A stretch of DNA of 64,000 nucleotides from Corallococcus macrosporus DSM 14697 (GTDB lineage Bacteria > Myxococcota > Myxococcia > Myxococcales > Myxococcaceae), in assembly GCF_002305895.1 (NCBI RefSeq), contig NZ_CP022203.1:8466001-8530000 (forward strand). The letters run 5' to 3'. The notes beneath the pieces are model-generated. The model made no database searches, was not told the DNA's origin, and was given only the letters and a program-made list of their open reading frames with translations. Shown here in pieces: positions 1 through 64,000 of the stretch (within the stretch, counting starts at the first letter, position 1; each line of letters starts with the position of its first letter). The translations under genes were made by a program, and so were the position numbers.

Positions 1-2123
1 GCGCCCCAGCCGAAGCGCCGCTCGTTGAGCGCGCCGCGGAAGGTGGCCTCGTCCCGGAACGCCGGCGTGAAGGCGTCCTCCCCGGGGCCCACCATCCACA
101 GCAGGCTGCCCTCCGCCTGGAGCGAGTGGTGGACGTTGGAGACATACAGGTCCAGCCAGCCGTTGCGGTCGAAGTCCGCCACGGAGGCATTCATCCCCTT
201 GTACGTGTCCTTTCCAATCTCGCCGAAGAGCCGGCCCGCCACGCGGCGGAAGTGCGTGCCGCCCTCGTTGAGGTAGACGTCGTCCGGCCCGAAGTCGTTG
301 GCCACGTACAGGTCCGTCCAGCCGTCGCGGTTGAAGTCCACCGTGCTCACCGCCAGCGACCAGTGCGTCTGCGGCATGCCCATGGCGGCGAGGTCCACCT
401 TCTCGAAGGTGCCGTCTCCCCTGCCGCGATAGAGCGCGTTGAGCCCGCCGTTGGCCGCGTTGTGCCAGCCGTCGTGCATGAAGCGGAACATGCGGCGGTC
501 GTCGGGGTGCTCGGGCTGGGGCAGCCGGAAGAGGTTGAGCGGCACCGGCGGCGTGTAGTCCGGCAGGTGCGTGGTCATCACGTTGAGGACGAAGAGGTCC
601 AGGTGCCCGTCCCGGTCATAGTCCAGGAAGGTGAGGCCCAGGCTCACCGCGTGGTCCGTCACGCCCGCGGCCTCCGTCACGTCCTCGAAGCCCGCCGTGC
701 CCGTCTCGCGCAGCGTGTTGCGCAGCAGGCGGACGGGCCCGAAGGCCACCGCCACCGCGAGGTCCAGGTCGCCGTCACCGTCCCAGTCCACGAAGGTGCC
801 GCCGCCCGGCAGGCCCTCTTCCTTGTACCGCGTGGCGAAGCGCTCCAGCGCGGGCACGGGCACCCGTTCGAAGCGAAGCTCGCCGAGGTTGCGGTAGAGG
901 ACCGCGTGGTCCTCGGGACGGCCCAGGGGGTGCGTGAGGAACAGGTCTGGCCGGCCATCGCCGTCGAAGTCCCCAACGGCGACGGCATCCCCCACCGCCA
1001 CCAGCCACTTCGCGACGTGCCCGAGCCGGGGGTCCAGCTCCTCCAGCGTATGGCCCATGGTGGAGCCCAGCCCTGCGGCGCGCGCGTCCACGCGCTCCAT
1101 GCGGAAGTCTAGCGGCGTGGCCCTGGCGCCCGGCGTGGCGGCCAGGGTGTAGCCCCCCAGCATGAGGGCCCCGAGTCCCCCCACCACCGCGGCGCGCTTC
1201 AGCCAGCCGGAGGACACCAGCGTGCGCAATGACTCGCGCCCCCCGCGCCGCCACGCGGCGCGGGCGTGGAGGAAGAGGAACCGCGCGGCGGCGCACGTGA
1301 GGGCCGCATAGAAGAACGTGTAGACGCTCTCCTTGAAGTGCAGCACCAGGTCCACCAGCGTCACCGCCAGCGCCAGCAGTATCTGCCCGCGCCGCGTGCC
1401 CGGAGACGTGGCCGGGTCGGTGAGCATGTAGAAGACGAAGATGAAGAACGACGGCGCGCCGAGCGTGCCGAGGAAGAGGACCTCGGGCGGCAGGTGGTGC
1501 CGGAGCACGTAGGCGCGCAGCGCCGTCTGCAGCGCGTAGAAGCCGAGGAAGCTGACCACCAGCCACCCGCGCCCCACCCGGAAGAAGAACAGCACCAGCG
1601 CCGCCATGAGGATGAAGGCGGAGAGCGCCACCTCCCCGTTGGCCCACTGGTACGCGGGCGCGGCGGTGATGAGCTCCCGCGTGAAGAGCAGCGACAGGGC
1701 CACGCCGAACATGGACGGGTTGAAGACGTGGCGGCCCTGGAAGGTGAGCACGTACTTCGAGCCGATGGCGATCCACACCGGGAAGAGGAGCAGCCAGCTC
1801 GAATGCGAATAGTTGAGCAGCAGCGCCAGCGAGCAGCAGGAGATGTATGCGCTGAGGGGCACCACCTTCTGCCGCTTCAGCGTCCACCCGAGCGCCATGT
1901 CCAGCGCGCTGCCCGTCACCACGATGGTGGCCATCTGCCAGGGGCTGCGGTTGAAGCCGAAGAAGGTGAAGCCGAGCACGCCGTAGAGCGTCAGCAGGAA
2001 GGCGAAGGGCAGCCGCGGGTCGTTCCAGCGAGGCCAGACCCAGCCCCAGCGCTCGACGCGGGGCGCCGTGTGCAGGGGGACATACACCTGTGCAGCCGGG
2101 CTCACCCCGGGACCAACGCTCAT
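1..2123 (-). CDS. RnfD/NqrB-like membrane domain fused to FG-GAP/VCBS repeat domain (3' end outside window)
   Basis: The gene starts at the ATG at 2123 behind a GGGAGG box about 10 bases upstream and has no stop before base 1, so about 707 N-terminal residues are visible. Residues about 38-290 form a polytopic membrane domain carrying HVFNPSMFG (132-140) and FYMLTDPATSP (231-241), which resemble the NP and TDP motifs of RnfD/NqrB electron-transport subunits. A further membrane segment lies near residues 311-330. From about residue 390 there are at least five FG-GAP/VCBS-type calcium-binding loops of the form D-x-D/N-x-D-G-x-x-D-L, for example DFDGDGRPDL and DFNRDGWTDLYV. The repeats should fold as a beta-propeller outside the membrane. 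No other Rnf/Nqr subunits are nearby, so electron transport is not demonstrated. The fusion architecture is seen directly; the role is unknown. Confidence 0.8.
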   Translation of the reverse strand, partial: MSVGPGVSPAAQVYVPLHTAPRVERWGWVWPRWNDPRLPFAFLLTLYGVLGFTFFGFNRSPWQMATIVVTGSALDMALGWTLKRQKVVPLSAYISCCSLALLLNYSHSSWLLLFPVWIAIGSKYVLTFQGRHVFNPSMFGVALSLLFTRELITAAPAYQWANGEVALSAFILMAALVLFFFRVGRGWLVVSFLGFYALQTALRAYVLRHHLPPEVLFLGTLGAPSFFIFVFYMLTDPATSPGTRRGQILLALAVTLVDLVLHFKESVYTFFYAALTCAAARFLFLHARAAWRRGGRESLRTLVSSGWLKRAAVVGGLGALMLGGYTLAATPGARATPLDFRMERVDARAAGLGSTMGHTLEELDPRLGHVAKWLVAVGDAVAVGDFDGDGRPDLFLTHPLGRPEDHAVLYRNLGELRFERVPVPALERFATRYKEEGLPGGGTFVDWDGDGDLDLAVAVAFGPVRLLRNTLRETGTAGFEDVTEAAGVTDHAVSLGLTFLDYDRDGHLDLFVLNVMTTHLPDYTPPVPLNLFRLPQPEHPDDRRMFRFMHDGWHNAANGGLNALYRGRGDGTFEKVDLAAMGMPQTHWSLAVSTVDFNRDGWTDLYVANDFGPDDVYLNEGGTHFRRVAGRLFGEIGKDTYKGMNASVADFDRNGWLDLYVSNVHHSLQAEGSLLWMVGPGEDAFTPAFRDEATFRGALNERRFGWG

Positions 2124-2203
2124 GGAAGCCCGCCTCCCGCCAAGGCGCGTCGCCGCGCGCGAGCGGAGCGTGCCCCGCGGCGCGCGCGCTGTCCAATCAG
2201 GTC

Positions 2204-2223
2204 AGGGGCTTGCGTGAGCCCCT
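2204..2223. promoter_or_regulatory. Perfect 7-bp inverted repeat in a divergent intergenic region
   Basis: AGGGGCT (2204-2210) and AGCCCCT (2217-2223) are separated by TGCGTG. The site lies between two divergently transcribed genes (starts at 2123 and 2293), so a terminator is unlikely. An operator or a chance GC palindrome are both possible. Confidence 0.25.
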
Positions 2224-2292
2224 CGTATCCGTGCATCCATGCCATGCGCGGGGCGTTGCAAGCCCCGGGCACAGACAGGTCCCTCCGCGCCG

Positions 2293-2919
2293 ATGCTCTC
2301 TCCACACACCCGAGTCCTGCTCGCCGTCCTGGCCGCCCTCTGCGTCGCGGCGGCGGCGGGGTTCCACCATGCACAGAACGTGAAGGGCTCGCGCGGCGGG
2401 CGCATCTCCGGCCCCAAGCTGGCGTGGCTGTTCTACGCGGTGTTCCTCTGGTTCCTCGCGTGTCCGCTGGTGGCGCTGGACGTGGCGGTGCCGGAGGAGG
2501 CGCGAGGGGTGCTCGGCGCGTTCGCTGCCTTCATGTGGCTGCGGGGCGTGGCGGAGCTGTACCTGCTCTACGGGGTGAAGCGCTGGCGGCCCCCGTACGG
2601 CGTGGCCCATGACGTGGCGTGCATCGTGCTGGTGCTCGGCGGCCTGTTCTGGGGCCGGGCGCGGTGGCTGGGCGAGCTCGGCCCCGCTGACCTGTGGGCC
2701 CTGGGCTTCCTGGGCTTGGTGCTCGCGAGCCTTTTCGTCGAGGTCGCCTACGCGGCGCTGTTCTTCCACGCCGTGGAGGGCCGCACCACCGGCGAGGACG
2801 GCATCTGGTTCGCGGATGAGGCGCAGGCCCGGTTCCGCCGCATCAACCGGCTGACGCTGGCGCTCAACGTGCCCCTGTATGCGGGGCTCGTGGGGTTATT
2901 GGGGTTGGGGGCGTGGTAG
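2293..2919 (+). CDS. Hypothetical six-helix membrane protein
   Basis: The predicted protein has 208 residues from the ATG at 2293; an upstream in-frame ATG at 2239 would add a non-hydrophobic leader and was not chosen. About six hydrophobic segments can be read, for example VLLAVLAALCVAAAA, LAWLFYAVFLWFLACPL and ALNVPLYAGLVGLLGLG. I see no catalytic motif and do not recognise the family. It is divergently oriented to the RnfD-like fusion gene and 99 bases upstream of the T6SS adaptor gene, with no sign of co-function. The coding call rests on long open frame, GC-rich third positions and membrane protein composition. Confidence 0.65.
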   Translation: MLSPHTRVLLAVLAALCVAAAAGFHHAQNVKGSRGGRISGPKLAWLFYAVFLWFLACPLVALDVAVPEEARGVLGAFAAFMWLRGVAELYLLYGVKRWRPPYGVAHDVACIVLVLGGLFWGRARWLGELGPADLWALGFLGLVLASLFVEVAYAALFFHAVEGRTTGEDGIWFADEAQARFRRINRLTLALNVPLYAGLVGLLGLGAW

Positions 2920-3018
2920 GCGGAGCGTCGGTACGCACGGAACACCCCCGGGCATGGCTGCTACAGTGCGTATCTCCGCTGGCACAGTCGGACCTCCTGC
3001 CCGCCGAGTCGAAAAGCC

Positions 3019-4056
3019 ATGGGACACCCCACCCTCGAGAACAAGACGCCCTTCGCCTTCGACATGATGGGCCTCGCCGACGAGGACGGGAGCTCCCTGC
3101 TGCTGCTCGTCGTGAAGGCCACGTATGCCTTCGGGCCCTCCGGACTGAAGCTCGCCGACGAGCAAGTCCCGGTGACGTGGGGCGGTGAGTCCTGGGGCAA
3201 GCCCGGCGAGTCCAGCGACAGATACGAACCCGAGAGCGCCTTCATCAAGTTGGCCACGGACGTGGCGCTGATTGGCCATGCCTACCCGCCCCAGAAGGGC
3301 GCCACCGAGGCGCTGGTTGCGCTCCAGGTCGGGCCGCTGAAGAAGGCCGTGCGCGTCGTGGGTGACCGGACCTGGTTCAAGAGCATGGGCCGTGTCGCGG
3401 CCACCAAACCGCTCCCGTTCGACAAAATCCCGCTCACGTGGGAGCGCGCGTTCGGCGGCTGGGACAAGACAGACGCCGCGAAGCCTGCCTTCGAGCCACG
3501 CAACCCCGTAGGGGTGGGCTTTCGCGCCAGCCCTCGCCACTTCGAGGAGGGCCTGAAGCTGCCCAACCTGGAGGACCCCACCACTGAGCCGCTGCGCGAC
3601 TTCGGCCAGAAGGTGGTGCCCACGGGCTTCGGCTTCACCGCTCCCCACTGGCAGCCACGGGCGAGGTACGGCGGCACCTACGACGACGCCTGGGACAAGA
3701 CGCGCAAGCCCCTGCTGCCCAAGGACTTCGACCGGCGGTTCTTCAACGCCGCCGCGCCGGGGCTCATCGCTCCCGGATACCTGAAGGGAGACGAGCCGGT
3801 CATCATCGCCGGCGCCTCGCCCAAGGGCCGGCTGTCCTTCGCGCTTCCCGGACAGGCCGCTCCGGTCGTCACCGTGGCGCTCGCGGGCGGCGAGGACGCA
3901 ACGCCTCCGATGCATCTGGACACCGTCGCCCTGGACACGGACGCGGAGCAGGTGACGCTCCTCTGGCGTGGGCACGTCACCCTGGGCGAGGGCCTCCATG
4001 ATGTGCGGGGTCTGAAGGTCACCGCCCAGGGCGTGGCCGCGCCCAAGGCTGCCTGA
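3019..4056 (+). CDS. DUF2169 domain protein, probable T6SS effector adaptor
   Basis: This 345-residue soluble protein has the pattern of the DUF2169 family: an N-terminal N-K-T-P-F motif (residues 8-12), a VVKATY strand (32-37), and a central WERAFGGWD segment followed by NPVG. DUF2169 proteins are known in type VI secretion loci as adaptors that load PAAR/DUF4150-linked effectors onto the VgrG spike, as with the Agrobacterium Tde2 module. Here it is the first gene of a same-strand run with a DUF4150 PAAR-like gene 111 bases downstream, then a TIGR02270-like protein, a ketoacyl-synthase-like protein and a nuclease toxin. The ribosome binding site is weak (GAAAAG). Family assignment is firm; the exact cargo is inferred from gene order. 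Confidence 0.85.
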   Translation: MGHPTLENKTPFAFDMMGLADEDGSSLLLLVVKATYAFGPSGLKLADEQVPVTWGGESWGKPGESSDRYEPESAFIKLATDVALIGHAYPPQKGATEALVALQVGPLKKAVRVVGDRTWFKSMGRVAATKPLPFDKIPLTWERAFGGWDKTDAAKPAFEPRNPVGVGFRASPRHFEEGLKLPNLEDPTTEPLRDFGQKVVPTGFGFTAPHWQPRARYGGTYDDAWDKTRKPLLPKDFDRRFFNAAAPGLIAPGYLKGDEPVIIAGASPKGRLSFALPGQAAPVVTVALAGGEDATPPMHLDTVALDTDAEQVTLLWRGHVTLGEGLHDVRGLKVTAQGVAAPKAA

Positions 4057-4167
4057 ACGGGGCCGGCGTAGGGTCATGTATCCGGCGGCGCACCCGGGCT
4101 TCGTAGCGGCCCGGCTCGCTCCCCGTGGCCCCGCCGAGGTAATCTGTCCCCTCTGGAGGTGGCTGGC

Positions 4168-4632
4168 ATGCCTGTCAATACCGGTGTGAACAAGATGTCC
4201 GTGGTGACGAAGGACAGTGGCGGCGTCACCGTGGCCTTCCCGGACGTGTGCAAGACGCCCAGCCCGGCCGGGCCCGTGCCCATCCCCTACCCCAACGTGG
4301 CCCAGTCCTCCGACACCGACAAGGGCACGAAGAAGGTCTCCGTCGCCGGCAACCCGGTGTGCGTCAAGGACTCCAACTTCAAGATGAGCACCGGCGACGA
4401 GGCCGGCACCGCGGGCGGCGGCGTGGTCTCCGGCAAGACGAAGGGCAAGGCCGAGTTCGTCAACTTCTCCTTCGACGTGAAGTTCGAAGGGAAGAACGTG
4501 GCGCGCGCCTTTGACCTGATGCTCCACAACGACAAGAACACGCCGCCATTCCCTGTCATGCAGGGCCCTGTCATCGCCATGGGTGGCAATGAAGGCAAGC
4601 CCAAGTGCCTTGTCTGCGATAAAGAGGTCTGA
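4168..4632 (+). CDS. DUF4150 PAAR-like protein, T6SS spike tip
   Basis: The predicted protein has 154 residues and begins MPVNTGVNKMS. The ATG at 4168 was chosen over the in-frame GTG at 4159 because GGAGG at 4155-4159 sits 8 bases ahead of the ATG. The N-terminal half has the DUF4150 signature: FPDVCKTPSPAGPVPIPYPN, then a G-x-K-V-x-V-x-G-x-P-V-x-V-K-D-S strand run, then MSTGDEAG. Cysteines occur in VCK, PVCVKDS and the C-terminal CLVC, possibly as metal ligands. DUF4150/PAAR-like proteins cap the VgrG spike and link it to an effector. This one has no toxin extension, so the effector must be a separate polypeptide; the AHH nuclease downstream is the obvious candidate. It ends 16 bases before the next gene. 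Confidence 0.88.
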   Translation: MPVNTGVNKMSVVTKDSGGVTVAFPDVCKTPSPAGPVPIPYPNVAQSSDTDKGTKKVSVAGNPVCVKDSNFKMSTGDEAGTAGGGVVSGKTKGKAEFVNFSFDVKFEGKNVARAFDLMLHNDKNTPPFPVMQGPVIAMGGNEGKPKCLVCDKEV

Positions 4633-4648
4633 CCCTCCGAGCGGGACC

Positions 4649-5980
4649 ATGGCCAAACGTGATGGGCGGTTGTTGCGTTGGGATATCTACGAGACGCACC
4701 TCGACGAGGCCGCGTTCCGGTGGAGCCAGTGGGAGCAGTCCCTCGACGCTCCCGATTTCACCCTGACCGATGTCGCGGAGCTGGAGGAGCAGCTCACGGC
4801 CCATCTGGACGGGCTGGTGCTCGGAGGAGCGCCGGTGGCCCAGCGGCTCCTCGAGCCCGCGCTCACGTCTGAAGACCCGGAGCGCATTGTCGCGGCCGCC
4901 CTGGCGCTCCTGGGGAGCGCTGGGCCGGCAGGGCCCTCCGCCCTCCTGGCCTCGCTTCCCGAGGCGGAGGAAGCCGTCCTCACGTCGCTCCAGCGCGCCT
5001 TCGAGCTCCATTGTCCGCCCGACCTCGGCGCAGGATTGTCGTCCCTGCTGAAGCAGGGCGACACCCGCCCCGAGCTCCAGGCGCTCGCCCTGGACACGCT
5101 TGGCGCCCATCGCCTCGCCGATGCGCCGCTGTGCCAGCCATTCGTCGCGCATCCGAATCCCGCTGTCGCCGCCGCGGCGCTGCGAGCCGCCAGCCACAGT
5201 GGGGTTCCGATTGAGCCCACTGCGATTCAACGCGCCCTGGAGTCCAATGCACCGCGGCTTCGGGACGCCGCCATCGTCGCGGGCCTTCGGGCCGGGCACC
5301 GGAGCGCATGGGCCGCCTGCCAGGCCGCCGCGGAGCCCCAAGGACGTGGAGGCCGCCTGCCCCTGCTCGCGCTGGCCCTGAATGGCGACGAGCGGGACAT
5401 GAAGGTCCTGCTGGGGCTGCTCTCCGTGGAGCCGCGCCGGCCCGATGTCCTGTGGGCGCTTGGATTCTCTGGGCGCCTGGCCGCCGCTGAGGCCTGTCTG
5501 GAGTGGATGCGGGACACGTCCACGGCGCCGCTCGCGGGTGAGGCCTTCAGCGCCATCACGGGGCTCCACCTCGAGGGCCCCTTCGTCAGGCCCCCGGAAG
5601 AAGCGGAGGCCGAGGAGCCCGCGCCCATGGAGGACGAGGACCTGGACGCGGACCTCAAGCCGAAGCCCGAGGACGCGCTGCCCATCCCTGACGCGGCGCA
5701 GGTCGCTGCCTGGTGGAAGGAGAACCGCCCCCGGTTCGACGCCAGACAGCGGTACCTCGCCGGCCAGCCCCTGACGCCGCAGACCCTCCTCGACGCGCTC
5801 ACGGCGGCCCCCATGCGCAGGCGGCACGCCCTGGCCCTGGAGCTGGCGTTCCGCAGCCGGGGCGCCATTCACGTGCCGACTCGGCGATGGGTCTCCACGC
5901 AACTCCAGGCCTGGACGGAGGCGCGCTCGGCGCCGGCCTCGTCGTACAGCCGCCCGTTCGCGGAGGGGCTGCGCGGTTAA
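4649..5980 (+). CDS. TIGR02270-like HEAT-repeat protein
   Basis: This 443-residue protein starts at the ATG at 4649 (MAKRDGRLLRWD), 16 bases after the PAAR-like gene. It is built from Ala/Leu-rich helical repeats of HEAT/PBS-lyase type, for example PNPAVAAAALRAASHSG and APRLRDAAIVAGLRAGH, with an acidic Pro/Glu linker around residues 333-355. The family is known as a paralogous group in Myxococcus and also occurs in T6SS gene clusters of other Proteobacteria; no biochemical activity is established. The tight spacing to the PAAR gene suggests a scaffold or chaperone in effector loading, which is inference. Confidence 0.75.
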   Translation: MAKRDGRLLRWDIYETHLDEAAFRWSQWEQSLDAPDFTLTDVAELEEQLTAHLDGLVLGGAPVAQRLLEPALTSEDPERIVAAALALLGSAGPAGPSALLASLPEAEEAVLTSLQRAFELHCPPDLGAGLSSLLKQGDTRPELQALALDTLGAHRLADAPLCQPFVAHPNPAVAAAALRAASHSGVPIEPTAIQRALESNAPRLRDAAIVAGLRAGHRSAWAACQAAAEPQGRGGRLPLLALALNGDERDMKVLLGLLSVEPRRPDVLWALGFSGRLAAAEACLEWMRDTSTAPLAGEAFSAITGLHLEGPFVRPPEEAEAEEPAPMEDEDLDADLKPKPEDALPIPDAAQVAAWWKENRPRFDARQRYLAGQPLTPQTLLDALTAAPMRRRHALALELAFRSRGAIHVPTRRWVSTQLQAWTEARSAPASSYSRPFAEGLRG

Positions 5981-6087
5981 GCAGCGACGACACGCCGGGA
6001 CAAGCCAATGGCCCACGGCCGGGCCTTCCTGGCGCCAAGCTGCAATCACTGGCATGATGGGCTTTCGATCTCGGGGAGGGAAGCCTG

Positions 6088-7224
6088 ATGGCATCTCATC
6101 AAGCAATGCCAGGCACCGTCGCGCTTCGTGCCATGGGCGCGGCAACCTCCCTGGGGGCTGTCGTCCAGGCCGCAGCCGCGGCCCGGGCGGGAGTCAGCCG
6201 GGCCCAGGAACTCTCACAGAGCACGTGCCTTGATGAAGTCACGCACGAGCGTGTCGCGCTCGTGGGACACACGGCGGGGCCCCTGACGGAGGGGTTCGAA
6301 GGAATCGGCAGGCTGGTGCAGCTTGGCGTCGCGGCGCTCGAGGACCTGGATGCATCCGCTCATGGGGCATGGTGGGGACAACTCGATTGCTTTCTGTGTC
6401 TTCCCCGAGGCTTGGGCCTGGGGACGGACCCGCCAAGGGACTCCATGGACGTCGCACGGGCCCTGGCGTCGAGGCTCCAAGCCGAAGCCCGCTTCATCCC
6501 CTCGCTGAAAGCCATGCAGCTCTTCCAGGAAGAACGCGGAGGAACCATTCACGCGCTTGAGGAAGCAATGAAGTCGCTCCAGGCGCGACGGTGCGACCAG
6601 GCCCTGGTGCTGGCTTGCGATTCGCTCGTGTCTCCGGAGCGCCTTGCGGCTCAGCTTGATGAGCGCCGCCTCAAGACACCCGATCATCCGGTTGGATACA
6701 TGCCGGGGGAAGGCGCCGTGGCCTTGCTGCTGGAGCGTCGGGACGCAGCTCGGGAGCGAGCACAGCCCCCAATCGCCTACCTCTTCAAGCCGGCAACAGC
6801 CCAGGAGCCCCACTGTCGTGATGCGAAGGCTCCACCCGTAGGCCGCGCACTGGAGGAGGTGCTCGCGTTGGCCCTTTCGCAGGCAGCGGCCACGTCGCTT
6901 CCCGAGGGAAGCCTCTACCTGGACCTCAACGGAGAGGAATTCCGCGCGCGCGAATGGGGCCAGACGCTGCTTCGGGCGCGGGCTACATGCCGCGTCGATG
7001 AATGGCGGGCTGTCATACCCGCCCTGAGCTTTGGCGAACTGGGGGCCGTATCCCCCCTTGTTTCAGTTTGCCTCGCCACGCGGGCCTTTGCCCGCGGCTA
7101 TGGACGCGGAAGCCATGCATTGATTCTGGTGGCCGGTGATGACGGCCATCGAGCCGGCCTGCTGCTCGAACGAGGCCCCTCGTTCCGGAGTCCGCTGATG
7201 ATGATTGCAGGAGGAGCGCAATGA
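6088..7224 (+). CDS. Ketoacyl-synthase-fold protein lacking catalytic residues (T6SS-associated)
   Basis: The predicted protein has 378 residues behind a strong GGGGAGGG ribosome binding site. Residues about 165-216 match the thiolase-fold core of beta-ketoacyl synthases: a DQALVLACDSLVSPERL segment followed by YMPGEGAVALLLE, equivalent to the G-x-D-S-L and GEGA motifs. The active site is not conserved. No Cys sits at the expected position about 30 residues before the DSL motif, the HGTGT histidine region reads DLNGEE (about 276-281), and the second histidine region reads SFGELGA. No ACP or other fatty acid gene is near. It overlaps the nuclease gene by ATGA at 7221-7224, so translation is probably coupled. 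Similar ketoacyl-synthase-like proteins occur beside PAAR/DUF2169 genes in T6SS effector loci. A structural or chaperone role is the best inference. Confidence 0.75.
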   Translation: MASHQAMPGTVALRAMGAATSLGAVVQAAAAARAGVSRAQELSQSTCLDEVTHERVALVGHTAGPLTEGFEGIGRLVQLGVAALEDLDASAHGAWWGQLDCFLCLPRGLGLGTDPPRDSMDVARALASRLQAEARFIPSLKAMQLFQEERGGTIHALEEAMKSLQARRCDQALVLACDSLVSPERLAAQLDERRLKTPDHPVGYMPGEGAVALLLERRDAARERAQPPIAYLFKPATAQEPHCRDAKAPPVGRALEEVLALALSQAAATSLPEGSLYLDLNGEEFRAREWGQTLLRARATCRVDEWRAVIPALSFGELGAVSPLVSVCLATRAFARGYGRGSHALILVAGDDGHRAGLLLERGPSFRSPLMMIAGGAQ

Positions 7225-7883
7225 GCCTTGCGAAACACATCGCGAAGACGCGCAAGAGGGAAGTCGTCACGGAGCGGGTGAACGGCTTTCAAACCAACTG
7301 CACCACGGGCTTCAAGAGGACAGGATACTGGGAGGCACACCACATCGTGTGTGTATCCTCCGTCGGCAAACGAAAGGTGGACTACCCCAAGTCCCCACCA
7401 GAGCTCGCTGACTACCTGGAAGCCTGCCTGTGGGTGACGCCGTGGGACATCAACGCAGCTCACAACCTCATCGGACTTCCATCGAATCGCCAGTACCGCG
7501 ACTCCAATGGAGAGAGTCCAGAGGACCTTCCTTCCCATCAGGTCGACCACAACACCCGGGGCGGATATACAGAAGAGGTATCAAAGTACCTCATGGAGAA
7601 CGTCTGGTGCTCGCTCACCGAGAAGAAGGAAGTTCATGATGTCGATATCGCAACATTGAAGGCGGAGCTTGAAAGCGCCAGCAGCATGTTCCGTGAACGC
7701 CTGGAGTCGCGAGGTGCGCGAAATGGGGGCACGAAGTTCTGCTGGAAGAACCGACATGAGGAGGGATTCGCACGGAAGTGGTACTACCCCTTCTCGATGG
7801 GAAAGAAGCCCAGCCACCGTTCTCCTGGCGTTTCGTATTCCCTCCTGGATTCCATCTTCAAGAAGATCAAACTACCTTTCTGA
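7221..7883 (+). CDS. AHH-motif HNH/Endo VII-fold nuclease, probable T6SS effector
   Basis: The protein has 220 residues and its start codon overlaps the preceding stop (ATGA). Residues 39-41 are AHH within WEAHHIVCVS, followed by WDINAAHNLIGLPSN (Asn82) and by SHQVDHNTRGGY (His106, His110). This order of AHH, then N-x-I-x-L-P, then H-x3-H is that of the AHH nuclease family of the HNH/Endonuclease VII superfamily, used widely as toxin domains. There is no signal peptide, transmembrane segment or PAAR domain, as expected for cargo loaded by separate adaptor proteins. The base composition is visibly more AT-rich than its neighbours, suggesting transfer. An Imm11-type gene follows 14 bases later, supporting a toxin-immunity pair. 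Predicted target is nucleic acid; DNA versus RNA cannot be told. Confidence 0.8.
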   Translation: MSLAKHIAKTRKREVVTERVNGFQTNCTTGFKRTGYWEAHHIVCVSSVGKRKVDYPKSPPELADYLEACLWVTPWDINAAHNLIGLPSNRQYRDSNGESPEDLPSHQVDHNTRGGYTEEVSKYLMENVWCSLTEKKEVHDVDIATLKAELESASSMFRERLESRGARNGGTKFCWKNRHEEGFARKWYYPFSMGKKPSHRSPGVSYSLLDSIFKKIKLPF

Positions 7884-7897
7884 GGCCTGAGGTGAAC

Positions 7898-8479
7898 GTG
7901 AGCAGCATGCCTGTCGTCTGGGAGTGGGATGTAGGCGAGCGTTTCTGTGTCCTGGATGGCGTCCAGAATGTCCCGAACGAGTATCAGCTCAGCAAGGGCA
8001 TCAGCCGTGCCCTGGGCTTTCCGGCCGATGCGAACTTCGCCATGTCCGCCAGGCACCGGAAGTACGTCGCCCTGGCAGACAACATCAGCAATATGAACCG
8101 GGCGCTGGTCGTCTCCCGCCGGCTGAAGGAAGTGGTCGAGGCGAAGCATCCACGCGATGTCGAGTTCCTCCCTGTTTCGATTCTCGACCACAAGCAGAAG
8201 GTGGCCAGCAGCGATTACTTCATCATCAACCCATTCAAGGTCGTCGACTGCATCGACAAGGACAAATCCAAGTACCGGTGGAACAACATTGATCCGGAAA
8301 AGATGAGTTCCTGCACCAGGCTCGTTCTCAAACCGGATGCAATCGATCCCGAACTGCTCCTGTTCCGGCCCCGGCACCTCGAATACTACGTCCTGGTTCA
8401 TCCAGACCTGGCCGAGGCGCTGGAGGGGGAGGGCTTCACGGGCCTCAGCTTCACGCCGCTCGACGAGTTCGAGTCCTGA
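7898..8479 (+). CDS. Imm11 (DUF1629)-type immunity protein
   Basis: A protein of 193 residues from GTG 7898, 5 bases after GAGG (7889-7892); the ATG at 7907 is an alternative, but its spacing is 14. The features fit the Imm11/DUF1629 family: an N-terminal strand VWEWDVGERF, a central VEFLPVSILDHK, a YFIINPFKVVDCID motif, and a C-terminal LKPDAIDPELLLFRPRHLEY block followed by HPDLAEALEGEGFTGLSF. The same N-P-x-x-x-V-D-C motif is present in the Imm11 paralogue encoded at 9329-9913. Lying directly after the AHH nuclease gene, it most likely protects the producer by binding that toxin in the cytoplasm. Composition is more AT-rich than the chromosome around it. Confidence 0.8.
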   Translation: MSSMPVVWEWDVGERFCVLDGVQNVPNEYQLSKGISRALGFPADANFAMSARHRKYVALADNISNMNRALVVSRRLKEVVEAKHPRDVEFLPVSILDHKQKVASSDYFIINPFKVVDCIDKDKSKYRWNNIDPEKMSSCTRLVLKPDAIDPELLLFRPRHLEYYVLVHPDLAEALEGEGFTGLSFTPLDEFES

Positions 8480-8497
8480 CCCCGGAGACACGTCTCG

Positions 8498-9313
8498 ATG
8501 AGCCTGCATGCCCTGCAACAGCGCATCAAGGAAGAACTCCAGGAGCATCTGGCTGTCATTGCCAACGGCCGCCCCGCGGCGGAGCAGGGGCCCGTCTATG
8601 AGGAGGTGGAGCAGTGCTTCCAGGCGACGGCCTGCTGCGCCTTGCTCGTGGCCGCGGACAGGTCGAACTTCCAGAAGCACCTGTGCTGGGCTGCGCTGGC
8701 TCGAAGGGACTTCCTGCGTCGCAGCCAAGAAGAGGGGACTCCGAGCGACTTTCGCTGCGCCAGGAGCCGGAGCGAGGCCTTCTTCTGCGCGCTGGCCGCG
8801 GGCGACATCGCGCTCGCCATCGAGATCGGCGACCTGTCTCCCGCGACCTGGAGGCCGGATGGGGAGTACAAAGACGACTTCGCGTACCAGTACTTCCTCC
8901 ATCAGCACCTGAAGCGCGCGGAGCCAGGATATCGAGAGGCCGTTCTCCAGCAGCTTGAGGAAGCCGTCCCAGGAGCCGACCCCAGCCGCTTCGACGTGTG
9001 CCGTGCGCTGCACCAGGGAGCTCGAGAGGCGTTCGAGTCGGCCCTGGAGGCGCTCATCGACCGGCACAGCCTGGAAATGGACGGCTTGCGGCCACAATCA
9101 GGGGATGTCCCGACATTTGAACCACGAAGCCGCGTCTTCATTGAAGGGCTGGCACTGCTCCGCATCGCGAGCGAAATGGGACTTCACTCCGAAGCCCGCA
9201 CCTATCGGCTATGCCCATGGACGGTGCGCGAGGGCGCCTTGGAGACCAGACCGGACGACATCTTCGCGGAGATGGCGCACCTGAGTGGACGGCGCCGGTC
9301 CTCCGCCCGCTGA
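8498..9313 (+). CDS. All-helical Imm49-like protein, possible second immunity factor
   Basis: This 271-residue cytoplasmic protein starts at ATG 8498, with GGAG at 8484-8487. It is mostly alpha-helical with a central RSRSEAFFCALAAGDIALA segment and a later EGLALLRIASEMGL helix. The layout resembles immunity proteins grouped as Imm49 in polymorphic toxin loci, but I cannot confirm that by alignment. It lies 18 bases after the Imm11 gene in the same direction, so it is in the same operon as the nuclease. It could be a second immunity protein for a toxin no longer present, or an accessory of this effector. The coding call is strong; function is uncertain. Confidence 0.6.
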   Translation: MSLHALQQRIKEELQEHLAVIANGRPAAEQGPVYEEVEQCFQATACCALLVAADRSNFQKHLCWAALARRDFLRRSQEEGTPSDFRCARSRSEAFFCALAAGDIALAIEIGDLSPATWRPDGEYKDDFAYQYFLHQHLKRAEPGYREAVLQQLEEAVPGADPSRFDVCRALHQGAREAFESALEALIDRHSLEMDGLRPQSGDVPTFEPRSRVFIEGLALLRIASEMGLHSEARTYRLCPWTVREGALETRPDDIFAEMAHLSGRRRSSAR

Positions 9314-9328
9314 GGTACCTCTCCGGCC

Positions 9329-9913
9329 TCATCGTTGACCAGACTGCGCCAACTCCGTCACCAGGATATTGGTGGGGTCCGATGCTTCGAGTGCGTCTAC
9401 CATGCGTTCACTGATTACGTATCTCTGCGCGTCCCGCTCAATGCGGAAAAGGTCCGGCGCGTGCCTCAGTTTCCGTGGGTCCAGCACTCGCTCTTCAATC
9501 CGCACGATGTCCCGCCCCAGGTATTCAATCTGGCTCTCAGTGAAGTCCAAGCAGTCGACCGCGCCAACCGGGTTGACGAACCCATAGTCGCGAGAGTGAA
9601 TGCGGCCCTTGTGGTTATAGAGGGTAAAGGGCAGGTATTCGATCTCCACTCCCGGACAAAGCCGCGCAAATATTTCGCGAGTCTTCGCATCGACAAGCAG
9701 GAAGCGCTTGATGTTGCCAATCAGCGAGCCAGTAACGATGCCTGGATAAGCATCGCTCATTTGGAGCTTGGCATTCTCTGGGAAGAATGGGGCAGCTTTC
9801 TTACCCACGGACAGGTAATAGCTCTCCAGCCCCATGCCTTCCGGCTCACTGTCGATCAGGCAGAGCGAACTGTCGTTGATGTCACCCAAGGTCTCGATCA
9901 AGAAGTAGTTCAT
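9329..9913 (-). CDS. Imm11 (DUF1629)-type immunity protein, orphan on opposite strand
   Basis: The predicted protein has 194 residues with AGGAGA about 10 bases before the ATG. Imm11 features are: MNYFLIETLGD at the N terminus, a central IEYLPFTLYNHKGR, VNPVGAVDCLDF (same place as NPFKVVDCID in the 7898 gene), and DPRKLRHAPDLFRIERDAQRY followed by an ISERMVDALEA helix. No toxin gene is next to it: its downstream neighbour on the other strand ends only 15 bases away and upstream lies the CinA gene. Its AT-rich composition relative to the flanks argues for acquisition together with the effector island. It may be a spare immunity gene against toxins of competitors. Confidence 0.8.
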   Translation of the reverse strand: MNYFLIETLGDINDSSLCLIDSEPEGMGLESYYLSVGKKAAPFFPENAKLQMSDAYPGIVTGSLIGNIKRFLLVDAKTREIFARLCPGVEIEYLPFTLYNHKGRIHSRDYGFVNPVGAVDCLDFTESQIEYLGRDIVRIEERVLDPRKLRHAPDLFRIERDAQRYVISERMVDALEASDPTNILVTELAQSGQR

Positions 9914-9964
9914 GGGGAACGGTTCTCCTATGGAACCTCGTGGGTATTCATGTTGAGGGTGCCG

Positions 9965-10459
9965 TCAAGCCACCTCCAGCCGCTCCACCAGCAGCGCCAG
10001 CACCCGGCCCACGATGGCGCGCCGGACCTCGCTCCTGTCCCCGGTGAAGACATGCCGCTCCACCGTGGCCTCTCCACCCCGGCGGAGCACCGCGAGGTAG
10101 GCCAGCCCCACGGGCTTCTGCGGCGTGCCGCCTCCGGGCCCCGCGATGCCCGTCTCCACCAGCACCCAGTCCGCCGTGGAGCGCGCCAGCGCGCCATGGG
10201 CCATGGCCTCCACCGCCTCCGCGCTGACCGAGCCGTGCGCCTGCAACGACGCCAGCGGGACACCGAGCTGCTCCACCTTGGACTCGTATGAGTAGGGGAT
10301 GAAGCCACGCTCGACGACGGCGGAAGCGCCTGGGACCTCCGTCAACGTCGCGCCCAGCAGACCGCCCGTGCAGGCCTCCACCAGCGCCAGGCGAACGCCC
10401 GCGGCGCGACAACGCTCCAGCGCCTGCCGCGCCAGGTCCTCCAGGGATGCTTCCTTCAT
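9965..10459 (-). CDS. pncC: CinA C-terminal family nicotinamide-nucleotide amidohydrolase
   Basis: A protein of 164 residues starting at ATG 10459 (MKEASLEDLARQ), the normal length for a stand-alone CinA C-terminal domain; upstream in-frame sequence lacks family similarity. Diagnostic motifs are VEACTGGLLGATLTEVPGAS near the N terminus, with the catalytic-region Ser/Thr turn, then GFIPYSYESK, and GIAGPGGGTPQKPVGLAY in the second half. The family deamidates NMN to nicotinic acid mononucleotide, recycling pyridine nucleotide in the cytoplasm. A nicotinate phosphoribosyltransferase is encoded 33 kb away in this window, but there is no operon link. The gene stands alone, divergent from the PBP gene. 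Confidence 0.88.
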   Translation of the reverse strand: MKEASLEDLARQALERCRAAGVRLALVEACTGGLLGATLTEVPGASAVVERGFIPYSYESKVEQLGVPLASLQAHGSVSAEAVEAMAHGALARSTADWVLVETGIAGPGGGTPQKPVGLAYLAVLRRGGEATVERHVFTGDRSEVRRAIVGRVLALLVERLEVA

Positions 10460-10739
10460 GAACCCCACTCCATCGCATCCGTGGCGGACCTGCACGCCCC
10501 AGGACGGCTGCGCCATGCGTTCCCGGCACGTCCTTCACGCGGGGCGCCGCACCGCGTCCGCCCCCACCGGTGACAGCTCCACCGTAGCAGTCGAACGAGG
10601 CCCCCCGTGGGCGCTCCAGGGACGGGGACACCGTCCACGGCCGCGCAGTCCGTTGACCTCCACACCCTGGCCATACTCCCGGTGCCCTCGGCGGCGGATT
10701 CCTTGACCCATCCACGCTCGTGCGCGACAGAGTGCCGCC

Positions 10740-12638
10740 GTGTCCCGGCGAGCGTGGAAGGTTGGAGTCCTGGCCCTGGTGGCCGCGTTCCTGACGGCCT
10801 GTGCGTCCAGACAGACGCCGACGGTCCCCGACAAGGTCGCGAGCCCGGAGGCCGCGGGCCCGGTCGCCGACGGCCCGGTCGCCGAGGCCGAGGCCTATCT
10901 ACACGCCTGGGCCGCGGGGGACTTCGCCGCCATGCGGCGCGCCGCCCTCAACCCGCCCGCGCACTTCGAGGCGATGCACCGGCAGTTCCGCGACGGGCTG
11001 CGCATCGCCTCCTCCCAGTTCGAGCTCGGCCCCTTCCAGCGCGATGGCGACGCCACCGTGGCCACCTACCGCGCCGCGCATCTGCTGCGAGGGCTCGGGG
11101 AATGGGAGGTGGAGGGGACGCTGCGCTTCGTCCGCCACCAGGGCCCCTGGCGCCTCCAGTGGACCCCCGCCGTCCTCCACCCCGAGGCCCGCGACGGGGA
11201 CCGGTTCTCCCGCACCCGCACGGCCCCCCAGCGCGCGGACATCCTCGACGCGCGCGGGGCGCTGCTCACCCCACAAGGCGAGGTCATCACCATCGGCGTC
11301 GACCCCTCCCGCGTGCGGAACATGGCGGACGTGGCGGCGGCGCTCCAGTTCCAGACCGGTGTGAGCACCGCGCGGTTCGACGCGGCGATGCGCGCGCCGG
11401 GCGCGGCGACGAGCCGCTTCGTGCCCATCGTCGACCTGCCCCCCGAGCACTACCAGCAGGTGCGCCCCGCGCTGGCCCCCGTGCCCGGCATCTTCTTCCG
11501 CCGCAAGAGCGCGCGGACCTCGGCCGACGGCTTCGCGTCCCACACCCTGGGCCGCGTGGGCGAGGTGACGGCGGAGCTGCTTCCCCAAATGGGCCCCACC
11601 TACCTGCCGGGCGACCTCGTGGGCCTCTCCGGCCTGGAGCGGGCCTACGAGGTCCAGCTCGCGGGGAGCCCCTCCGGCGACGTCCTGCTCATGCGCGCAT
11701 GGGGCGAGACACAGGTCCTCTTCCACTTCGAGGGCGAGCCCGGCGCGCCCCTGTCCACCACGCTGCGCCGCGAGGTCCAGGCCGCCGCGGAGGCCGCGCT
11801 CGAAGGCGTGACCCACCCCGCCGCCCTCGTCGCCGTGGACAGCGCCACGGGCGCCATCCTCGCCGTCGCCAGCCGGCCGCTCTCCCAGCCGCTGCACCGC
11901 GCCCTCACGGGCCGCTATCCGCCTGGGTCCACCTTCAAGGTCGTCACCACGGAGGCGCTGCTCGCCCAGGGCATGCGCGTGGACTCCCCTGTCGCCTGCC
12001 CTCCCACGGCGATGGTGCGCAGCAAGTCCTTCCGGAACTTCGAAGGTGAATCCCTGGGAGACACCACGCTGCGGCAGGTGTTCGCCCACTCGTGCAACAC
12101 CGCGTTCGTGACGCTCGCGACGGGGCTTGGCGGTGACGCCCTGAGCGCCGCGGCCCGGCGCTTCGGCTTCGATGTGCCCTACGCCCCCGGGCTCACCTCC
12201 GCGGGCGCGTCGTTCCCCGCGCCCGCCGATGCCATCGAGCTGGCGGCCGCCGCCATCGGACAGGGGCGCGTGCTCGCCACGCCCCTGCACATGGCCTCGG
12301 TCGCCGCGGCGGCGGAGACCGGAGAATGGCGCGCCCCCTTTCTCGTGGAGGGGCTCGACGGCGGACCGAGCAGCCCGCTCTCGGACGGCGTCCGGGCGCC
12401 GCTCACCACGCTGATGCGCGCCGTCGTCACGGAAGGCTCCGGCAAGGCAGGCCGGAGTGTGCCTGGGCTCGCCGGCAAGACGGGCACCGCCGAGTTCGGC
12501 ACCGTGGCGCCCCTGCCCACCCACGCGTGGTTCATCGGGTTCCGCAAGGGCGTGGGCTTCGCCGTCCTGGTGGAAGGCGGCGGCGTGGGCGGGCGGGTCG
12601 CCGCGCCCATCGCCGCGAAGTTCGCTGGCGCGCTGTAA
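10740..12638 (+). CDS. Lipoprotein penicillin-binding protein transpeptidase with MecA-N-like domain
   Basis: The predicted protein has 632 residues from GTG 10740. The N terminus is a lipoprotein signal ending in the lipobox LTAC, so the protein is expected to be anchored in the membrane facing the periplasm. Residues about 45-150 resemble the NTF2-like MecA_N domain (HAWAAGDFAAMRRAALN), and the middle part resembles the PBP dimerisation domain. The transpeptidase motifs are complete: SxxK as STFK (Ser397, Lys400), SxN as SCN in FAHSCNTAF, and KTG as GKTGTAE (Lys580). It should cross-link peptidoglycan and be acylated by beta-lactams. It is monocistronic between the pncC gene and the convergent GH15-like gene. 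Confidence 0.9.
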   Translation: MSRRAWKVGVLALVAAFLTACASRQTPTVPDKVASPEAAGPVADGPVAEAEAYLHAWAAGDFAAMRRAALNPPAHFEAMHRQFRDGLRIASSQFELGPFQRDGDATVATYRAAHLLRGLGEWEVEGTLRFVRHQGPWRLQWTPAVLHPEARDGDRFSRTRTAPQRADILDARGALLTPQGEVITIGVDPSRVRNMADVAAALQFQTGVSTARFDAAMRAPGAATSRFVPIVDLPPEHYQQVRPALAPVPGIFFRRKSARTSADGFASHTLGRVGEVTAELLPQMGPTYLPGDLVGLSGLERAYEVQLAGSPSGDVLLMRAWGETQVLFHFEGEPGAPLSTTLRREVQAAAEAALEGVTHPAALVAVDSATGAILAVASRPLSQPLHRALTGRYPPGSTFKVVTTEALLAQGMRVDSPVACPPTAMVRSKSFRNFEGESLGDTTLRQVFAHSCNTAFVTLATGLGGDALSAAARRFGFDVPYAPGLTSAGASFPAPADAIELAAAAIGQGRVLATPLHMASVAAAAETGEWRAPFLVEGLDGGPSSPLSDGVRAPLTTLMRAVVTEGSGKAGRSVPGLAGKTGTAEFGTVAPLPTHAWFIGFRKGVGFAVLVEGGGVGGRVAAPIAAKFAGAL

Positions 12639-12694
12639 CGCGCGCGAGCGTGCGCATCCGCGTCATACGCCACCCACCTTCGTGGCTCCGCTCG

Positions 12695-12896
12695 GCGCAG
12701 CGCCACGACCAGCCCCGCCAAGGCCACGGTGCGCGGCCGCCCACCCGTCGCGCGCCGCCCGACGCTCAGGCCCCGCGGCGGCGCAGCGCCATGGCCAGCC
12801 CCGCGAAGGCCACGGTGCGCGGCCGCCCACCCGTCGCGCGCCGCGCGCCGCTCACGCCCCGCGGCGGCGCAGCGCCACGACCAGCCCCGCGAAGGC
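12695..12896. repeat. 86-bp tandem repeat over the 3' end of the MYXO-CTERM gene (about 2.35 copies)
   Basis: Copy A is 12695-12780, copy B 12781-12866 and partial copy C 12867-12896. Each begins GCGCAGCGCC and runs through a shared GGCCACGGTGCGCGGCCGCC block; A and B differ only slightly. Copy C lies inside the coding sequence and encodes the end of the MYXO-CTERM tail (FAGLVVALRRRGA), including the twin-Arg end. Copies A and B lie after the stop codon (12852-12854) and carry out-of-frame duplicates of that tail. The period is not a multiple of three. Confidence 0.85.
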
Positions 12897-15431
12897 AACC
12901 ACCAGCCACAGCGCCACCGCGCCCGGCCCCGTCGCGCTGCAGCCACCCCCGCCGCCGCCCACGTCTCCACCGTTGCCCGGCGGCGTGCCCGCGTCCGGCG
13001 TGCCCGTGCCCGCGTCGGGCTGCTGCGTGCCCGCGTCCGGCGTGCCCGTGCCCGCGTCGGGCTGCTTCGTCAGCGTGCGCTCGTCGAAGTACGCGCCACA
13101 CGCCGGGTCATTCCCCCCGGCCGCGCGGTGCTCCAGCGCCAGCGCGTAGGCGCCCGCGCCAAAGCCCGCCATGGGCGTGTTGTACTTGTAGGTGCCGTTC
13201 ACCTCGTCATACGTCTCCGCCACGGCCAGGTAGTTCATCAGCGACTGGTCCGTCACCCACTTCAGCACGCGGTCCGCGCGCGCCACGTCACCGCCCATGC
13301 GCCTGGCCACCGCGCCGCGCAGGCTGACGATGACCCACTCCGCGCTGTCGTACTCACCGCCCCAGGGGCTCAGGTCCGTGCCACCCGGGTGGTCATACCG
13401 GTCATCGTTGCGCTGCCAGCCCGCCCCCGCCGGCGAGGACAGGCGCAGGTCGAGTCCGCGGTAGGTCTCCCGCGCGATCTTCCCCGCCGGGTCGAACAGC
13501 TCGAAGGCGAACGCGTCGAACACCGCCGCGTCCCAGTAGCCGCGGCCCGTCTTCAGCTCCTCCAGGTTGGAGGCCAGCGCGAAGTTGCTGTCCGTCAGCG
13601 TCTCCGCCATCGCCCGGCGCAGGGACTCGCCCGCCTGGCGGTAGCGCTGCGCGCGCTCCGTGTCCCCCACCCGCTGCGCCAGCTCCGCCGCGTCACACAG
13701 GCCGCGCGCCGCCGTCAGGCTGGTGTACGTCCAGGAGCGCTGCCGCCCGTTCCAGTGCGTCTCCCAGATGGACGAGTCCGGCCGGATGAGCCCCGTCACC
13801 GGGTCGATGAGCGCCACCAGCGCGTCCCCCACCTTCGTGGACACCGTGGGCCACGTCTCGTCCACCAGCGTGGTGTCTCCCGTCGCCCGCTCGTAGTGCC
13901 GCAGCGCCCAGAGGAAGAGCCCGAAGCCGTCGAACTCGATGTTCGGCCCCGCCTCGTTGAAGTCCGTCTCCTCCACGCCGAAGCCGTGGTAGCGCGTGAG
14001 GGTGATGATGTACGGCGGCATCGAGTACGGCTCCAGCTCCCGCCAGTGCTGGAATCGGCCGCTGTCCGCGTTGAGGTAGTAGGATAGCGCGTCGCGCGCG
14101 TCGCGCTGCATGCCCAGCGTGGCCATGGCCGCCACCGAGTAGGCGCCGTCCCGAATCCAGGCATACGTCCACTGCCCGGGCGGGAGGCTCGCCAGCACCG
14201 CGCCGTAGCCCGCGTGACGCACCATGCCCGGCAGCGCCGCCGGCGAGCCATCCGGCGCCTTGAAGCGCGTGCGGCGCGGCTCACCATCCCGCGACAGCGA
14301 CTCCCGCAGGTACACGTCGCGCGAGCGCACCTGCGCCATGTGCAGCACCACCGCCGAGTGCCGCAGCAGGGACTCCTCGTCCGCGGACATGCCCGCCGGC
14401 GCCTTCACCGTGTCCGTCTGGAACGCCGCCCACCGCGCCACCTCCGCGTCCACCAGCGCCTGGGCGCTGGACGTGCCCGCGTAGTCCGCCAGCCACTGCC
14501 GCACGGTGGCCCCGGCCTCGGGGTCGCCGTGGTGCGCGAAGGCCACGCCCACCCACCGCTCCGCGCCCGCCGGGAGGTCCCCCAGGTTGAACTGGTACGC
14601 CGTCGCCCAGCCCGTCCCCACAGACGGCTGCGCCGTGAAGTCCCGCAGGTCCTGCCCACCGCCGTTGTTCACCACGGTGTAGGCGTTCTGCGCGCCCGTC
14701 GCGCTGGACAGCCACGCCGACCTGCGCGCCACCGTGCCCAGCGGCCGCGCCACCACCACGCCCGCGAAGCCCTTCTCCACGAAGTCGTCGCCGCTCAACG
14801 ACACCGTCTCGCCGTTCTCATCCAGGTCCGCCATCACGCCCGGCCGGCCGAAGCCCAGGTGGAAGTTGTGGAGCGAGAAGGCGCTCACGCCGGTGACGGG
14901 CGCCGTGCCGGTGTTGCGCACCCGCAGCGCCATGACGAAGGACGCGTGGGGCAGGCCCTGCGGCGCGAAGACGAACGTCGTCGCCTCCAGCGCCCCCACC
15001 CGCTGCACCAGCGTCCCCAGCCCCGTGCCCCCCGTCTTCTCCGCCGCCCACGCCGCGTAGCCGCTGGCGTCCCGGTCCGCCTCCAGCGTGCTGAGCCAGC
15101 GCTGCGTGCCCCCGGAGCGCAGGCCGAAGAACGCGTCGTAGAGCACGTCGCGGGCGTGAATCACCTTCGGGTGGCCGTGCTCGAAGACGTCATTGCCCGC
15201 CGCGTCGATGACGGGCTCCTCGGTGGCGAACAGGTGCTCGCGGAAGTGCGTCACCTTGCGCTGCTCCACGTCGAGCATCACCGCGCCATGCCCGTTGGAC
15301 GAAGGCAGGCGCAGGAAGGAGCGTTGGATGGGGACCTCCGCGCGGGCGCTGGCGCCCACGGTGCACAGCAGCGCGAGCAGCCACGCGGGCCGCTGGCCGA
15401 GTCGGTGAGACAGGCGGGGGGTGGGAATCAT
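12852..15431 (-). CDS. GH15-like (glucoamylase-type) exported protein with MYXO-CTERM sorting tail
   Basis: The predicted protein has 859 residues from ATG 15431 (MIPTPRLSHRLGQ) with a signal peptide ending near ASARAEVP. The body matches glucan-hydrolase proteins of the GH15 (alpha/alpha)6 type: an N-terminal beta-rich domain, then QWTYAWIRDGAYSVAAM, NIEFDGFGLFLWALRHY and SSIWETHWNGRQRSWTYTS, which is the usual order of substrate-binding and acid-residue motifs. Substrate is unproven. The C terminus is a low-complexity linker of PDAGTGTP units, a Gly run, a conserved GC pair, one hydrophobic helix and RRR, typical of MYXO-CTERM proteins that are sorted to the cell surface. The stop lies within an 86-bp tandem repeat. 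The gene converges on the PBP gene. Confidence 0.85.
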   Translation of the reverse strand: MIPTPRLSHRLGQRPAWLLALLCTVGASARAEVPIQRSFLRLPSSNGHGAVMLDVEQRKVTHFREHLFATEEPVIDAAGNDVFEHGHPKVIHARDVLYDAFFGLRSGGTQRWLSTLEADRDASGYAAWAAEKTGGTGLGTLVQRVGALEATTFVFAPQGLPHASFVMALRVRNTGTAPVTGVSAFSLHNFHLGFGRPGVMADLDENGETVSLSGDDFVEKGFAGVVVARPLGTVARRSAWLSSATGAQNAYTVVNNGGGQDLRDFTAQPSVGTGWATAYQFNLGDLPAGAERWVGVAFAHHGDPEAGATVRQWLADYAGTSSAQALVDAEVARWAAFQTDTVKAPAGMSADEESLLRHSAVVLHMAQVRSRDVYLRESLSRDGEPRRTRFKAPDGSPAALPGMVRHAGYGAVLASLPPGQWTYAWIRDGAYSVAAMATLGMQRDARDALSYYLNADSGRFQHWRELEPYSMPPYIITLTRYHGFGVEETDFNEAGPNIEFDGFGLFLWALRHYERATGDTTLVDETWPTVSTKVGDALVALIDPVTGLIRPDSSIWETHWNGRQRSWTYTSLTAARGLCDAAELAQRVGDTERAQRYRQAGESLRRAMAETLTDSNFALASNLEELKTGRGYWDAAVFDAFAFELFDPAGKIARETYRGLDLRLSSPAGAGWQRNDDRYDHPGGTDLSPWGGEYDSAEWVIVSLRGAVARRMGGDVARADRVLKWVTDQSLMNYLAVAETYDEVNGTYKYNTPMAGFGAGAYALALEHRAAGGNDPACGAYFDERTLTKQPDAGTGTPDAGTQQPDAGTGTPDAGTPPGNGGDVGGGGGGCSATGPGAVALWLVVAFAGLVVALRRRGA
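12985..13068. repeat. Two perfect-type 42-bp direct repeats coding for the PDAGT linker
   Basis: Units 12985-13026 and 13027-13068 each encode 14 residues (PDAGTGTPDAGTQQ type) in the spacer before the MYXO-CTERM tail. The period is a multiple of three and keeps the frame. This is coding repetition, not a CRISPR. Confidence 0.85.
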
Positions 15432-15649
15432 GCGGCGGATTCTGGGGCCCTTCCCGCCCCAGGCCAACGGGTGTGAAACCACCTCTCTTGCCGACCTTCC
15501 TGGAAAAGGCTGTTTCAACTCGCGTTTCAGGCCGGACTCTGGCGCCTCCGCGCAACCGCCTGTCGCCACCCGTCTCCCAAGAAATGGGACTCATCACGTC
15601 CTGACTGGTGACGCGGCACCGGACCACCCATCGCCGCGCAGGGGACCAC

Positions 15650-16177
15650 ATGACTTCGCTCGCCCGGCCCGCGAGGCTGACCTGGAAGAGCTCCGGAACC
15701 TTCCTCCGCATCCTCCTGACGCAAGTGCTCTACGTGGCCCCGCTCTTCTGGTTCATGGAGCTGGCGCAGAACGTGGCGTGGCGGTGGATGAACGGGGACT
15801 GGGGCTGGGTGTTCCCCAGGTCGCCGTACCACTGGTTCTCCTTCGGGAGCCTCATCCTGTGGGCCGGCTGCGTGGCGCTGCTGTGGGGCCTGCACTACTT
15901 CTGGTTCTACCCGCGCAAGGTGAAGGTGTGGCCGCGCCTGGCCATTGGCGCCGCGGTGTGCTGGGTGGGGGAGTGGGTGGGCGGCTACGTCGCGGCCAAC
16001 GTCTTCGACCACCCGCTCCAGGTGTGGCCCGGCTCACCGCTCGTCTACGTCCACTACAGCGCCCTCTTCTTCTGGGTGAGCAACTGCATCGTCTACCACC
16101 TGCTCACCATCGACGTGGTGGACCTCACGCCGGAGTACGACGCGCCTCCGGCCACGCCCCACGCGCAGGTGGCCTGA
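15650..16177 (+). CDS. Hypothetical four-helix membrane protein
   Basis: A protein of 175 residues from ATG 15650 with AGGGGA (15639-15644) ahead of it. There are about four hydrophobic segments, including LLTQVLYVAPLFWFMELAQNV, FGSLILWAGCVALLWGLHYFWF, LAIGAAVCWVGEWVGGYVAA and ALFFWVSNCIVYHLLTIDVV, with many Trp and Tyr residues. I do not recognise a named family and see no catalytic motif. It ends 3 bases before the stop of the convergent histidine kinase gene, leaving no room for a separate terminator. Coding status is supported by codon bias and the ribosome binding site. Confidence 0.7.
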   Translation: MTSLARPARLTWKSSGTFLRILLTQVLYVAPLFWFMELAQNVAWRWMNGDWGWVFPRSPYHWFSFGSLILWAGCVALLWGLHYFWFYPRKVKVWPRLAIGAAVCWVGEWVGGYVAANVFDHPLQVWPGSPLVYVHYSALFFWVSNCIVYHLLTIDVVDLTPEYDAPPATPHAQVA

Positions 16178-16180
16178 GCC

Positions 16181-17524
16181 TCACGCGCCCTGCGGCAGCT
16201 TCAAGCGCGCGCGGCAGCCCTTGCCCTCGGGGCGGTTCTCCAGGCGCAGGCTGCCGCCGTGGGCCTCCGCGATTTGCCGGCTGAGCGCCAGGCCAATGCC
16301 GCTGCCCTGGGGCCTGGTGGTGAAGAAGGGCACGAAGAGGTTGCCGGTGTCCGGCAGCCCCGGCCCCTCGTCCTCCACCCAGACCTCCACCGCGCCCGGT
16401 GACAGCACGGCCCAGGACACCCAGACGTCCCCCGCGCCCTCCGGCGCCGACAGCACCGCGTCCACCGCGTTGCGCACCAGGTTGATGAGGAGCTGCTCCA
16501 GCTGGTCCACGTCGGCCCGCACCACCAGGGCGGGCCCCGCGCGCACCCCCACCCTCCGGCGCTTCTCCAGCGCGGCCACCCGCCGCACCCACGCGTCCAC
16601 CTCCACGCGCCCCAGCGTCGGAGGGGGCAGGCGCGCGAGGCTGGCGTAGGCGGACATGAAGCGCGCCAGGGACTGGGAGCGCCGGGCGACGACGCCCAGC
16701 CCGCTCTTCGCGTCCTCCTCCCAGTCCGACGGACGCGGCTGCATCAGCAGCGTGTCGCGCAGCGCCTCCGCGATGGAGCCGATGGGCGCCAGCGAGTTGT
16801 TGATTTCGTGGCTCAGCACCCGCACCAGCCGCCGCCAGGCCTCGCGCTCCTGCTCGCGCAGCGCCAGCCGCAGGTCCGCGAGCACCACCAGTTGGTGCGG
16901 CAGGCCGCCCTGCCGGAAGGAGCCCCGCCGCAGCTCGTAGGGGCCGCCCTCCTCCGCGAAGGTGCGCGTCAACCTGCGAGGCACCGGCCCCTCCAGCAGG
17001 TCCGTCAGGCCCAGGGCCCCCGCGCCCCTGCCCATCAACTGCGAGCGGGGCGCGCCCAGCAGCCGCTCGCCCGCGCGGTTCACCAGGCGCAGCGTGCCCG
17101 ACACGTCGAAGGCCAGCACGCCGACGTCAATCTCCTCCATCACCTGCTGCAGGAGCGCGTCCGCCTCCACCACCCCCAGCCGCTGCTCGCGCAGGGTGGC
17201 CCCCAGCGCGTTCACCTCCAGCAGCACCTCGCCCAGCGCGTCACCGGCCCGCGCGCCACGGCCGCGCACGGAGTAGTCCCCCTCCCGCAGCGCGGCCAGC
17301 AGGTTGGCCACCGCGTGCAGCGGCCGCATCACCCGCTCGCGCACCAGCAGCCCCACGCCCAGGAAGGTGCCCACCACCAGGGACGTCAGCGTCCACTGCA
17401 CCTTGGCGGAGAAGTCCCCCATCCACACCAGCACGAGCGCGGCCACCGAGCCCGGCAGGCCCGTGAGCCACGCGAGCCCCAGCACCTGCAGGTCATGCGG
17501 CGGTGGCGGGCGCCCCTCGCTCAC
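16181..17524 (-). CDS. NtrY/NtrB-type sensor histidine kinase
   Basis: The predicted protein has 447 residues. Two N-terminal membrane helices (about 12-36 and 43-61) are followed directly by a HAMP-like region with MRPLHAVANLL, a PAS-like domain (about 125-220), and the transmitter: the phospho-acceptor is His239 in VLSHEINNSLAPIGS, the N box is LLINLVRNAVDA, and the G boxes are EDEGPGLPD and GSGIGLALSRQIAEAHGG. There is almost no periplasmic loop, so it senses within the membrane or cytoplasm. Its start overlaps the stop of the NtrC-type regulator by ATGA, making the two a cognate pair in one operon. Downstream of an ABC export cassette, it probably responds to envelope or export stress. 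Confidence 0.9.
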   Translation of the reverse strand: MSEGRPPPPHDLQVLGLAWLTGLPGSVAALVLVWMGDFSAKVQWTLTSLVVGTFLGVGLLVRERVMRPLHAVANLLAALREGDYSVRGRGARAGDALGEVLLEVNALGATLREQRLGVVEADALLQQVMEEIDVGVLAFDVSGTLRLVNRAGERLLGAPRSQLMGRGAGALGLTDLLEGPVPRRLTRTFAEEGGPYELRRGSFRQGGLPHQLVVLADLRLALREQEREAWRRLVRVLSHEINNSLAPIGSIAEALRDTLLMQPRPSDWEEDAKSGLGVVARRSQSLARFMSAYASLARLPPPTLGRVEVDAWVRRVAALEKRRRVGVRAGPALVVRADVDQLEQLLINLVRNAVDAVLSAPEGAGDVWVSWAVLSPGAVEVWVEDEGPGLPDTGNLFVPFFTTRPQGSGIGLALSRQIAEAHGGSLRLENRPEGKGCRARLKLPQGA

Positions 17525-18942
17525 CGAGCGCCCTTGATGCCGTAGTACTGGAGCCGCCGGTACAGCGCGCTGCGGGACAACCCCAGCCCCTTCGCCGCCT
17601 CGCTCACGTTGCCCTCATGCCGCGCCAGGGAGCGCTCGATGAGGTAGCGCTCCACCTCCTCCAGCGTCATCTCCTCCAGGCGCGCGGTGCCCTCGCGGCC
17701 GCCGCGCTTGAGCAGCAGGTCCTCCTGCGTCACCTCGTCCCCCGACGCCATCAGCATCGCGCGCTCCACCGCGTGCTCCAGCTCGCGCACGTTGCCCGGC
17801 CACGCGTAGGCCAGCAGCGCCTCCAGGGCCTCGGGCGACAACCGGACGTCGGGCCGGCCATACCGCCGGCCCTGCTCCGCCAGGAAGTGCGCGGCCAGCA
17901 GCGGGATGTCCTCGCGCCGCTCGCGCAGGGGCGGGAGCTGCAGCTCCACCGTGTTGAGGCGGTACAGCAGGTCCTCCCGGAAGCGCCCCTCCGTCACCGC
18001 GCGCGACAGCTCCACGTTGGTGGCGCTCACCACGCGCACGTCCACCCGCCGCGTCTTCGACGAGCCCACCGGGTGCAGCTCGCCCGTCTGGAGCACGCGC
18101 AGCAGCTTGGCCTGCTGCGACAGCGGCATGTTGCCAATCTCGTCCAGGAAGAGCGTGCCGCCGTCCGCCAGCTCGAAGCAGCCGATGCGGTCCGTCTTCG
18201 CGTCCGTGAAGGCGCCCTTCACGTGGCCGAACAGCTCGCTCTCGAAGACGCCCTCGGACAAGCCACCGGAGTTCACCGCGACGAAGGGCCGCTCCGAGCG
18301 CGTGGAGGCCGCGTGAATCAACCGCGCCACCACCTCCTTGCCCGTGCCGTGCTCGCCCGTCACCAGCACGTTGGCGCCGGACGGCGCCACCCGCTCGATG
18401 AGCCGCCGCACCGGCTGCATGGCGCGCGACTCGGACACCATGGCGAACTGGGCGCCCCGCCCCCGGCGCAGGTGCTGGTTCTCCTCCTCCAACCGGCGGC
18501 TGCGCTTCAGCGCCCGGCGCAGCTCCAACTGGGTGCGCAGCGTGGCCAGCAGGCGCGTGTTGTCCCAGGGCTTCTGCACATAGTCGCGCGCCCCGGCGCG
18601 CATGGCCTCCACCGCGCCCTCCACGCTGCCCCACGCCGTCATCACCACCACGGGGAGGGACGCGTCCAGCGCGCGGATGCGGCCCAGCAGGTCGATGCCC
18701 TCCTGCCCGGAGGTGGTGTCGCGCGCGTAGTTCAGGTCCATCAGGACCAGGTCCACGTCCTCGGCCTCCAGCGTGGCGAGCGCGCCGGCCGGCGACTGCG
18801 CGGTGACCACGACGAGCCCGTCGCGCTTGAGGAGCAGCCGCAGGGCCTCCAGGACGTCCGCCTGGTCATCCGCGACGAGGACGCAGGGAGGCCGCGCGGC
18901 GGCGCTGGGGGGATTCGGGGGAGCAGGCGTGGAGTCGGACAC
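17521..18942 (-). CDS. NtrC-type sigma-54-dependent response regulator (GAFTDA variant)
   Basis: The protein has about 473 residues from GTG 18942; a GTG at 19011 would add a Pro-rich leader, and neither start has a clear ribosome binding site. Order: receiver domain beginning PPCVLVADDQADV with phospho-acceptor in VLMDLNY, AAA+ domain with Walker A GEHGTGKE and Walker B GTLFLDEIG, arginine region, then a Fis-type HTH at the C terminus (EAAKGLGLSRSALYRRL). The sigma-54 contact loop reads GAFTDA instead of the canonical GAFTGA. This variant occurs in some activators, so it does not prove loss of function. It is cotranscribed with the kinase gene, 126 bases after the ABC ATPase gene. Confidence 0.92.
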   Translation of the reverse strand: MSDSTPAPPNPPSAAARPPCVLVADDQADVLEALRLLLKRDGLVVVTAQSPAGALATLEAEDVDLVLMDLNYARDTTSGQEGIDLLGRIRALDASLPVVVMTAWGSVEGAVEAMRAGARDYVQKPWDNTRLLATLRTQLELRRALKRSRRLEEENQHLRRGRGAQFAMVSESRAMQPVRRLIERVAPSGANVLVTGEHGTGKEVVARLIHAASTRSERPFVAVNSGGLSEGVFESELFGHVKGAFTDAKTDRIGCFELADGGTLFLDEIGNMPLSQQAKLLRVLQTGELHPVGSSKTRRVDVRVVSATNVELSRAVTEGRFREDLLYRLNTVELQLPPLRERREDIPLLAAHFLAEQGRRYGRPDVRLSPEALEALLAYAWPGNVRELEHAVERAMLMASGDEVTQEDLLLKRGGREGTARLEEMTLEEVERYLIERSLARHEGNVSEAAKGLGLSRSALYRRLQYYGIKGAR

Positions 18943-19068
18943 AGGGGGTACCGGGGGTGGAATGTGCCAGAAAGGGCCGGCGGTGGGCGCGGGGAGTGGG
19001 GGTGGCCACACGCCAAGGGCCCGCTCGCCCGCTGGGGCGAGCCGGGCCGTGGACGTCTCAAGGGGGGC

Positions 19069-19746
19069 TCACGCCTGCTGCAGCCAGCCGTCCGCGAGCT
19101 GGATGACGCGGTGGCCGTAGGCGGCGTTCGCCTCCGAGTGCGTCACCTGGATGATGGTGGCGCCGTCCCGGTTGAGGCCCTGGAAGACCTCCATGATTTC
19201 CTTCGCCTGCTTCGAGTGGAGGTTGCCCGTGGGCTCGTCCGCCAGCAGGACCTTGGGGTTGGCGATGAGCGCCCGGGCGATGCCCACGAGCTGCTGCTGC
19301 CCGCCGGAGAGCTGCGAGGGGAAGAGGTCCTTCTTCCCCACGAGCTGGAAGCGGTCCAGCATGTCGCCCACCAGGGCCTCGCGCTCGCCGCGCTTGAGGT
19401 CGCGGTAGGACAGCGGCACCTCCAGGTTCTCCGCCACCGTCAGGTTGTCCAGCAGGTGGTACTGCTGGAAGACGAAGCCGATGGTGCGCCGGGCGAGCTC
19501 GCCGCGCGCCTTCGGCTTCATCGCGTGCACCGGCTGGCCGTCCAGCAGGTACTCGCCCGTCCAGTCCACGTCCAGCATGCCCAGGATGGACAGCAGCGTG
19601 GACTTGCCCGCGCCGGAGGGCCCCATCAGCGTGACGAACTCGCCCGGCTGGATGTCCAGGTCGATGCGGCGCAGCACCCAGGCCCGTCCGCCCGCCAGGG
19701 GGTAGGACTTCTCGACGTTCCGCAGGGAGATGAGCGGTGAGGTCAT
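19069..19746 (-). CDS. ABC transporter ATP-binding protein (MacB/LolD type)
   Basis: The predicted protein is 225 residues, standard for a single nucleotide-binding domain of the MacB/LolD type. Walker A is GPSGAGKST, the Q-loop is FVFQQYHLL, the signature is LSGGQQQ, and Walker B reads VLLADEPTGNL, followed by a switch His in VTHSEANA. The signature helix has LVGIARAL rather than the common RVAIARAL. It follows another ATPase gene and an HlyD adaptor on the same strand, suggesting an adaptor-dependent exporter; no permease gene is present in this operon. Confidence 0.92.
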   Translation of the reverse strand: MTSPLISLRNVEKSYPLAGGRAWVLRRIDLDIQPGEFVTLMGPSGAGKSTLLSILGMLDVDWTGEYLLDGQPVHAMKPKARGELARRTIGFVFQQYHLLDNLTVAENLEVPLSYRDLKRGEREALVGDMLDRFQLVGKKDLFPSQLSGGQQQLVGIARALIANPKVLLADEPTGNLHSKQAKEIMEVFQGLNRDGATIIQVTHSEANAAYGHRVIQLADGWLQQA

Positions 19747-19802
19747 GGCACTCTCGAAGGGTCCGCCCGCCCGCGGGGCCTGGCGGACATCCTGGCGTCC
19801 GC

Positions 19803-20554
<752 letters not shown>

Positions 20555-20558
<4 letters not shown>

Positions 20559-21799
20559 CGCAGCCTCACCCGCTCCACCGCGTCCCACGCGGCCATGTCC
20601 GACAGCACCACTTGATCGCCTTCCTGGAGGCCCTGCAACACCTCCACCGCGTTCACCGAACCCCGGCCGAGCTGCACCGGCACGCGGACCGCTTCATCAC
20701 TGCCCGGCATCAACCGGAAGAGCGCCATGGTGGCGCCCGGCTGCGCGCCCGCCGGGCGCCCCACCGACAGCACGTCACCCAGGCGCTCCAGCTCCACCGT
20801 CCCCTCCACCGTCAGGTCCGGCCGGGCGCCCCGGGGCAGCTCGGCGGGCAGCGACACCTCCACCCGCACCGTGCCCTGGCTGGCCGCGGGCGCCACCCGC
20901 GCCACCTGGCCCTCCACCACGCCGTTGCGGGTGTCCACCAGCGCCTTCAGCCCCGGCTGGATGTCGCGCGCCTGCGTCTCCGCGATGCGCAGCTCCGCCT
21001 TCAGCCGCTCCGGCTTCACCACCTTCGCCAGCAGCACGCCCGGCGTCACCCACTGGCCCAGCTCCAGCGGCAGGTCCTGGAGCACGCCGTCCTCGCCCGC
21101 CACCACCTTCATGGACTCCACCTGCGCGCGGCGGAAGCGGGCCACCGCCTCCAGCCGCTCCACCTGCCCCCGCAACGCGGCGAGCTGCTCCTTCATGCTG
21201 GAGGCCACGACCTGGAGCTTCCTCTCCTCCAGCGCCAGCCGGCGCTTCAGCTCGGCGGCCTTGTCGCGCGTCTGCCGCACCTCCAGGTCGCCGATGTGCG
21301 TCTGCTGGTGGAGGGCCTCGTTGGCCTCGGCGCGGCGCGCCGCGTCGGCGGACTCGCTGATGAGCGACGCCACCAGGGCCTCCTGGGCCAGCCGCTGCGT
21401 CTCCAGCTCCATGCGCACCTGGATGAGGTCCGCCTCCACGCTGGCCAACTGGCGCTCGGCCTCCAGTGCCTGGAGCTGCACGTCCGGGTTGGACAGCTCC
21501 ATCAGGAGCGTGTCCGCCGTCACCGTGGCCCCGGGCCGCACGTGGATGCGCTCCACCCGGCCCGCCGTGTCCGCGGTGAGCCAGCGGATGTACTCCGGCA
21601 CCAGCGTGCCCGCGCCCTTCACCTGCCGCACCATGGGCCCCCGCTTCACCGTGTCCAGCCACACCGAGGCCCGCTCCACCGTGGGCGCCGCCGGGCGCAG
21701 CCGCGACAGCCCCACCGTCACCGCCAGGAGCGCGCACGCGCCACCGACGGCGAGGACCCAGGGCTTGCGACGCGGCTTCTTGGCTTTGGGAATGTCCAC
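20555..21799 (-). CDS. HlyD/MacA-type periplasmic adaptor protein
   Basis: The predicted protein has 414 residues. An N-terminal membrane anchor (residues about 14-32, VLAVGGACALLAVTVGLSRL) follows a Lys/Arg-rich cytoplasmic start. Then come a biotinyl-lipoyl-like half (GRVERIHVRPGATV), a long coiled-coil hairpin (about 110-225, Glu/Arg/Leu/Gln-rich heptads), the second lipoyl half (VVAGEDGVLQDLPLELGQWV), and a beta-barrel plus membrane-proximal domain. This is the membrane fusion protein layout of MacA-type exporters. It is first in the operon with two ATPase genes, divergent from the acyl-CoA synthetase gene. Confidence 0.92.
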
Positions 21800-21981
21800 G
21801 GCCCTGCCCAGAGCGAGGCGCGTGCCAAGGCCCTGTCACATCCCAACCCCCTGGAATTCCTCGGGGTTCGAGGGGCGTCTCCAGGGAGCGTGCCCACTTG
21901 CGGAAAGCGCCGTCCCAGAAGCGGACACCGGGCGGCAAGGGGTGGAGGCGCCCGGGGGCGCCGGCGCTAAGGTGCGCGCCC

Positions 21982-23550
21982 ATGCCGGCCTCTCTCCTCG
22001 AAGTGTTCCTGGACCACGCGCACCGCGCGCCCGAGCGACCCCTGCTGACGTTCGAGCAGGAGCGCTTCACGTACGGACAGCTCGCCGCGCACGTCACGGC
22101 CTTCGCGCGGGGCCTCAAGCAGCGCGGGCTCCAGCCCGGCGAGCGGGTGGCGCTCTTCCTGGAGAACAGCGCCCGCTTCGCCATCGCCTACCTGGGCGTG
22201 CAGGCCGCGGGCGGCGTGGTGGTGCTGGTCAACACCGCCTACCGGCAGGTGGAGCTGGCCCACATCCTGTCCGACGCGGAGGTGTGCGGCTGCGTCACCG
22301 GCGCGGCGGGCGCCGCGGAGCTGGTGCCGCTGCGGGCCCAGCTCCCCTCGCTCCAGTGGCTCGTCATGGTGGAGCGCCCCGCCGCCGCGCTGCCGGAGCC
22401 GCTGGCCGAGGTCCCCTTCGACGCGCTGCTGGCGGAGGGCGCCGCCGCGTCCACGCCGCTGGCGCTGCCGCGTCCGGAGGAGCTGGCGGTGCTGGGCTAC
22501 ACCTCCGGCACCACCGGCCGCTCCAAGGGCGCCATGCTGCTGCACCGCAACCTGCGGGCCAACGTCCAGGCCGTCACCGAGGCGTGGCGCTGGACGGCGC
22601 AGGACAGGCTGCTGCTCACGCTGCCCCTGTTCCACACCCACGGCCTGATGGTGGGCCTGCACGGCACGCTGTTCGCCGGCGCCAGCGTGGACCTGCGCCG
22701 CCGCTTCAACGCCGCCGAGGCCCTGGCCGCGCTGCGGGACGACCCGTCGCTCACGATGTTCTTCGGCGTGCCCACCCTGTACAGCCGCCTGCTGGAGGAG
22801 GCCCGCGCGTCGGGCGTGAAGCCGCGCGCGCTGCGCCTGTGGGTGTCCGGCTCGGCGCCGCTCAGCCCCCAGCTCTTCGCGGACGTCGAGGCGGCGCTGG
22901 GCGCCCGCATCCTGGAGCGCTACGGGATGACGGAGACAATCATGAACACCACCAACCCCTTCGAGGGCGAGCGCCGCCCCGGCACCGTGGGCTTCCCCTA
23001 CCCCGGCCAGGAGGCGCGCGTGGTGGACGTGCGCACGCGCCAGCCGCTGCCGCGCGGCGAGACGGGCGAAATCGAGGTGCGCGGCCCCCACGTCTTCGCC
23101 GGCTACTGGCGCCGCCAGGACGCCACCGCCGAGTCCTTCGACGCGGACGGGTGGTTCCGCACGGGCGACTTGGGAGATTTGGACGCGGACGGCTACCTGC
23201 GCATCACCGGGCGGGCGCGCGAGCTCATCATCAGCGGCGGCTTCAACGTGTACCCGCGCGAGGTGGAGGAGGTGCTCGCCATGCACCCGGGCGTGGCCGA
23301 GGTCGCGGTGCTGGGCCTGCCGGACGCGGACCTGGGCGAGCAGGTGGTGGCCGTGGTGGTGCCGCGCGCGGGGGGGATCCCGCCGGAGGCGCGGGCCCTG
23401 GTGGACTGGTGCAAGGACCGGCTCGCCAGCTTCAAGAAGCCGCGCCAGGTCGTCTTCACGGAGGCGCTGCCGCGCAACGCGCTGGGCAAGGTGCAGAAGC
23501 ACCTCTTGCGCGCCTCGCTGGCGACACCTGGCCCGAGCGAGCCCCGGTGA
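21982..23550 (+). CDS. MatB-like acyl-CoA (malonyl/methylmalonyl-CoA) synthetase
   Basis: The predicted protein has 522 residues from ATG 21982. Adenylate-forming motifs are complete: P-loop YTSGTTGRSKGAM, LPLFHTHGL, A5 motif ERYGMTETIMNT, TGD loop GWFRTGDLGD, the hinge GRARELIISGGFNVYPREVE, and the C-terminal catalytic Lys region RNALGKVQK. The FHTHGLMVGLH and MTETIMNTTNPFEGERRPG segments resemble malonyl-CoA synthetase MatB closely, so the substrate is probably a small dicarboxylic acid such as malonate or methylmalonate. That would supply polyketide or fatty acid extender units. No matA/matC or PKS gene is nearby. Substrate is inference. Confidence 0.85.
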   Translation: MPASLLEVFLDHAHRAPERPLLTFEQERFTYGQLAAHVTAFARGLKQRGLQPGERVALFLENSARFAIAYLGVQAAGGVVVLVNTAYRQVELAHILSDAEVCGCVTGAAGAAELVPLRAQLPSLQWLVMVERPAAALPEPLAEVPFDALLAEGAAASTPLALPRPEELAVLGYTSGTTGRSKGAMLLHRNLRANVQAVTEAWRWTAQDRLLLTLPLFHTHGLMVGLHGTLFAGASVDLRRRFNAAEALAALRDDPSLTMFFGVPTLYSRLLEEARASGVKPRALRLWVSGSAPLSPQLFADVEAALGARILERYGMTETIMNTTNPFEGERRPGTVGFPYPGQEARVVDVRTRQPLPRGETGEIEVRGPHVFAGYWRRQDATAESFDADGWFRTGDLGDLDADGYLRITGRARELIISGGFNVYPREVEEVLAMHPGVAEVAVLGLPDADLGEQVVAVVVPRAGGIPPEARALVDWCKDRLASFKKPRQVVFTEALPRNALGKVQKHLLRASLATPGPSEPR

Positions 23551-23638
23551 GCGCCCGGTTCCGAACAGACGCCGCGCTATTGCGTGGCGTGCGCGCCTCG
23601 CTGGCCTAGGTTCGCGCCCAGGGCGGAAGGAGCATCGC

Positions 23639-25183
23639 GTGACGGACACCTCTGAGCGGCCGGACGAACCCGACGCGAGGGTCCCCAGCGGCGTGCCAGG
23701 GCTGGATGCGCTCCTGCGCGGCGGCTTCCTTCGCGGGGGCACGTACATCATCACGGGGGCGCCGGGGACGGGGAAGACCATCCTCGGCAACCAGTTCTGC
23801 TTCGCCACCGTGGCCCAGGGCGGCCGCGCCATCTACCTCACGGTCCTGGGGGAGTCCCACGCGCGGATGATGCTGCACCTGCGGAGCATGCGCTTCTTCC
23901 ACAAGGAGGAGGTCGGCCGCGCGCTGAACTACGAGAGCGGCTCCGCCGCCCTCAAGGCGGAGGGGCTGGCGGGCCTGAGCCGGCTCATCTTCCGCGCGGT
24001 GCGCGAGCACGGCGCCACCGCGCTGGTGGTGGACGGGCTGGTGGCCATGGAGGAGCGCTCCGAGGATCCGCTGAGCTTCCGGGAGTTCCTCCATGGGCTG
24101 TGCGTCCACAACGCGCTGGCGGGCTGCACCACGCTGCTGCTCACCGGGCAGCGCGGCGACCCGACCGACCCCCGCTACGCCCTGGTGGACGGCGTCATCG
24201 CCCTGGCCCAGGAGCGCGTCGGCGTGAAGTCGGTGCGCGTGGCCGAGGTGACGAAGTTCCGCGGCGGCCCGCAGGTCCCCGGCCGGCACGGCGCCCAGAT
24301 TACCGACGACGGCGTGTCCATCCATCCGCGCATCGAGGCCATCCACACGCGGCTGCCGGCGCGGGCGCCCGCGTTGGATGAGCGGCTCACCTTCGGCATC
24401 CGCGCGCTGGACGAGATGCTCAACGGCGGGCTGGTGCGGGACTCGTCCACGCTGGTCGCGGGCCCGCCCGGCAGCGGCAAGACGCTGCTGGGCCTGCACT
24501 TCCTGGCGGAGGGCGCGCGCCGGGACGAGCGCGGGCTGTACCTCGGCTTCGTGGAGACGCCGGACCGGCTCATCCACAAGGCGGAGCGGCTGGGCCTGGC
24601 GCTGGGCACGCACGTGAACGCGGGCCGCGTCCACCTGGTGTCCCGGGTGGCGGCGGAGACGATGCCGGACGCGCTGGCCGAGGAGCTGTTCGGCCTGGTG
24701 AAACGACACGGCATCCAGCGGCTGGTGCTGGACGGACTGGAGTCGTTCTGTCAGGAACTCACGGACCCCGAGCGCACGCCCCGCTTCCTCGCCGCCCTCA
24801 TGCACGAACTGCTCAACCTGGGCGTCACCCCGCTGGCCACCCAGCAGACCCGCGCGCTCGCGGCGCCGGAGGCGGACGCGCGGCTGGGCATGGAGGCGCT
24901 CGTCGACAACGTCCTCGTGCTGCGGTTGGTGGCGCTGCGCTCGCGGCACTACCACATGCTCTGCGTGCTGAAGGCCCGGGAGAGCGACCATGACGCGGCC
25001 CAGCGCCTGTTCTCCCTGACGCCCCGGGGCATCGAGGTGGCGGCGGACAGCGAGAGCGCCGAGGCCCTCTTCACCGGGCAACCCAAGGCCCGGCCGGCGT
25101 CCACGCGGAAGCCGGAACGCAAGGCAGGGAAGAAACCGGCCCGGCGCGGCAAGCCGTCCCGGCGCGGGGGGCGTGGCGAATGA
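23639..25183 (+). CDS. Two-domain KaiC-like RecA-fold ATPase
   Basis: The predicted protein has 514 residues from GTG 23639 with GGAAGGAG just upstream. It contains two tandem RecA/KaiC domains: Walker A GAPGTGKT (40-47) with VDGL Walker B, and Walker A GPPGSGKT (275-282) with LVLDGLESF Walker B. The paired catalytic glutamates of cyanobacterial KaiC are not present as EE; the equivalents read VLGES and FVETP. The C-terminal 40 residues are a Lys/Arg-rich basic tail. No KaiA or KaiB is present. A receiver-domain gene overlaps its stop by ATGA, so the two products probably work together in signalling, with clock function unlikely. Confidence 0.9.
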   Translation: MTDTSERPDEPDARVPSGVPGLDALLRGGFLRGGTYIITGAPGTGKTILGNQFCFATVAQGGRAIYLTVLGESHARMMLHLRSMRFFHKEEVGRALNYESGSAALKAEGLAGLSRLIFRAVREHGATALVVDGLVAMEERSEDPLSFREFLHGLCVHNALAGCTTLLLTGQRGDPTDPRYALVDGVIALAQERVGVKSVRVAEVTKFRGGPQVPGRHGAQITDDGVSIHPRIEAIHTRLPARAPALDERLTFGIRALDEMLNGGLVRDSSTLVAGPPGSGKTLLGLHFLAEGARRDERGLYLGFVETPDRLIHKAERLGLALGTHVNAGRVHLVSRVAAETMPDALAEELFGLVKRHGIQRLVLDGLESFCQELTDPERTPRFLAALMHELLNLGVTPLATQQTRALAAPEADARLGMEALVDNVLVLRLVALRSRHYHMLCVLKARESDHDAAQRLFSLTPRGIEVAADSESAEALFTGQPKARPASTRKPERKAGKKPARRGKPSRRGGRGE

Positions 25184-25548
25184 AGCGGCTTCTCATCGTG
25201 GACGACGAGCTGGCCATCGTCGAGGCGCTCCAGGACATCCTCTCCGTGGAGGGCTACGACATCGTCACCGCCTTCAACGGCGCGGAGGGCCTGCAGCGCC
25301 TGGCGGACGGGAAGCCGGACCTGGTGCTGCTGGACCTGATGATGCCCGTCATGGACGGCCGGGAGATGCTGCGCCGCATGCGCGACGACCCCAGCCTGCG
25401 AGGCATCCCCGTGGTGGTGATGAGCGCCGGCCGCATCTCCGACGAGGAGCGCCGCTCCAGCGCGCGCTTCCTCGCCAAGCCCTTCGAGCTGGACGTGCTG
25501 CTCGACACCATCGCCGAGCTGCTCGTCGAGCCCCAGCCCACCGCCTAG
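25180..25548 (+). CDS. Single-domain response regulator partner of the KaiC-like protein
   Basis: A protein of 122 residues consisting only of a receiver domain: acidic pocket VDDE near residue 8, phospho-acceptor Asp in VLLDLMMPVMDG, Ser/Thr switch VVMSA, and Lys in FLAKPF. There is no output domain. The start codon overlaps the KaiC-like gene stop (ATGA), implying coupled translation. The last bases overlap the convergent orn gene by 4 bases. It likely modulates the KaiC-like ATPase or passes phosphate from an unlinked kinase. Confidence 0.92.
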   Translation: MKRLLIVDDELAIVEALQDILSVEGYDIVTAFNGAEGLQRLADGKPDLVLLDLMMPVMDGREMLRRMRDDPSLRGIPVVVMSAGRISDEERRSSARFLAKPFELDVLLDTIAELLVEPQPTA

Positions 25549-26096
25549 GCCGGCGTCCCGCGGAAGAGGGTGTCGCGGTAGTACTGCAGCTCCGAGATGC
25601 TGGCGCGCACGTCCGCCAGGGCGGTGTGTCCGCTGGGCGCCTTGCGCGGCTCCACCAGATTTGGATACCAGGCGCGCGTCAACACCTTGAGGCTCGTCAC
25701 GTCCACCATGCGGTAGTGCAGGTAGCGCTCCAGCAGGGGCATGTAGCGAATCAGGAAGCGCCGGTCGGTGTGGATGGAGTTGCCGGCGAGGACGCCCTCC
25801 CCCAGGCCGCAGTGCTCGGTGACGAGCGCCATCACGTCCCGCTCCGCCACGCGCAGCGAGGTGGTGGAGGCGCGCACCTTCTCCAGCAGCCCGTTGCGGG
25901 TGTGCATCTCCCGGACGACGGGCTCCATGCGCAGCAGCACCTCCTCCGGCTGCCAGATGACGCGCTCAATCTCCGCCAGGGGCCGCAAATCCGGGCCGGT
26001 GATGATGACGCCCACCTCGATGATGGAACACGTCTCCGGGTCCAACCCGGTCATCTCCAGGTCCAGCCAGACGAAGCGCTGCTCACTCGAAATCAT
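25545..26096 (-). CDS. orn: Oligoribonuclease (DEDDh 3'-5' exoribonuclease)
   Basis: The predicted protein has 183 residues, the usual length for Orn. DEDDh residues are visible: ExoI WLDLEMTGLDPE with Asp and Glu, ExoII around AGNSIHTDRRFL, and ExoIII HTALADVRASI with His and Asp. Orn degrades 2-5 nt RNAs, including pGpG from c-di-GMP turnover, in the cytoplasm. It is convergent with the receiver-domain gene with a 4-base overlap, and precedes no obvious operon partner. Confidence 0.95.
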   Translation of the reverse strand: MISSEQRFVWLDLEMTGLDPETCSIIEVGVIITGPDLRPLAEIERVIWQPEEVLLRMEPVVREMHTRNGLLEKVRASTTSLRVAERDVMALVTEHCGLGEGVLAGNSIHTDRRFLIRYMPLLERYLHYRMVDVTSLKVLTRAWYPNLVEPRKAPSGHTALADVRASISELQYYRDTLFRGTPA

Positions 26097-26123
26097 GCGG
26101 CGGACCCTACCAGCCCGGGGGCC

Positions 26124-27320
26124 TCATTGCTCCACGTCCGTGTGGACATCCACGTCCGAGGCCAGCGTCCGGTGCACCGGGCAGCGGTCCGCGATGGCCA
26201 CCAGCGCCGCGCGCTGCGCGTCCGTCAGCGGGCCCTCCAGCCTCACCGTGCGCTGCAGCCGGTCCATCCGCCCGTCCTTCGCCTCGCACTCCGCGCACGC
26301 CTTCGCGTGCACCTTCTGGTGGCTCAGCCGCACGTGGACGTGCGCCAGCGGCCAGCCCTTGCGCGCCGCGTAGAGGCGCAGCGTCATCGCGGTGCACGCG
26401 CCCAGCGCGGCGGTCAGCAGTCCGTAGGGCGTGGGGCCGGTGTCCTCGCCGCCCACCGACAGCGGCTCGTCCGAGCGCAGCCGGTGGGCCCCCACGCGGA
26501 TGTCCTGGGCGAAGCGGCCCTCGCCCGCCTCGTGGACCTCCACCACGCCCGGCGGCAGGGGCGCCTCGCGCTCCCGCACCGGCGTCACCTGCCGCGCGGC
26601 CCAGGCGCCCAGCACGTCGGCGGCGTAGCCCGCGTCCGCGTCGTGGGACAGGAAGTGGTCCGCGCCCTCCAGCAGCATCAGGCTGGCCGGACGGCGGGCC
26701 AGGGCCACCCACCGCCGGGCGTGCTCCAGCGGCACGTACCGGTCCTCGGGCGCGTGCAGGGCCAGCACCTCGCCCGGGAAGGCGCTGAGCGCGCGCCGCA
26801 GGTGCGCCTCGTCGATGGCCTGGAGGAAGCGGCGCGTGAGGCGCAGCCGGCCCGGCCCGAAGTCGAGCGTCCCCTCCCCCGCCTCCAGCGCGGCGGGCGG
26901 CAGCCGTTCATGGACGGGAGCGGCCCCCACCGGCGCGTTCACCAGCGCCAGCGCGGCCACCTCCGGCAACCGGGGCAACGCCGCGGCCGCGGCCGTGCCG
27001 CCCAGGCTGTGCCCCACCAGCAGGCGGGCCGGCGGGTAGCGCTCGCGCAGCCACGCCGCCGCGGCCACCACCGCCTCCACCGCGGGCACCGTGTCCGGCC
27101 GCACGCCGGAGGCCGCGGGCGCGGTGAAGTCCAGCGACAGCACCGCGAAGCCCCGCGCCACCAGCGCGTGCGCCAGGCGCGAGGGCGCGGGCGAGGCCCC
27201 CAGGCACGCGAAGCAGCCCACCCGCACCGCGCTGGCCACGGGCCTGCCCGGCGGCGAATCCAACCGGGCCGTCACCGCCGCTCCGTCCTCGCCCCGCAGC
27301 TCCACGTCCCGGGCGCCCAT
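26124..27320 (-). CDS. Bifunctional alpha/beta hydrolase-OsmC family protein
   Basis: The protein has 398 residues with two domains. Residues 1-260 are an alpha/beta hydrolase with nucleophile elbow GHSLGG, and a late Asp (ALHAPEDRYVP) and His (GADHFLS) completing the triad. Residues about 265-398 are an OsmC/Ohr domain with GPTPYGLLTAALGACTAMTLRLY and CPVHRTL, supplying the two redox cysteines. OsmC domains reduce organic hydroperoxides with thiols. The fusion is known in Proteobacteria as a bifunctional hydrolase/OsmC protein. It ends the 26-29 kb same-strand run, 3 bases after the archease gene stop, so it is cotranscribed with archease, a second hydrolase and a phosphoribosyltransferase. 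Confidence 0.9.
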   Translation of the reverse strand: MGARDVELRGEDGAAVTARLDSPPGRPVASAVRVGCFACLGASPAPSRLAHALVARGFAVLSLDFTAPAASGVRPDTVPAVEAVVAAAAWLRERYPPARLLVGHSLGGTAAAAALPRLPEVAALALVNAPVGAAPVHERLPPAALEAGEGTLDFGPGRLRLTRRFLQAIDEAHLRRALSAFPGEVLALHAPEDRYVPLEHARRWVALARRPASLMLLEGADHFLSHDADAGYAADVLGAWAARQVTPVREREAPLPPGVVEVHEAGEGRFAQDIRVGAHRLRSDEPLSVGGEDTGPTPYGLLTAALGACTAMTLRLYAARKGWPLAHVHVRLSHQKVHAKACAECEAKDGRMDRLQRTVRLEGPLTDAQRAALVAIADRCPVHRTLASDVDVHTDVEQ

Positions 27321-27323
27321 GCC

Positions 27324-27776
27324 TCACAGCTCCACTTCGCACTCGGCCGTCCAGAGCCCGTCCGCGCCCTGGCACACGCGCGTCCCCACCAGCGACACGC
27401 CCCGCACGTCCCGCGCGGAGGGGTGGCGCTCCCGGTCCCACGGTTCACCGAAGGCGTGGCCGAACAGGCGCGTGCCGTCCATGCGCACCGCGAAGCACCG
27501 GAAGAGCAGGTGGCGCGACGCCATCTTGTGGACGACGGCGCGCAGCCAGTCCGCCAGCAGCCGGTCCAGCTCCGTCGCCTCGCACACCAGCTCCGCCTCC
27601 TCGCGCACCTCCACCGCGTCGCGGTCCACCACCAGCGCGCACAGCGCCACCGCGGCCTGCTCGAAGGCCTCCTCCAGGGAGCGCCCTCGGCCGCGAACCC
27701 GGTGCTCCGGGCCCCTCGCGAGGTGCTCCCCCCAAGGCCTCGCCTCGCGCGGCGCTGACGCCTGCCCCGTCTCCAT
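27324..27776 (-). CDS. Archease-like protein
   Basis: A protein of 150 residues from ATG 27776, behind a strong AAGGAGG box 5 bases away; longer in-frame starts run into the upstream gene and lack support. It follows the archease pattern: an EHRVRGRGRSLEEAFEQAA segment, then LDRLLADWLRAVVHKM (the D-x-x-L-L-x-x-W-L motif), RMDGTRLFGHAFGE, and a C-terminal beta strand. The usual K-A-V-T-Y-H motif reads RGVSLVGTRV and the terminal V-D-I ends as VEL, so it is a divergent member. Classical archease activates the RNA ligase RtcB, and no rtcB is in this window. Clustering with stress enzymes suggests another role. Confidence 0.75.
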   Translation of the reverse strand: METGQASAPREARPWGEHLARGPEHRVRGRGRSLEEAFEQAAVALCALVVDRDAVEVREEAELVCEATELDRLLADWLRAVVHKMASRHLLFRCFAVRMDGTRLFGHAFGEPWDRERHPSARDVRGVSLVGTRVCQGADGLWTAECEVEL

Positions 27777-27811
27777 GACGCCTCCTTCGTTGGGATGTCC
27801 CGACGCCGCGT

Positions 27812-28504
27812 TCACGCGCGCGCCTCCACGCCGACGCCCCCGAGGAAGCGGAGGAACCACGCGGCCGCCAGGCGGGCCACCTGCTCCAGCGCGCCGGGCT
27901 CCTCGAAGAGGTGCGTGGCCCCGGGGATGATTTGGATGCCCTTCAAGCCCTCCAGCCGCGCGAGCGACGCTTCATTCAGCTCCAGCACGCCCACGTCCTG
28001 CCCACCGACGAGCAGCAGCGTGGGGGCCTGCACCCGCGGCAACACCGGCCCGGCCAGGTCGGGCCGCCCGCCGCGCGACACCACGGCGTGGATGAGGTCC
28101 GGGTGCAGGGCCGCCGCGACCAGCGCCGCCGCGGCGCCGGTGCTGGAGCCGAAGTAGCCCATGCGCAACGCGGCCAGCTCCGGCTGAGCCACCGCCCACT
28201 CCGTCACCGCCGCCAACCTGCGGGCGAGGAACGGGATGTCGAAGCGCAGCTCTCCGGTGCGCGCGTCCTCCCGCTCCTCCGCTTCGCCCAGCAGGTCGAA
28301 CAGCAGCGTGGCCAGCCCCTGCGCGCGCAGCGCCCGCGCCACCGCGCGGTTGCGGGGACTGAAGCGGCTGCTGCCGCTGCCATGGGCGAAGACGACCAGG
28401 CCCCGCGCGCCGTCCGGGATGCCCAGGCTCCCCCCCAGCGTCACGTCACCCACCCGGACGCTCACCTCCCGGACGCCCGGCTCCACCTGTCCTGCCTGCC
28501 TCAT
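27812..28504 (-). CDS. Dienelactone hydrolase-type alpha/beta hydrolase
   Basis: The predicted protein has 230 residues from ATG 28504 (MRQAGQVEPG), GGGAGG about 10 bases upstream. Features: oxyanion/HG motif VVFAHGSGSSRFSPRN, nucleophile motif GYFGSSTGAAAALVAA (Ser in G-x-S-x-G), Asp in LLVGGQDVGVL, and catalytic His in GATHLFEEPG. This small hydrolase type commonly occurs next to phosphoribosyltransferase genes, sometimes fused to them. Here the phosphoribosyltransferase gene lies 25 bases upstream on the same strand, which supports a shared operon and possibly a shared substrate. The substrate is unknown. Confidence 0.88.
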   Translation of the reverse strand: MRQAGQVEPGVREVSVRVGDVTLGGSLGIPDGARGLVVFAHGSGSSRFSPRNRAVARALRAQGLATLLFDLLGEAEEREDARTGELRFDIPFLARRLAAVTEWAVAQPELAALRMGYFGSSTGAAAALVAAALHPDLIHAVVSRGGRPDLAGPVLPRVQAPTLLLVGGQDVGVLELNEASLARLEGLKGIQIIPGATHLFEEPGALEQVARLAAAWFLRFLGGVGVEARA

Positions 28505-28529
28505 GTCTTCCGTGCCTCCCTGTCTCGTG

Positions 28530-29213
28530 TCACATCCAGAAGCCGCCCAGGTCCGTGGACTCCAGCACCTCGCGCGGCTGCACCGGCTCGCGGGCGCGCA
28601 CGAGCAACTGGCGCAGCTCCACGTCCGGCAACGGCCGGAAATCGTCGTAGGCCTCCGCGACGTCGCGCATGGCGGGCAGGACCTCCAGGCAGTGCACCGC
28701 GTCCGCCGCTGGCCGCACCCGGTCCAGCCCGTGCGGGGTGCCCACGGGGACGCCCAGCACCAGCCGGGCCGGGCGCCGCCGCCGCAGTGTCTGGAGCGCG
28801 GCCAGGGCCGTGGCGCCCGACACCAGCCCGTCATCCACCAGCAGCACGGTGCAGCCGCCGACCGCCGGCTCCGAGGTGCCCCGCAGCCGCTGGACCTGAT
28901 TGTCCACTTCCGAAGCCTCCGCCCGCGCCAGGCTCCGCGCCTCCACCTCCGCCAGGCCCAGGGCCTGGAGCGCGTCCCGGTCCAGGGAGATGCCGCCGCC
29001 CTCCGACACCGCGCCCAGCACCGGCAGCCGGCCGGGCACGTCGATGCGGCGGGACACCCAGACGTCCAGCGGCGCCTCCAGCGCGTGCGCCACCTCGTAC
29101 GCCACGCGCAGCCCGCCCCGCGCCAGGCCCAGCACGCGCACCTCGCCACCCCGGTAGGGCAACAGTCGCGCCGCCAGCCGGCGGCCCGCATCTGCTCGGT
29201 CCCGAAAGCGCAT
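28530..29213 (-). CDS. Phosphoribosyltransferase family protein
   Basis: A protein of 227 residues from ATG 29213 (MRFRDRADAGRRLA). The PRPP-binding motif is TVLLVDDGLVSGATALAAL (hydrophobics-DD-G-x-x-S/T-G-x-T); the N-terminal half has VLGLARGGLRVAYEVAHAL, and there is a flexible-loop region between. This type I PRTase family in Proteobacteria is linked to dienelactone hydrolase and stress genes; the accepted base is not known. It diverges from the PRPP synthetase-like gene by 144 bases, an unusual case of a PRPP producer and a PRPP user sharing a promoter region. Confidence 0.9.
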   Translation of the reverse strand: MRFRDRADAGRRLAARLLPYRGGEVRVLGLARGGLRVAYEVAHALEAPLDVWVSRRIDVPGRLPVLGAVSEGGGISLDRDALQALGLAEVEARSLARAEASEVDNQVQRLRGTSEPAVGGCTVLLVDDGLVSGATALAALQTLRRRRPARLVLGVPVGTPHGLDRVRPAADAVHCLEVLPAMRDVAEAYDDFRPLPDVELRQLLVRAREPVQPREVLESTDLGGFWM

Positions 29214-29357
29214 TGCGTCCTTCCTCCTCCCCACAAGGAAGTCATGGGGCGCGCGGCTGGCGGCGGAGGGCCGGGCGGGGGCCGTCCCGGAGGGATGGTC
29301 GCGGGGGGACCGCCGGGAGGGCGCAGTCCGCCCGGCAGGCGCGCTAGGGTGGCCCTC

Positions 29358-30254
29358 ATGGACCCTGTCCTTCTTGTTGGCTCGGCCAGCCCCCACCTGG
29401 GACGCGCGCTCGGGCAAGCCCTGGGCGTGGCACCCGCGGACTGCCACTTCGAGCGCTTCCCCGACGGCGAGATGCACGTCGAGGTGCCCGAGCGGGTGCG
29501 CGGCCGCACCGTCGTCCTGGTGCAGTCCACCACGCCGCCCGCGGGCGAGCACCTGCTGGAGCTGCTGCTGATGGCGGACGCCTGCTGGCGCATGGGCGCC
29601 GCCCGGCTGGAGGCCGTGGTGCCCTACCTGGGCTACGCGCGGCAGGACCGGCGCGCCAGGCCCGGAGAGCCCCTGGGCGGACGGCTGGTGGCCGACCTGC
29701 TCTCACAGGGCCGCTTCGCGCGGGTGCTGGTGGTGGACCTGCACAGCCCCGCCCTGGAGGGCTGCTTCGGCGCGCCGCTGGAGCACCTCACCGCGCTGCC
29801 GCCGCTGGCGGACGCGCTGCGAGAGCACGTCACGGACACCTCCGTGGTGGTGGCTCCGGACCTGGGCGCGGTGAAGCGCGCGGAGGCCCTGGCCCGGCTG
29901 CTGGACCGGCCGTGGGCGGTGATTCACAAGGTGCGGCTGAGCGGCGACGAAGTGCACGCCAGCGGGCTGATGGGCGAGGTGCGCGGACGGCGCCCCATCC
30001 TGGTGGACGACATGGTGTCCACCGGCGGAACCCTGGCCGCGGCGGCGGGCACCCTGCGCGACGCAGGCTGTGTGGAGGACTTCACCGTGGCGACGACGCA
30101 CGCCCTGCTGGTGGGCCCCGCGGTGGAGCGCCTGCGCAACCTGCCCCTCACCCGGCTGGTGAGCACCGATAGCGTGGAGCCCGTCCAGGGCCTGCCCTTC
30201 CAGCACCAGGTGGTGACGCTGGCGCCGCTGGTGGCCCGGGCGCTGCGGCCCTGA
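29358..30254 (+). CDS. Ribose-phosphate pyrophosphokinase-like protein
   Basis: The predicted protein has 298 residues from ATG 29358, slightly shorter than housekeeping Prs (about 315). Motifs: FPDGEMHVEVPE near the N terminus, VPYLGYARQDRRARPGEPL (the ATP-binding flexible region with YxRQDR), HSPALEGCFG, and PRPP loop PILVDDMVSTGGTLAAAA. It therefore probably makes PRPP from ribose 5-phosphate and ATP. Because it is divergent from canonical Prs and sits beside a phosphoribosyltransferase, it is probably a paralogue dedicated to this cluster. A hairpin that may be its terminator follows at 30268-30291. Confidence 0.88.
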   Translation: MDPVLLVGSASPHLGRALGQALGVAPADCHFERFPDGEMHVEVPERVRGRTVVLVQSTTPPAGEHLLELLLMADACWRMGAARLEAVVPYLGYARQDRRARPGEPLGGRLVADLLSQGRFARVLVVDLHSPALEGCFGAPLEHLTALPPLADALREHVTDTSVVVAPDLGAVKRAEALARLLDRPWAVIHKVRLSGDEVHASGLMGEVRGRRPILVDDMVSTGGTLAAAAGTLRDAGCVEDFTVATTHALLVGPAVERLRNLPLTRLVSTDSVEPVQGLPFQHQVVTLAPLVARALRP

Positions 30255-30267
30255 CCGTCAGCGGACA

Positions 30268-30291
30268 CTTCCGGGCGTCCGGGCCCGGAAG
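30268..30291 (+). terminator. Candidate terminator hairpin after the PRPP synthetase-like gene
   Basis: CTTCCGGGC (30268-30276) pairs perfectly with GCCCGGAAG (30283-30291) around a 6-base loop. There is no U-tract, as is common in GC-rich genomes. It sits 14 bases after the stop codon. Confidence 0.5.
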
Positions 30292-30391
30292 GGCGCCACG
30301 GAGTGACGGATACCTCGACAGGGCGGACAGCGCCCCCGGGGCCCCCATTCTCCCGCCCCAACGCATGGAGTCGGCTAGGCTCCCCGGCATC

Positions 30392-31144
30392 ATGTCCGAC
30401 ACGCTGCTGACGAAGCTCGACTCGGGGGTCCTCACCCTCACCTTCAACCGGCCCGAGAAGAAGAACGCCTTCACGCATGCCATGTACGAGGCGGCCACCC
30501 ACGCGCTGAAGGACGCGGAGGGCAACGTGGACGTGCGCGCGGTGCTGCTCACCGGCGCGGGCAACGGCTTCACCGCCGGCAACGACATTGGCGACTTCAT
30601 GGAGCACCCGCCCGCGGGCGAGGACAGCGCCGTGTTCCGCTTCCTCCGCGCGCTGGTGGACGCGGACAAGCCGGTCCTCGCCGCGGTGGACGGCCCGGCG
30701 GTGGGCATTGGCACGACGATGCTGCTGCACTGTGACTACGTGGTGGCCACCGAGCGCGCGCGCTTCCACATGCCCTTCGTCCAGCTCGGGCTGTGCGCGG
30801 AGGGCGCCAGCAGCCTGCTCATCCCCCGGACGGCGGGCCTCGCGCTGGCCAGCGAGCTGCTGCTCTTCGGCGAGCCCTTCGACGCGGCCACGGCGCTGCG
30901 CGCGGGCATCATCAACAAGGTGGTGCCGGACGCCAGCCTCCAGCAGGTGGCCACCGAGCGCGCCACCACGCTGGCCTCCCGCCCGGCGGAGGCGGTGCGC
31001 GTGACGAAGCGGCTGATTCGCGAGCCCCTGCGCGCCCAGATTCGCGAGACGCTGGCCCGCGAGGGCGGCGAGTTCATCCAGCGCCTCCAGTCCGCCGAGG
31101 CGCAGGAGGCCTTCATGGCCTTCATGGCCCGCGGCCGGAAGTAG
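30392..31144 (+). CDS. Enoyl-CoA hydratase/isomerase family protein
   Basis: A protein of 250 residues from ATG 30392 (MSDTLLTKLDSGV), the normal size of a crotonase. Motifs: LTFNRPEKKNAF at the N terminus, oxyanion-hole FTAGNDIGDF (A-G-x-D-x), and DGPAVGIGTTMLLHCDYVVAT carrying the second peptide NH. The usual acidic catalytic residue appears as PFVQLGLCAEGASS; the position of Glu differs from classical hydratase spacing, so isomerase activity is also possible. No other beta-oxidation gene is adjacent. It converges on the aminopeptidase gene with a likely shared terminator between them. Confidence 0.88.
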   Translation: MSDTLLTKLDSGVLTLTFNRPEKKNAFTHAMYEAATHALKDAEGNVDVRAVLLTGAGNGFTAGNDIGDFMEHPPAGEDSAVFRFLRALVDADKPVLAAVDGPAVGIGTTMLLHCDYVVATERARFHMPFVQLGLCAEGASSLLIPRTAGLALASELLLFGEPFDAATALRAGIINKVVPDASLQQVATERATTLASRPAEAVRVTKRLIREPLRAQIRETLAREGGEFIQRLQSAEAQEAFMAFMARGRK

Positions 31145-31162
31145 GCCCCGGACACCACCTCC

Positions 31163-31195
31163 GGGCCCGGCCACCCCGTGAGGGATGCCGGGCCC
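31163..31195. terminator. Bidirectional terminator candidate between convergent genes
   Basis: GGGCCCGGC (31163-31171) and GCCGGGCCC (31187-31195) form a perfect 9-bp stem with a 15-base loop, in the 66 bases between two convergent stop codons (31144 and 31211). No U-run flanks it. Confidence 0.5.
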
Positions 31196-31210
31196 CGCCC
31201 TTCGAGGCGA

Positions 31211-33940
31211 CTACCGCGGCGCCGGAGCCCGCGGCTTGAAGCCGGCCAGGAAGTGCTCGACGTTGGTCCCCTGGTCCTTCTTCAGCGCGATGCACTGGTC
31301 GATGATTTCCAGCACCTGCGCCAGCATCCGGGGGCCGCCCGGCGCCTTGGCGCTGCGCTCGGTGAAGAAGTCCGCCATCTCCTGGCGCTTGCCGGCGTCG
31401 CAGAAAGCGCGGCCGACGTAGGCCATGCGTCCGGCGGACTCGGCGGGCAGCAGCGCCTCGGGCGAGTCCCCCACCAGCCGCGCGTAGTGCTCCTTCACGA
31501 AGTCGAAGGCCACGTCCTGCGTGCGCAGGTTCTGCGAGGCCGCGAACGCCATCCACACCGTCTCACGCGGGTCCATGCCCTTCTCGAACACCAGGGCCAG
31601 GTTCTGCTTCACCAGCGCCGGGTCCGTGAAGCTGCTCAGCGCGCCGATGAGGTACTGGCGCGTGCGCCGGTCCTCCTCCGTACGCGCCGCCGCGACGAGC
31701 TGCTCCCGGAAGGCCACGTCATTCTGGCTGGCGGCGAGCGCGAGCACCACGTCCACCATCTCCGGCGCCACCGCGCGCTTGTCCGTCATCCACTTCTTCG
31801 CCAGCGCGCGCGCCTCCGCGAGCAGCTTGGGGTCCCTGCCGTCGCGGCCCGCCAGCCGCACCAGCCGCGGACGGAGCAGGCGCGTGTCCTCGCTCTCGCC
31901 CTTGCGCGGGGTGAAGCCCAGCTTCCGCGCCCGGGCGCCATACGTCTCACGCAGGAAGCGGGCCCGGTCCGCCAGTCGCTCATCCGGCAGCAGCCGGGAG
32001 CTGACCAGCTCCAGCAGGTCCAACGAGGCCAGCAGGACGACGCGGTCCGGCTCATTCGCCATGTATTCCGCGAGCTGCAGCACGTCGGAGGCGGCCAGCT
32101 TCCCGGACAGGGCCAGCGCGCGCACGTCCGTGAGGAACGTCACATGCTCGGTGCGCGACAACCGAGACCGCCCGAACCTCGACAGCTTCCCCGCCGTCTG
32201 GCCATCGAGCTGCATCCGGAAGTAGCCAGCGCCCTCCGCGTTGGGGAACACCCAGGCGGGGCACGTCTTCGCCTCGGTCAGGGGGACGTTCATCCGCTCC
32301 CCCTCCAGCAACGCGCAGGTGCGGCCCTCCTTGCCACCCGCTTCGTACTTCACGCACACCGGGACCTTCCACGTCTGCGGCCCCGGCGAACGGGTGCCCA
32401 GCTTGAGGTAGCGCTGCTGCTCCAGCACCACCGTCGCGCCCGACTCGTCACACGAGAGCGACGCCTTGACGAGCGGCGCGCCGCTCTGGTCCAGGAAGGT
32501 CCCCAGCATGCCCGTCACGTCCTTGCCGGACTCGGCGGACACGGCGTCCAGGAAGTCCTTCGCGGTGGCGTTGCCGCCCGCGTGCTTCTGGAAGTAGCGC
32601 TGGATGCCGCGGCGGAAGACGTCCCGGCCCAGCCACTCCTCCGTCATGCTGAGCACCGCGGAGCCCTTGCCGTAGGTGATGCCGTCGAAGGCGTTGTGGA
32701 TGTCGTTGGCGCTCTCAATCGGCTGGCGGATGCGGCGCGCCGACACGAGGCTGTCCGCGTCCAGGGCCCGCGCGCGGTCATGCACGCGCTCCACGGCCGC
32801 GTCCCAGGCGGGGCGCCACGTCTCGACGATGCGCGGGGTCATCCACGAGGCGAAGGCCTCGTTGAGCCACAGGTCATCCCACCACTGCATGGTGACCAGG
32901 TTGCCGAACCACTGGTGCGCCAGCTCGTGCACCTGCGTGTCGGAGAAGGCGCGCTGACGGCCCAGCGAGTCCTCCTCCGGCTTCGCCAGGATGAGGCGCG
33001 AGTTGAACGTCACCAGGCCCGGGTGCTCCATGGCGCCGCCCAGCAGCGGCACCGCCAGCACGTCCAGCTTCTCGTACGGGTACGGGATGCCGAAGTAGTC
33101 CTCCAGCGCGGCGAGGATTTCCGGCGTCACCTGCGCCGCGTAGGTGCCCTCCACGGTGCGGCCGCGCGGGGTGATGATGCGCGTCTTCACCTTCTTCTGG
33201 CCCGCGTCCGCGGCCGGGAGGAAGTCGAAGGGCCCCACGCCGAAGGCGATGAGGTAGCTGGGCAGCGGCTGCGTGCGCGCGAAGCGGTAGGTGCGGCCAC
33301 CGTCCGGGCGCGCCTCCTCCGACTCCTGCGGCGTGTTGGTGACGGCCACCACGCCCGCGGGCACGTGGAAGGTGAGCTGCCACGGCACCTTGAAGCCGGG
33401 CTCGTCGAAGGACGGGAAGACGCGGCGGGCGTCCACCGGCTCGAACTGGGTGTAGATGTACCAGTCCCCGCCTTCGTTGACGCGGAAGGCGCCGTCCGTC
33501 TCCTTCTCGGACGCGACGCCGTCATAGACGATGCGCAGCGCCGCCGGCCCCGTGGCCAGCGGCTTCGCCACCGGGAAGCCGAGGAAGTCCTCCTCGCCCT
33601 TCACCGGCGTGATGTCGAAGGACGCGCCGCCCTGCGTGAGCGTGGCCTTCTTCACGGTGAGGCTCTTGGCGTGCAGCCACACCACGGACGTGGGCTTCGT
33701 CACCTCGAGCGCGAGGTCCACCACGCCCTGGAACGCGGACACCTTCGGGTCCAGCGTGAGCTCCACCGTGTAGCCGGTGGGGCGCACCTCCGTGGGCAGG
33801 CGCAGCTTCGGTGACCGAGGCGCGGCGGTGGCGGCCTGGGCCGGGGGTGGCTCAGCGGTCGCGGGAGGATTCTTCCGGGCACTGCACGCACTGAGGAGGA
33901 CGACAGCGGCCAGGGCCGCTGGACGGAGCAGACGGGGCAT
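31211..33940 (-). CDS. M1 family zinc aminopeptidase, lipoprotein
   Basis: The predicted protein has 909 residues from ATG 33940. The N terminus (MPRLLRPAALAAVVLLSAC) is a lipoprotein signal with lipobox LSAC, so the mature protein should be membrane anchored outside the cytoplasm. The M1 layout is clear: an N-terminal beta domain with FPSFDEPGFKVPW, an exopeptidase motif LGGAMEHPG (usual form GAMEN, here with His), the zinc site HELAHQWFGNLV followed 18 residues later by NEAFASW, and a long helical ERAP1-like C-terminal domain. It should release N-terminal amino acids from peptides, fitting the predatory, proteolytic lifestyle of myxobacteria. Confidence 0.93.
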   Translation of the reverse strand: MPRLLRPAALAAVVLLSACSARKNPPATAEPPPAQAATAAPRSPKLRLPTEVRPTGYTVELTLDPKVSAFQGVVDLALEVTKPTSVVWLHAKSLTVKKATLTQGGASFDITPVKGEEDFLGFPVAKPLATGPAALRIVYDGVASEKETDGAFRVNEGGDWYIYTQFEPVDARRVFPSFDEPGFKVPWQLTFHVPAGVVAVTNTPQESEEARPDGGRTYRFARTQPLPSYLIAFGVGPFDFLPAADAGQKKVKTRIITPRGRTVEGTYAAQVTPEILAALEDYFGIPYPYEKLDVLAVPLLGGAMEHPGLVTFNSRLILAKPEEDSLGRQRAFSDTQVHELAHQWFGNLVTMQWWDDLWLNEAFASWMTPRIVETWRPAWDAAVERVHDRARALDADSLVSARRIRQPIESANDIHNAFDGITYGKGSAVLSMTEEWLGRDVFRRGIQRYFQKHAGGNATAKDFLDAVSAESGKDVTGMLGTFLDQSGAPLVKASLSCDESGATVVLEQQRYLKLGTRSPGPQTWKVPVCVKYEAGGKEGRTCALLEGERMNVPLTEAKTCPAWVFPNAEGAGYFRMQLDGQTAGKLSRFGRSRLSRTEHVTFLTDVRALALSGKLAASDVLQLAEYMANEPDRVVLLASLDLLELVSSRLLPDERLADRARFLRETYGARARKLGFTPRKGESEDTRLLRPRLVRLAGRDGRDPKLLAEARALAKKWMTDKRAVAPEMVDVVLALAASQNDVAFREQLVAAARTEEDRRTRQYLIGALSSFTDPALVKQNLALVFEKGMDPRETVWMAFAASQNLRTQDVAFDFVKEHYARLVGDSPEALLPAESAGRMAYVGRAFCDAGKRQEMADFFTERSAKAPGGPRMLAQVLEIIDQCIALKKDQGTNVEHFLAGFKPRAPAPR

Positions 33941-34038
33941 GGTGGCGCGCAGTGTGGCCCATGCCGGGCGAGCAAGGTAGCGCGCAACAGGCAGGTGTGG
34001 CCTTGCCGTCATCCCCACTTCGCGGTGGAGTGCGTCAT

Positions 34039-35082
34039 GTGTCCCAGATTGCGCCTGCCGCCCCGCCCCCTGACTCACCCGCCGTGACGCAGAAGCGACC
34101 GTCGGAGCACCTGCGCCGCATCGTCGGAACGCCACCCGGACGGGTGGTGGGCTTCCTCACGCGCTTTGTCTGGGCCTTCCTGACGTGGTTGTCGCCCCAG
34201 TCGCGTGACGCGCTCGCTCGCTTCGTGGGCAACCTCGCGTACAGCCTGGGCATCCGTCGTCGCGTGGCGCTGGAAAACCTGGCCATGGCGATGCCGGAGA
34301 AGAGTGACGCGGAGCGGCGGGAAATCGCGCGCGGCGCCTACATCAACATGTCGCGCGTGGTGCTGGAGTCGCTGCCCTCCGGCGACCGGCTGCCGCCGGA
34401 CTGGGCCGAGCAGGGCATTGAAGGCGACGCGGCGTGGCAGGCGCTGAAGGCGCGCGTGGCCACGGGCAAGGGCGCGCTGCTGGTGACGGCGCACTTCGGC
34501 AACTGGGAGCTGCTGGGGGACATGCTCATCCGGCATGGCATCCCGCTGGACGCGCTGGTGCGCCCGCTGAAGGGCGCGCTCAACACGCGCATCGCGGAGA
34601 ACCGCGTGCGCGTGGGCGCTGGCCTCATCTACCCGCGTGGCGCCATCCAGGAAATCATCGACGCGGTGAACCGCGGCGAGTCCCCCTTCATGCTGCTGGA
34701 CCAGGCGCTGCCCGCGAAGGGGGCCGCCTTCGTGCCCTTCTTCGGCAAGCTGGCCTCCACCACGCCCGCCATGGCGGTGGCGGCGGCGCGCACGGAGGCC
34801 CCGGTGTTCGTGGTGATGGGCGTGCGCAACGGCCGAGGCGGCGCGCGCTTCCGCCTGGAGGTGGAGGGTCCCATCCTCCCGCCCGCCCCGGGTGAGTGCG
34901 CGGACCCGATTACGGAGCACACCGCGCGCGTGACGGCCGCGCTGGAGCGCTGCATCCGCAAGTACCCGGACCAGTGGATGTGGCTGCACCGCCGCTGGAA
35001 GGTGCAGCCTCCGCCGGAGGCCACCCTGCCCGCGGGGACTACGCCACCACCACCCGCTTCAGATGCGCCCCCAGCCGGGTGA
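34039..35082 (+). CDS. LpxL/HtrB-type lipid A acyltransferase family protein
   Basis: A protein of 347 residues from GTG 34039, with GTGGAG 8 bases upstream; in-frame starts from 33952 run into the divergent gene's leader and are less likely. The family's H-x4-E catalytic motif is present in LLVTAHFGNWELLG (His and Glu), followed by RPLKGALNTRIAENR, YPRGAIQEIIDAVNRG and a late QWMWLHRRWK motif. Enzymes of this type add a secondary acyl chain to lipid A at the inner membrane. An N-terminal hydrophobic segment (VVGFLTRFVWAFLTWLSP) fits the membrane association. The last 44 bases overlap the alanine racemase gene on the other strand. Confidence 0.9.
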   Translation: MSQIAPAAPPPDSPAVTQKRPSEHLRRIVGTPPGRVVGFLTRFVWAFLTWLSPQSRDALARFVGNLAYSLGIRRRVALENLAMAMPEKSDAERREIARGAYINMSRVVLESLPSGDRLPPDWAEQGIEGDAAWQALKARVATGKGALLVTAHFGNWELLGDMLIRHGIPLDALVRPLKGALNTRIAENRVRVGAGLIYPRGAIQEIIDAVNRGESPFMLLDQALPAKGAAFVPFFGKLASTTPAMAVAAARTEAPVFVVMGVRNGRGGARFRLEVEGPILPPAPGECADPITEHTARVTAALERCIRKYPDQWMWLHRRWKVQPPPEATLPAGTTPPPPASDAPPAG

Positions 35083-36271
35083 CGACCTCGTAGTGAATCG
35101 TCTGGGCCCAGCCGGCCAGGGACTCGGCGGGCACGGCCTCCTCGCCGTCGCGGCCCAGCAGCGTGGCCGTCACCGGGTGCTCGTCGGACGTGGCGCGCGT
35201 CACGTCCACGATGAGGTGGTTCATCATCACCCGCCCCAGCACGGGGCACCGGCCGCCGTTCACCAGCACGTGCGCCTGGCCGGACGCGAGGCGCGGGTAG
35301 CCGTCGTAGTAGCCCACCGGCAGCACCGCGATGCGCGTGGGCTCCGGGCACCGGTACGTGCAGCCGTAGCCCACGTAGCTGCCCGCGGGCAGCCACTTCA
35401 CCACCTGGCTGCGGCACCGCCACGACAGCACCGGCTTGAGCACCGGCACCTCGCCCAGCACCAGCCGCGCCGACAGCCGCGTCTCCGGTGACGGCCACAA
35501 CCCGTAGAGCGAAATCCCCACGCGCAGCGCCTCGTAGCGCGCGCGCGGCAGCACCAGCGTCGCGGCGCTCGCGGCGATGTGCCGTTGCAGCGGCCGGGCC
35601 GGCGCGAGCTGCTCGGCGAGGAACGCCAGCCCCTTCTCGAAGGCGTCCACCTGCGCCAGCGCGTAGCCCTGCTCCGTCACGTCCTCGGTGTTCGCGAAGT
35701 GGCTGAGCGCGCCCACCACCTCCAGCACGTCACGCGACGCCGACAGGAAGCGGGACTCGGTAGGCAGCCCGTCCAGCGTGAAGCCCTCGCGCCCCAGGCC
35801 CGTGTCGATGTGGACGTGGACCCGCAGGGGGCGCTCCAGCTTCGCCGCGCGCAGCACCGGCACCGCGTCCGCCCAGCCGCGGTCGGCCACCACCACGTCC
35901 ACGCCCTGGCGCGCCAGCACCACCGCCTCTTCCGGCGCCACCGCGCCCAGGACGAGCACCTGCCGCGGCGCCAGCCCTCGCGCCCGCTCGTACTCCCGCA
36001 CCTTCAGCGCGTCCTGCGGGGCGATGACATAGAGGAGGTCCACGTCCCCGTGGACCAGCGGCAGCACCTGCGCGAGCCCATGCCCATACGCGTTGCCCTT
36101 GAGCACCACCCCCAGCGCGCGTGACGCGCCCCCCTGCCCCTCCAGGGCCCGGAACACGGCGACGTTGTGCCGCAGGGCGGACGCGCTCACCTCCAGCCAC
36201 GAGGACTGGACCGCGTCCCCGGGGCCACTGCCGATTGACTCCACGTTCACCTCCACCACGCCTCCAGCCAT
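35039..36271 (-). CDS. alr: Alanine racemase
   Basis: The predicted protein has 410 residues from ATG 36271. PLP-binding Lys is in VVLKGNAYGHGLAQV, the second-base Tyr in SYVGYGCTY, and RVGISLYGLWPS is typical of fold-type III alanine racemases. It converts L- to D-alanine for peptidoglycan. About 25 residues precede the usual start of the barrel, so a shorter start is possible. The 3' end overlaps the acyltransferase gene by 44 bases in convergent arrangement. It is divergent from the sigma factor gene. Confidence 0.92.
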   Translation of the reverse strand: MAGGVVEVNVESIGSGPGDAVQSSWLEVSASALRHNVAVFRALEGQGGASRALGVVLKGNAYGHGLAQVLPLVHGDVDLLYVIAPQDALKVREYERARGLAPRQVLVLGAVAPEEAVVLARQGVDVVVADRGWADAVPVLRAAKLERPLRVHVHIDTGLGREGFTLDGLPTESRFLSASRDVLEVVGALSHFANTEDVTEQGYALAQVDAFEKGLAFLAEQLAPARPLQRHIAASAATLVLPRARYEALRVGISLYGLWPSPETRLSARLVLGEVPVLKPVLSWRCRSQVVKWLPAGSYVGYGCTYRCPEPTRIAVLPVGYYDGYPRLASGQAHVLVNGGRCPVLGRVMMNHLIVDVTRATSDEHPVTATLLGRDGEEAVPAESLAGWAQTIHYEVVTRLGAHLKRVVVA

Positions 36272-36476
36272 ACCAGCAATGCGCGGGCCATGCGCCAGGC
36301 GCGGCCCCTCCGCCACACCCGCCCGCGCGCGGAGCAGGCGGACGACAGCGGCACCGGCCTGGGTCCCCGCCGCCTCGTTGCTGGAAGCGCCGCTGGGGAA
36401 GCATTGTCCGCCCCGAGCGTTGTGCCGCCCGGAGCGGCTTTTCGGAGGCGGTGCCATCGTTTCACGCGAGTCCCTC

Positions 36477-37367
36477 ATGGACCTTTCCCTGGCACAGGCC
36501 TTCGTCGCCGCGCGCGGGGGCCCGGCGACGGCCTCGCCGGAGTCACTGGCCCCGCTCCAGGCGCGGCTGGCCCAGGCCCTGGACACGGCGCGCGCGCCCT
36601 GGCCCGGCGTGGCCCTGGAAGGAGCCCGCTTCGCCAGCCACCTCGGCCGGCTGCTCCCGGAGGTGGGCGCGGTGGAGACGCTGAACCTGCCGGACCTCTA
36701 CCTCGCTCGCGCGGCGGCGGATGGGCTGCCCCCCGCGCTCTCCGCGTTCGAGGCGCGCTACCTCCCCGAAGTGGACGTCGCGGTGGCCCGGCTGAAGCTG
36801 CCGCCCACGGGCCTGGACGAGGTGCGCCAGCTCCTGCGGCAGCGCATGCTGGTGGGGAGCGCGGAGACGCCGGCCCGGCTGGCCGCCTATCCCGGCACGG
36901 GCCCCCTGAGCGGCTGGGTGCGCGCGGCGGCGCTGTGGCTCGCCCTGGACTGGCAACGGCAGCGCGGCGGGCCGGCGGCGGCGAGCGAGGACGGCGACCT
37001 GTCCCTGCTGGTGTCACCCGAGGATGACCCGGAGCTGGCCTATCTCAAGCGCACGTACCGCGCGGAGTTCAGCGACTGCTTCGCCGCCGCGCTCCTCGCG
37101 CTGGAGCCGCGACAGCGCAACGTGCTGCGCCTGAAGTACCTGGACGGCCTGAGCATCGACCAGCTCGCCGCGCTGTACGGGGTGCACCGCTCCACCACGG
37201 CGCGCTGGGTGCTGGGCGCGCAGGACACCCTGCTCCAGCAGACCCGGCTGCGGCTCACCGAGCGCCTGCGCCTCACGTCCTCGCAGTTGGACAGCGTGCT
37301 GCGCCTCATCTCCAGCCAGCTCGACGTGAGCCTCAGCCGCCTGCTGCGCTCGCGCCTGGACGGGTGA
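36477..37367 (+). CDS. Sigma-70 family RNA polymerase sigma factor (myxobacterial kinase-linked type)
   Basis: A protein of 296 residues from ATG 36477. The C terminus holds a clear region 4 with HTH: ALEPRQRNVLRLKYLDGLSIDQLAALYGVHRSTTARWV. The N-terminal 180 residues have region 2-like helices (LNLPDLYLARAAADGL, SAFEARYLPEVDVAVARL) but are longer than classical ECF factors. Similar sigma factors occur in several copies in Myxococcus (the TIGR03001 type), each next to a protein kinase. Here the next gene starts 12 bases downstream and encodes a zinc-finger/kinase/TPR protein that is probably its regulator. Confidence 0.87.
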   Translation: MDLSLAQAFVAARGGPATASPESLAPLQARLAQALDTARAPWPGVALEGARFASHLGRLLPEVGAVETLNLPDLYLARAAADGLPPALSAFEARYLPEVDVAVARLKLPPTGLDEVRQLLRQRMLVGSAETPARLAAYPGTGPLSGWVRAAALWLALDWQRQRGGPAAASEDGDLSLLVSPEDDPELAYLKRTYRAEFSDCFAAALLALEPRQRNVLRLKYLDGLSIDQLAALYGVHRSTTARWVLGAQDTLLQQTRLRLTERLRLTSSQLDSVLRLISSQLDVSLSRLLRSRLDG

Positions 37368-37379
37368 CGCGCGCGTCCC

Positions 37380-40358
37380 ATGGCCTGCCTGGATGAAAAC
37401 ACCTTCGTGGCGCTGCTGCTGGGAGACCTGCCTCCGCCGCGCGCCGCGGAGGTGGACGCGCACCTGGACACCTGCCCCGCCTGCCGCCGCATGGTGGCCG
37501 AGGCCCTGCGGGCCCAGACGCCCGACGACAGCCCGCCCGGCGCGCCCACCGTGGTGACGCCTCCCCGGCCGCCCTCGGGGGAGGGCCCGTCCCTGGAGCG
37601 CGGCACGGCGGTGGGCCGCTACCTGGTGCTGGAGCGGCTGGCCTCCGGCGGCATGGGCGTCGTCTACAGCGCGTATGACCCGGAGCTGGACCGGCGCGTG
37701 GCGCTCAAGCTGCTGCGCGTGGCGGCCCTGGGCCTGGAGGCGGAGCAGGGCCGCGCGCACCTGCTGCATGAAGCCCAGGCCATGGCCCGCGTCTCCCACC
37801 CGCACGTGGTGCCCGTCTACGACGTGGGCACCTTCGGGCCGCAGGTGTTCCTCACCATGGAGCTGGTGGAGGCGCGCACGCTGCGGCCCTGGCTGAAGGC
37901 GGAGCCCCGGCCCTGGCGGCAGGTGCTGGCCCTCTTCCTGGACGCGGGCCGGGGCCTGGCGGCGGCGCACGCGGCGGGCGTGGTCCACGGGGACTTCAAG
38001 CCAGAGAACCTGCTGGTGGGCCAGGATGGCCGCGTGCGCGTCACCGACTTCGGGCTCGCGCGCAACGCCAACCCGCTGGACGACGTGTCGCCCCTGTCGG
38101 GAGGCACGCCCGCGTACATGGCCCCGGAGCAGAGGGAGGCCCCCGCGCCCGCGGATGCCCGCAGCGACCAGTTCGCCTTCTGCGTCACGCTGTACGAAGC
38201 CCTCTACGGCGAGCGCCCCTTCGCCGCCACCACCCCGCACGAGCTGCTGACGGAGGTCCGCGCCGGCAAGGTGCGGCCCGCCCCCCGGGGCAGCCACGTC
38301 CCGCCGTGGCTGCGGCGCGTGCTGCTGCGCGGGCTGTCCGCCAGCGCGACGGACCGGTATGCGGACCTTGGCGCGCTGCTGACCGCGCTCCAGCATGACC
38401 CGGCCTCGCGCTGGAAGCGCTGGCTGCCCGCGGCGGGCGGCGCGGCGCTGCTGCTGACGGCGGTGGGCCTCACCCACGCGGTGCACGCCCACCGGGCCCG
38501 GGCCTGCGAGAGCGCCGGCGCGGCCATGGCTTCGGTCTGGAGCCCGGAGGACCAGCAGGCCATCGAATCCGCCTTCCTCGCCACCGGCAAGCCCTTCGCG
38601 CCCGCCGCGTGGCTGCGCGTGCGCCGCACGTTGGATGCGTACACCGCGGAGTGGGTGACGATGCGGACCTCCGCCTGCGAGGCCACGCGCGTGCGGGGCG
38701 CGCAGACCGAGCAGGTCCTCGCGCGGCGCATGCACTGCCTCGATGGGCGGCTGGCGGAGCTGGCCGCGCTCACGCAGCTCTTCACCCGGGCGGACGCGGG
38801 CACCGTGGAGCTGGCCGCGCGCGCGGCGGAGGCCCTGCCACCGCTGGCCCCGTGCTCGGACCTGGCGGCGCTGGCCGCCCGAGCGCCGCGGCCCCTGGAC
38901 GACGCCGCGACGGCGCGGGCGCGGACGCTGGTGCGGGCGCGGGCCCTGAAGGCCGCCGGCAAGTACACGGAGGCCGTGGCGCTGCTGGAGCCCGTGGTGA
39001 AGGCGGCGAAGGACGTGGATGACCGCCACGGCGGCGCGGACGCCCTGCTGCTGCTGGCCCAGTTGCGGGAGGAGACGGGCCAGCCGCGCGAGGCGGAGCG
39101 CACCTACTTCGACGCCGTGTGGAGCGCGGAGGCCGGGCGCAACGACGTGGCCGCCGCGCGCGCCTGGACGCGGCTGGTGCATGCCTCCGGCTATGTGCTG
39201 GACCAGCACGCGCTGGGACACCGGTGGCGCGAGCGCGCGGAGGCCGCCATCGAGCGGCTGGGCGGAGACGGCGTGCTGCGCGCGCAGCTCCAGGCGCGCG
39301 TCGGCGCGCTCCTCTTCGCGCAGGGGCGCTACACGGAGGCGGCCGAGCAGCAGGAGGCCGCCCTCGCGCGGCTGGAGGCCACCTACGGGCCCGACAGCCT
39401 GGAGGTCACCGACGTCCGGCTGGAGCTGGGCGCCACGCGCATGGCGCAGCTCCGCGCCGACGAGGCGATGCGGCTCTTCGAGCAGGTGCTGAGCACGCGC
39501 CGCGCCGCCCTGGGCCCCAGCCACCCGGACGTGGCGCGCGCCCAACTGGAGCTGGCCTACGCGCACTGGCGCAGGTCGGACGTCGAACAGGTGGAGGCGC
39601 TGGCGCGCGGCGCGCTGGAGGTCTTCGAGCGCGCCTTCGGGCCCGAGCACCCCGACGTCGCCTCCGCCATCAATCCCCTGGCCGCCGCCCTCCAGCGCAT
39701 GGGCCGCTCCGACGAGGCCCTGCGGCTCCAGGAGCGCGCGCTGGACATCATCCTCAAGGTGGAGGGCGCGGACGGCGCGGGCGCGCTCATCACCCTGGGC
39801 AACCTGGCCACGCTGATGGCGCGCGCCGGCCGCTCCGAGGAGGCCCTGTCGCGCTTCCGCGCCGTGATTGTCCCCCTGGAGCAGCGGCTGGGGCCCCGGC
39901 ACCCCTACGTGGCCCAGACGCTCCGGGCCACGGGCCGGCTGCTGATGCTGGACCAGCGCTACACGGAGGCCCTGCCCTACCTCGAGCGCGCCCGCGCCAT
40001 CCTCGAGGCGCGCGAGGACGACGCCTACGGCTACCGCACCGGCACGCTGATGGACCTGGGCCGCGCGCTGCTGGCGCTGCACCAGCCGCTTCAAGCGGCC
40101 GAGCTCCTGGAGCGCGTGCTGGCCAGCGGCGCGAGCGCCACGCAGACGAACGCGGAGCAGGCCCGCGCGCGCTTCCTCCTCGCGCAAGCGCTCTGGGACG
40201 CGAAGCGGGACCGGCCTCGCGCGCTGCGGCTGGCGGAGGAAGCCCGTGAGTCATTGGTGACGCTGGGCGCCGCGGGGCAGGAGGCGCTGGAGGAAGTGGA
40301 TACGTGGCGGGCCCGCCTGCCCAGGCCCACACACATTCCCGCCGCGCGGGCGCCCTGA
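37380..40358 (+). CDS. Anti-sigma zinc-finger/Ser-Thr kinase/TPR fusion protein
   Basis: The predicted protein has 992 residues. Residues 28-35 (H-x3-C-x2-C, with His28, Cys32, Cys35) form a zf-HC2 anti-sigma zinc finger. A protein kinase domain spans about 78-340: Gly loop LASGGMGVVYSA, Lys110 in VALKLL, catalytic loop VVHGDFKPENLLV (His203, Gly204, Asp205; the usual HRD Arg is Gly) and DFG at 223-225. One membrane helix follows (about 349-365), then some ten Ala/Leu-rich TPR units to the C terminus. It lies 12 bases after the sigma factor gene. The obvious model is sequestration of the sigma factor by the zinc finger, relieved by phosphorylation on sensing through the TPR part; that is inference. 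Confidence 0.92.
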   Translation: MACLDENTFVALLLGDLPPPRAAEVDAHLDTCPACRRMVAEALRAQTPDDSPPGAPTVVTPPRPPSGEGPSLERGTAVGRYLVLERLASGGMGVVYSAYDPELDRRVALKLLRVAALGLEAEQGRAHLLHEAQAMARVSHPHVVPVYDVGTFGPQVFLTMELVEARTLRPWLKAEPRPWRQVLALFLDAGRGLAAAHAAGVVHGDFKPENLLVGQDGRVRVTDFGLARNANPLDDVSPLSGGTPAYMAPEQREAPAPADARSDQFAFCVTLYEALYGERPFAATTPHELLTEVRAGKVRPAPRGSHVPPWLRRVLLRGLSASATDRYADLGALLTALQHDPASRWKRWLPAAGGAALLLTAVGLTHAVHAHRARACESAGAAMASVWSPEDQQAIESAFLATGKPFAPAAWLRVRRTLDAYTAEWVTMRTSACEATRVRGAQTEQVLARRMHCLDGRLAELAALTQLFTRADAGTVELAARAAEALPPLAPCSDLAALAARAPRPLDDAATARARTLVRARALKAAGKYTEAVALLEPVVKAAKDVDDRHGGADALLLLAQLREETGQPREAERTYFDAVWSAEAGRNDVAAARAWTRLVHASGYVLDQHALGHRWRERAEAAIERLGGDGVLRAQLQARVGALLFAQGRYTEAAEQQEAALARLEATYGPDSLEVTDVRLELGATRMAQLRADEAMRLFEQVLSTRRAALGPSHPDVARAQLELAYAHWRRSDVEQVEALARGALEVFERAFGPEHPDVASAINPLAAALQRMGRSDEALRLQERALDIILKVEGADGAGALITLGNLATLMARAGRSEEALSRFRAVIVPLEQRLGPRHPYVAQTLRATGRLLMLDQRYTEALPYLERARAILEAREDDAYGYRTGTLMDLGRALLALHQPLQAAELLERVLASGASATQTNAEQARARFLLAQALWDAKRDRPRALRLAEEARESLVTLGAAGQEALEEVDTWRARLPRPTHIPAARAP

Positions 40359-40418
40359 ACGCCTGACATCCGACAGAGGGTTTCCGCGCGGACGCAAAGC
40401 GCATTAAAGGAAGAGCGG

Positions 40419-41084
40419 ATGCGAACGCTCTTCATTGGAGACGTGCACGGGTGCGCGGAGGAGCTGGACGCGCTGCTGACGCGGTGCGGCTGGCGGCCGG
40501 ACGACCGCGTGGTGCTGGTGGGGGACCTGGTGGCGAAGGGCCCGGACTCCGCGGGCGTGGTGCGCCGTGCGCGTGAGCAGGGCTTCCTGGCGGTGCGGGG
40601 CAACCATGACGCCCACGTGCTGCGCTGGCACGCCGGCCGGGGGCCACGCGGCAAGAAGCTGAAGCCCGAGCATCAACACGTCCTGGACACGCTGACGCCC
40701 GAGGACTGGGCCTGGCTGGAGTCCCAGCCGCTGTACCGCTGCTTCCCGGAGCTGAACGTGGTGGCCGTGCACGGCGGCCTGGTGCCGGGGGTGCCGCTGG
40801 AGGCCCAGAAGGAAGACGAGCTGCTCAACCTCCGCAGCATCATGAAGGACGGGACGCCGTCGAAGCGGGTGGACGCGGGCGCGCCGTGGGCCAGCCTGTG
40901 GCAGGGGCCGGAGCTGGTCATCTTCGGCCATGACGCCATGCGCGGCCTCCAGCGCTACCCCCACGCGGTGGGGCTCGACTCCGGCTGCGTGTACGGCGGC
41001 AAGCTCTCCGCCTACGTGATGCCGGAGGGCCGCCTCGTGTCCGTCCTGGCGAAGCGCGCCTACGTGGACGTGGACGCCTCCTAG
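40419..41084 (+). CDS. Metallophosphoesterase (PPP-like, ApaH-type)
   Basis: A protein of 221 residues behind AAAGGAAG. Metal-binding motifs are complete: GDVHGC (D-x-H), VLVGDLVAKGPDS (GD), RGNHDAHVL (GNHD), VAVHGGLVPG (H) and IFGHDAMRG (GH). This pattern fits bacterial serine/threonine phosphatases and diadenosine tetraphosphatases. It follows the kinase gene by 60 bases on the same strand; a phosphatase opposing the kinase is possible but unproven. Convergent with the Usp gene. Confidence 0.9.
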   Translation: MRTLFIGDVHGCAEELDALLTRCGWRPDDRVVLVGDLVAKGPDSAGVVRRAREQGFLAVRGNHDAHVLRWHAGRGPRGKKLKPEHQHVLDTLTPEDWAWLESQPLYRCFPELNVVAVHGGLVPGVPLEAQKEDELLNLRSIMKDGTPSKRVDAGAPWASLWQGPELVIFGHDAMRGLQRYPHAVGLDSGCVYGGKLSAYVMPEGRLVSVLAKRAYVDVDAS

Positions 41085-41113
41085 CGGGAAGCGTCCACCG
41101 CGCGGGCACGCCG

Positions 41114-42406
41114 TCAGTCCGCCGGGGGCCGCACCACCAGCACGGGCCGGTCCGTGCGCAGCAGCAGCGACTGCGTCACCGAGCCCAGCACCGCGCGCTT
41201 CAAGCCGGACCGCCCATGCGTTCCCATGACGATGGCGCTCACGCCCAGCCGCTCCGCCGTCTGCGCGAGCGTGGCCACCACGTCCTTGCCACCGGGGATG
41301 ACCTCCAGCCGCGCGTGCCGGTCCTTCGCGCCCTTGGGGACGAGCGTCGAGAGCTGCTCGCGCATCCGGGCCTCCTCCTCGAGTGACGGCTTCGACTCGG
41401 TGGCATGCACCAGGTGCACGGTGCCGCCCGGGGCCGCCAGCGCGAAGGCATGGGCCACCGCGCGGTTGCCCGTCTCCGAGAAGTCCGTGGCCACCATCAC
41501 CTCGCGGTACTCCGGCAGCGGCGTCTCCGCGCCCACCGCCATCGCCTGCACGGGCACGCACACCACGGACATGCGCGCCAGCCGCAGCGCATGGCGCGAC
41601 ACGCTCCACAGCCGTCCCAGCGCGCGCCGGTGGTGCGTGCCCACCACCAGCAGGTCCACGCGCTCCTGGTCCGCCAGCTCCACCAGGTGGTCGGCGATGC
41701 GCCCCACGCCCGCCTCCACGCGGGAGCGCACGGGTGTCCCGCCCTGCGCCAGCGGGGCCAACAGCTCCGCGCTCTCGCGCTCCAGCGCCTGCTGCAGCTC
41801 GGGCGGGGCCTCGCCGTAGGCCAGGGCCTGCCGCATCCCCAGGCGACGGGCCTCCTCCTCGGGCCAGTACACGCGTCCGCCCACCACCTCCACGCGGCCG
41901 CCCTTGCTCAGCGTCAACACCCAGTCCCGCGCGGCCTCGAAGGGCAGCGAGCGGTCCACGCCCAGCAAGACCTTGAGGGGCTGCTCCCCCCGAGCCCACG
42001 CCTCCAGCGGCGCCGGGTCCCTCAGGGCGAGCAGCGGCACCGTCAGCGACTGCGCCATCCGGTCCACCGTGCCGCCCTCACCGCCGAAGGGCGACTCATC
42101 CCCGCCCCGCGACGCCACCACCAGCGAGGCCCCCTGCTCCCGGCAGAACTGGTCCACCATCACCGCGGGCTCGCCCTGGAGGAGCACCGGCTGCACCTTC
42201 GCGCCCAGCTTCTCCAGGCGCTTCGTCTCGTCGCTCAGCACCGCCTCGGCGGAGCCCAGCAGGGCCTTGCCGAAGGCGCGCACGGAGTCGGAGTTGAGGA
42301 CATGGACCAGCCACAGGGACGTGCCGGCCTTGCGGGCCAGCTCCGCGGCCAGCGTGGAGGCGCGGCGCGCGGAATCAGAGAAGTTGGTGGCGCAGACAAT
42401 GGACAT
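41114..42406 (-). CDS. Triple-domain universal stress protein (UspA family)
   Basis: The predicted protein has 430 residues and is about three UspA domains long: residues about 1-138, 142-285 and 305-430. Domain 1 starts MSIVCATNFSDSARRA, and domain 3 starts EVMVATDFSETGNRAV. Domain 3 has the ATP-binding signature MGTHGRSGLKRAVLGS (G-x2-G-x9-G-S). The middle domain has VVGTHHRRALGRLWSV, lacking the Gly pattern, and domain 1 has VASRGGDESPF. It should be a cytoplasmic stress-linked nucleotide-binding protein. It shares strand with the dehydrogenase gene upstream (36-base gap). Confidence 0.9.
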   Translation of the reverse strand: MSIVCATNFSDSARRASTLAAELARKAGTSLWLVHVLNSDSVRAFGKALLGSAEAVLSDETKRLEKLGAKVQPVLLQGEPAVMVDQFCREQGASLVVASRGGDESPFGGEGGTVDRMAQSLTVPLLALRDPAPLEAWARGEQPLKVLLGVDRSLPFEAARDWVLTLSKGGRVEVVGGRVYWPEEEARRLGMRQALAYGEAPPELQQALERESAELLAPLAQGGTPVRSRVEAGVGRIADHLVELADQERVDLLVVGTHHRRALGRLWSVSRHALRLARMSVVCVPVQAMAVGAETPLPEYREVMVATDFSETGNRAVAHAFALAAPGGTVHLVHATESKPSLEEEARMREQLSTLVPKGAKDRHARLEVIPGGKDVVATLAQTAERLGVSAIVMGTHGRSGLKRAVLGSVTQSLLLRTDRPVLVVRPPAD

Positions 42407-42442
42407 GGCAGCTCCCGGTTCGGATGGGGCGTGGCGTGGGAA

Positions 42443-43459
42443 TCAACGCGCGCGGAGCACCTGCTCGGCGCGCACCTCGTTCAGCAGGGGCTCGCCCCGC
42501 TCGAAGGCCTTGATGCTCGCCAGCGTCGTCTCGGCGATGTTGGCGAGCGCCTCATGCGTGAGGAAGGCCTGATGCGACGTGATGAGCACGTTCGGAAAGG
42601 TCAGCAGCCGCGCCAGCACGTCGTCCTGGAGCACCTGCCCGGAGAGGTCCTGGAAGAAGACGCCCTCCTCTTCTTCATACACATCCAACCCGGCGCCGCC
42701 GACGTGGCCGGCCTTGAGCGCGGCGACCAGGGCCCTGCTGTCGATGAGCGCGCCGCGGCCCGTGTTGATGAGCAGCACGCCGCGCTTCATCCGCGCCAGC
42801 GCCGCCGCGTCCACCAGGTGCCGCGTGCCCGGCGTCAGCGGGACGTGCAGGGAGAGGACGTCCGACTCGGCGAAGAGCGTGTCCAGCGCGGCGTAGCGCA
42901 CGCCCAGCTCGCGCTCGAAGGCCGCGTCCGGCGCCACGTCGTAGCAGAGCACGTCGCAGCCGAAGCCCTTGAAGATGCGCGCCGCCACCCGGCCGATGCG
43001 GCCCGTGCCCACGATGCCCACCGTCTTGCCGGCCAGGTCGAAGCCCACCAGCCCGTCGAGCGAGAAGTTCCAGTCCCGCACGCGCGAGAAGGCGCGCGGG
43101 ATGTGGCGGTTGAGGGACAGCACCAGCGCCACCGCGTGCTCGGCCACCGCGTGCGGTGAGTACTCCGGCACGCGCGTGACGCGCAGGCCCAGCCGCCGCG
43201 CCGCCTCCAGGTCCACGTGGTTGTAGCCCGCCGAGCGCGCCGCCACGAGCCGCACCCCGCCTTCGCGCAGCACCTCCAGCGTGGCCGCGTCCACCTTGTC
43301 GTTGACGAAGGAGCACACCGCGGGGAACCCCTCCGCCAGCGGCGCCGTCTGGCGCGTCAGGCGCGGCTCGAAGTAGGTGAGCGCATGTCCAAAACGCGCG
43401 TTGGCGGCCTCCAGCGCGTCCCGGTCGTATCGGTGTGTGTCGAAGACGGCCACCCGCAT
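42443..43459 (-). CDS. ldhA: D-lactate dehydrogenase-type 2-hydroxyacid dehydrogenase
   Basis: A protein of 338 residues, full length for LdhA. The NAD-binding Rossmann motif is VGIVGTGRIGRVAARI; catalytic Arg is in the VSLHVPLT-like region and Glu/His in the later LLINTGRGALID and SHQAFLTHEALANI segments. An extended C-terminal loop (YEEEEGVFFQDLSGQVLQDDVL) is characteristic of fermentative D-lactate dehydrogenases. It converts pyruvate to D-lactate with NADH. Same strand as the Usp gene; together they look like a low-oxygen or redox response pair. Confidence 0.92.
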   Translation of the reverse strand: MRVAVFDTHRYDRDALEAANARFGHALTYFEPRLTRQTAPLAEGFPAVCSFVNDKVDAATLEVLREGGVRLVAARSAGYNHVDLEAARRLGLRVTRVPEYSPHAVAEHAVALVLSLNRHIPRAFSRVRDWNFSLDGLVGFDLAGKTVGIVGTGRIGRVAARIFKGFGCDVLCYDVAPDAAFERELGVRYAALDTLFAESDVLSLHVPLTPGTRHLVDAAALARMKRGVLLINTGRGALIDSRALVAALKAGHVGGAGLDVYEEEEGVFFQDLSGQVLQDDVLARLLTFPNVLITSHQAFLTHEALANIAETTLASIKAFERGEPLLNEVRAEQVLRAR

Positions 43460-43705
43460 GTCTGCTCCCCTGCTCGACGAGTCCGTTCCCGCCGCGTACG
43501 GCCAGCGTCAATGCAAGGCCTGCTCCATGCAGCCCCCCCAGCCATCGGAGCTCGACAGCCGCGCAAAAGATGCGCAGCCAGGGGGTGGGAGGCAAAAGCT
43601 GCGCGCGCAGCGGACGCCCGCTCGCCAGGCAGCGGGGAGCGCGCGCCAGGGCCAGGGCCTAGCTTGAGTCCGAGGCGCCATCCCCTTCGAGCGGAGCCCC
43701 CGAAC

Positions 43706-45052
43706 ATGGACTGGCCGGAAGACACCGCGCTGCTGACGGACCTCTACCAACTGACGATGACGGAGGCCTACCTCGAGGAGGGCATGTGGGACGAGGCCGT
43801 GTTCAGCCTCTTCGCGCGCAGGCTCCCGCCCCGGCGCAACTACCTGCTGGCGGCGGGGCTCGACGATGCGCTCAAGTACCTGGAGCACCTGCGCTTCGGC
43901 GCGGAGGCGCTGGACTGGCTGGCCGCGCAAGGGCGCTTCTCGGACCGGCTGCTCGGCTGGCTCGAACGCTTCCGCTTCAGCGGTGACGTGGACGCCGTCG
44001 CGGAGGGCACGCCGGTGTTCCCCGAGGAGCCGCTGCTGGAGGTGCGCGCCCCGCTGCCGGAGGCGCAGCTCGTGGAGACGTACCTCCTCAACCAGGTGCA
44101 CTTCCAGACGACGGTGGCCTCCAAGGCCGCGCGCGTGGTGACGGCCGCCGCGGGGCGCCACGTCATGGAGTTCGGCCTGCGGCGCCACCACGGCACGGAC
44201 GCCGGGCTGAAGGTGGCGCGCGCGGCGTACCTGGCGGGCGTGGACTCCACCTCCAACGTGCTGGCGGGGAAGCGGTATGGGATTCCGCTCGCGGGCACCA
44301 TGGCGCACAGCTACGTGCAGGCGCACGACGACGAGCTGGAGGCCTTCCGCGCCTTCACGCGCGTCCACCCGGACGCCACGCTGCTGGTGGACACCTACGA
44401 CACGCTGCGCGGCGTGCAGCATGTCATCCGGCTGGCGCGGGAGCTGGGCGAGGACTTCCAGGTGAGCTCCATCCGCCTGGACTCGGGGGACTTGCTCGCG
44501 CTGTCGAAGGCGGCGCGGGAGCTGCTCGACGAGGCCGGACTGGAGCAGGTGCGCGTGTACGCGAGCGGCGGGCTGGACGAGGACGCGGTGGCGCGGCTGG
44601 TGGCGTACGGGGCCCCCATCGACAGCTTCGGCGTGGGCACGGCCATGGGCGTGTCGTCGGACGCGCCCGCGTTGGACATGGCCTACAAGCTGGTGGCGTA
44701 CGCGGGGCGTCCCCGGGTGAAGCTGTCCTCGGGGAAGCTGCTGCTCCCGGGCGCGAAGCAGGTCTACCGGCGGGAGGTGGACGGCGTGGCGCGCGGCGAC
44801 GTGCTCACGTGCAGGGGAGACGTGGCCCCCGGGCGGCCCTTGCTCCAACCCGTGATGCGAGGAGGACAGCGGCTGCCCGGCGCGTCCCCCACGCTCGAGG
44901 ACCTCCGCGAATACGCGCGCCGCGAAGTGTCACGGCTGCCGCCGGAGATTCGCGCCCTGGCCCCCGCCCGGCCGCCCTACCCCATGGAATTGGGACAGGC
45001 GTTGCAGCGGGCCCGCGAGCACGAAGTGGAGCTGTGGTCCGTGGCGACGTGA
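43706..45052 (+). CDS. pncB: Nicotinate phosphoribosyltransferase
   Basis: The predicted protein has 448 residues from ATG 43706. Motifs: LLTDLYQLTMTEAYLEEG at the start, HVMEFGLRRHHGTDAG (catalytic His region), STSNVLAGKRYGIPLAGTMAHSYV, RLDSGDLLALS and SFGVGTAMGVSSDAPALDM. These match nicotinate phosphoribosyltransferase, which makes NaMN from nicotinate and PRPP with ATP hydrolysis. The PRPP synthetase-like gene 14 kb upstream could supply the co-substrate. It diverges from ldhA with a 246-base gap and converges with the DUF5953-like gene. Confidence 0.92.
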   Translation: MDWPEDTALLTDLYQLTMTEAYLEEGMWDEAVFSLFARRLPPRRNYLLAAGLDDALKYLEHLRFGAEALDWLAAQGRFSDRLLGWLERFRFSGDVDAVAEGTPVFPEEPLLEVRAPLPEAQLVETYLLNQVHFQTTVASKAARVVTAAAGRHVMEFGLRRHHGTDAGLKVARAAYLAGVDSTSNVLAGKRYGIPLAGTMAHSYVQAHDDELEAFRAFTRVHPDATLLVDTYDTLRGVQHVIRLARELGEDFQVSSIRLDSGDLLALSKAARELLDEAGLEQVRVYASGGLDEDAVARLVAYGAPIDSFGVGTAMGVSSDAPALDMAYKLVAYAGRPRVKLSSGKLLLPGAKQVYRREVDGVARGDVLTCRGDVAPGRPLLQPVMRGGQRLPGASPTLEDLREYARREVSRLPPEIRALAPARPPYPMELGQALQRAREHEVELWSVAT

Positions 45053-45105
45053 GCGTGCCTTCTACGCTGGCCGACCAGACGAGGCAGCGTCTCAGCACGG
45101 AGGGG

Positions 45106-45861
45106 TCAAGGGGCTGCGCGTCCGCCGATCTCCGGGAAGCGCTCGTAGGCCCGTTTGAGCGCGTCCAGATGCGCGGGGTTTTCCAGGTCAAGCGGCGCAT
45201 CCGTGAGCTGCACGACCCACCCGCCCGAGGCCGTGCGCCGCGCGCGTGAGAGCAGGTCCGCATCCCGGGCCGGGTCCGGGAATCCGATGGCCTTCGCGGC
45301 AGCGGCAGACCAGTAGTTCAGCCACCCAAGGTAATAGGGAATCTCGGGCGAGCGGAGGTGCTGGAAGAGTTTCAGGGCAGGCAGCCCCCGGCGCGGGGAC
45401 GGCGGCCCTTGCAGCGTGGGTGCGGTCTGATACGCGATGTCCACCGCGGCGTCGTGCGGCGTCGCACGTCCCCAGAAGGCGCGCGCCCCCTCCGCCACGG
45501 ATTCAAGCAGAGCCGCCGCTGCGGCGATGACGGGCTCGTCCAGTGGCATTTTCGCGTGGACTTCAAACTGGGGCTGACCGCCTGGGCTCAGGCAACCCGG
45601 ATTTTCACATCCAGAAACTGTCACGGGATGATTCGCGTCCCCGTTGCACACAATAGGGAATTCCCCGTCCGCAATACTCCCTACCACCCATGCGTCGCGC
45701 TGTGGCAATGGGATGGGGCGCCCTCCCGCGGAGAGCCTCCATTCCAGACGCAAGCCAGGGAGCGCCTTTTCCAAGCCATGGATGACGTCGGTCGTGCGCC
45801 CGTCTTTGCCCACGAGCGCAGGGGCGTAGGTGATAAGATCGAGAGTTCTTCGCTGAGTCAT
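45106..45861 (-). CDS. DUF5953-like protein, candidate immunity partner
   Basis: A 251-residue cytoplasmic protein. The ATG at 45861 was chosen because it overlaps the stop of the upstream toxin-like gene (ATGA) and has GGGA 8 bases before it; the ATG at 45870 has no usable spacing. The sequence has an LDLITYAPALVGKDGRTTDVI start and later IPYYLGWLNYWSAAAAKAIGFPD; it resembles a myxobacterial family annotated as DUF5953. It has no signal or membrane segment. Translational coupling to a lipoprotein with a nuclease-like tail suggests it is the immunity protein. That role is inferred only from arrangement. Composition is less GC-rich than the neighbours. Confidence 0.65.
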   Translation of the reverse strand: MTQRRTLDLITYAPALVGKDGRTTDVIHGLEKALPGLRLEWRLSAGGRPIPLPQRDAWVVGSIADGEFPIVCNGDANHPVTVSGCENPGCLSPGGQPQFEVHAKMPLDEPVIAAAAALLESVAEGARAFWGRATPHDAAVDIAYQTAPTLQGPPSPRRGLPALKLFQHLRSPEIPYYLGWLNYWSAAAAKAIGFPDPARDADLLSRARRTASGGWVVQLTDAPLDLENPAHLDALKRAYERFPEIGGRAAP

Positions 45862-46766
45862 CGCGTGCATCCCGTGACGACGATATTAAGGAACGGCGCC
45901 TCTCGCAGCAGAGCGTCTTTGTGCGCTTGGGTGCTCACCCCGATGACGAAGTCATATCCACAAGCAACGGCGATGGCGTGCTCCTTTCTGACCTGCTTGA
46001 GTTCCTTCCTGATCTCTATTTCCCGGACAAAGGCATTGTACCTATCAAACCGATGGGTCTTGATCTCCCACAGCACGCGCCCACCGGCTTGCAGCGCATC
46101 GAAGCGTATTCCGCCTACGCTGACGTCCATTCCAGGATAACGGTTCGGCGGAAACATGTCGGCGCACTCGTTGTGCGGGGCGTCCTTGGATGCGCGCGGC
46201 ACCGGGATGGGCCTGCACTCCGGGCGGCGTTCTCGCTCCAAGGGCTCGGCCGGCACCGGAGGGAACCAGTCCTGCGCTGATGGCTCGGGAGTGGGCTCGC
46301 GGCGCACCAGACGTTCCTGTGCATTGGATGGCCGCGTTTGAGCCTCGCGCCTGGCTCGCTCTCGCGAAGCCCGCCGATGTGCATCCAACTCCTCTTTGAT
46401 GGCGACCGCCACCGCGACCGTGCCTGCGACAATCACGGCCCCAATAACTATCTCGGGTGCTATCAGGATGCAGACACCCAATCCAATCGCCGCAGCGCCC
46501 GCGGAGGCGACGGCGCATCTTCCCGTGACATCGCGAAACTCGATCCGGTCATGGTCGAGCGCGTGATAGCACCGCTCCACAAGCACGGCCCATTCGTTGG
46601 AAGCCTCCCGCACCACGCATCGTCCCCCGTCCGCCCACGGCAGCGTCGCCGCCCGTTGGAGGTTGGCGACCCTCTGGCTCCGAGCCGCTCGTCCTTGTGG
46701 GTTCGAGGACGACGTAGCGCAAGCTGAGAGAAAGAGCAGCAGTGCGACGCAGGCGCGAAGTCGCAT
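45858..46766 (-). CDS. Lipoprotein with PD-(D/E)xK-like C-terminal domain (DUF6310-like; SitA-like toxin candidate)
   Basis: A protein of 302 residues from ATG 46766, AAGGA 7-9 bases upstream; a GTG two codons earlier is possible. The N terminus MRLRACVALLLFLSAC has lipobox LSAC. A hydrophobic segment spans residues 88-123 (GAAAIGLGVCILIAPEIVIG and beyond), followed by a charged linker and a C-terminal domain from about 205. There, GGIRFDALQ (Asp223) and VLWEIKTH (Glu234, Lys236) form a D...ExK arrangement as in restriction-endonuclease-fold nucleases, followed by a helix with KELKQVRKEHAIAVACGYDF. Lipoprotein toxins with nuclease tails and a coupled immunity gene are the SitA/SitI type that Myxococcus exchanges by TraA-dependent outer membrane exchange. 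Family match by memory; toxicity is inference. Confidence 0.68.
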   Translation of the reverse strand: MRLRACVALLLFLSACATSSSNPQGRAARSQRVANLQRAATLPWADGGRCVVREASNEWAVLVERCYHALDHDRIEFRDVTGRCAVASAGAAAIGLGVCILIAPEIVIGAVIVAGTVAVAVAIKEELDAHRRASRERARREAQTRPSNAQERLVRREPTPEPSAQDWFPPVPAEPLERERRPECRPIPVPRASKDAPHNECADMFPPNRYPGMDVSVGGIRFDALQAGGRVLWEIKTHRFDRYNAFVREIEIRKELKQVRKEHAIAVACGYDFVIGVSTQAHKDALLREAPFLNIVVTGCTR

Positions 46767-46888
46767 GGTCACGTCCTTTCAATCAGGCCAGGGGGCAAGG
46801 TGGGCCAGCGCTGGAGGATGCCAGCACGCTCTGACGGATACGGCGCGGCACCGCATACCCCGCGAAGGCCCCTCATCAGCGCGCGCCC

Positions 46889-48043
46889 TCACGCCGGGCT
46901 CGGCTCCGTGGTGATGGCGTCCTCGTGCGGCGCCCCCCATGCGCCCTCCTCCTCACCAGCCAGCGCCTCGCCGGCCTCCCGCAGCGCCGTCTGGATTTCC
47001 CGCGTCGCAGTCCGGGCGGTGTAGCTCCCATGCGTCCGCAGCGCCTGGGCCAGGTCGTCCTGGAGCGTCAGCGCGGAGGCATACCGCTCCGACGGCGCGC
47101 GCCGCAGCAGTTTGTGGAAGATGGCCCGGACAGGCTCGGACAGCGACCGCGTCGCCGCCACCACGTCCGCGTGGGAGAGGGTGGCCGCCCGTACAATGGT
47201 CTCCTCCGGATCCACCCCCGCCCAGGCGCTCCGCGTCCGGTCGATGAGCGCGCGCAGCGCCTCCGCCTCGCCCTCGGGCACCAACGCCCACAAGTCCTGG
47301 AGCAACATCCGGTAGGCGCTGAGCAGGTGCGTCCCGGTGGCGAACTCCAGCAACACCAGCCCCAGGGCGAAGAGGTCCGAGCGCCCATCCTCGGGCTGAC
47401 CCAGCAGCGCCTCGGGCGAGGCCCAGTAGACCTCTCCCCGAGCGCCGGGGCGGCGCGTGGAGCGTGTTCCTGGCAGCCGCGCGGACGCGAGGCCGAAGTC
47501 CATCAGCTTCACCTGCCCATCCAGCCCCACGCGGATGCGCCCCGGGTCAATCGCGCGGTGCACGATGCCCAGCGGCGCTCCGGTGGGGCTCCGGCAGGCG
47601 TGCGCGTGCGCCAACGCCCCCGCCACCTGGGCGCCCACATACAGCATGAAGGGCTCGGGGAAGGTACGCCCGCGCGCGAAGGCCACTTCGAGCAGGGTGT
47701 TGAGCGAGTACCCCGGGACCGCCTCGGTCATCACGAACAGCACACGTCTGGCTTTGTGCATGCCATGGACGCGGGCGATGTTCGGGTGCTTCAGGAAGGA
47801 CGCCAGCCGGACCTCCTCCTCCAGCCGCTCGCGCGCCTCCTTCATGGGCGCCGAGGCGTTGGACAGGGGCAGCGCCTTGAGGAGGACACGGGCGGCGCGC
47901 CCATCCTTCACGCGCTTGTGGGCCAGCAGCAGCCGCTCACCATGAGGCCCCGCGCCCAGGTCCTCCACCAACTCGTACAGGGCCCCCTTGCGAGCGAAGA
48001 GCACCGTCCCCTTGGGGAAGGTCTGGGAACGAGAGAAGAGCAT
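46889..48043 (-). CDS. Ser/Thr kinase-like protein with catalytic Asp replaced (probable pseudokinase)
   Basis: The predicted protein has 384 residues from ATG 48043 (MLFSRSQTFPKG). The fold is clear: beta-3 Lys in RVLLKALPL, then HPNIARVHGM, DFG in LMDFGLASARL and an APE-like WASPEALLG. The catalytic loop is VHRAIDPGRIRV: the HRD Asp is Ala and the Asn of the loop is Arg, so phosphotransfer would be severely impaired. There is no transmembrane helix. It lies in the same direction as the kinase/DUF2381 operon upstream but 372 bases away. A scaffold or regulatory role is likely; function is otherwise unknown. Confidence 0.82.
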   Translation of the reverse strand: MLFSRSQTFPKGTVLFARKGALYELVEDLGAGPHGERLLLAHKRVKDGRAARVLLKALPLSNASAPMKEARERLEEEVRLASFLKHPNIARVHGMHKARRVLFVMTEAVPGYSLNTLLEVAFARGRTFPEPFMLYVGAQVAGALAHAHACRSPTGAPLGIVHRAIDPGRIRVGLDGQVKLMDFGLASARLPGTRSTRRPGARGEVYWASPEALLGQPEDGRSDLFALGLVLLEFATGTHLLSAYRMLLQDLWALVPEGEAEALRALIDRTRSAWAGVDPEETIVRAATLSHADVVAATRSLSEPVRAIFHKLLRRAPSERYASALTLQDDLAQALRTHGSYTARTATREIQTALREAGEALAGEEEGAWGAPHEDAITTEPSPA

Positions 48044-48415
48044 GGGCAGTCTCCATCCTGGCGCGGGCATGGAGGCCGCGCGAAGCCAGACGGAAACCTA
48101 CCCCCAGGTAGGCTATGAGCGGAAGGACGTGTCAGGTTGAGTGGGCTCGTTTTTGCAACTAAACTACAACAGTCACATTGGCCGGCCATTTCAGCGAATC
48201 AACGTCAACGGGCTTTACGCTCCACGCGTGGGGAGCGGCGCGCGAGCGTGCGCTTCAGCGCCCAGGCACCTCCCCATTTGGAACAATCGTCTACGCTCCC
48301 GAGAGGGCCCGCGGAGCCGGGGACTTCGACAGCGCCCGCCAGGGCATGCACGAGGTGAGCGCCATCGTAGGGGTACCGCGCTCCCGCCGCCGAAGCTCGC
48401 CTCGTCGGTGGTCCG
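48044..48415. other. Gene-free 372-base gap with a hairpin and a DUSAM-like remnant
   Basis: No intact gene was found on either strand. It contains CCTACC (48097-48102) and GGTAGG (48107-48112), a perfect 6-bp inverted repeat in the leader of the kinase gene at 48043, and the short protein remnant listed at 48313-48390. The stretch 48140-48190 is AT-richer than its surroundings and could hold the kinase promoter, but no clear -35/-10 or -24/-12 pair was seen. Confidence 0.4.
48313..48390 (+). pseudogene. Fragment of a DUSAM-domain gene (C-terminal motif only)
   Basis: In one frame the sequence reads GAGDFDSARQGMHEVSAIVG followed by VPRSR, close to the C-terminal motif of the myxobacterial DUSAM family (AGD-x-D-x-AR-x-x-M-x-x-VL-x-VE-VVP). 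The rest of the domain is missing, and a nearly identical motif occurs in the larger remnant at 52623-52893. Family identification rests on this motif only. Confidence 0.45.
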
Positions 48416-50407
48416 TCAGGGCCACTCGCCATAGATGACGCGCGCGTTCTCCTCGCTTCGCATGCGCGCCGCGCCAGGCCGGGAGCCCGGTGCCTTCGGC
48501 GCGCCCCCATTGAGTGACAATGACACGCAGATATTGAACTCATTCCCATCTGGCCTCACCGCCCGGTGGTAGCGCCCCACCACGGTGTCGCCCCCCGTCC
48601 ACAGCCGACCGTAGAGCCGCGTGCCCGGGCTGAGAATGCCCGCCGACTCGACAGTCTGGGAGACAATCTCCCCGTCCCCGACCACGATGAGGCAGCCCCA
48701 GCCGTTGAGGTACTCACGGCCAGCGGCCTCGCAGCCATCCCTACCTATATATGGCTGCGTCACGTCCACTTCGATCCCCGACAATCCCTGACCATCAGCG
48801 ATTCGATGCCGCTTCATGTCTCGGACGGCGGCCTCGGGGCAGCGCTGGGGGGAGGGCCTCACCTGCTGCGCGGGGCACCCCATGAGGGCGGCGGCCAGGG
48901 CCGTCGCTCCGGCGCACTTCGCGAGGAAGGCGCGGCTGTGGGGGCTCCCTGGCGACTTCTCGGCGGCGGGTGACGCGGGCAACGGGCGATTGGAGGCGCT
49001 CACGGAGGGATTTTCCTTCACGACAGAGGACGACTGGGGCGAAGACGCTACCGCACCGGCAGGGGGCGCGGGTGGGGAAGGGGGCAGCGCGCGGGGCCGC
49101 GACGCGGGCTTCGCTCCCGCGGTGGGGGGCCCGCGCTCGCTCCCAGACGCAGCCTTGGGCCCAGCCTCCGCGGGGGCCGTCCGTGCGTCGCCGGGACCAG
49201 GAGAGGGGGCAGTCACGTCCTCCGCCTCGGTGCGCGCCTCCTCCAGGGCTGGCGCTGGCCTTGCCTGGGCTGGCGTGGGCGGGGCGGCGCCCCTCGGGGC
49301 CAGCGCCTGGGTAGCAGACGTCGCCTCCGTAGGAGGCGCCATGGCGGTGGTGGAGGCCAGCCGCAGGTAGGAGAAGGCACCGACGGCCAGCACCATGACG
49401 GCCAGCGCCAGCGCTGCCGCGCGCCGCCGCCCGCGAGCCAGGGCGCCCTCTTCATGGGCCGGAGCGGATTCCCCGGCGGCCGGGGGCGGCTGCACGGCGG
49501 CCTCCCACGTCTCCCCACGCCGTTCGCCCAGCGCTTCCAGCGTCTCGCGCATGGCCGCCAGCGCGGGCCGCCGCGCCTCCACGTCGCGCGCCATCCACCG
49601 CGCCACCCACGCGCTGAAGTCCTCGGGCACGCGCGGGTTGGCCTCGCGCGCCTCCGGCGGCGGCAGGGAGGCGCTGTTGACGGCGATGCGCGGCGCCGCG
49701 CGCGCCTCCGCTGGCGAGGCCGGCTCCGCGTCCGTCAGCGCGTCATAGAGACACACCGCCAGCGAGTAGAGGTCGTCCTCCGCCGGGAAGGCGTAGCGCG
49801 CCTCGGGGTCGTGCTGGTGCTCCTTGTAGAAGCGCACCGCCTCCGGCGAGCGGTAGCGCGTGGTGCCCGGCGGCAGCGGCGCGTCCGTCAGCCCATACGC
49901 CCCGGAGTATTCGCCCGCCCCCAGGTCGATGAGGACGGGCTCCCCGTCCACCTTGCGCACCATGATGTTGGACAGGGAGATGTCGCGGTGGCGCACGCCC
50001 CGGCCGTGCATGTACTCCAGCGCGTGCGCCAGCTTCGCGAAGACGCGCGCCACCTGCTGGAAGGTGGGGCGCTGGCGCTGAATCCACTCCGCCAGCGTCC
50101 AGCCGTCCACGTACTCCAGCACCAGGTACCCGCGCTCCTCCGGCGTGCGCGCCCACCCCTTCACCTTGGCGATGTGCGGGTGCTCCAGCCGCAGCAGACA
50201 CACCAACTCTCTCAAAAGCCTCTCATCCGAGCGGCTGCTGTCCAGGCTGAACTGCCGATGCTTGGACACCTTGATGGCCACGGGCAGCCCGGCCCGCACG
50301 CCCCGGTACACGTCACCGTAGGCGCCGCCGCCCTTCCACTCACGAATCCGGCAGCCCTCCAGGCGCGCGCCGGGCTTGAGGAAGCCAAAGAGGTTCAGCG
50401 TCGACAT
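48416..50407 (-). CDS. Membrane-spanning Ser/Thr protein kinase
   Basis: The predicted protein has 663 residues. The N-terminal kinase domain (about 15-300) has Gly loop WKGGGAYGDVYRG, Lys in VAIKVSK, HRD loop VRHRDISLSNIMV and a DLG motif (VLIDLGAGEY) in place of DFG. A membrane helix follows at about 333-353 (AAALALAVMVLAVGAFSYLRL), then a 150-residue Pro/Ala/Ser-rich spacer, a second hydrophobic stretch ending LMGC, and a 160-residue C-terminal domain with several Cys. HRD is intact, so activity is plausible. The DUF2381 gene lies 8 bases upstream, giving a two-gene operon common in Myxococcus relatives. Confidence 0.88.
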   Translation of the reverse strand: MSTLNLFGFLKPGARLEGCRIREWKGGGAYGDVYRGVRAGLPVAIKVSKHRQFSLDSSRSDERLLRELVCLLRLEHPHIAKVKGWARTPEERGYLVLEYVDGWTLAEWIQRQRPTFQQVARVFAKLAHALEYMHGRGVRHRDISLSNIMVRKVDGEPVLIDLGAGEYSGAYGLTDAPLPPGTTRYRSPEAVRFYKEHQHDPEARYAFPAEDDLYSLAVCLYDALTDAEPASPAEARAAPRIAVNSASLPPPEAREANPRVPEDFSAWVARWMARDVEARRPALAAMRETLEALGERRGETWEAAVQPPPAAGESAPAHEEGALARGRRRAAALALAVMVLAVGAFSYLRLASTTAMAPPTEATSATQALAPRGAAPPTPAQARPAPALEEARTEAEDVTAPSPGPGDARTAPAEAGPKAASGSERGPPTAGAKPASRPRALPPSPPAPPAGAVASSPQSSSVVKENPSVSASNRPLPASPAAEKSPGSPHSRAFLAKCAGATALAAALMGCPAQQVRPSPQRCPEAAVRDMKRHRIADGQGLSGIEVDVTQPYIGRDGCEAAGREYLNGWGCLIVVGDGEIVSQTVESAGILSPGTRLYGRLWTGGDTVVGRYHRAVRPDGNEFNICVSLSLNGGAPKAPGSRPGAARMRSEENARVIYGEWP

Positions 50408-50415
50408 GGGCTGGC

Positions 50416-51345
50416 CTATTTCCCCACGGGAGTTCCGTCCTGGAGCGCCACGCCTGGGATGACCAGGGGAGCGCCCCCGCTGGCCGCTTCTACCACCAGC
50501 CGGTACTCCGCTGAGTTCCCAAACGTCTCCTCCCAGCCAAACTCCACCGCGACCCGGCCAACCCCGTTCTTGGAAGGGGCTTCCGCCGCGAACCGCAAGG
50601 CGCGCGCCGTCACACGCTTCCCGGTGGCGACGTCCTCCAGCCAGGCGCGGGCCGGACGCCAGGGCTTGCCAGTGTCGTTTCCAACCCGTGCCTTGAAGAC
50701 CATCCAGTCGCGCGCCTGGAAATACGCGGCGGCCCTCACGCGGACCTGCGCGTCCGCGGCGCGCCCCAGAAGAGGTTCATGGAGCACGACCACCATGACG
50801 CCCTGCTCCTCCACCTGTCCGGACAGCACCCAGTCCGCGGGGCCCCTGGCGGCGCAGCGCGCGCGCTGGTCAGCCAGGGCCGCTTCATAGGCGGCGCAGC
50901 GCGCCTCCAGCTCCGCCAGCCGGGCGCGCAGCAGCTCCGGCGCGCTGGCCTCCCGGAACACCCGCACCTGCGCGTCCACCACGTCGCCCGGCGTGCTGAG
51001 CTGAAAGAGCGGCGCGGCCTGGGCGGACGCGGCGGACAGCGGCACGCGCAGCGTCACCGGCTCGCGCAGCGGCTCCAGCGCCCGGAGCGTGAGCGAGCGC
51101 TCGCCCCGGTCGAGGATCTCCACCCGCGTCCCGTCGCTCAGCACGGCGGCGCGCGCGTCGATGGGCATGTCGAAGCTGAGCGTCGTGGGGACCGTGGTGG
51201 AGAGACGGACGGCCTCGGCCTTCTCCGCGAGGGCCACGTTGCGCATCTGGAGGCTGGGCGTCAGGGCACCTTCCGCCGCCGCCACCGGGGGAAGGACCAG
51301 GAGCGCCAACAAGGAGAGCTGTCGTGACTGGATGCGGAACCCCAT
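50416..51345 (-). CDS. DUF2381 (TIGR02268-like) exported protein
   Basis: The predicted protein has 309 residues with a signal peptide (LSLLALLVLPPVAAAEG). The mature protein has an N-terminal beta-rich part (TTLSFDMPIDARAAVLSDG), a central helical coiled segment (APELLRARLAELEARCAAYEAAL) with two cysteines, and a C-terminal beta domain. It matches the myxobacterial family known as DUF2381/TIGR02268, whose members often sit directly before a Ser/Thr kinase gene, as here. It may be an exported sensor for the kinase's outer domain; function is not established. Confidence 0.85.
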   Translation of the reverse strand: MGFRIQSRQLSLLALLVLPPVAAAEGALTPSLQMRNVALAEKAEAVRLSTTVPTTLSFDMPIDARAAVLSDGTRVEILDRGERSLTLRALEPLREPVTLRVPLSAASAQAAPLFQLSTPGDVVDAQVRVFREASAPELLRARLAELEARCAAYEAALADQRARCAARGPADWVLSGQVEEQGVMVVVLHEPLLGRAADAQVRVRAAAYFQARDWMVFKARVGNDTGKPWRPARAWLEDVATGKRVTARALRFAAEAPSKNGVGRVAVEFGWEETFGNSAEYRLVVEAASGGAPLVIPGVALQDGTPVGK

Positions 51346-51577
51346 GCGGCGACGCTAACAGACCTCCGCTCCGGCTCTGCCACCCTTGCCGCTGTCGTCC
51401 AACCAGGCACACCAGACGCAGCAGGGAGTGGACGTTCAGGTCCACGGTGGGCAGCGAGGTGACTAAGTAGCGCCACTCGACGCGTTGGGTGTCGTCGTCC
51501 CGCAGGTGCGTCTGGCGGACGCATAGCAGCAGTCAGGCTGCTGCCGCGCGCGCTGGCAGCCATACTCGTGAAGAGGC
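51346..51577. other. Intergenic region without a recognised gene
   Basis: These 232 bases lie between the DUF2381 start and the 3' end of the frameshifted Imm11 gene. No credible coding frame, RNA gene or strong hairpin was seen. The promoter for the DUF2381-kinase operon should lie here, but no clear element can be named. Confidence 0.4.
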
Positions 51578-52128
51578 TCAACACCAAACCTCGTTGAACC
51601 TCATTCCTGTTACCCCAATGCGCTCCAACGCTGACGTGAGTTCCTCTAAAACAACAAGAGCGATGGACCATCCCCATGGCCGGAACACCTTCGCCGCGCC
51701 TACTTTTCGCTATCAATCCGCATCCCGTACACGTCCCGATACTGGCCGACCTTCTCAGGTCGCCCATCTTCCGGCATCCAAAGCTCGCCCTCCTTGCACG
51801 CCGCTCCGTCGTTGCACCGAATGAGCCGAGTCGCCACCAGAACGCAGAACTGTTCGGGCTGGCCCACGATGTCCACCGGGCAGGTCTGCACGTCGTTAGC
51901 AGCCCTGGCGTGTACGACCGGGGTCGAGAGACCCGCGAGAGTGAAATCAAACGCCTTTCCAGGAACGTCATTGGGAATCCTCAAACGCCCTGGATTCGGA
52001 ATCGGTTGTCCCTTCTTGAAGTTCCATGGCTCAGCCACTTCGCGACCTTGCAGGCCCGTGGGGATGCCAAGGGACCACCGCCCCGGCAGGGCCATATCAG
52101 CGGAGTGCTCGAAATACCGTTTGGGCAT
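51578..52128 (-). pseudogene. Frameshifted Imm11 (DUF1629)-type immunity gene
   Basis: The frame opens at ATG 52128 with MPKRYFEHSADMALPGRWSLG, a sequence typical of myxobacterial Imm11 proteins, and continues through FDFTLAGLSTPVVHAR and LVATRLIRC to YRDVYGMRIDSEK, then meets TAG at 51700-51702. In the next frame the expected C-terminal block follows at once, VGAAKVFRPWGWSIALVV and LEELTSALERIGVTGMRF, ending with TGA at 51578-51580. The break falls at a run of four A on the coding strand (51704-51707); adding one base there restores one continuous protein of about 183 residues. A sequencing error is possible. No toxin gene adjoins it. Confidence 0.8.
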
Positions 52129-52561
52129 GCGGACCACTCTGGACCGCTGGCCGGAAATCCTGGTGCCGCTCCATCACCTCCGCGTGCGGTCGCGTTCAGA
52201 ACACCGGAAGTGGACGCCGCCAGGCGCCGAACTGCCGATGCGCTGGCAACCTGCACCAACACCGTGACGTCCTGCATCCAGCGAAACCCCAGCATGCGCG
52301 AAGCGGCGAGGGCTCATAGCGGCGTGCGGATGAAGCGAACAGGCGGAGGCTGTTGAGTAAAGGTACCGCCGCTTCCTTGAGCCTGGCCAGCGGGTCGTGT
52401 GAGAGGCGCTGGCCGCCCACACGTGCTGAGCGCGCATCGACGTCAGCGAAGCACGGGCGCCATGAGGCGAGACCCCAGGCCGGCCGGGGCGCACTTGAAG
52501 AGCTCGCTAGAGAGAAATAGCCTTTTCCTGCCTCGTGGGTCGGGTCCTCCCCGGTGAGGAA

Positions 52562-52617
52562 CTGTTTGGAAATGTCGGGAGTTTTGGCGGCGCAAAACCC
52601 CCGACATTCCCGAACAG
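52562..52617. repeat. 25-bp near-perfect inverted repeat (hairpin)
   Basis: The left arm 52562-52586 and right arm 52593-52617 match at 22 of 25 positions around the loop GCGGCG. The core is AATGTCGGG/CCCGACATT. No gene boundary is directly adjacent, so it may be a mobile-element relic, a REP-like element or a terminator of a lost gene. Confidence 0.75.
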
Positions 52618-52622
52618 CGAGC

Positions 52623-52893
52623 TCCGGGACCGGCTCCGCCCCCCGGCGCGAGGGCTCCGACGGGGCGACACCGAGGAAGGGGTCGCCCACTGCGACGGCT
52701 CCTTCGCTCAGCGCATCTGAGCCGCGCGATCAGACAAACGCATGGATGCGCTTCATCGGGCGAGGCGCTACCGGTTGGCTGGTGACTTCGACAGCGCCCG
52801 ACAGGCCATGCGCGAGGTGCTCACCATCGAAGGGGTGCCGCGCAACCGCGCGACGGCACAAGGCCCACTCAAAGGTCCGACCGACAGGCCATG
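52623..52893 (+). pseudogene. Decayed DUSAM-domain gene
   Basis: A frame reads LRRGDTEEGVAHCDGSFAQR and Ile, then an in-frame TGA (52718-52720), then AARSDKRMDALHRARRYRLA followed by GDFDSARQAMREVLTIEGVP. The second half corresponds to the C-terminal half of the myxobacterial DUSAM domain (GS-x-R-L-x-DAL-x-R-x-x-R-L-x-AGD-x-D). The N-terminal part is eroded and has no ribosome binding site. The ATG at 52742 could in principle start a short product, but it would lack half the domain. DUSAM genes often neighbour kinase and DUF2381 genes in this group. Confidence 0.55.
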
Positions 52894-53046
52894 TAGGCGC
52901 GCCTGACGCCGCCTCCTCCTCCCCAGGAAGGCAGCCGAGGAGGTCCAAACAACCCCGTCGCGCCCCCCGGGTACTCCTCGGGTGGCTTCCTCTGAGGCCC
53001 AACCATCTGCCATGGTGGAGGGCCGTCTTTTTCGTTGGAGCGCAAC

Positions 53047-54135
53047 ATGCGTCACCGTCTGGGCCCCGCCGTCCTCCTGGGCTCGGCGCTGCTTCTGGGC
53101 AGCGCCTGCAAGAAGTCAGAGGCCCCCGCGCCCGAGGCCCCCGCCACGTCGCCCACGGAGCCCGCGCCCGCCTACAGCCTGTCCTTCCTCGAAGCCGCGG
53201 CGCCCTCGGGCTGTACCTGGATTCGCCATGAGTCGGCGGGCACACGCCAGCCGCTCGCCACCGTGGACGCGGCGTGCGAGCGGCTCAAGCTGGCCTGGGG
53301 CCCGCGTGGCAAGCAGGGCCTGATGGTGGACCGGGGCAGCGGCGAGCTGCCCCCGCGCGCCTGGCAGGTGGACTTCGACGCCGGCCGGAGCACCCGGCTG
53401 CTGCTGCCCGAGCTCGGCCACACCGACACGCTGGGCTTCGACGAGGAGGGCCACGTCGTGGCGCTGGTGTCGCAGTTGGAGGACCTGCCGCGGAAGATGG
53501 AGAGCGGCCGCGAGTACTTCGTCTTCGACGGCAAGCGCTTCCTCCTCCCGGACGCGGACGGCAGCCCGGGCCTGGCGCACGCGTACCGCCACGAGGCCGG
53601 CCAGTGGAAGCACCTGGAGACGGTGGCCACGCTGTACGAAATCGACGGCGCCCTGGGCACCGAGGCCCTGACCACGGCGGGCCGGCTGACGTCCTCCACC
53701 TTCTCCAGGGACCCGGACCGGCTCGCGACGTCCGAGCTGGAGGAAGGCAACGAGGACGCGGCCCGGCTGGACGCGGTGGTGAAGGACCGGGGCCACACGG
53801 CCTACGGCATGTGGGTCTCCATGGAGACACAGCAGGGCCCGCTCTACGCCTGGCGGGCCGCGGGCGAGCTGCCCACGCTGATGCTCCCGCTTCGCTGGGA
53901 GGTGAATGACCGGCTGGTGGAGCCGGAGCGGCTGGCGCTCGCGCCCACCTCGGCCGTGGCGCTGCGGATGCGGGGACACCTGCTGCTGGTCGCCGCCGAG
54001 CAGGCCGCCCGCGTCTATGACGCGAAGACGAAGAAGCGCGTCGCCGCGCTGGAGAACGTCCAAAGCGCGCGCTTCTGGCCCCAGCAGCGGACCGCCACCG
54101 CCGCCGCGCCCACCCGCGCGGTGGCGGCGCCGTAG
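53047..54135 (+). CDS. Hypothetical lipoprotein
   Basis: A protein of 362 residues from ATG 53047 with TGGAG 6 bases upstream (a TTG at 53035 is less likely). The N terminus MRHRLGPAVLLGSALLLGSAC is a lipoprotein signal with lipobox GSAC followed by KKSEAPAPEAP, a flexible Pro/Ala linker. The mature part is rich in beta strands with WD-like pieces (RAWQVDFDAGRSTRLLLPE, GHVVALVSQLEDL) but no repeat can be confirmed. Family not recognised. Lys at +2/+3 does not give an inner membrane retention signal by the E. coli rule; location is uncertain. Confidence 0.7.
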   Translation: MRHRLGPAVLLGSALLLGSACKKSEAPAPEAPATSPTEPAPAYSLSFLEAAAPSGCTWIRHESAGTRQPLATVDAACERLKLAWGPRGKQGLMVDRGSGELPPRAWQVDFDAGRSTRLLLPELGHTDTLGFDEEGHVVALVSQLEDLPRKMESGREYFVFDGKRFLLPDADGSPGLAHAYRHEAGQWKHLETVATLYEIDGALGTEALTTAGRLTSSTFSRDPDRLATSELEEGNEDAARLDAVVKDRGHTAYGMWVSMETQQGPLYAWRAAGELPTLMLPLRWEVNDRLVEPERLALAPTSAVALRMRGHLLLVAAEQAARVYDAKTKKRVAALENVQSARFWPQQRTATAAAPTRAVAAP

Positions 54136-54150
54136 CGCTGGCGCGCCGCC

Positions 54151-55032
54151 CTACTTGCCAATGCCGGCGACCGCGCCCACCAGCGCCACCACCGCATAGC
54201 CGCCGAAGCACAGACCGAAGGTGAGCAGGGGGACCGCCAGGGCGCCCAGCGCGGCGGCGCCCCAGCTCGTGCGGTGCAGGCTCCGGTACGCGATGACGCG
54301 CAGCGCGAGCGCCCACATGGGCGCGATGTACATGCCACAGAAGGGAATCACTCCCAGCAGATAAGGCGCCAGCGACAGGGTGTTGGCGCGGAGGGTGACC
54401 TCGAAGGGACGCCCCGTCCGCTGCAACCGGAACACGAGGTGGTCCAGCGCGGCGTTGATGAGCGCGACGAGCATGCCCATGACGGGCGCCGCCACCATCA
54501 CCACCCCGAACACGCCGGCCGCGACCAGCCGGAACCCGCTCTGGGAGACGTTGTCGATTTCCGTCATCGCCGCCGGGATGGCGAACACGACGGCCAGATA
54601 GAAGAGCGCCGTGGTGAAGTAGGCGGCCAGGTTGGACAGCGCCGCGAAGCCCAGGGAGCTGCCCACCGAGCCCTCCGGCCGCGCGCGCTCGAAGGTGGCC
54701 GTGGGGCGCAGCGCCACCGCCTGGCACGTCTGAAAGTATGCTCGCAGCGTGCCCAGCTCCTCGCGCCGGTCCCACGGCAGCGCATCCGCGGGAACGCGGT
54801 CATGGCACGTGGCGCACAGCGGCTCGTCCCGCGGCCCCTTCCGCAGGCACTGCGCGCACGCGAAGTTGCCACATCGGGCGCACGCCTGGAGGCTGAGCAG
54901 CTCCGGGTGGATGGCACACACGGGGTCGGAGGCGCCCGGCGTGGCCGACTGGAGAAGCGACGTGCCGCACCACGCGCAGCTCTGCGCGCCAGGGACGACG
55001 AACGCCTGACAACGGGGACACGGGATTCGCAT
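54151..55032 (-). CDS. YIP1-like membrane protein with N-terminal zinc-binding cysteines
   Basis: The predicted protein has 293 residues from ATG 55032; a start 4 codons earlier (55044) is also possible. The N terminus has CxxC pairs: CPRCQ, CAWCG, then CARCGNFACAQC and CATCH, reminiscent of zinc ribbon and B-box fingers. From about residue 130 there are about five membrane helices, for example FTTALFYLAVVFAIPAAMTE, VAAGVFGVVMVAAPVMGMLVAL and LTFGLCFGGYAVVALVGAV, as in the YIP1 family. Such combinations are common in myxobacteria with unknown function. It converges on the lipoprotein gene with a 15-base gap. Confidence 0.8.
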   Translation of the reverse strand: MRIPCPRCQAFVVPGAQSCAWCGTSLLQSATPGASDPVCAIHPELLSLQACARCGNFACAQCLRKGPRDEPLCATCHDRVPADALPWDRREELGTLRAYFQTCQAVALRPTATFERARPEGSVGSSLGFAALSNLAAYFTTALFYLAVVFAIPAAMTEIDNVSQSGFRLVAAGVFGVVMVAAPVMGMLVALINAALDHLVFRLQRTGRPFEVTLRANTLSLAPYLLGVIPFCGMYIAPMWALALRVIAYRSLHRTSWGAAALGALAVPLLTFGLCFGGYAVVALVGAVAGIGK

Positions 55033-55125
55033 ACGTGCCGCCATCCTCGCATGAGAGCCCACCGGGAAACCCGCTCGTCGAATTCGCGCTTTCCCCTGCC
55101 CCATCCACGCTTTAGAGAAGGAGCC

Positions 55126-55596
55126 ATGCACCTGCCCGGTCTCGTGTCGCTCCTCCTCCTGTCCGCGCCCGCCCTGGCCGCCGAGCCCGCGGCGCAGCCT
55201 CCCGCCCCGACGTCCCAGGCCCAGGACAAGGCGGCCTTCGAAGCCGAGCTCCAGCGCAACCTGGAGGCCATCGACAAGATGGTGGACAGCAACACCCTCC
55301 TCCCCTGCGGCAACCCGCCGCTGCGCCCCGTGCGAATCAGCGGGGAGGACCTCCAGTTCGACCCCGAGAAACTCGCCCACCTCTACGAGGACGAGACTAC
55401 CTACCAGCTCAGGTGCACCTTCAAGCTGGACGGGACCGTCACGGGCTGCCGCATCCTCAGGCCATTGCTGCCCCTGGACGCGGAGAACCGCGCGCGCATC
55501 AAGCAGTGGCGCTTCAAGCCGGCCCTCTACAAGGACAAGCCCGTCGCGACGACCTGCACGCTCTTCGGCGCGCTGAAGCCCCGGCCGTCGAACTGA
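55126..55596 (+). CDS. Exported TonB C-terminal-like protein
   Basis: A protein of 156 residues from ATG 55126 with AGAAGGAG ahead of it. The signal peptide is MHLPGLVSLLLLSAPALAAE. The C-terminal 80 residues (YQLRCTFKLDGTVTGCRILR, then ENRARIKQWRFKPALYKDKP) match the TonB C-terminal fold, in which a beta strand, an A-x-x-x-x-x-x-W-R-F-x-P-A motif and a final strand are diagnostic. Unlike true TonB it has no Pro-rich periplasm-spanning region or N-terminal membrane anchor. Two Cys (CTFKLDGTVTGC) could form a disulfide. Probable energy-transducer-like protein of unclear partner. Confidence 0.75.
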   Translation: MHLPGLVSLLLLSAPALAAEPAAQPPAPTSQAQDKAAFEAELQRNLEAIDKMVDSNTLLPCGNPPLRPVRISGEDLQFDPEKLAHLYEDETTYQLRCTFKLDGTVTGCRILRPLLPLDAENRARIKQWRFKPALYKDKPVATTCTLFGALKPRPSN

Positions 55597-55604
55597 AGCG
55601 CGCG

Positions 55605-55632
55605 GCCGCCGGAGGTCACCTGCTCCGGCGGC
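55605..55632. terminator. Bidirectional terminator candidate
   Basis: GCCGCCGGA (55605-55613) pairs with TCCGGCGGC (55624-55632) around a 10-base loop, in the 41 bases between convergent stop codons at 55596 and 55638. No U-run is present. Confidence 0.5.
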
Positions 55633-55637
55633 GCGGC

Positions 55638-57863
55638 TCACTTCTCCGCGGGCTCCAGCCCGTGGTCGTCCGGCACCGCGCCACTGGCGCCCGTTGACTC
55701 GGGGACGGCGGGCGCCGGCGCGACCACCGGCCTGGGCGCTTCACGCGCCCGCTTCGCCTCACGCAGGGCCGCGGTGGCCGCCGCCTTCCGGCCCAGCGAC
55801 TTCTCCCGCTTCGCCAGCGCCTCCCAGAGCTCCGGCGCGTCCGGGTGCAACACCACGCCCGCGCGCAGCAGGCCCGCGGCCACCGAGGTGGACGGCACGG
55901 TGTAGAGCCGCTTCAGGAAGTTCTTGGGCGCCAGCGCCAGGGCCCCCTGCGGCGTGGACACGGCCTCGCGCAGGTGCGGCAACACCACCGCCTCCGGGTT
56001 CGCCGCGAGCAGCGCCTCGGCCAGCGCCCAGCGCGCATCCACTCCGCGGGGCTGGAGCTCCACGGCACGCTCCAGCCAACGCCGCCGGGCCGCCGGCTGC
56101 TTGCGCCACGCATGGCCATCCGCGATGCGCAGCAGCTCGTCCGAATAGTCCGGGTGGAAGCCCGGTGACGCGGCCACCGACTCGCGCACCGCGGCCCAGT
56201 GCGGCTCCGGGTTCTTCTCCTCGTCCAGGCGCACCCGCCGGAGCGCGGGGAGCTGCGTGCGCTTCCAGGCCGCGGAGAGGCGGAGGACGTCCGCCCGCAG
56301 CGGCGCGCCGAAGCGCTCCGGCTCGGGCACCTGCTGGGCGTCACACGCGGCCAGGTAGTCCGAGAAGAAGGCCAGCGGCCCCTCGACGGCATAGGCCTTC
56401 AGCCGTTCGGCGCCGTGCAGCTTCTCCAGCGTGCGGGCCATGTGCGCGCCGGCGTGGATGAAGGCGGCGCCCTGGCGCGGCTCATGCCCGCTCCGGACGC
56501 GCTCCAGCGCCCCCCGCGCGTCCCGGCCTATCTCCTTCCGGTTCAGCAGCGCGGAGACGCGGGTGAAGGCGCCCGGCAGGTCCGACGCCGGCGGCAGCGC
56601 GCCCGGGCCGCGCGTGGCCCACTGGTGGTACGCCAGCCCATAGCTGGCGACGCGGCTCAGCCCTTCGTACACCACCGCGTCCACCGGGTCCGCGACATAG
56701 GCCTCGCGGCGCGTGACGGCGTCATCCACCAGGTGCTCCATCAAGCGGATGGACAACCGGCGCATGCGGCGGGCCTCGCCCTCCACGTTGGTCGCCAGGG
56801 CAATCACCGTGTCCTCGGCGGGGAGCATCACCAGCATCGTGCTCGTCTCGGGCTGGCCGCCCGCGTGGGCCACCACGTAGTGGCCGCGTACCGGGTAGGT
56901 GGCGAAGCCCATGCCGTAGTCGGTGAGGCGCCCGTCGGTGGTGGCCATGGACGTCTGCATCCGGCCCATCGTCTCGCGAGTCACCAGCGTGTGGGCCAGC
57001 ACCGCGCGGCCGAAGGCCAGCATGTCCCCCACGGTGGCGCGGGTGCCGCCCCCGGCGAAGCGGCTGGACACGTCGAGGAAGCGCGACGGCCTCAGCGCGC
57101 CGCCGAGCACCCGGTACCCCTTGGCCTGGTGCGCATCGCGCGTGGCCATGACGTCCAGGTCGGCGTGGTGCATGCCCGCGGGCGCGAAGAGGTGCTCGCG
57201 CAGGTAGTCGCGGTAGGACTGGCCGGAGGCCTTCTGCACCGCCGCGCCCAGCAGGTTGTAGCCCCACGTCGTGTACAGGTAGCGGGTGCGCGGCTCGAAG
57301 GCGAGCGGCTTGCCCGCGAAGACGGCGATGGCAGCCTTCGTGCTCAGGACCTTCGTGTTGCGGCTGGAGGCAAACCCGTCATAGGTGGGCACGCCACTCA
57401 CGTGCCCCAGCAAGTCCCGCACGGTGACGGGCCACTGCCTGGCGGGATAGTTCTCCACCAGGGTGGAGATGTCCGCGTCCAGGCTCAGCTTGCCCTGCTC
57501 CACCAACTGGAGCACCGCCACCGCGGTGAAGGACTTGGTGACGGACGCCATGCGGTAGGTGGTGCGCGGCGTCGCGGGCAGCTTGCGGGCCACGTCGCGG
57601 AGGCCATAGGCACACACCCAGCGCTCCGCGCCGCGCGTCACCCCCACGGACAGCCCCGCGACGGGCCCCTGGGACAGCTCGGCCCGGACGACCGCGTCCA
57701 GCGCGCCGCGCACCTCCGCGGAGAAGGCCCGGGGGACCTGCTCCGGGTCCAGCCCGGCGGGCTCGCACGTCATCTCCAGCGCGGGCCGGGGCGCGGCCAG
57801 CGACGCGGGCGCCGCGAGCCCCAGGAGCGCCATGGCCCCATACCGCACGAACGCGAGTCTCAT
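55638..57863 (-). CDS. Serine hydrolase of the beta-lactamase/esterase class C type with C-terminal extension
   Basis: The predicted protein has 741 residues with a signal peptide (MRLAFVRYGAMALLGLAAPA). The N-terminal domain (about 40-390) is a class C beta-lactamase/D-aminopeptidase-like fold: SxxK as SVTK in YRMASVTKSFTAVAV, the YxN-equivalent in YTTWGYNLLGAAV, and a late HAGGQPETSTMLV for the KTG/HxG-like motif. The C-terminal 350 residues are helical and repetitive (TPR-like; LQPRGVDARWALAEALLA). The start overlaps the stop of the SGNH hydrolase gene (ATGA), so they are cotranscribed. Substrate is unknown; action on peptide or ester bonds outside the cytoplasm is likely. Confidence 0.85.
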   Translation of the reverse strand: MRLAFVRYGAMALLGLAAPASLAAPRPALEMTCEPAGLDPEQVPRAFSAEVRGALDAVVRAELSQGPVAGLSVGVTRGAERWVCAYGLRDVARKLPATPRTTYRMASVTKSFTAVAVLQLVEQGKLSLDADISTLVENYPARQWPVTVRDLLGHVSGVPTYDGFASSRNTKVLSTKAAIAVFAGKPLAFEPRTRYLYTTWGYNLLGAAVQKASGQSYRDYLREHLFAPAGMHHADLDVMATRDAHQAKGYRVLGGALRPSRFLDVSSRFAGGGTRATVGDMLAFGRAVLAHTLVTRETMGRMQTSMATTDGRLTDYGMGFATYPVRGHYVVAHAGGQPETSTMLVMLPAEDTVIALATNVEGEARRMRRLSIRLMEHLVDDAVTRREAYVADPVDAVVYEGLSRVASYGLAYHQWATRGPGALPPASDLPGAFTRVSALLNRKEIGRDARGALERVRSGHEPRQGAAFIHAGAHMARTLEKLHGAERLKAYAVEGPLAFFSDYLAACDAQQVPEPERFGAPLRADVLRLSAAWKRTQLPALRRVRLDEEKNPEPHWAAVRESVAASPGFHPDYSDELLRIADGHAWRKQPAARRRWLERAVELQPRGVDARWALAEALLAANPEAVVLPHLREAVSTPQGALALAPKNFLKRLYTVPSTSVAAGLLRAGVVLHPDAPELWEALAKREKSLGRKAAATAALREAKRAREAPRPVVAPAPAVPESTGASGAVPDDHGLEPAEK

Positions 57864-59332
57864 GGCGTGACCTCCGCGCTGGGCTGGGCCGCTCCGGGCG
57901 TGGGCATCACCGCCGCGACACCGCGCGCGGGCGGCGGCGCCTCCACATAGGCGCGCAGCAGCGCGTCGGTGACCAGGTGGCCCAGCACGTCCAGCCCCGC
58001 GCCGCGCGGGTGCACCAGGTCGTCATGCATGAAGCCAGACGCGTGGAAGCGCGCCAGCGCCCCCTCGCCGCCCATGGCGGCGTAGAAGTCGAAGAAGGCG
58101 CACCCCTCGGCGAGCGCGACCTCCCGCTCGGCGGCGTTGACCGCCTCCAGCGAGGGACGCTGCGTCAGCGCCTGGGCCTTCGCGCCCGGCCCCTTCACCG
58201 CGTCCATGGGGCCCACCAGCAGGCACGCGCTCCCGGGCGCCGCCTCGCGCGCGCGGCGGAGCAGCGCGCTCAAGTCCGCGCGCAGCTTCTCCATGTCCAG
58301 GCGCTTCCATTCGATGCGCTTGGACTCGTTGCCGCCCAGGAAGAAGACGAGCAGCCTGGGCGCGCGCTGGGCGAGCTGGGACTTCAGCGCGGCGCCGTCG
58401 ACGCGCGCATAGAGGCCGGCGTCCGACGAAGGCACCCCCAACATGTCCAGGACGATGCCGGGCCGCGCGTGCTGCAACACCACGCCCTGCACCACCGCGC
58501 CCTGGCTCTCGGCCACCACCTCCAGCGTCCGCGCGCCCTCGGGCAGCTCGAAGTGGGTGGCGCGCGAAGCCCCGCTCCCCGTGGGCTCGGTCCTCGCAAG
58601 CACCTCGCCGCCGCTGGAGATGCTGAGCGCGCCCGCGTCCGGCACGTCCAGCCACCACAGCGCGCCGCGTGGCTCGCCGTCCAACGTGAAGCGGCTGCGC
58701 GCCTTGGCGCGGGTGGCCAGGTGATACACGCCGGTGATGCCAAAGGCATGCGGCGGCGCGCGCAGCTCGCCCAGGGTGCGCGGCTGCCACCCGCTGGCGC
58801 TGGCGCTGGTGCGGCCACGCCCGCCATAGGGGGCCATGCGGTCCACCAGCAACAGCCCGCGGCCCGCGCTCCCGAACGCCTCGGACAAGTCGTCACGCAG
58901 GACGTCCACGATGCGGTCCCCGGCAATCAACGAGTTGCCGAAGGCCTCGATGACCACGGGCTCCGTCTCCGTGCCCATGGCCAGCCCGTCCAGTGACGCG
59001 AAGAAGGGCGCCAGCGCCGTGCGCGCGCAGCCGTTGCCCAGGGGCGCCACGCAGGGGTCTTCCACGTTCGCGCCGGGCGCGCCCAGCTTCTCCGCCAGGG
59101 CCCGCAGCTGCGCGGTCCGCGCGGGCCGGGCCGGCAGCTCCCGCCGGAACGCGGGCGCGGGCGGCGGCGGGGGGGGCGGCGCCACGGGGAGCGCGACTGG
59201 CTCCGTTCGCTCGGGAGCAGGGGAAGGGGCGGCGCGAGACGAGGACCCGATGTCACAGGCGGTCAACAAGCCACCGAGCAGGACCGGCACCCAGGTCCGC
59301 CGGCCGCCCCGCCCGACTTCCAAATGCGTCAT
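57860..59332 (-). CDS. SGNH/GDSL-family hydrolase, lipoprotein
   Basis: The predicted protein has 490 residues from ATG 59332 (MTHLEVGRG). The signal ends in the lipobox LLTAC, followed by a Pro/Ala-rich linker. The SGNH catalytic pattern is present: FGNSLIAGDRIVD (block I Ser, in place of GDS), VFFLGGNESKRI (block III Gly-x-Asn) and HDDLVHPRGAGLDVLG (block V Asp and His). Between blocks I and III is an inserted beta-sandwich-like domain (RFTLDGEPRGALWWLDVP). Enzymes of this kind act on O-acyl groups of surface polysaccharide. It is coupled to the downstream serine hydrolase gene by ATGA. Confidence 0.83.
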   Translation of the reverse strand: MTHLEVGRGGRRTWVPVLLGGLLTACDIGSSSRAAPSPAPERTEPVALPVAPPPPPPPAPAFRRELPARPARTAQLRALAEKLGAPGANVEDPCVAPLGNGCARTALAPFFASLDGLAMGTETEPVVIEAFGNSLIAGDRIVDVLRDDLSEAFGSAGRGLLLVDRMAPYGGRGRTSASASGWQPRTLGELRAPPHAFGITGVYHLATRAKARSRFTLDGEPRGALWWLDVPDAGALSISSGGEVLARTEPTGSGASRATHFELPEGARTLEVVAESQGAVVQGVVLQHARPGIVLDMLGVPSSDAGLYARVDGAALKSQLAQRAPRLLVFFLGGNESKRIEWKRLDMEKLRADLSALLRRAREAAPGSACLLVGPMDAVKGPGAKAQALTQRPSLEAVNAAEREVALAEGCAFFDFYAAMGGEGALARFHASGFMHDDLVHPRGAGLDVLGHLVTDALLRAYVEAPPPARGVAAVMPTPGAAQPSAEVTP

Positions 59333-59567
59333 GTAGGCGGCAGCGTAGACGAAAGCCCCTGGGTCCGCATGTTCCCGGCGGGTGTCTCCCCGCCTGCTGG
59401 AAGAGCGGCCCCGCGGCACGCACTCCGCGTTCCTTGCCGCGGCGAAATGGGTGCCCGTGAGTCAACGCAAGTTGTTGGAGAAACGGCCCGGCGCAAATGC
59501 AAGGTCAAGCCCCGAACATCCTCCCTTCACTTGCGACCGGGATACCCCAAATTATCCGCGCCCTCTT

Positions 59568-59921
59568 ATGGAGAAACGGAACAACAGGGTCGCCAACTGG
59601 ACGCGCCTGCACCGACGGTTCGGCGACCACGTGCGCAAGCTCCGGACGACCCGGGAGCTCACGCAGGAAGCCCTCGCGGAGCGCAGCGACCTGTCCGTGG
59701 ACGCCATCCGCCGGATTGAACGTGGTTCGTTCTCTCCCTCCCTGGACACCCTCGGGAAGCTCGCCAAGGGGCTCGACGTGTCGCTGAAGACGCTCTTCCA
59801 GGGCTTCGAGCGCGAACGCTCCAACGCCGTGGCGGAGATTTGCGACTTCCTCTCCCTGCGCTCGGGCCGCGAGGTGGAGCTGGCCTGGCGCGTCATCCAG
59901 GCGATGTTCGAGGAGCGCTGA
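59568..59921 (+). CDS. XRE-family helix-turn-helix regulator
   Basis: A protein of 117 residues from ATG 59568 (MEKRNNRVANWTRLHRRFG). Residues 19-75 form a Cro/C1-type HTH: FGDHVRKLRTTRELTQEALA, ERSDLSVDAIRRIERGSFSP and SLDTLGKLAKGLDVSLKTLF. The C-terminal 40 residues are a helical segment ending EVELAWRVIQAMFEER. It has no metal or small-molecule binding motif. The leader is AT-richer than usual for this genome, and it precedes the small Cys-rich secreted protein by 101 bases, so it may control that gene; this is inference. Confidence 0.85.
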   Translation: MEKRNNRVANWTRLHRRFGDHVRKLRTTRELTQEALAERSDLSVDAIRRIERGSFSPSLDTLGKLAKGLDVSLKTLFQGFERERSNAVAEICDFLSLRSGREVELAWRVIQAMFEER

Positions 59922-60022
59922 GGCCCGCCCGGCCCCGTCACGCCCCCATCACCCTGCGTCGGTACACCACGATTCGCGGCCCATGGAGGGCCGCGACGTG
60001 GCGGTCCTTCACAGGAGCAATC

Positions 60023-60319
60023 ATGAACACGCTGACGAAGTTCCTCGCCGGTGCCTCCTTTCTCTTCGCGCTCACCTTCGCCCCTGGCGCGCAGGCGCAG
60101 GAGTGCTACGCGGTCTGTGACTGCTCGAAGCCGTGCAACACGCCCTGCCAGGATGGCGGCGAGCGCTCGCGGTGCGGCACCTCGGGCTACTCCTGCCTCG
60201 GCCAATGCGCGAAGAACGACCCGCAGGCCTCCGTGAGCGACAAGAAGGCGTCCGACGAGGCCGCGCCCGCGTGCGGCCAGCAGCAGACGGACCAGGCCTC
60301 GGAAGAAGCCGAGAGCTGA
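60023..60319 (+). CDS. Small secreted cysteine-rich protein
   Basis: A protein of 98 residues from ATG 60023 with AGGAG upstream. The signal peptide is MNTLTKFLAGASFLFALTF followed by APGAQAQ. The mature core has eight cysteines spaced C-x3-C-x-C-x3-C-x3-C-x8-C-x6-C-x3-C, then an acidic Gln/Glu/Ser-rich tail with a ninth Cys. This density suggests a disulfide-stabilised peptide, possibly metal binding. No family is recognised. A hairpin follows the stop. Confidence 0.75.
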   Translation: MNTLTKFLAGASFLFALTFAPGAQAQECYAVCDCSKPCNTPCQDGGERSRCGTSGYSCLGQCAKNDPQASVSDKKASDEAAPACGQQQTDQASEEAES

Positions 60320-60334
60320 GCCCGGCGGCGGGCT
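60319..60334 (+). terminator. Weak terminator candidate
   Basis: AGCCCG (60319-60324) and CGGGCT (60329-60334) form a 6-bp stem with loop GCGG, followed by only TT. It immediately follows the stop of the Cys-rich protein gene. Confidence 0.35.
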
Positions 60335-60430
60335 TTCCAGGGGGTCAGGACGTTCCCACCCGGCCTGACCTCCGCGGTCCGACCTCCCCCCCACAGGTCG
60401 CTTTGAGGGCGCGCCAACCGGGGTGGTAGC

Positions 60431-61978
60431 GTGCGGCGCCTGATGACCGCGCTGATGAATCGAGTCGCGAGCCTGCTGTGGACCCTGACGGTCCTCGCGG
60501 TGGTGGGTGGCGCCGGCGTGTGGGCCTACCGGCACGCCGCGCTGGACGCCACCACGCTGCTCCAGGAAGGCGGGCGCTACCTCTCCGCCGCGGTGACGCC
60601 GCTCCTCGCCGGGAGCGCGGCCCTGGCCTTCGGGCTGAGCCAAGGCTCCGGCGTGGTGGCCCGCCGCGCGCGGCACCGGCCCGCGCCGTCGAAGCCGCTG
60701 CCCACCGGCCCCAGCCTCTCCCCGCTGGAGGTCCTCACCCACGACACGGCCACCGCCGTCAGGACGCTGCTGGTGGATTTGGGGCAGCGGCTGCGCCGCA
60801 TCGCCGCGAAGCCGGACCCGGACATCATCGGCTTCAAGAACCTGCTGATGGACGGCGCCATCCGCCTGGGCGCCAGCGACATCCACATCCACCCCCTGGA
60901 GGCGGGCACGCGCATCGCCTTCCGCATGCACGGCGTGCTGGAGGAGGTGCTCTCCTTCCCGCGCGAGCACCACGCGCGGCTCATCAACCGCATCAAGGTG
61001 CTCGCGAAGCTGCCGCTGTATGACTTGGACAAGCCCCAGGACGGGCACTTCCCGTGGACCACGCAGGACGGCCCCGCGGACATCCGCGTGTCCATCCTCC
61101 CCACCAACCACGGCCCCGCGGTGGCGCTGCGCATCGCCCGCACCGGCGTGCGGCTGCCGCAGCTCCCGGCGCTCGGCTTCCCCGAAGCGCTGCTCACGAA
61201 GTACCAGGAGCTGCTCGCGCTGCCGCAGGGCCTCATCCTGGTGGCGGGCGCCACCGGCAGCGGCAAGACGACGTCGCTGTATGCCTCGCTGGGCCACATC
61301 CAGCAGTCGCGCGGCGAGCTCACGCGCATCGCCACCATCGAGGACCCCATCGAGTTCGACGTCCCCCTCTTCGCCCAGACGCAGGTCAACGCCGCCCAGG
61401 GCTTCACCTTCGCGCAGGGCCTGCGCGCGGTGCTGCGGCAGGACCCCAACGTCATCATGGTGGGCGAGATTCGCGACTCGGAGACGGCGCGCACCGCCAT
61501 CCAGGCGGGGCTCAGCGGCCACCTGCTGCTCAGCACCATCCACGCCAACTCCGCCGCCGGCGCCTTCAACCGCCTCATCGACATGGGCGTGGAGCCCTTC
61601 CTCCTCGCCTCCGCGACGGCCGCCACGCTCTCCCAGCGCCTGGTGCGCAGCCTCTGTCCGCACTGCCGCGCCCCGCAGCCGCTGACGCCCGAGGAGGCGG
61701 TGCGGCTGGACGCGGCCGGCATCGCGCGCGGGAACTTCTTCGGGCCCGTGGGCTGCGAGCGCTGCGAGGGCAGCGGCTACCTGGGCCGCACCGCCCTCTA
61801 CGAGATGCTCGTCATCTCCCAGGCCATCCGCGACGCCGTCAACGCCAAGGTGCCCAGCTCCCGCATCCAGGAGATTGCCGTCCAGGAGGGCATGGTGCCC
61901 CTGCTGGCGGCGGGCGTCGAGCGCGCGCGGACCGGCGACACGTCCCTGCGTGAAGTGTTCCGCGTCGTTGGCGGCTGA
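60431..61978 (+). CDS. Membrane-anchored GspE/PilB-type secretion ATPase
   Basis: The predicted protein is 515 residues from GTG 60431 (ATG at 60443 is an alternative). The N terminus holds two membrane segments (about 13-32 and 56-74), unusual for GspE/PilB. The ATPase part is complete: DIHIHPLE, Walker A GATGSGKTTSLYA, Asp box IATIEDPIEFD, Walker B VGEIRDSETARTAI, His box LLSTIHANSAAGAF, and zinc tetracysteine CPHC...CERC. Normal PulE N1 interaction domain is absent. It heads an operon with a PEGA-domain protein (25 bases downstream) and a receiver-domain protein. It probably powers an unusual type II/type IV pilus-like machine, or acts as a membrane motor of unknown purpose. Confidence 0.88.
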   Translation: MRRLMTALMNRVASLLWTLTVLAVVGGAGVWAYRHAALDATTLLQEGGRYLSAAVTPLLAGSAALAFGLSQGSGVVARRARHRPAPSKPLPTGPSLSPLEVLTHDTATAVRTLLVDLGQRLRRIAAKPDPDIIGFKNLLMDGAIRLGASDIHIHPLEAGTRIAFRMHGVLEEVLSFPREHHARLINRIKVLAKLPLYDLDKPQDGHFPWTTQDGPADIRVSILPTNHGPAVALRIARTGVRLPQLPALGFPEALLTKYQELLALPQGLILVAGATGSGKTTSLYASLGHIQQSRGELTRIATIEDPIEFDVPLFAQTQVNAAQGFTFAQGLRAVLRQDPNVIMVGEIRDSETARTAIQAGLSGHLLLSTIHANSAAGAFNRLIDMGVEPFLLASATAATLSQRLVRSLCPHCRAPQPLTPEEAVRLDAAGIARGNFFGPVGCERCEGSGYLGRTALYEMLVISQAIRDAVNAKVPSSRIQEIAVQEGMVPLLAAGVERARTGDTSLREVFRVVGG

Positions 61979-62003
61979 GCGCTCTTCCAAGGAAGCGACC
62001 CAC

Positions 62004-62683
62004 GTGAACACCCCTCCCTTTCCCCGCGACCCGCTCACGGACGCGTCCGCCGAGCCCGACACCTGGTCCCAGTCCCTGATGGGGCGCACCGAGGAGCTGG
62101 CCCACCTCCAGGCGCAGACGCCCCGGGAGGCCGAAGCCCCCCGGCGCCCCCGGGCCAGCCCCACCTGGAGGCCGCCCACGCGCCGCGCAGGCGGCACGTC
62201 GCCGCCCCGCCACCGCCGCCCCCGCCCAGCCCGCTGGCCGCCGTCCTCCGGCTCGGCGGCGCGGCCGCGGGCCTGCTGGCCGCCAGCCTCCTGGTGCTCC
62301 CCGCGCTCCGGGACGCCGGTCAGCCCCCGCTCACGAAGGAGGAGGTGGTCGCCACCCGCCCCGAGACGACGCTGGCCCCCCACTTCGACGCGCCCTCGGA
62401 GGTCCGCCCGGGCGAGGTCCGGGAGCAGCGCGCGTCCATCGAAGGCGCCAGCCTGCTCATGGTGGATTCCGAACCTTCCGGGGCGGCGGTGTCCGTGAAT
62501 GGGCGGGCCGAGGGCACCACCCCGCTGTCCGTCACGCTGGACTGCGTGACAGACGCGCCTGTTACGGTGAAGCTCACGCGGCGGGGCTTCAGCCCCCTGG
62601 AACACACGCTCTCATGCCGGCAAGACACCATGACCCAGCTCTTCGGGAAGCTGCGCAAGGGGAAGAGCGGCGCCAAGCCGTGA
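62004..62683 (+). CDS. PEGA-domain membrane protein, reading frame broken at a C-run
   Basis: Translation from GTG 62004, with AAGGAAG 8 bases upstream, gives MNTPPFPRDPLTDASAEP and continues to about residue 45. It then reaches six C at 62137-62142, after which coding quality moves to another frame. In that frame the protein runs PAPPGQPHLEAAHAPRRR, a poly-Pro stretch, a membrane segment (AAAGLLAASLLVLPALRD), and a PEGA domain (LLMVDSEPSGAAVSVNGRAE, then TTPLSVTL) to the stop at 62683. One added C makes a single continuous protein of about 226 residues. Either a sequencing error in the homopolymer or a real frameshift is possible. It ends on the GTG of the receiver gene (GTGA overlap). Confidence 0.72.
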
Positions 62684-63045
62684 GCACCACGTCCAACACC
62701 GTCCTGGTCGTGGATGACGACGCCGACATCCGCGAGGCCGTGCAGGACATCCTGTCCTTCGAAGGCTACACCGTGGCCCAGGCCGCCAACGGGCAGGAGG
62801 CCCTGGCGCTGCTGACCGGGCCGGACGCGCTGCGCCCATGCCTCATCCTGTTGGACCTGATGATGCCCGTCATGGACGGCGAGGAGTTCGTCGGCCGCCT
62901 CCAGCAGGAGCAGCGCCTGGCCGAGCTGCCCATCATCCTCGTCACGGCGAGCGGCCGCGCCCAGCTCCCCGGCGTCCGGGCCATCCTCAAGAAGCCCTTC
63001 GACATGGACGTGCTGCTGAGCGCGGTGGGCGAGCACCGCCACTGA
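62680..63045 (+). CDS. Single-domain response regulator
   Basis: The predicted protein has 121 residues from GTG 62680, whose first bases overlap the preceding TGA (GTGA). The receiver fold is complete: VVDDDADIREAV, phospho-acceptor in CLILLDLMMPVMDGEEF, VTAS and Lys in ILKKPFDMDVLL. No output domain. It ends the operon with the GspE-like ATPase and the PEGA protein, and the DLMMPVMDG motif and overall length make it similar to the KaiC-linked receiver protein at 25180. Confidence 0.9.
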   Translation: MSTTSNTVLVVDDDADIREAVQDILSFEGYTVAQAANGQEALALLTGPDALRPCLILLDLMMPVMDGEEFVGRLQQEQRLAELPIILVTASGRAQLPGVRAILKKPFDMDVLLSAVGEHRH

Positions 63046-63061
63046 CGGCGCCGCGCCGCGC

Positions 63062-63673
63062 TCAGGAGCGCCGCGCCCCCGTCAACAGCGCGACCACCTG
63101 CGGGTCCAACTGGAAGGACTCGAAGAAGCGGTCCGCGTCCTCGGGCGGCTTGCCCTCCGGGTGCAGCAGGAGCTGCTGGTAGAGCCGGGGCCCCACCAGG
63201 AAGAAGCGGCCGCGCAGGTGGCGGGGGCCGGACACGCCCTCCACCTCCCAGCCCGGGAAGCCGCTCAGCTCCAGCGGCTTCGCGGACAGCCCGGTGGCGC
63301 CCAGGGCCTCCAGCGCGCCGTGGCTGGCCCGGGCCACCACGTCACGCGGGTCCGCCTGGGACACCGCGGCCGCGGGGAAGTCCGTGTAGGAGACGTAGTA
63401 GGCGGTGTCCACCTCCGGCCGCACGGCGATGAAGGTGTGGAGTGTCACCGCGCCGACATCCGTCTCCTGCGACCGGCGCTCCTCGCTCACCGGCCCGGGA
63501 AGCGCGACGGAGAAGCCCCCCTCCGTGGACTGGACGACAGGCGCGGCGGCCTGGGGCGCGGGCGGCTCGGGCTTCACGGCGGCGGCCGGCGCCTGCTGGC
63601 GGGAGGCACACGCCCCCAGCCCTCCCAGGGCCAGGAGGGCGGCAAGCGGCGCGACTCGGCGCAGGGTCTTCAT
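63062..63673 (-). CDS. Hypothetical lipoprotein
   Basis: A protein of 203 residues with a lipoprotein signal (MKTLRRVAPLAALLALGGLG, lipobox LGAC), a Pro/Ala linker, and a 150-residue alpha/beta domain (GGFSVALPGPVSEERRSQ, YYVSYTDFPAAAVSQ, GRFFLVGPRLYQQLLLHPEG). The domain resembles a family of exported proteins with a single SCP2/PsbP-like fold but no name can be assigned. It converges on the receiver-domain gene with a 16-base gap. Confidence 0.72.
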   Translation of the reverse strand: MKTLRRVAPLAALLALGGLGACASRQQAPAAAVKPEPPAPQAAAPVVQSTEGGFSVALPGPVSEERRSQETDVGAVTLHTFIAVRPEVDTAYYVSYTDFPAAAVSQADPRDVVARASHGALEALGATGLSAKPLELSGFPGWEVEGVSGPRHLRGRFFLVGPRLYQQLLLHPEGKPPEDADRFFESFQLDPQVVALLTGARRS

Positions 63674-63790
63674 AAGGGCAGGCGACTCCTGAAGGTTGGG
63701 CCCCGAAGGTACGTCGGGCCTTGCCTGAACGCATCCGCCCTCTTCGCGCGGGCGCGCGCCATGCGACGCTTGTCGCGCCCGCCCCGCCCC

Positions 63791-64000
63791 TCAGTGCAGG
63801 GTGTCCGGCGGGGACGCCAGCCCCGAGCCCTCCTCCGCCCGCGAGGCCACCTCCGTCAGGGCCAGCCGCACGCGGAAGACGGAGCCATGGCCGGGCTGGC
63901 TCACCACGTCCAGGCTCCCCCCATGGCCCTCCACGATGCGCCGGGCCACCGACAGGCCCAGGCCCACGCCCGGCGCGCGCTGACGGGCATTGCCGGCGCG
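63791..64000 (-). CDS. Histidine kinase, C-terminal end only (5' part outside window)
   Basis: Only the last 69 residues are visible. They contain the G2 box of a HATPase domain, PGVGLGLSVARRIVEGHGGS, and a short C-terminal tail. This is the ATP-binding end of a two-component sensor kinase. The stop is at 63791-63793. No more can be said. Confidence 0.8.
   Translation of the reverse strand, partial: RAGNARQRAPGVGLGLSVARRIVEGHGGSLDVVSQPGHGSVFRVRLALTEVASRAEEGSGLASPPDTLH

What the first reader, a model, noticed from the sequence alone, without database searches (positions are those of the whole stretch)
3019..9313. T6SS-type effector island built from DUF2169, PAAR-like, HEAT-like and inactive ketoacyl-synthase-like proteins delivering an AHH nuclease
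Six or seven same-strand genes combine a DUF2169 adaptor, a DUF4150 tip, a TIGR02270-like protein, a ketoacyl-synthase-fold protein and an AHH nuclease with Imm11 immunity. The nuclease has no PAAR or signal of its own, so its loading must depend on the other proteins. The nuclease end is AT-richer than the front end, as if the toxin-immunity cassette is swappable cargo on a conserved delivery chassis. No VgrG or Hcp is in the window.
Basis: partly seen in the sequence, partly recalled or inferred. Interest (0 to 1): 0.75.

Follow-up and report, generated by a model that had tools for sequence, protein, structure and literature searches.

The report
Swappable T6SS nuclease effector island
This is one of about nine related toxin islands in a Myxococcus genome, in which a DNA-cutting toxin, its antidote and two helper proteins are exchanged as a block beside a conserved set of tip-loading proteins of the type VI secretion harpoon; the kind is already known from kin discrimination in Myxococcus xanthus, but which helpers travel with the toxin was not described in the papers I could search.

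Summary
In detail: seven same-strand genes (3019-9313) encode DUF2169, a stand-alone DUF4150/PIPY tip, TIGR02270 (HEAT), a catalytically dead ketoacyl-synthase-like protein (KS, PRK06147-type), an AHH nuclease, Imm11 and an Imm49-family protein; an eighth gene, missed, is an orphan Imm11 on the other strand (9329-9913). The genome has a T6SS and eight other KS-AHH-Imm11-Imm49 clusters. So this is a new member of a known kind: the T6SS AHH/Imm11 kin-discrimination systems of M. xanthus, on a chassis resembling Tvp class II / DUF2169 synteny type A. The swappable-cargo idea is confirmed, but the boundary moves. At the same chromosomal site in other myxobacteria DUF2169 and PIPY stay (78-98% identity) while KS, toxin, Imm11 and Imm49-like are replaced together (KS about 34%; toxin unalignable), sometimes inverted. 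Across 83 toxins, KS lies within 4 kb of 80 and Imm49-like of 77; quartets also occur without local PIPY or DUF2169. Eight natural PIPY-AHH fusions keep only Imm11. Inference: KS, and perhaps the Imm49-like protein, load the detached nuclease onto the tip; Imm11 is the immunity. HEAT and KS are one polypeptide in 12 loci. Secretion and binding are untested.

The parts
3019..4056 (+). DUF2169 (TvpA-type) chaperone of the PIPY tip; conserved chassis
   Evidence: PF09937 313.5 bits, E 1.9e-93; 78-92% identical at the same site in L073-L075, L079, L114
4168..4632 (+). stand-alone PIPY/DUF4150 PAAR-like tip protein (154 aa, PIPY motif); conserved chassis
   Evidence: PF13665 144.6 bits; 82-98% identical at the same site
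4649..5980 (+). TIGR02270 HEAT/armadillo-type protein; fused to KS in 12 other loci
   Evidence: TIGR02270 323 bits, cut-off 206.8; fusions
6088..7224 (+). PRK06147-like ketoacyl-synthase-fold protein without the catalytic triad; proposed loading adaptor that travels with the toxin
   Evidence: PF00109 25.1 bits, PRK06147 1e-39; no Cys at the nucleophile column in 34 of 34
7221..7883 (+). AHH (HNH/EndoVII) nuclease toxin, 220 aa, no PIPY or other delivery domain found
   Evidence: PF14412 27.2 bits; motif EAHHIV
7892..8479 (+). Imm11 cognate immunity protein (start 7892 GTG or 7907 ATG)
   Evidence: PF07791 62 bits
8498..9313 (+). Imm49-family all-helical protein, constant partner of detached AHH toxins; accessory factor or second immunity
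   Evidence: PF15575 46.2 bits; model pLDDT 93.6; within 4 kb of 77 of 83 toxins
9329..9913 (-). orphan Imm11, probably left by a displaced cassette
   Evidence: PF07791 35.9 bits; 72% to a toxin-linked Imm11 in L096, 44-47% to cassette Imm11s at the same site in L079

Best explanation
A T6SS antibacterial or kin-discrimination island in two modules. Chassis: DUF2169 holds the PIPY tip protein ready for mounting on VgrG, with a TIGR02270 HEAT protein; a DUF6484 (TvpC) protein, present in sister clusters but not here, may act in trans. Cargo cassette: a dead ketoacyl-synthase-fold protein, a detached AHH nuclease, its Imm11 immunity protein and an Imm49-family helical protein, inherited and exchanged as one block. 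The KS-fold protein (physically linked to the HEAT protein in 12 loci) bridges the PIPY/DUF2169 complex and the nuclease so that a toxin without any tip domain rides on the spike; Imm11 protects the producer. The Imm49-like protein is more likely a handling or loading factor for the detached toxin than a second immunity protein. Shown: gene content, cassette exchange, co-divergence, fusions, loss of KS catalytic residues, a T6SS in the genome. Inferred: secretion, binding partners, nuclease activity, and the roles of KS and the Imm49-like protein.
For: Eleven T6SS core proteins recognised (TssJ, K, L, M, B, C, Hcp, E, F, G, H) plus two full VgrGs. Nine KS-AHH-Imm11-Imm49 clusters in the genome. 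Same-site exchange with conserved flanks. Of 83 toxins: Imm11 within 4 kb of 82, KS of 80, Imm49-like of 77. Pairs of loci with toxins over 60% identical among pairs whose partner is over 60% identical, myxobacterial loci: Imm11 57/59, Imm49 52/54, KS 45/49, TIGR02270 39/73, DUF6484 21/80, DUF2169 25/159, PIPY 60/2145. TIGR02270-KS fusions in 12 loci. PIPY-AHH fusions with Imm11 and no KS, HEAT, DUF2169 or Imm49-like gene within about 5 kb in 8 loci. Imm49 within 8 kb of 27/49 stand-alone PIPYs but 0/39 fused ones, p=2e-9. Literature: in M. xanthus four AHH toxins with single-domain PAARs and Imm11-type immunity mediate T6SS kin discrimination and each PAAR is needed for its own toxin (PMC12077131, PMC12077181); DUF2169 chaperones PIPY (PMC11883445); PRK06147 = TvpD, predicted co-chaperone (PMC13373197).
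Against: No interaction or secretion was tested. The window cluster lacks DUF6484 and VgrG. KS proteins also accompany PIPY-toxin fusions, so their basic task may be chaperoning PIPY (TvpD) rather than binding toxin. KS and toxin both evolve fast, so part of the co-divergence reflects rate; the same-site comparisons do not suffer from this. Two own-genome quartets and the ten checked in relatives have no local PIPY, so loading in trans must be assumed for them, although M. xanthus data say each PAAR serves its own toxin.
Confidence: 0.7

Rival explanations
1. The Imm49-like protein is a second immunity protein against this AHH subfamily and has nothing to do with loading.
For: Pfam names the family an immunity family; it co-diverges with toxin (rho 0.57) about as tightly as Imm11 does (rho 0.63); it lies next to Imm11; polymorphic-toxin loci can carry several immunity genes (PMC3482391).
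Against: PIPY-AHH fusions have Imm11 but no Imm49-like gene in 8 of 8 loci; PMC3482391 links Imm49 to REase-1/REase-6 toxins, not AHH. The fused AHH domains form a separate subfamily, so this is not decisive.
Confidence: 0.35
2. KS serves only the PIPY tip, as TvpD co-chaperone, and the toxin reaches the spike by binding PIPY or VgrG directly; KS moves with the toxin only by linkage.
For: KS accompanies PIPY-toxin fusions (L043, L047-L050); TvpD is predicted to touch the PAAR domain (PMC13373197).
Against: KS is replaced when PIPY and DUF2169 are kept; quartets keep KS where PIPY is absent; similar KS predicts similar toxin in 45/49 pairs.
Confidence: 0.25
3. The nuclease is exported by outer-membrane exchange as a SitA-type toxin, not by T6SS.
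For: SitA5 toxins are also AHH with Imm11 (PMC12077181).
Against: No lipoprotein signal is visible at the AHH N-terminus (MSLAKHIAKTRKREV) and it sits with a PIPY/DUF2169 set; PMC12077181 puts the T6SS and OME toxins in distinct clades.
Confidence: 0.04

Closest known systems
M. xanthus DK1622 Toxin-Imm1-4 (MXAN_0050/MXAN_0049 and homologs), T6SS kin discrimination
   Same: AHH nuclease, Imm11 family immunity downstream, single-domain PAAR in the same cluster, several homologous clusters per genome, one T6SS locus
   Different: different alleles; DUF2169, ketoacyl and TIGR02270 are not mentioned in the main text of PMC12077131
Tvp class II / DUF2169 synteny type A (P. aeruginosa vgrG1b-Tse7, P. 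mirabilis pef)
   Same: DUF2169-only TvpA, PIPY domain, PRK06147-like KS (TvpD); Sachar et al. also list an armadillo-like protein
   Different: tip and toxin are separate proteins, no linked vgrG or DUF6484, plus an Imm49-like gene; KS is below the PRK06147 cut-off
PIPY-AHH fused effectors (L041, L150-L156)
   Same: PIPY tip, AHH domain, Imm11 immunity
   Different: covalent fusion, no accessory genes within about 5 kb

Membership tests
T6SS AHH/Imm11 kin-discrimination systems (M. xanthus Toxin-Imm type) | AHH nuclease gene followed by an Imm11 gene | tested here: met
   AHH 27.2 bits over 22.3; Imm11 62 bits over 22.1
T6SS AHH/Imm11 kin-discrimination systems (M. xanthus Toxin-Imm type) | single-domain PAAR-type gene in the cluster | tested here: met
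   154-aa PIPY protein, 144.6 bits
T6SS AHH/Imm11 kin-discrimination systems (M. xanthus Toxin-Imm type) | T6SS in the genome | tested here: met
   TssB,C,E,F,G,H,J,K,L,M, Hcp and VgrG found; TssA not identified
T6SS AHH/Imm11 kin-discrimination systems (M. xanthus Toxin-Imm type) | T6SS-dependent delivery and self/nonself boundary | not testable with these tools
   needs deletion mutants and colony-boundary assays
Tvp class II accessory system | DUF2169 protein without pentapeptide repeats (TvpA) next to a DUF4150/PIPY protein | tested here: met
Tvp class II accessory system | TvpD (PRK06147) protein | tested here: inconclusive
   PRK06147 E 1e-39 over nearly full length, but 136.7 bits against a cut-off of 342
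Tvp class II accessory system | DUF6484 (TvpC) gene in the cluster | tested here: not met
   none in the window cluster; present at four other places in the genome and in sister clusters L045, L051. Hence 'class II-like', not filed as a member
Tvp class II accessory system | linked vgrG | tested here: not met
   the two full VgrGs lie at 5.91 and 6.75 Mb, the window at 8.47 Mb
Active ketoacyl synthase | Cys-His-His triad | tested here: not met
   no Cys at the nucleophile column in 34 of 34 aligned proteins; the two His positions are mostly Asn and Glu/Asp

The most novel reading that the evidence does not exclude
The KS-fold pseudoenzyme and the Imm49-family protein form a dedicated, toxin-specific loading adaptor that moves with the toxin and lets a nuclease with no tip domain dock non-covalently on a PIPY tip, in some genomes on a tip encoded elsewhere; Imm49 would then be, in this setting, a loading factor misnamed as an immunity protein.
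Probability: 0.4. Interest if true: 0.62.

Novelty: new member of a known kind. Interest (0 to 1): 0.45.

Why it matters
How T6SS toxins without a tip domain are loaded when tip chaperones are present is open, and the roles of the thiolase-like and armadillo-like genes of DUF2169 synteny type A are stated as unknown (PMC11883445). The natural allele swaps at one chromosomal site, the HEAT-KS fusions and the fused-versus-detached AHH contrast say which proteins follow the toxin, and give direct tests in M. xanthus, where clusters of this kind already have boundary phenotypes.

Tried and rejected
Phage-defence reading: PADLOC gave no convincing hit. Sequence search of solved structures with the Imm49-like alignment: nothing convincing. 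Fold search with its model: no Foldseek match at E <= 0.001; the best second-look matches are helical-repeat scaffolds (RapF Z 10.0, rmsd 4.7, 192 aligned), within the range that helical models reach by chance, so no function was drawn from it. HEAT-KS fusion model: pLDDT 78.6, pTM 0.75; the top matches are ketosynthase/chain-length-factor chains (6kxe_B, 1tqy_B), which supports the fold but not a specific interface. The idea that similar PIPYs are interchangeable within one genome was dropped because M. xanthus PAAR deletions affect only the associated toxin (PMC12077131). The first simple gene caller missed KS and AHH and was replaced. Liu 2020 on PRK06147 as adaptor and Liu 2021 on M. xanthus PAARs were not held.

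Full report
OBSERVATION. An eighth gene, an Imm11 on the minus strand (9329-9913), was missed. GC falls from 69-72% (DUF2169, TIGR02270) to 66% (KS) and 56-59% (AHH, Imm11). The NCBIfam PRK06147 model matches the KS-like protein at 1e-39, but below its cut-off.

GENOME CONTEXT. The window lies at 8.466-8.530 Mb of a single 8,973,512-base contig of a Myxococcus-type genome (close relatives are Myxococcus and Pyxidicoccus). A T6SS locus at 5.91-5.94 Mb encodes VgrG, TssJ, K, L, M, B, C, Hcp, E, F, G and H, and a second vgrG stands at 6.75 Mb. The genome holds 8 DUF2169, 13 PIPY, 12 substantial TIGR02270 and 14 KS-like matches, and 10 Imm49-like genes, 9 found by Pfam and one more by phmmer. Nine clusters hold KS, an AHH-type toxin, Imm11 and an Imm49-like gene: the window, L039, L040, L042, L044, L045, L046, L051, L052. 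All 10 Imm49-like genes are in these clusters. L040 and L044 lack PIPY, DUF2169 and TIGR02270 in the stretch fetched. Six further PIPYs are fused to C-terminal toxins (L041, L043, L047-L050).

SAME-SITE EXCHANGE. Seventy-seven PIPY loci were fetched from public genomes. Five contain the flanks of the window cluster, the upstream 208-aa protein and CinA, on both sides. In L075 (M. vastator) the whole cluster is orthologous (80-98%). In L073 (Myxococcus sp. CA023), L074 (M. xanthus AM003), L079 (Pyxidicoccus caerfyrddinensis) and L114 (a record labelled Comamonas) DUF2169 is 78-91% and PIPY 82-98% identical, whereas KS is 34-35%, the best Imm11 match 30-32%, Imm49-like 29-36%, and the toxin gives no alignment (the orphan Imm11b matches cassette Imm11s at up to 46%). 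TIGR02270 follows either side: 40% where it is fused to KS (L073), 44% in L114, 65-68% in L079 and L074. In L074 and L079 the replacing block is inverted and sits before DUF2169. The exchange boundary is therefore upstream of KS, not downstream as proposed. The orphan Imm11 of the window is 72% identical to a toxin-linked Imm11 in L096 and 44-47% to the cassette Imm11s at this same site in L079, as expected for a relic of a displaced cassette that may still give cross-protection; PMC12077181 reports protection at 46% identity for this family.

CASSETTE STATISTICS. With profiles built from this genome's proteins, 83 toxin-like frames were found in own and fetched loci: Imm11 within 4 kb of 82, KS of 80, Imm49-like of 77, DUF2169 of 33. 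PIPY presence is biased by how the loci were chosen; KS and Imm49-like are not. Distance correlations in myxobacterial loci: toxin with Imm11 0.63, Imm49 0.57, KS 0.47, TIGR02270 0.22, DUF2169 0.14, PIPY 0.10; chassis members correlate among themselves (PIPY-DUF2169 0.70, TIGR02270-DUF2169 0.61) (whole set). Rates differ among the families, so the same-site comparison is the stronger evidence. Ten Imm49-like genes of relatives that lie away from any PIPY were checked: 9 have Imm11, 8 a toxin and 8 KS beside them, two stretches being cut by contig ends.

FUSIONS. TIGR02270 and KS form a single open frame in 12 loci, including L046 of this genome. PIPY and an AHH domain form a single protein in L041 (AHH 37.3 bits) and in seven stretches from relatives (L150-L156; AHH recognised by the homologous C-terminus with its AHHLICLEAL motif); each has Imm11 next to it and no KS, TIGR02270, DUF2169 or Imm49-like gene within about 5 kb. 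Among the genomes of the genus that were searched, Imm49 matches lie within 8 kb of 27 of 49 stand-alone PIPYs and 0 of 39 fused ones (p=2e-9; fused and stand-alone were told apart by bit score and frame length, an approximation). Most fused PIPYs carry non-AHH toxins, so the 8 PIPY-AHH fusions are the relevant contrast.

KS AND IMM49-LIKE. In 34 aligned KS-like proteins no Cys occupies the nucleophile column; the two His positions are mostly Asn and Glu/Asp, and DxNGE and GE/GD motifs are conserved in their place. The fold is a thiolase fold, with chain-length-factor chains on top of the list. The Imm49-like protein is predicted with high confidence (pLDDT 93.6, pTM 0.91) as all-helical, without a clear structural match.

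LITERATURE. DUF2169 is a chaperone of PIPY tips; thiolase-like, armadillo-like and DUF6484 genes accompany it in synteny type A, with roles unknown (PMC11883445). PMC13373197 names DUF2169 TvpA, DUF6484 TvpC and PRK06147 TvpD (class II). In M. xanthus, AHH toxins with Imm11-family immunity and single-domain PAARs act in T6SS-dependent kin discrimination, each PAAR exclusively for its toxin (PMC12077131, PMC12077181). The held library returned no paper with TIGR02270, and only three with two or more of Imm49, Imm11 and AHH.

VERDICT. A new member of a known kind. What the data add is the assignment of KS and the Imm49-like protein to the mobile cargo cassette, a test system of natural swaps and fusions, and a specific loading hypothesis that remains to be tested.

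Noticed in passing
window 9329-9913 (-): Orphan Imm11 on the opposite strand, kept at the same place in M. vastator (86%); looks like a relic of a displaced cassette that could give cross-protection.
   Followed up: partly
L056:5536-7203 (-), genome about 145.5-147.2 kb: A 555-aa protein with both a VipA-like (TssB) and a VipB-like (TssC) match, as if a divergent fused contractile-sheath protein; its role was not examined.
   Followed up: no
L043:5056-7871: The PIPY-fused toxin at about 975-977 kb seems interrupted: the C-terminal remainder (5056-5391) is separated from the PIPY part (6906-7871) by a 366-aa transposase-like gene on the other strand (no Pfam match).
   Followed up: partly
L050:7252-8700: PIPY fused to a C-terminal part with an HEFGH motif, which suggests a zinc metallopeptidase effector; no Pfam match for that part.
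   Followed up: no
L046:10695-13214 (-) and 11 other loci: Natural HEAT (TIGR02270)-KS fusion proteins of 840-890 aa.
   Followed up: yes
L039:7425-10551 (-): Four imm11-like genes with two near-identical 118-119-aa genes of unknown family between them, an expanded immunity array.
   Followed up: no
L114, L103, L126, L135 (BNCN01 records): Genome labelled Comamonas sp. KCTC 72670 carries this Myxococcus site with 78-90% identical flanks; the label is probably wrong or the assembly contaminated.
   Followed up: no
L119, L124, L128-L132, L134, L136, L138-L140, L145, L147-L149: Similar PIPY clusters, most with the quartet, in Hahella, Paraglaciecola, Planctomycetota, Acidobacteria and other bacteria, often with DUF6484; suggests wide horizontal spread.
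   Followed up: partly

Follow-up and report, generated by a model that had tools for sequence, protein, structure and literature searches.

Behind the stop codon of a GH15-type glycosidase gene at this locus, the end of the gene recurs head to tail in the gap that separates it from a convergent penicillin-binding-protein transpeptidase gene, which raises the question of whether the repeated ends serve either gene or are simply carried along. The original prediction had described an 86-bp tandem amplification of a coding end past its stop, and had proposed that it could let recombination swap or add sorting tails or could act in termination between the convergent genes. Within the window (the whole 64,000-nt stretch of DNA that was analysed), TRF reports a tandem array at positions 12693-12896 with a period of 86, 2.4 copies, 93% matches, no indels and a score of 366, and a second repeat search placed the array in the same register. 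Among 1000 first-order Markov sequences of 1600 nt each, modelled on positions 12001-13600, TRF scores did not exceed 86, and no array had a period of at least 50. The copies thus lie head to tail and in register at a level far above chance, and the predicted amplification is borne out by both searches.

The array spans the stop codon of the GH15-type gene, for which the ATG at 15437 was chosen as the start (the longest ORF runs from 15569). The encoded protein ends in ...GCSATGPGAVALWLVVAFAGLVVALRRRGA. In the MYXO-CTERM plan, as described in PMC11980579, a cysteine motif is followed by a transmembrane helix and then by an Arg-rich end, and the real C-terminus of this gene resembles these myxosortase MrtX substrates (TIGR03901) in having a Cys motif, a hydrophobic helix and an Arg-rich end. 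In a genome scan the gene's own end scored 23.1 bits with TIGR03901 (cut-off 20); the whole protein scored 15.3 bits, below that cut-off, and reached 18.7 of 27 with JDVT-CTERM. Ahead of the sorting tail, a 42-bp in-frame repeat (12983-13070) encodes a Pro-Asp-Ala-Gly-rich linker. Most of the short genus-wide matches listed fall on this linker (about 12984-13063 of the window), so this type of linker recurs at many other places in these genomes. Two nearby ORFs, 7778-8479 on the plus strand and 9329-9913 on the minus strand, resemble each other as paralogues would (E=1e-15, with 30% identity across 162 positions).

Table 1. Positions of the two convergent genes, the repeat copies and the spacer hairpins in the window.
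Feature	Positions	Strand	Evidence or remarks
Penicillin-binding-protein transpeptidase gene, convergent	10740-12638	+	PF00905, PF03717, PF05223
GH15-type glycosidase gene with C-terminal MYXO-CTERM-like tail	12852-15437	-	PF00723, E=1e-11; stop TGA at 12852-12854
Copy A: real coding end (48 nt including the stop) and first spacer (12814-12851)	12814-12899	-	TRF, repeat search, 6/86 differences to B
Copy B: complete 86-nt unit past the stop, tail-like part and second spacer (12728-12765)	12728-12813	-	6/86 differences to A
Copy C: partial distal tail copy, diverged beyond	12693-12727	-	First 35 nt: 2 differences to A, 3 to B
GC-rich hairpin in the first spacer	12814-12849	+	Spacer fold (RNAfold, 38 nt): -27.2 kcal/mol (+ strand), -23.6 kcal/mol (- strand)
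Hairpin in the second spacer, 10-pair stem and 9-nt loop (+ strand)	12728-12756	+	Spacer fold (RNAfold, 38 nt): -19.2 kcal/mol (+ strand), -21.0 kcal/mol (- strand)

The 86-bp unit consists of the gene's last 16 codons including the stop, followed by a GC-rich, hairpin-capable spacer of 38 nt. It starts within the membrane helix (VAFAGL...) and takes in the Arg end and the stop before the spacer begins. Read in the orientation of the gene, the order is the real end in copy A, a spacer, copy B, a spacer, and copy C, which diverges after 35 nt. The predicted arrangement of one copy inside the gene and two beyond its stop is therefore correct for the tail part, which occurs as A, B and C, but not for the spacer, which occurs only twice, nor for C as a full copy. 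Because 86 leaves a remainder of 2 when divided by 3, neither B nor C shares the reading frame of the gene, as had been anticipated, and each of the three tail copies occupies a frame of its own. Since the first stop codon is the one in copy A, the coding end works as before.

A stretch matching the GH15 gene was found in 27 of 27 searched genomes of the genus, the window's own included, and eight relatives (L010-L017) have kept the same convergent gene pair; the genome collections compared contain one genome per species. The convergent gap measures 213 nt here versus 24, 24, 38, 97, 97, 97, 102 and 54 nt in L010 to L017, respectively. Three of the eight relatives (L013, L014 and L015) carry a decayed tail copy past the stop, which none of 500 dinucleotide shuffles matched in any of the three; when the same genes were retested as L100-L102, 0, 1 and 0 of 300 mononucleotide shuffles did so. 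Their order is stop, hairpin and tail copy, and the tail copy begins right after the hairpin, at the same junction as here. No clear tail copy was found in the other five relatives with the gene pair or in 17 more distant orthologues in the genus (an 18th, L107, was left out because of a wrong frame), and a score of 25 in the L120 orthologue, reached by 2 of 300 shuffles, was treated as chance among many tests. Copy number therefore differs between relatives, with two extra tail copies here, one in three relatives and none in five, and the additional 86-bp unit is found here only among the nine genomes with the gene pair.

The gene tree places the window's own lineage next to L010-L015 as their sister (support 77/75) and joins L013-L015 to L011, from which a fork with support of 48/8 separates them. 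Given this position, the tail copy in L013-L015 implies either one old duplication that was lost in L010, L011 and L012 or two origins at the same junction. The shared junction favors a single origin of copy C and the relatives' copy; the same short homology could also have given rise to duplications in parallel. The array thus represents lineage-specific growth of a probably older duplication. The divergence between copies A and B is 0.07 (6 differences in 86 sites). At third positions, the divergence is 0.123 to L010, which has diverged least among the eight relatives, so that the last duplication step looks younger than that split. A recent last step fits provided that the gap evolves at about the third-position rate. 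By eye, copy B appears older at three of the six A-B differences, where A differs from all eight relatives and B keeps their letter, and A appears older at one (7/8 relatives); the other two, past the stop, carry no signal from the relatives.

Slippage and unequal recombination are general routes by which gene ends or terminators become duplicated in tandem, and the array resembles their products in having head-to-tail copies, a partial last copy, decay in relatives and a hairpin in the unit; it differs from them in that the unit includes a sorting-tail coding end. We consider it quite probable that replication slippage or unequal recombination duplicated the last 16 codons (stop included) together with the 3′ hairpin head to tail within the convergent gap, and that copies B and C are untranslated, largely neutral passengers. 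Two steps are probable: the distal tail copy C would have arisen first, and pairing between two tail copies 86 bp apart would then have added one 86-bp unit to give A, B and C. The main effect, if any, may be an extra terminator-like hairpin between the convergent genes, plausibly as a by-product. Two observations sit less easily with this explanation: the presence of a copy in L013-L015 and its absence from L010-L012 call for losses or parallel duplication, and copy C resembles A too closely over its 35 nt to be very old, unless homogenization has occurred.

Other readings of the repeated tails fare much worse. A reservoir from which recombination changes or adds MYXO-CTERM ends, or in which a tail in each frame rescues a frameshift, could draw on the fact that every frame near the gene end meets a hydrophobic-Arg stretch (ORFs 12766-13101 and 12179-12970) and on copy B having kept the relatives' letter at three of the four A-B differences that they resolve. 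Judged from their sequence, however, the extra copies cannot serve as sorting tails: they are out of frame, they begin inside the helix downstream of the signature cysteine and so carry only its second half with the Arg end, and neither alternative-frame ORF reading B or C matches an NCBIfam family. In addition, the copies have decayed in all three relatives that have one, and the 16 other evaluated MYXO-CTERM ends of the genome have no comparable copy. That the copies act as a store of sorting tails is thus very unlikely, and this part of the original prediction is not supported. Equally hard to sustain is an assembly or sequencing artefact. GC-rich tandem repeats are prone to misassembly, but the genome is in one contig, three relatives carry a trace of the tail duplication at the same place, and, with six differences between A and B, identical reads trivially duplicated during assembly cannot account for the array. 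Somewhat less remote, though still improbable, is a scenario in which terminator hairpins at the ends of genes act as recurrent duplication seeds in these GC-rich genomes and the duplication front has entered the coding end; the present tail would then be the more diverged one, copy B would be the former end, and the three frames would give a frameshifted product a membrane-Arg end. The gap shows growth and shrinkage of short convergent gaps by hairpin-associated duplication and deletion and has little significance alone, but if terminator hairpins repeatedly seed duplications into coding ends genus-wide, gene-end remodelling by such a route would become testable.

The remaining alternative is that the unit was kept by selection, since a second hairpin would improve bidirectional termination between the convergent genes. 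The spacers can form GC-rich hairpins between two convergent stops, as intrinsic (Rho-independent) terminators in convergent gaps do, but they differ from such terminators in the missing T run: positions 12400-13200 contain no T run after a stem, no terminator-like site and no promoter, and a promoter or T-tailed terminator was rejected. A known RNA element was likewise rejected, as 12500-13100 gave no Rfam match up to E=1. Five of the eight relatives have a hairpin at the corresponding place. In L013-L015 and L017 it has a stem of about 10 pairs and a short loop, and in L016 two GC-rich hairpins lie in tandem behind the GH15 gene, apparently from an independent duplication. By eye, one base pair shows a two-sided change (C-G to T-A) when L013-L015 are compared with L017 and the second hairpin of L016. 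Elsewhere in the genome, another non-coding array (L131:9014-9156; G000:C1:2359014-2359156) repeats a T-tailed terminator-like hairpin in tandem with a 71-bp unit, 2 nt behind a gene end. On the other hand, L010, L011 and L012 manage without a comparable hairpin in the orthologous gap, and the fold of the whole gap is only slightly better than that of shuffled sequences (z of -1.5 on the plus and -1.3 on the minus strand).

Among 122 convergent gaps of 25-400 nt sampled from this genome, a stem of at least 9 pairs was found in 69 and one of at least 11 in 41. The corresponding shares in 610 random windows of matched length are 26.1% and 5.4%; these windows were drawn regardless of genes and are therefore mostly coding. 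The excess is smaller relative to other gaps but remains, with stems of at least 11 in 70/432 codirectional and 13/135 divergent gaps (mean gap lengths are 134 nt for convergent, 127 nt for codirectional and 174 nt for divergent gaps). Convergent gaps of this genome thus often contain strong hairpins, and a role in termination is plausible on that account. Stems of at least 11 also occur in 115 of 993 random windows of 213 nt, however, and hairpin strength was rejected as proof of function. The array multiplies what is probably a transcription-stop hairpin, and a benefit for termination is possible, but amplification selected for that benefit is unlikely. The predicted role in termination is favored by the inverted-repeat spacer, the hairpins in relatives and the hairpin-rich convergent gaps, and opposed by the lack of a T run and by the three relatives without a hairpin. 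With this alternative weighed, we favor a fast-changing convergent gap in which slippage or unequal recombination duplicated the hairpin-bearing end of the gene, with the extra copies as untranslated, slowly decaying passengers.

Duplication past the stop is not a general habit of MYXO-CTERM genes. Eighteen MYXO-CTERM gene ends were found in the genome and 17 evaluated (L089 was left out); only the GH15 gene has a clear tail copy past its stop (score 76, as compared with 15-28 for the other 16). The ends at L080, L083 and L092, with scores of 26, 26 and 28 reached by 3, 8 and 8 of 300 shuffles, were treated as chance. A dispersed repeat element was rejected as well. A search of the genome with a 341-nt query gave, besides the locus itself, nine short matches (33-89 nt, 72-88% identity, E of 2.7e-6 to 7.5e-4); the seven of these that were inspected (L002-L008) are GC-rich, and in none of them do the unit's tail, stop and spacer occur jointly. 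The main text of PMC11980579 does not contain "repeat", "duplicat" or "stop codon", and a literature search on duplications at convergent genes gave no match, although the literature was covered too narrowly to claim that no comparable case has been published.

In 2.06 Mb of the genome (including 7500 bases of N), 27 arrays with a period of at least 40 and at least 85% matches were found. Only four of them have a period not divisible by 3, all four wholly or mostly outside called genes, and among the 27 the 86-bp array alone runs across the stop codon of a called gene. Such an overlap is not unique when identity is lower: two arrays of 72% identity, L131:2807-3292 and L144:10982-11198 within the first 464 kb, likewise extend over the ends of called genes. 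Elsewhere, a 126-bp tandem array (L178:7350-7587) contains two tRNA-Gly (gcc) genes with their flanks, at 7382-7456 and 7508-7582 on the minus strand.
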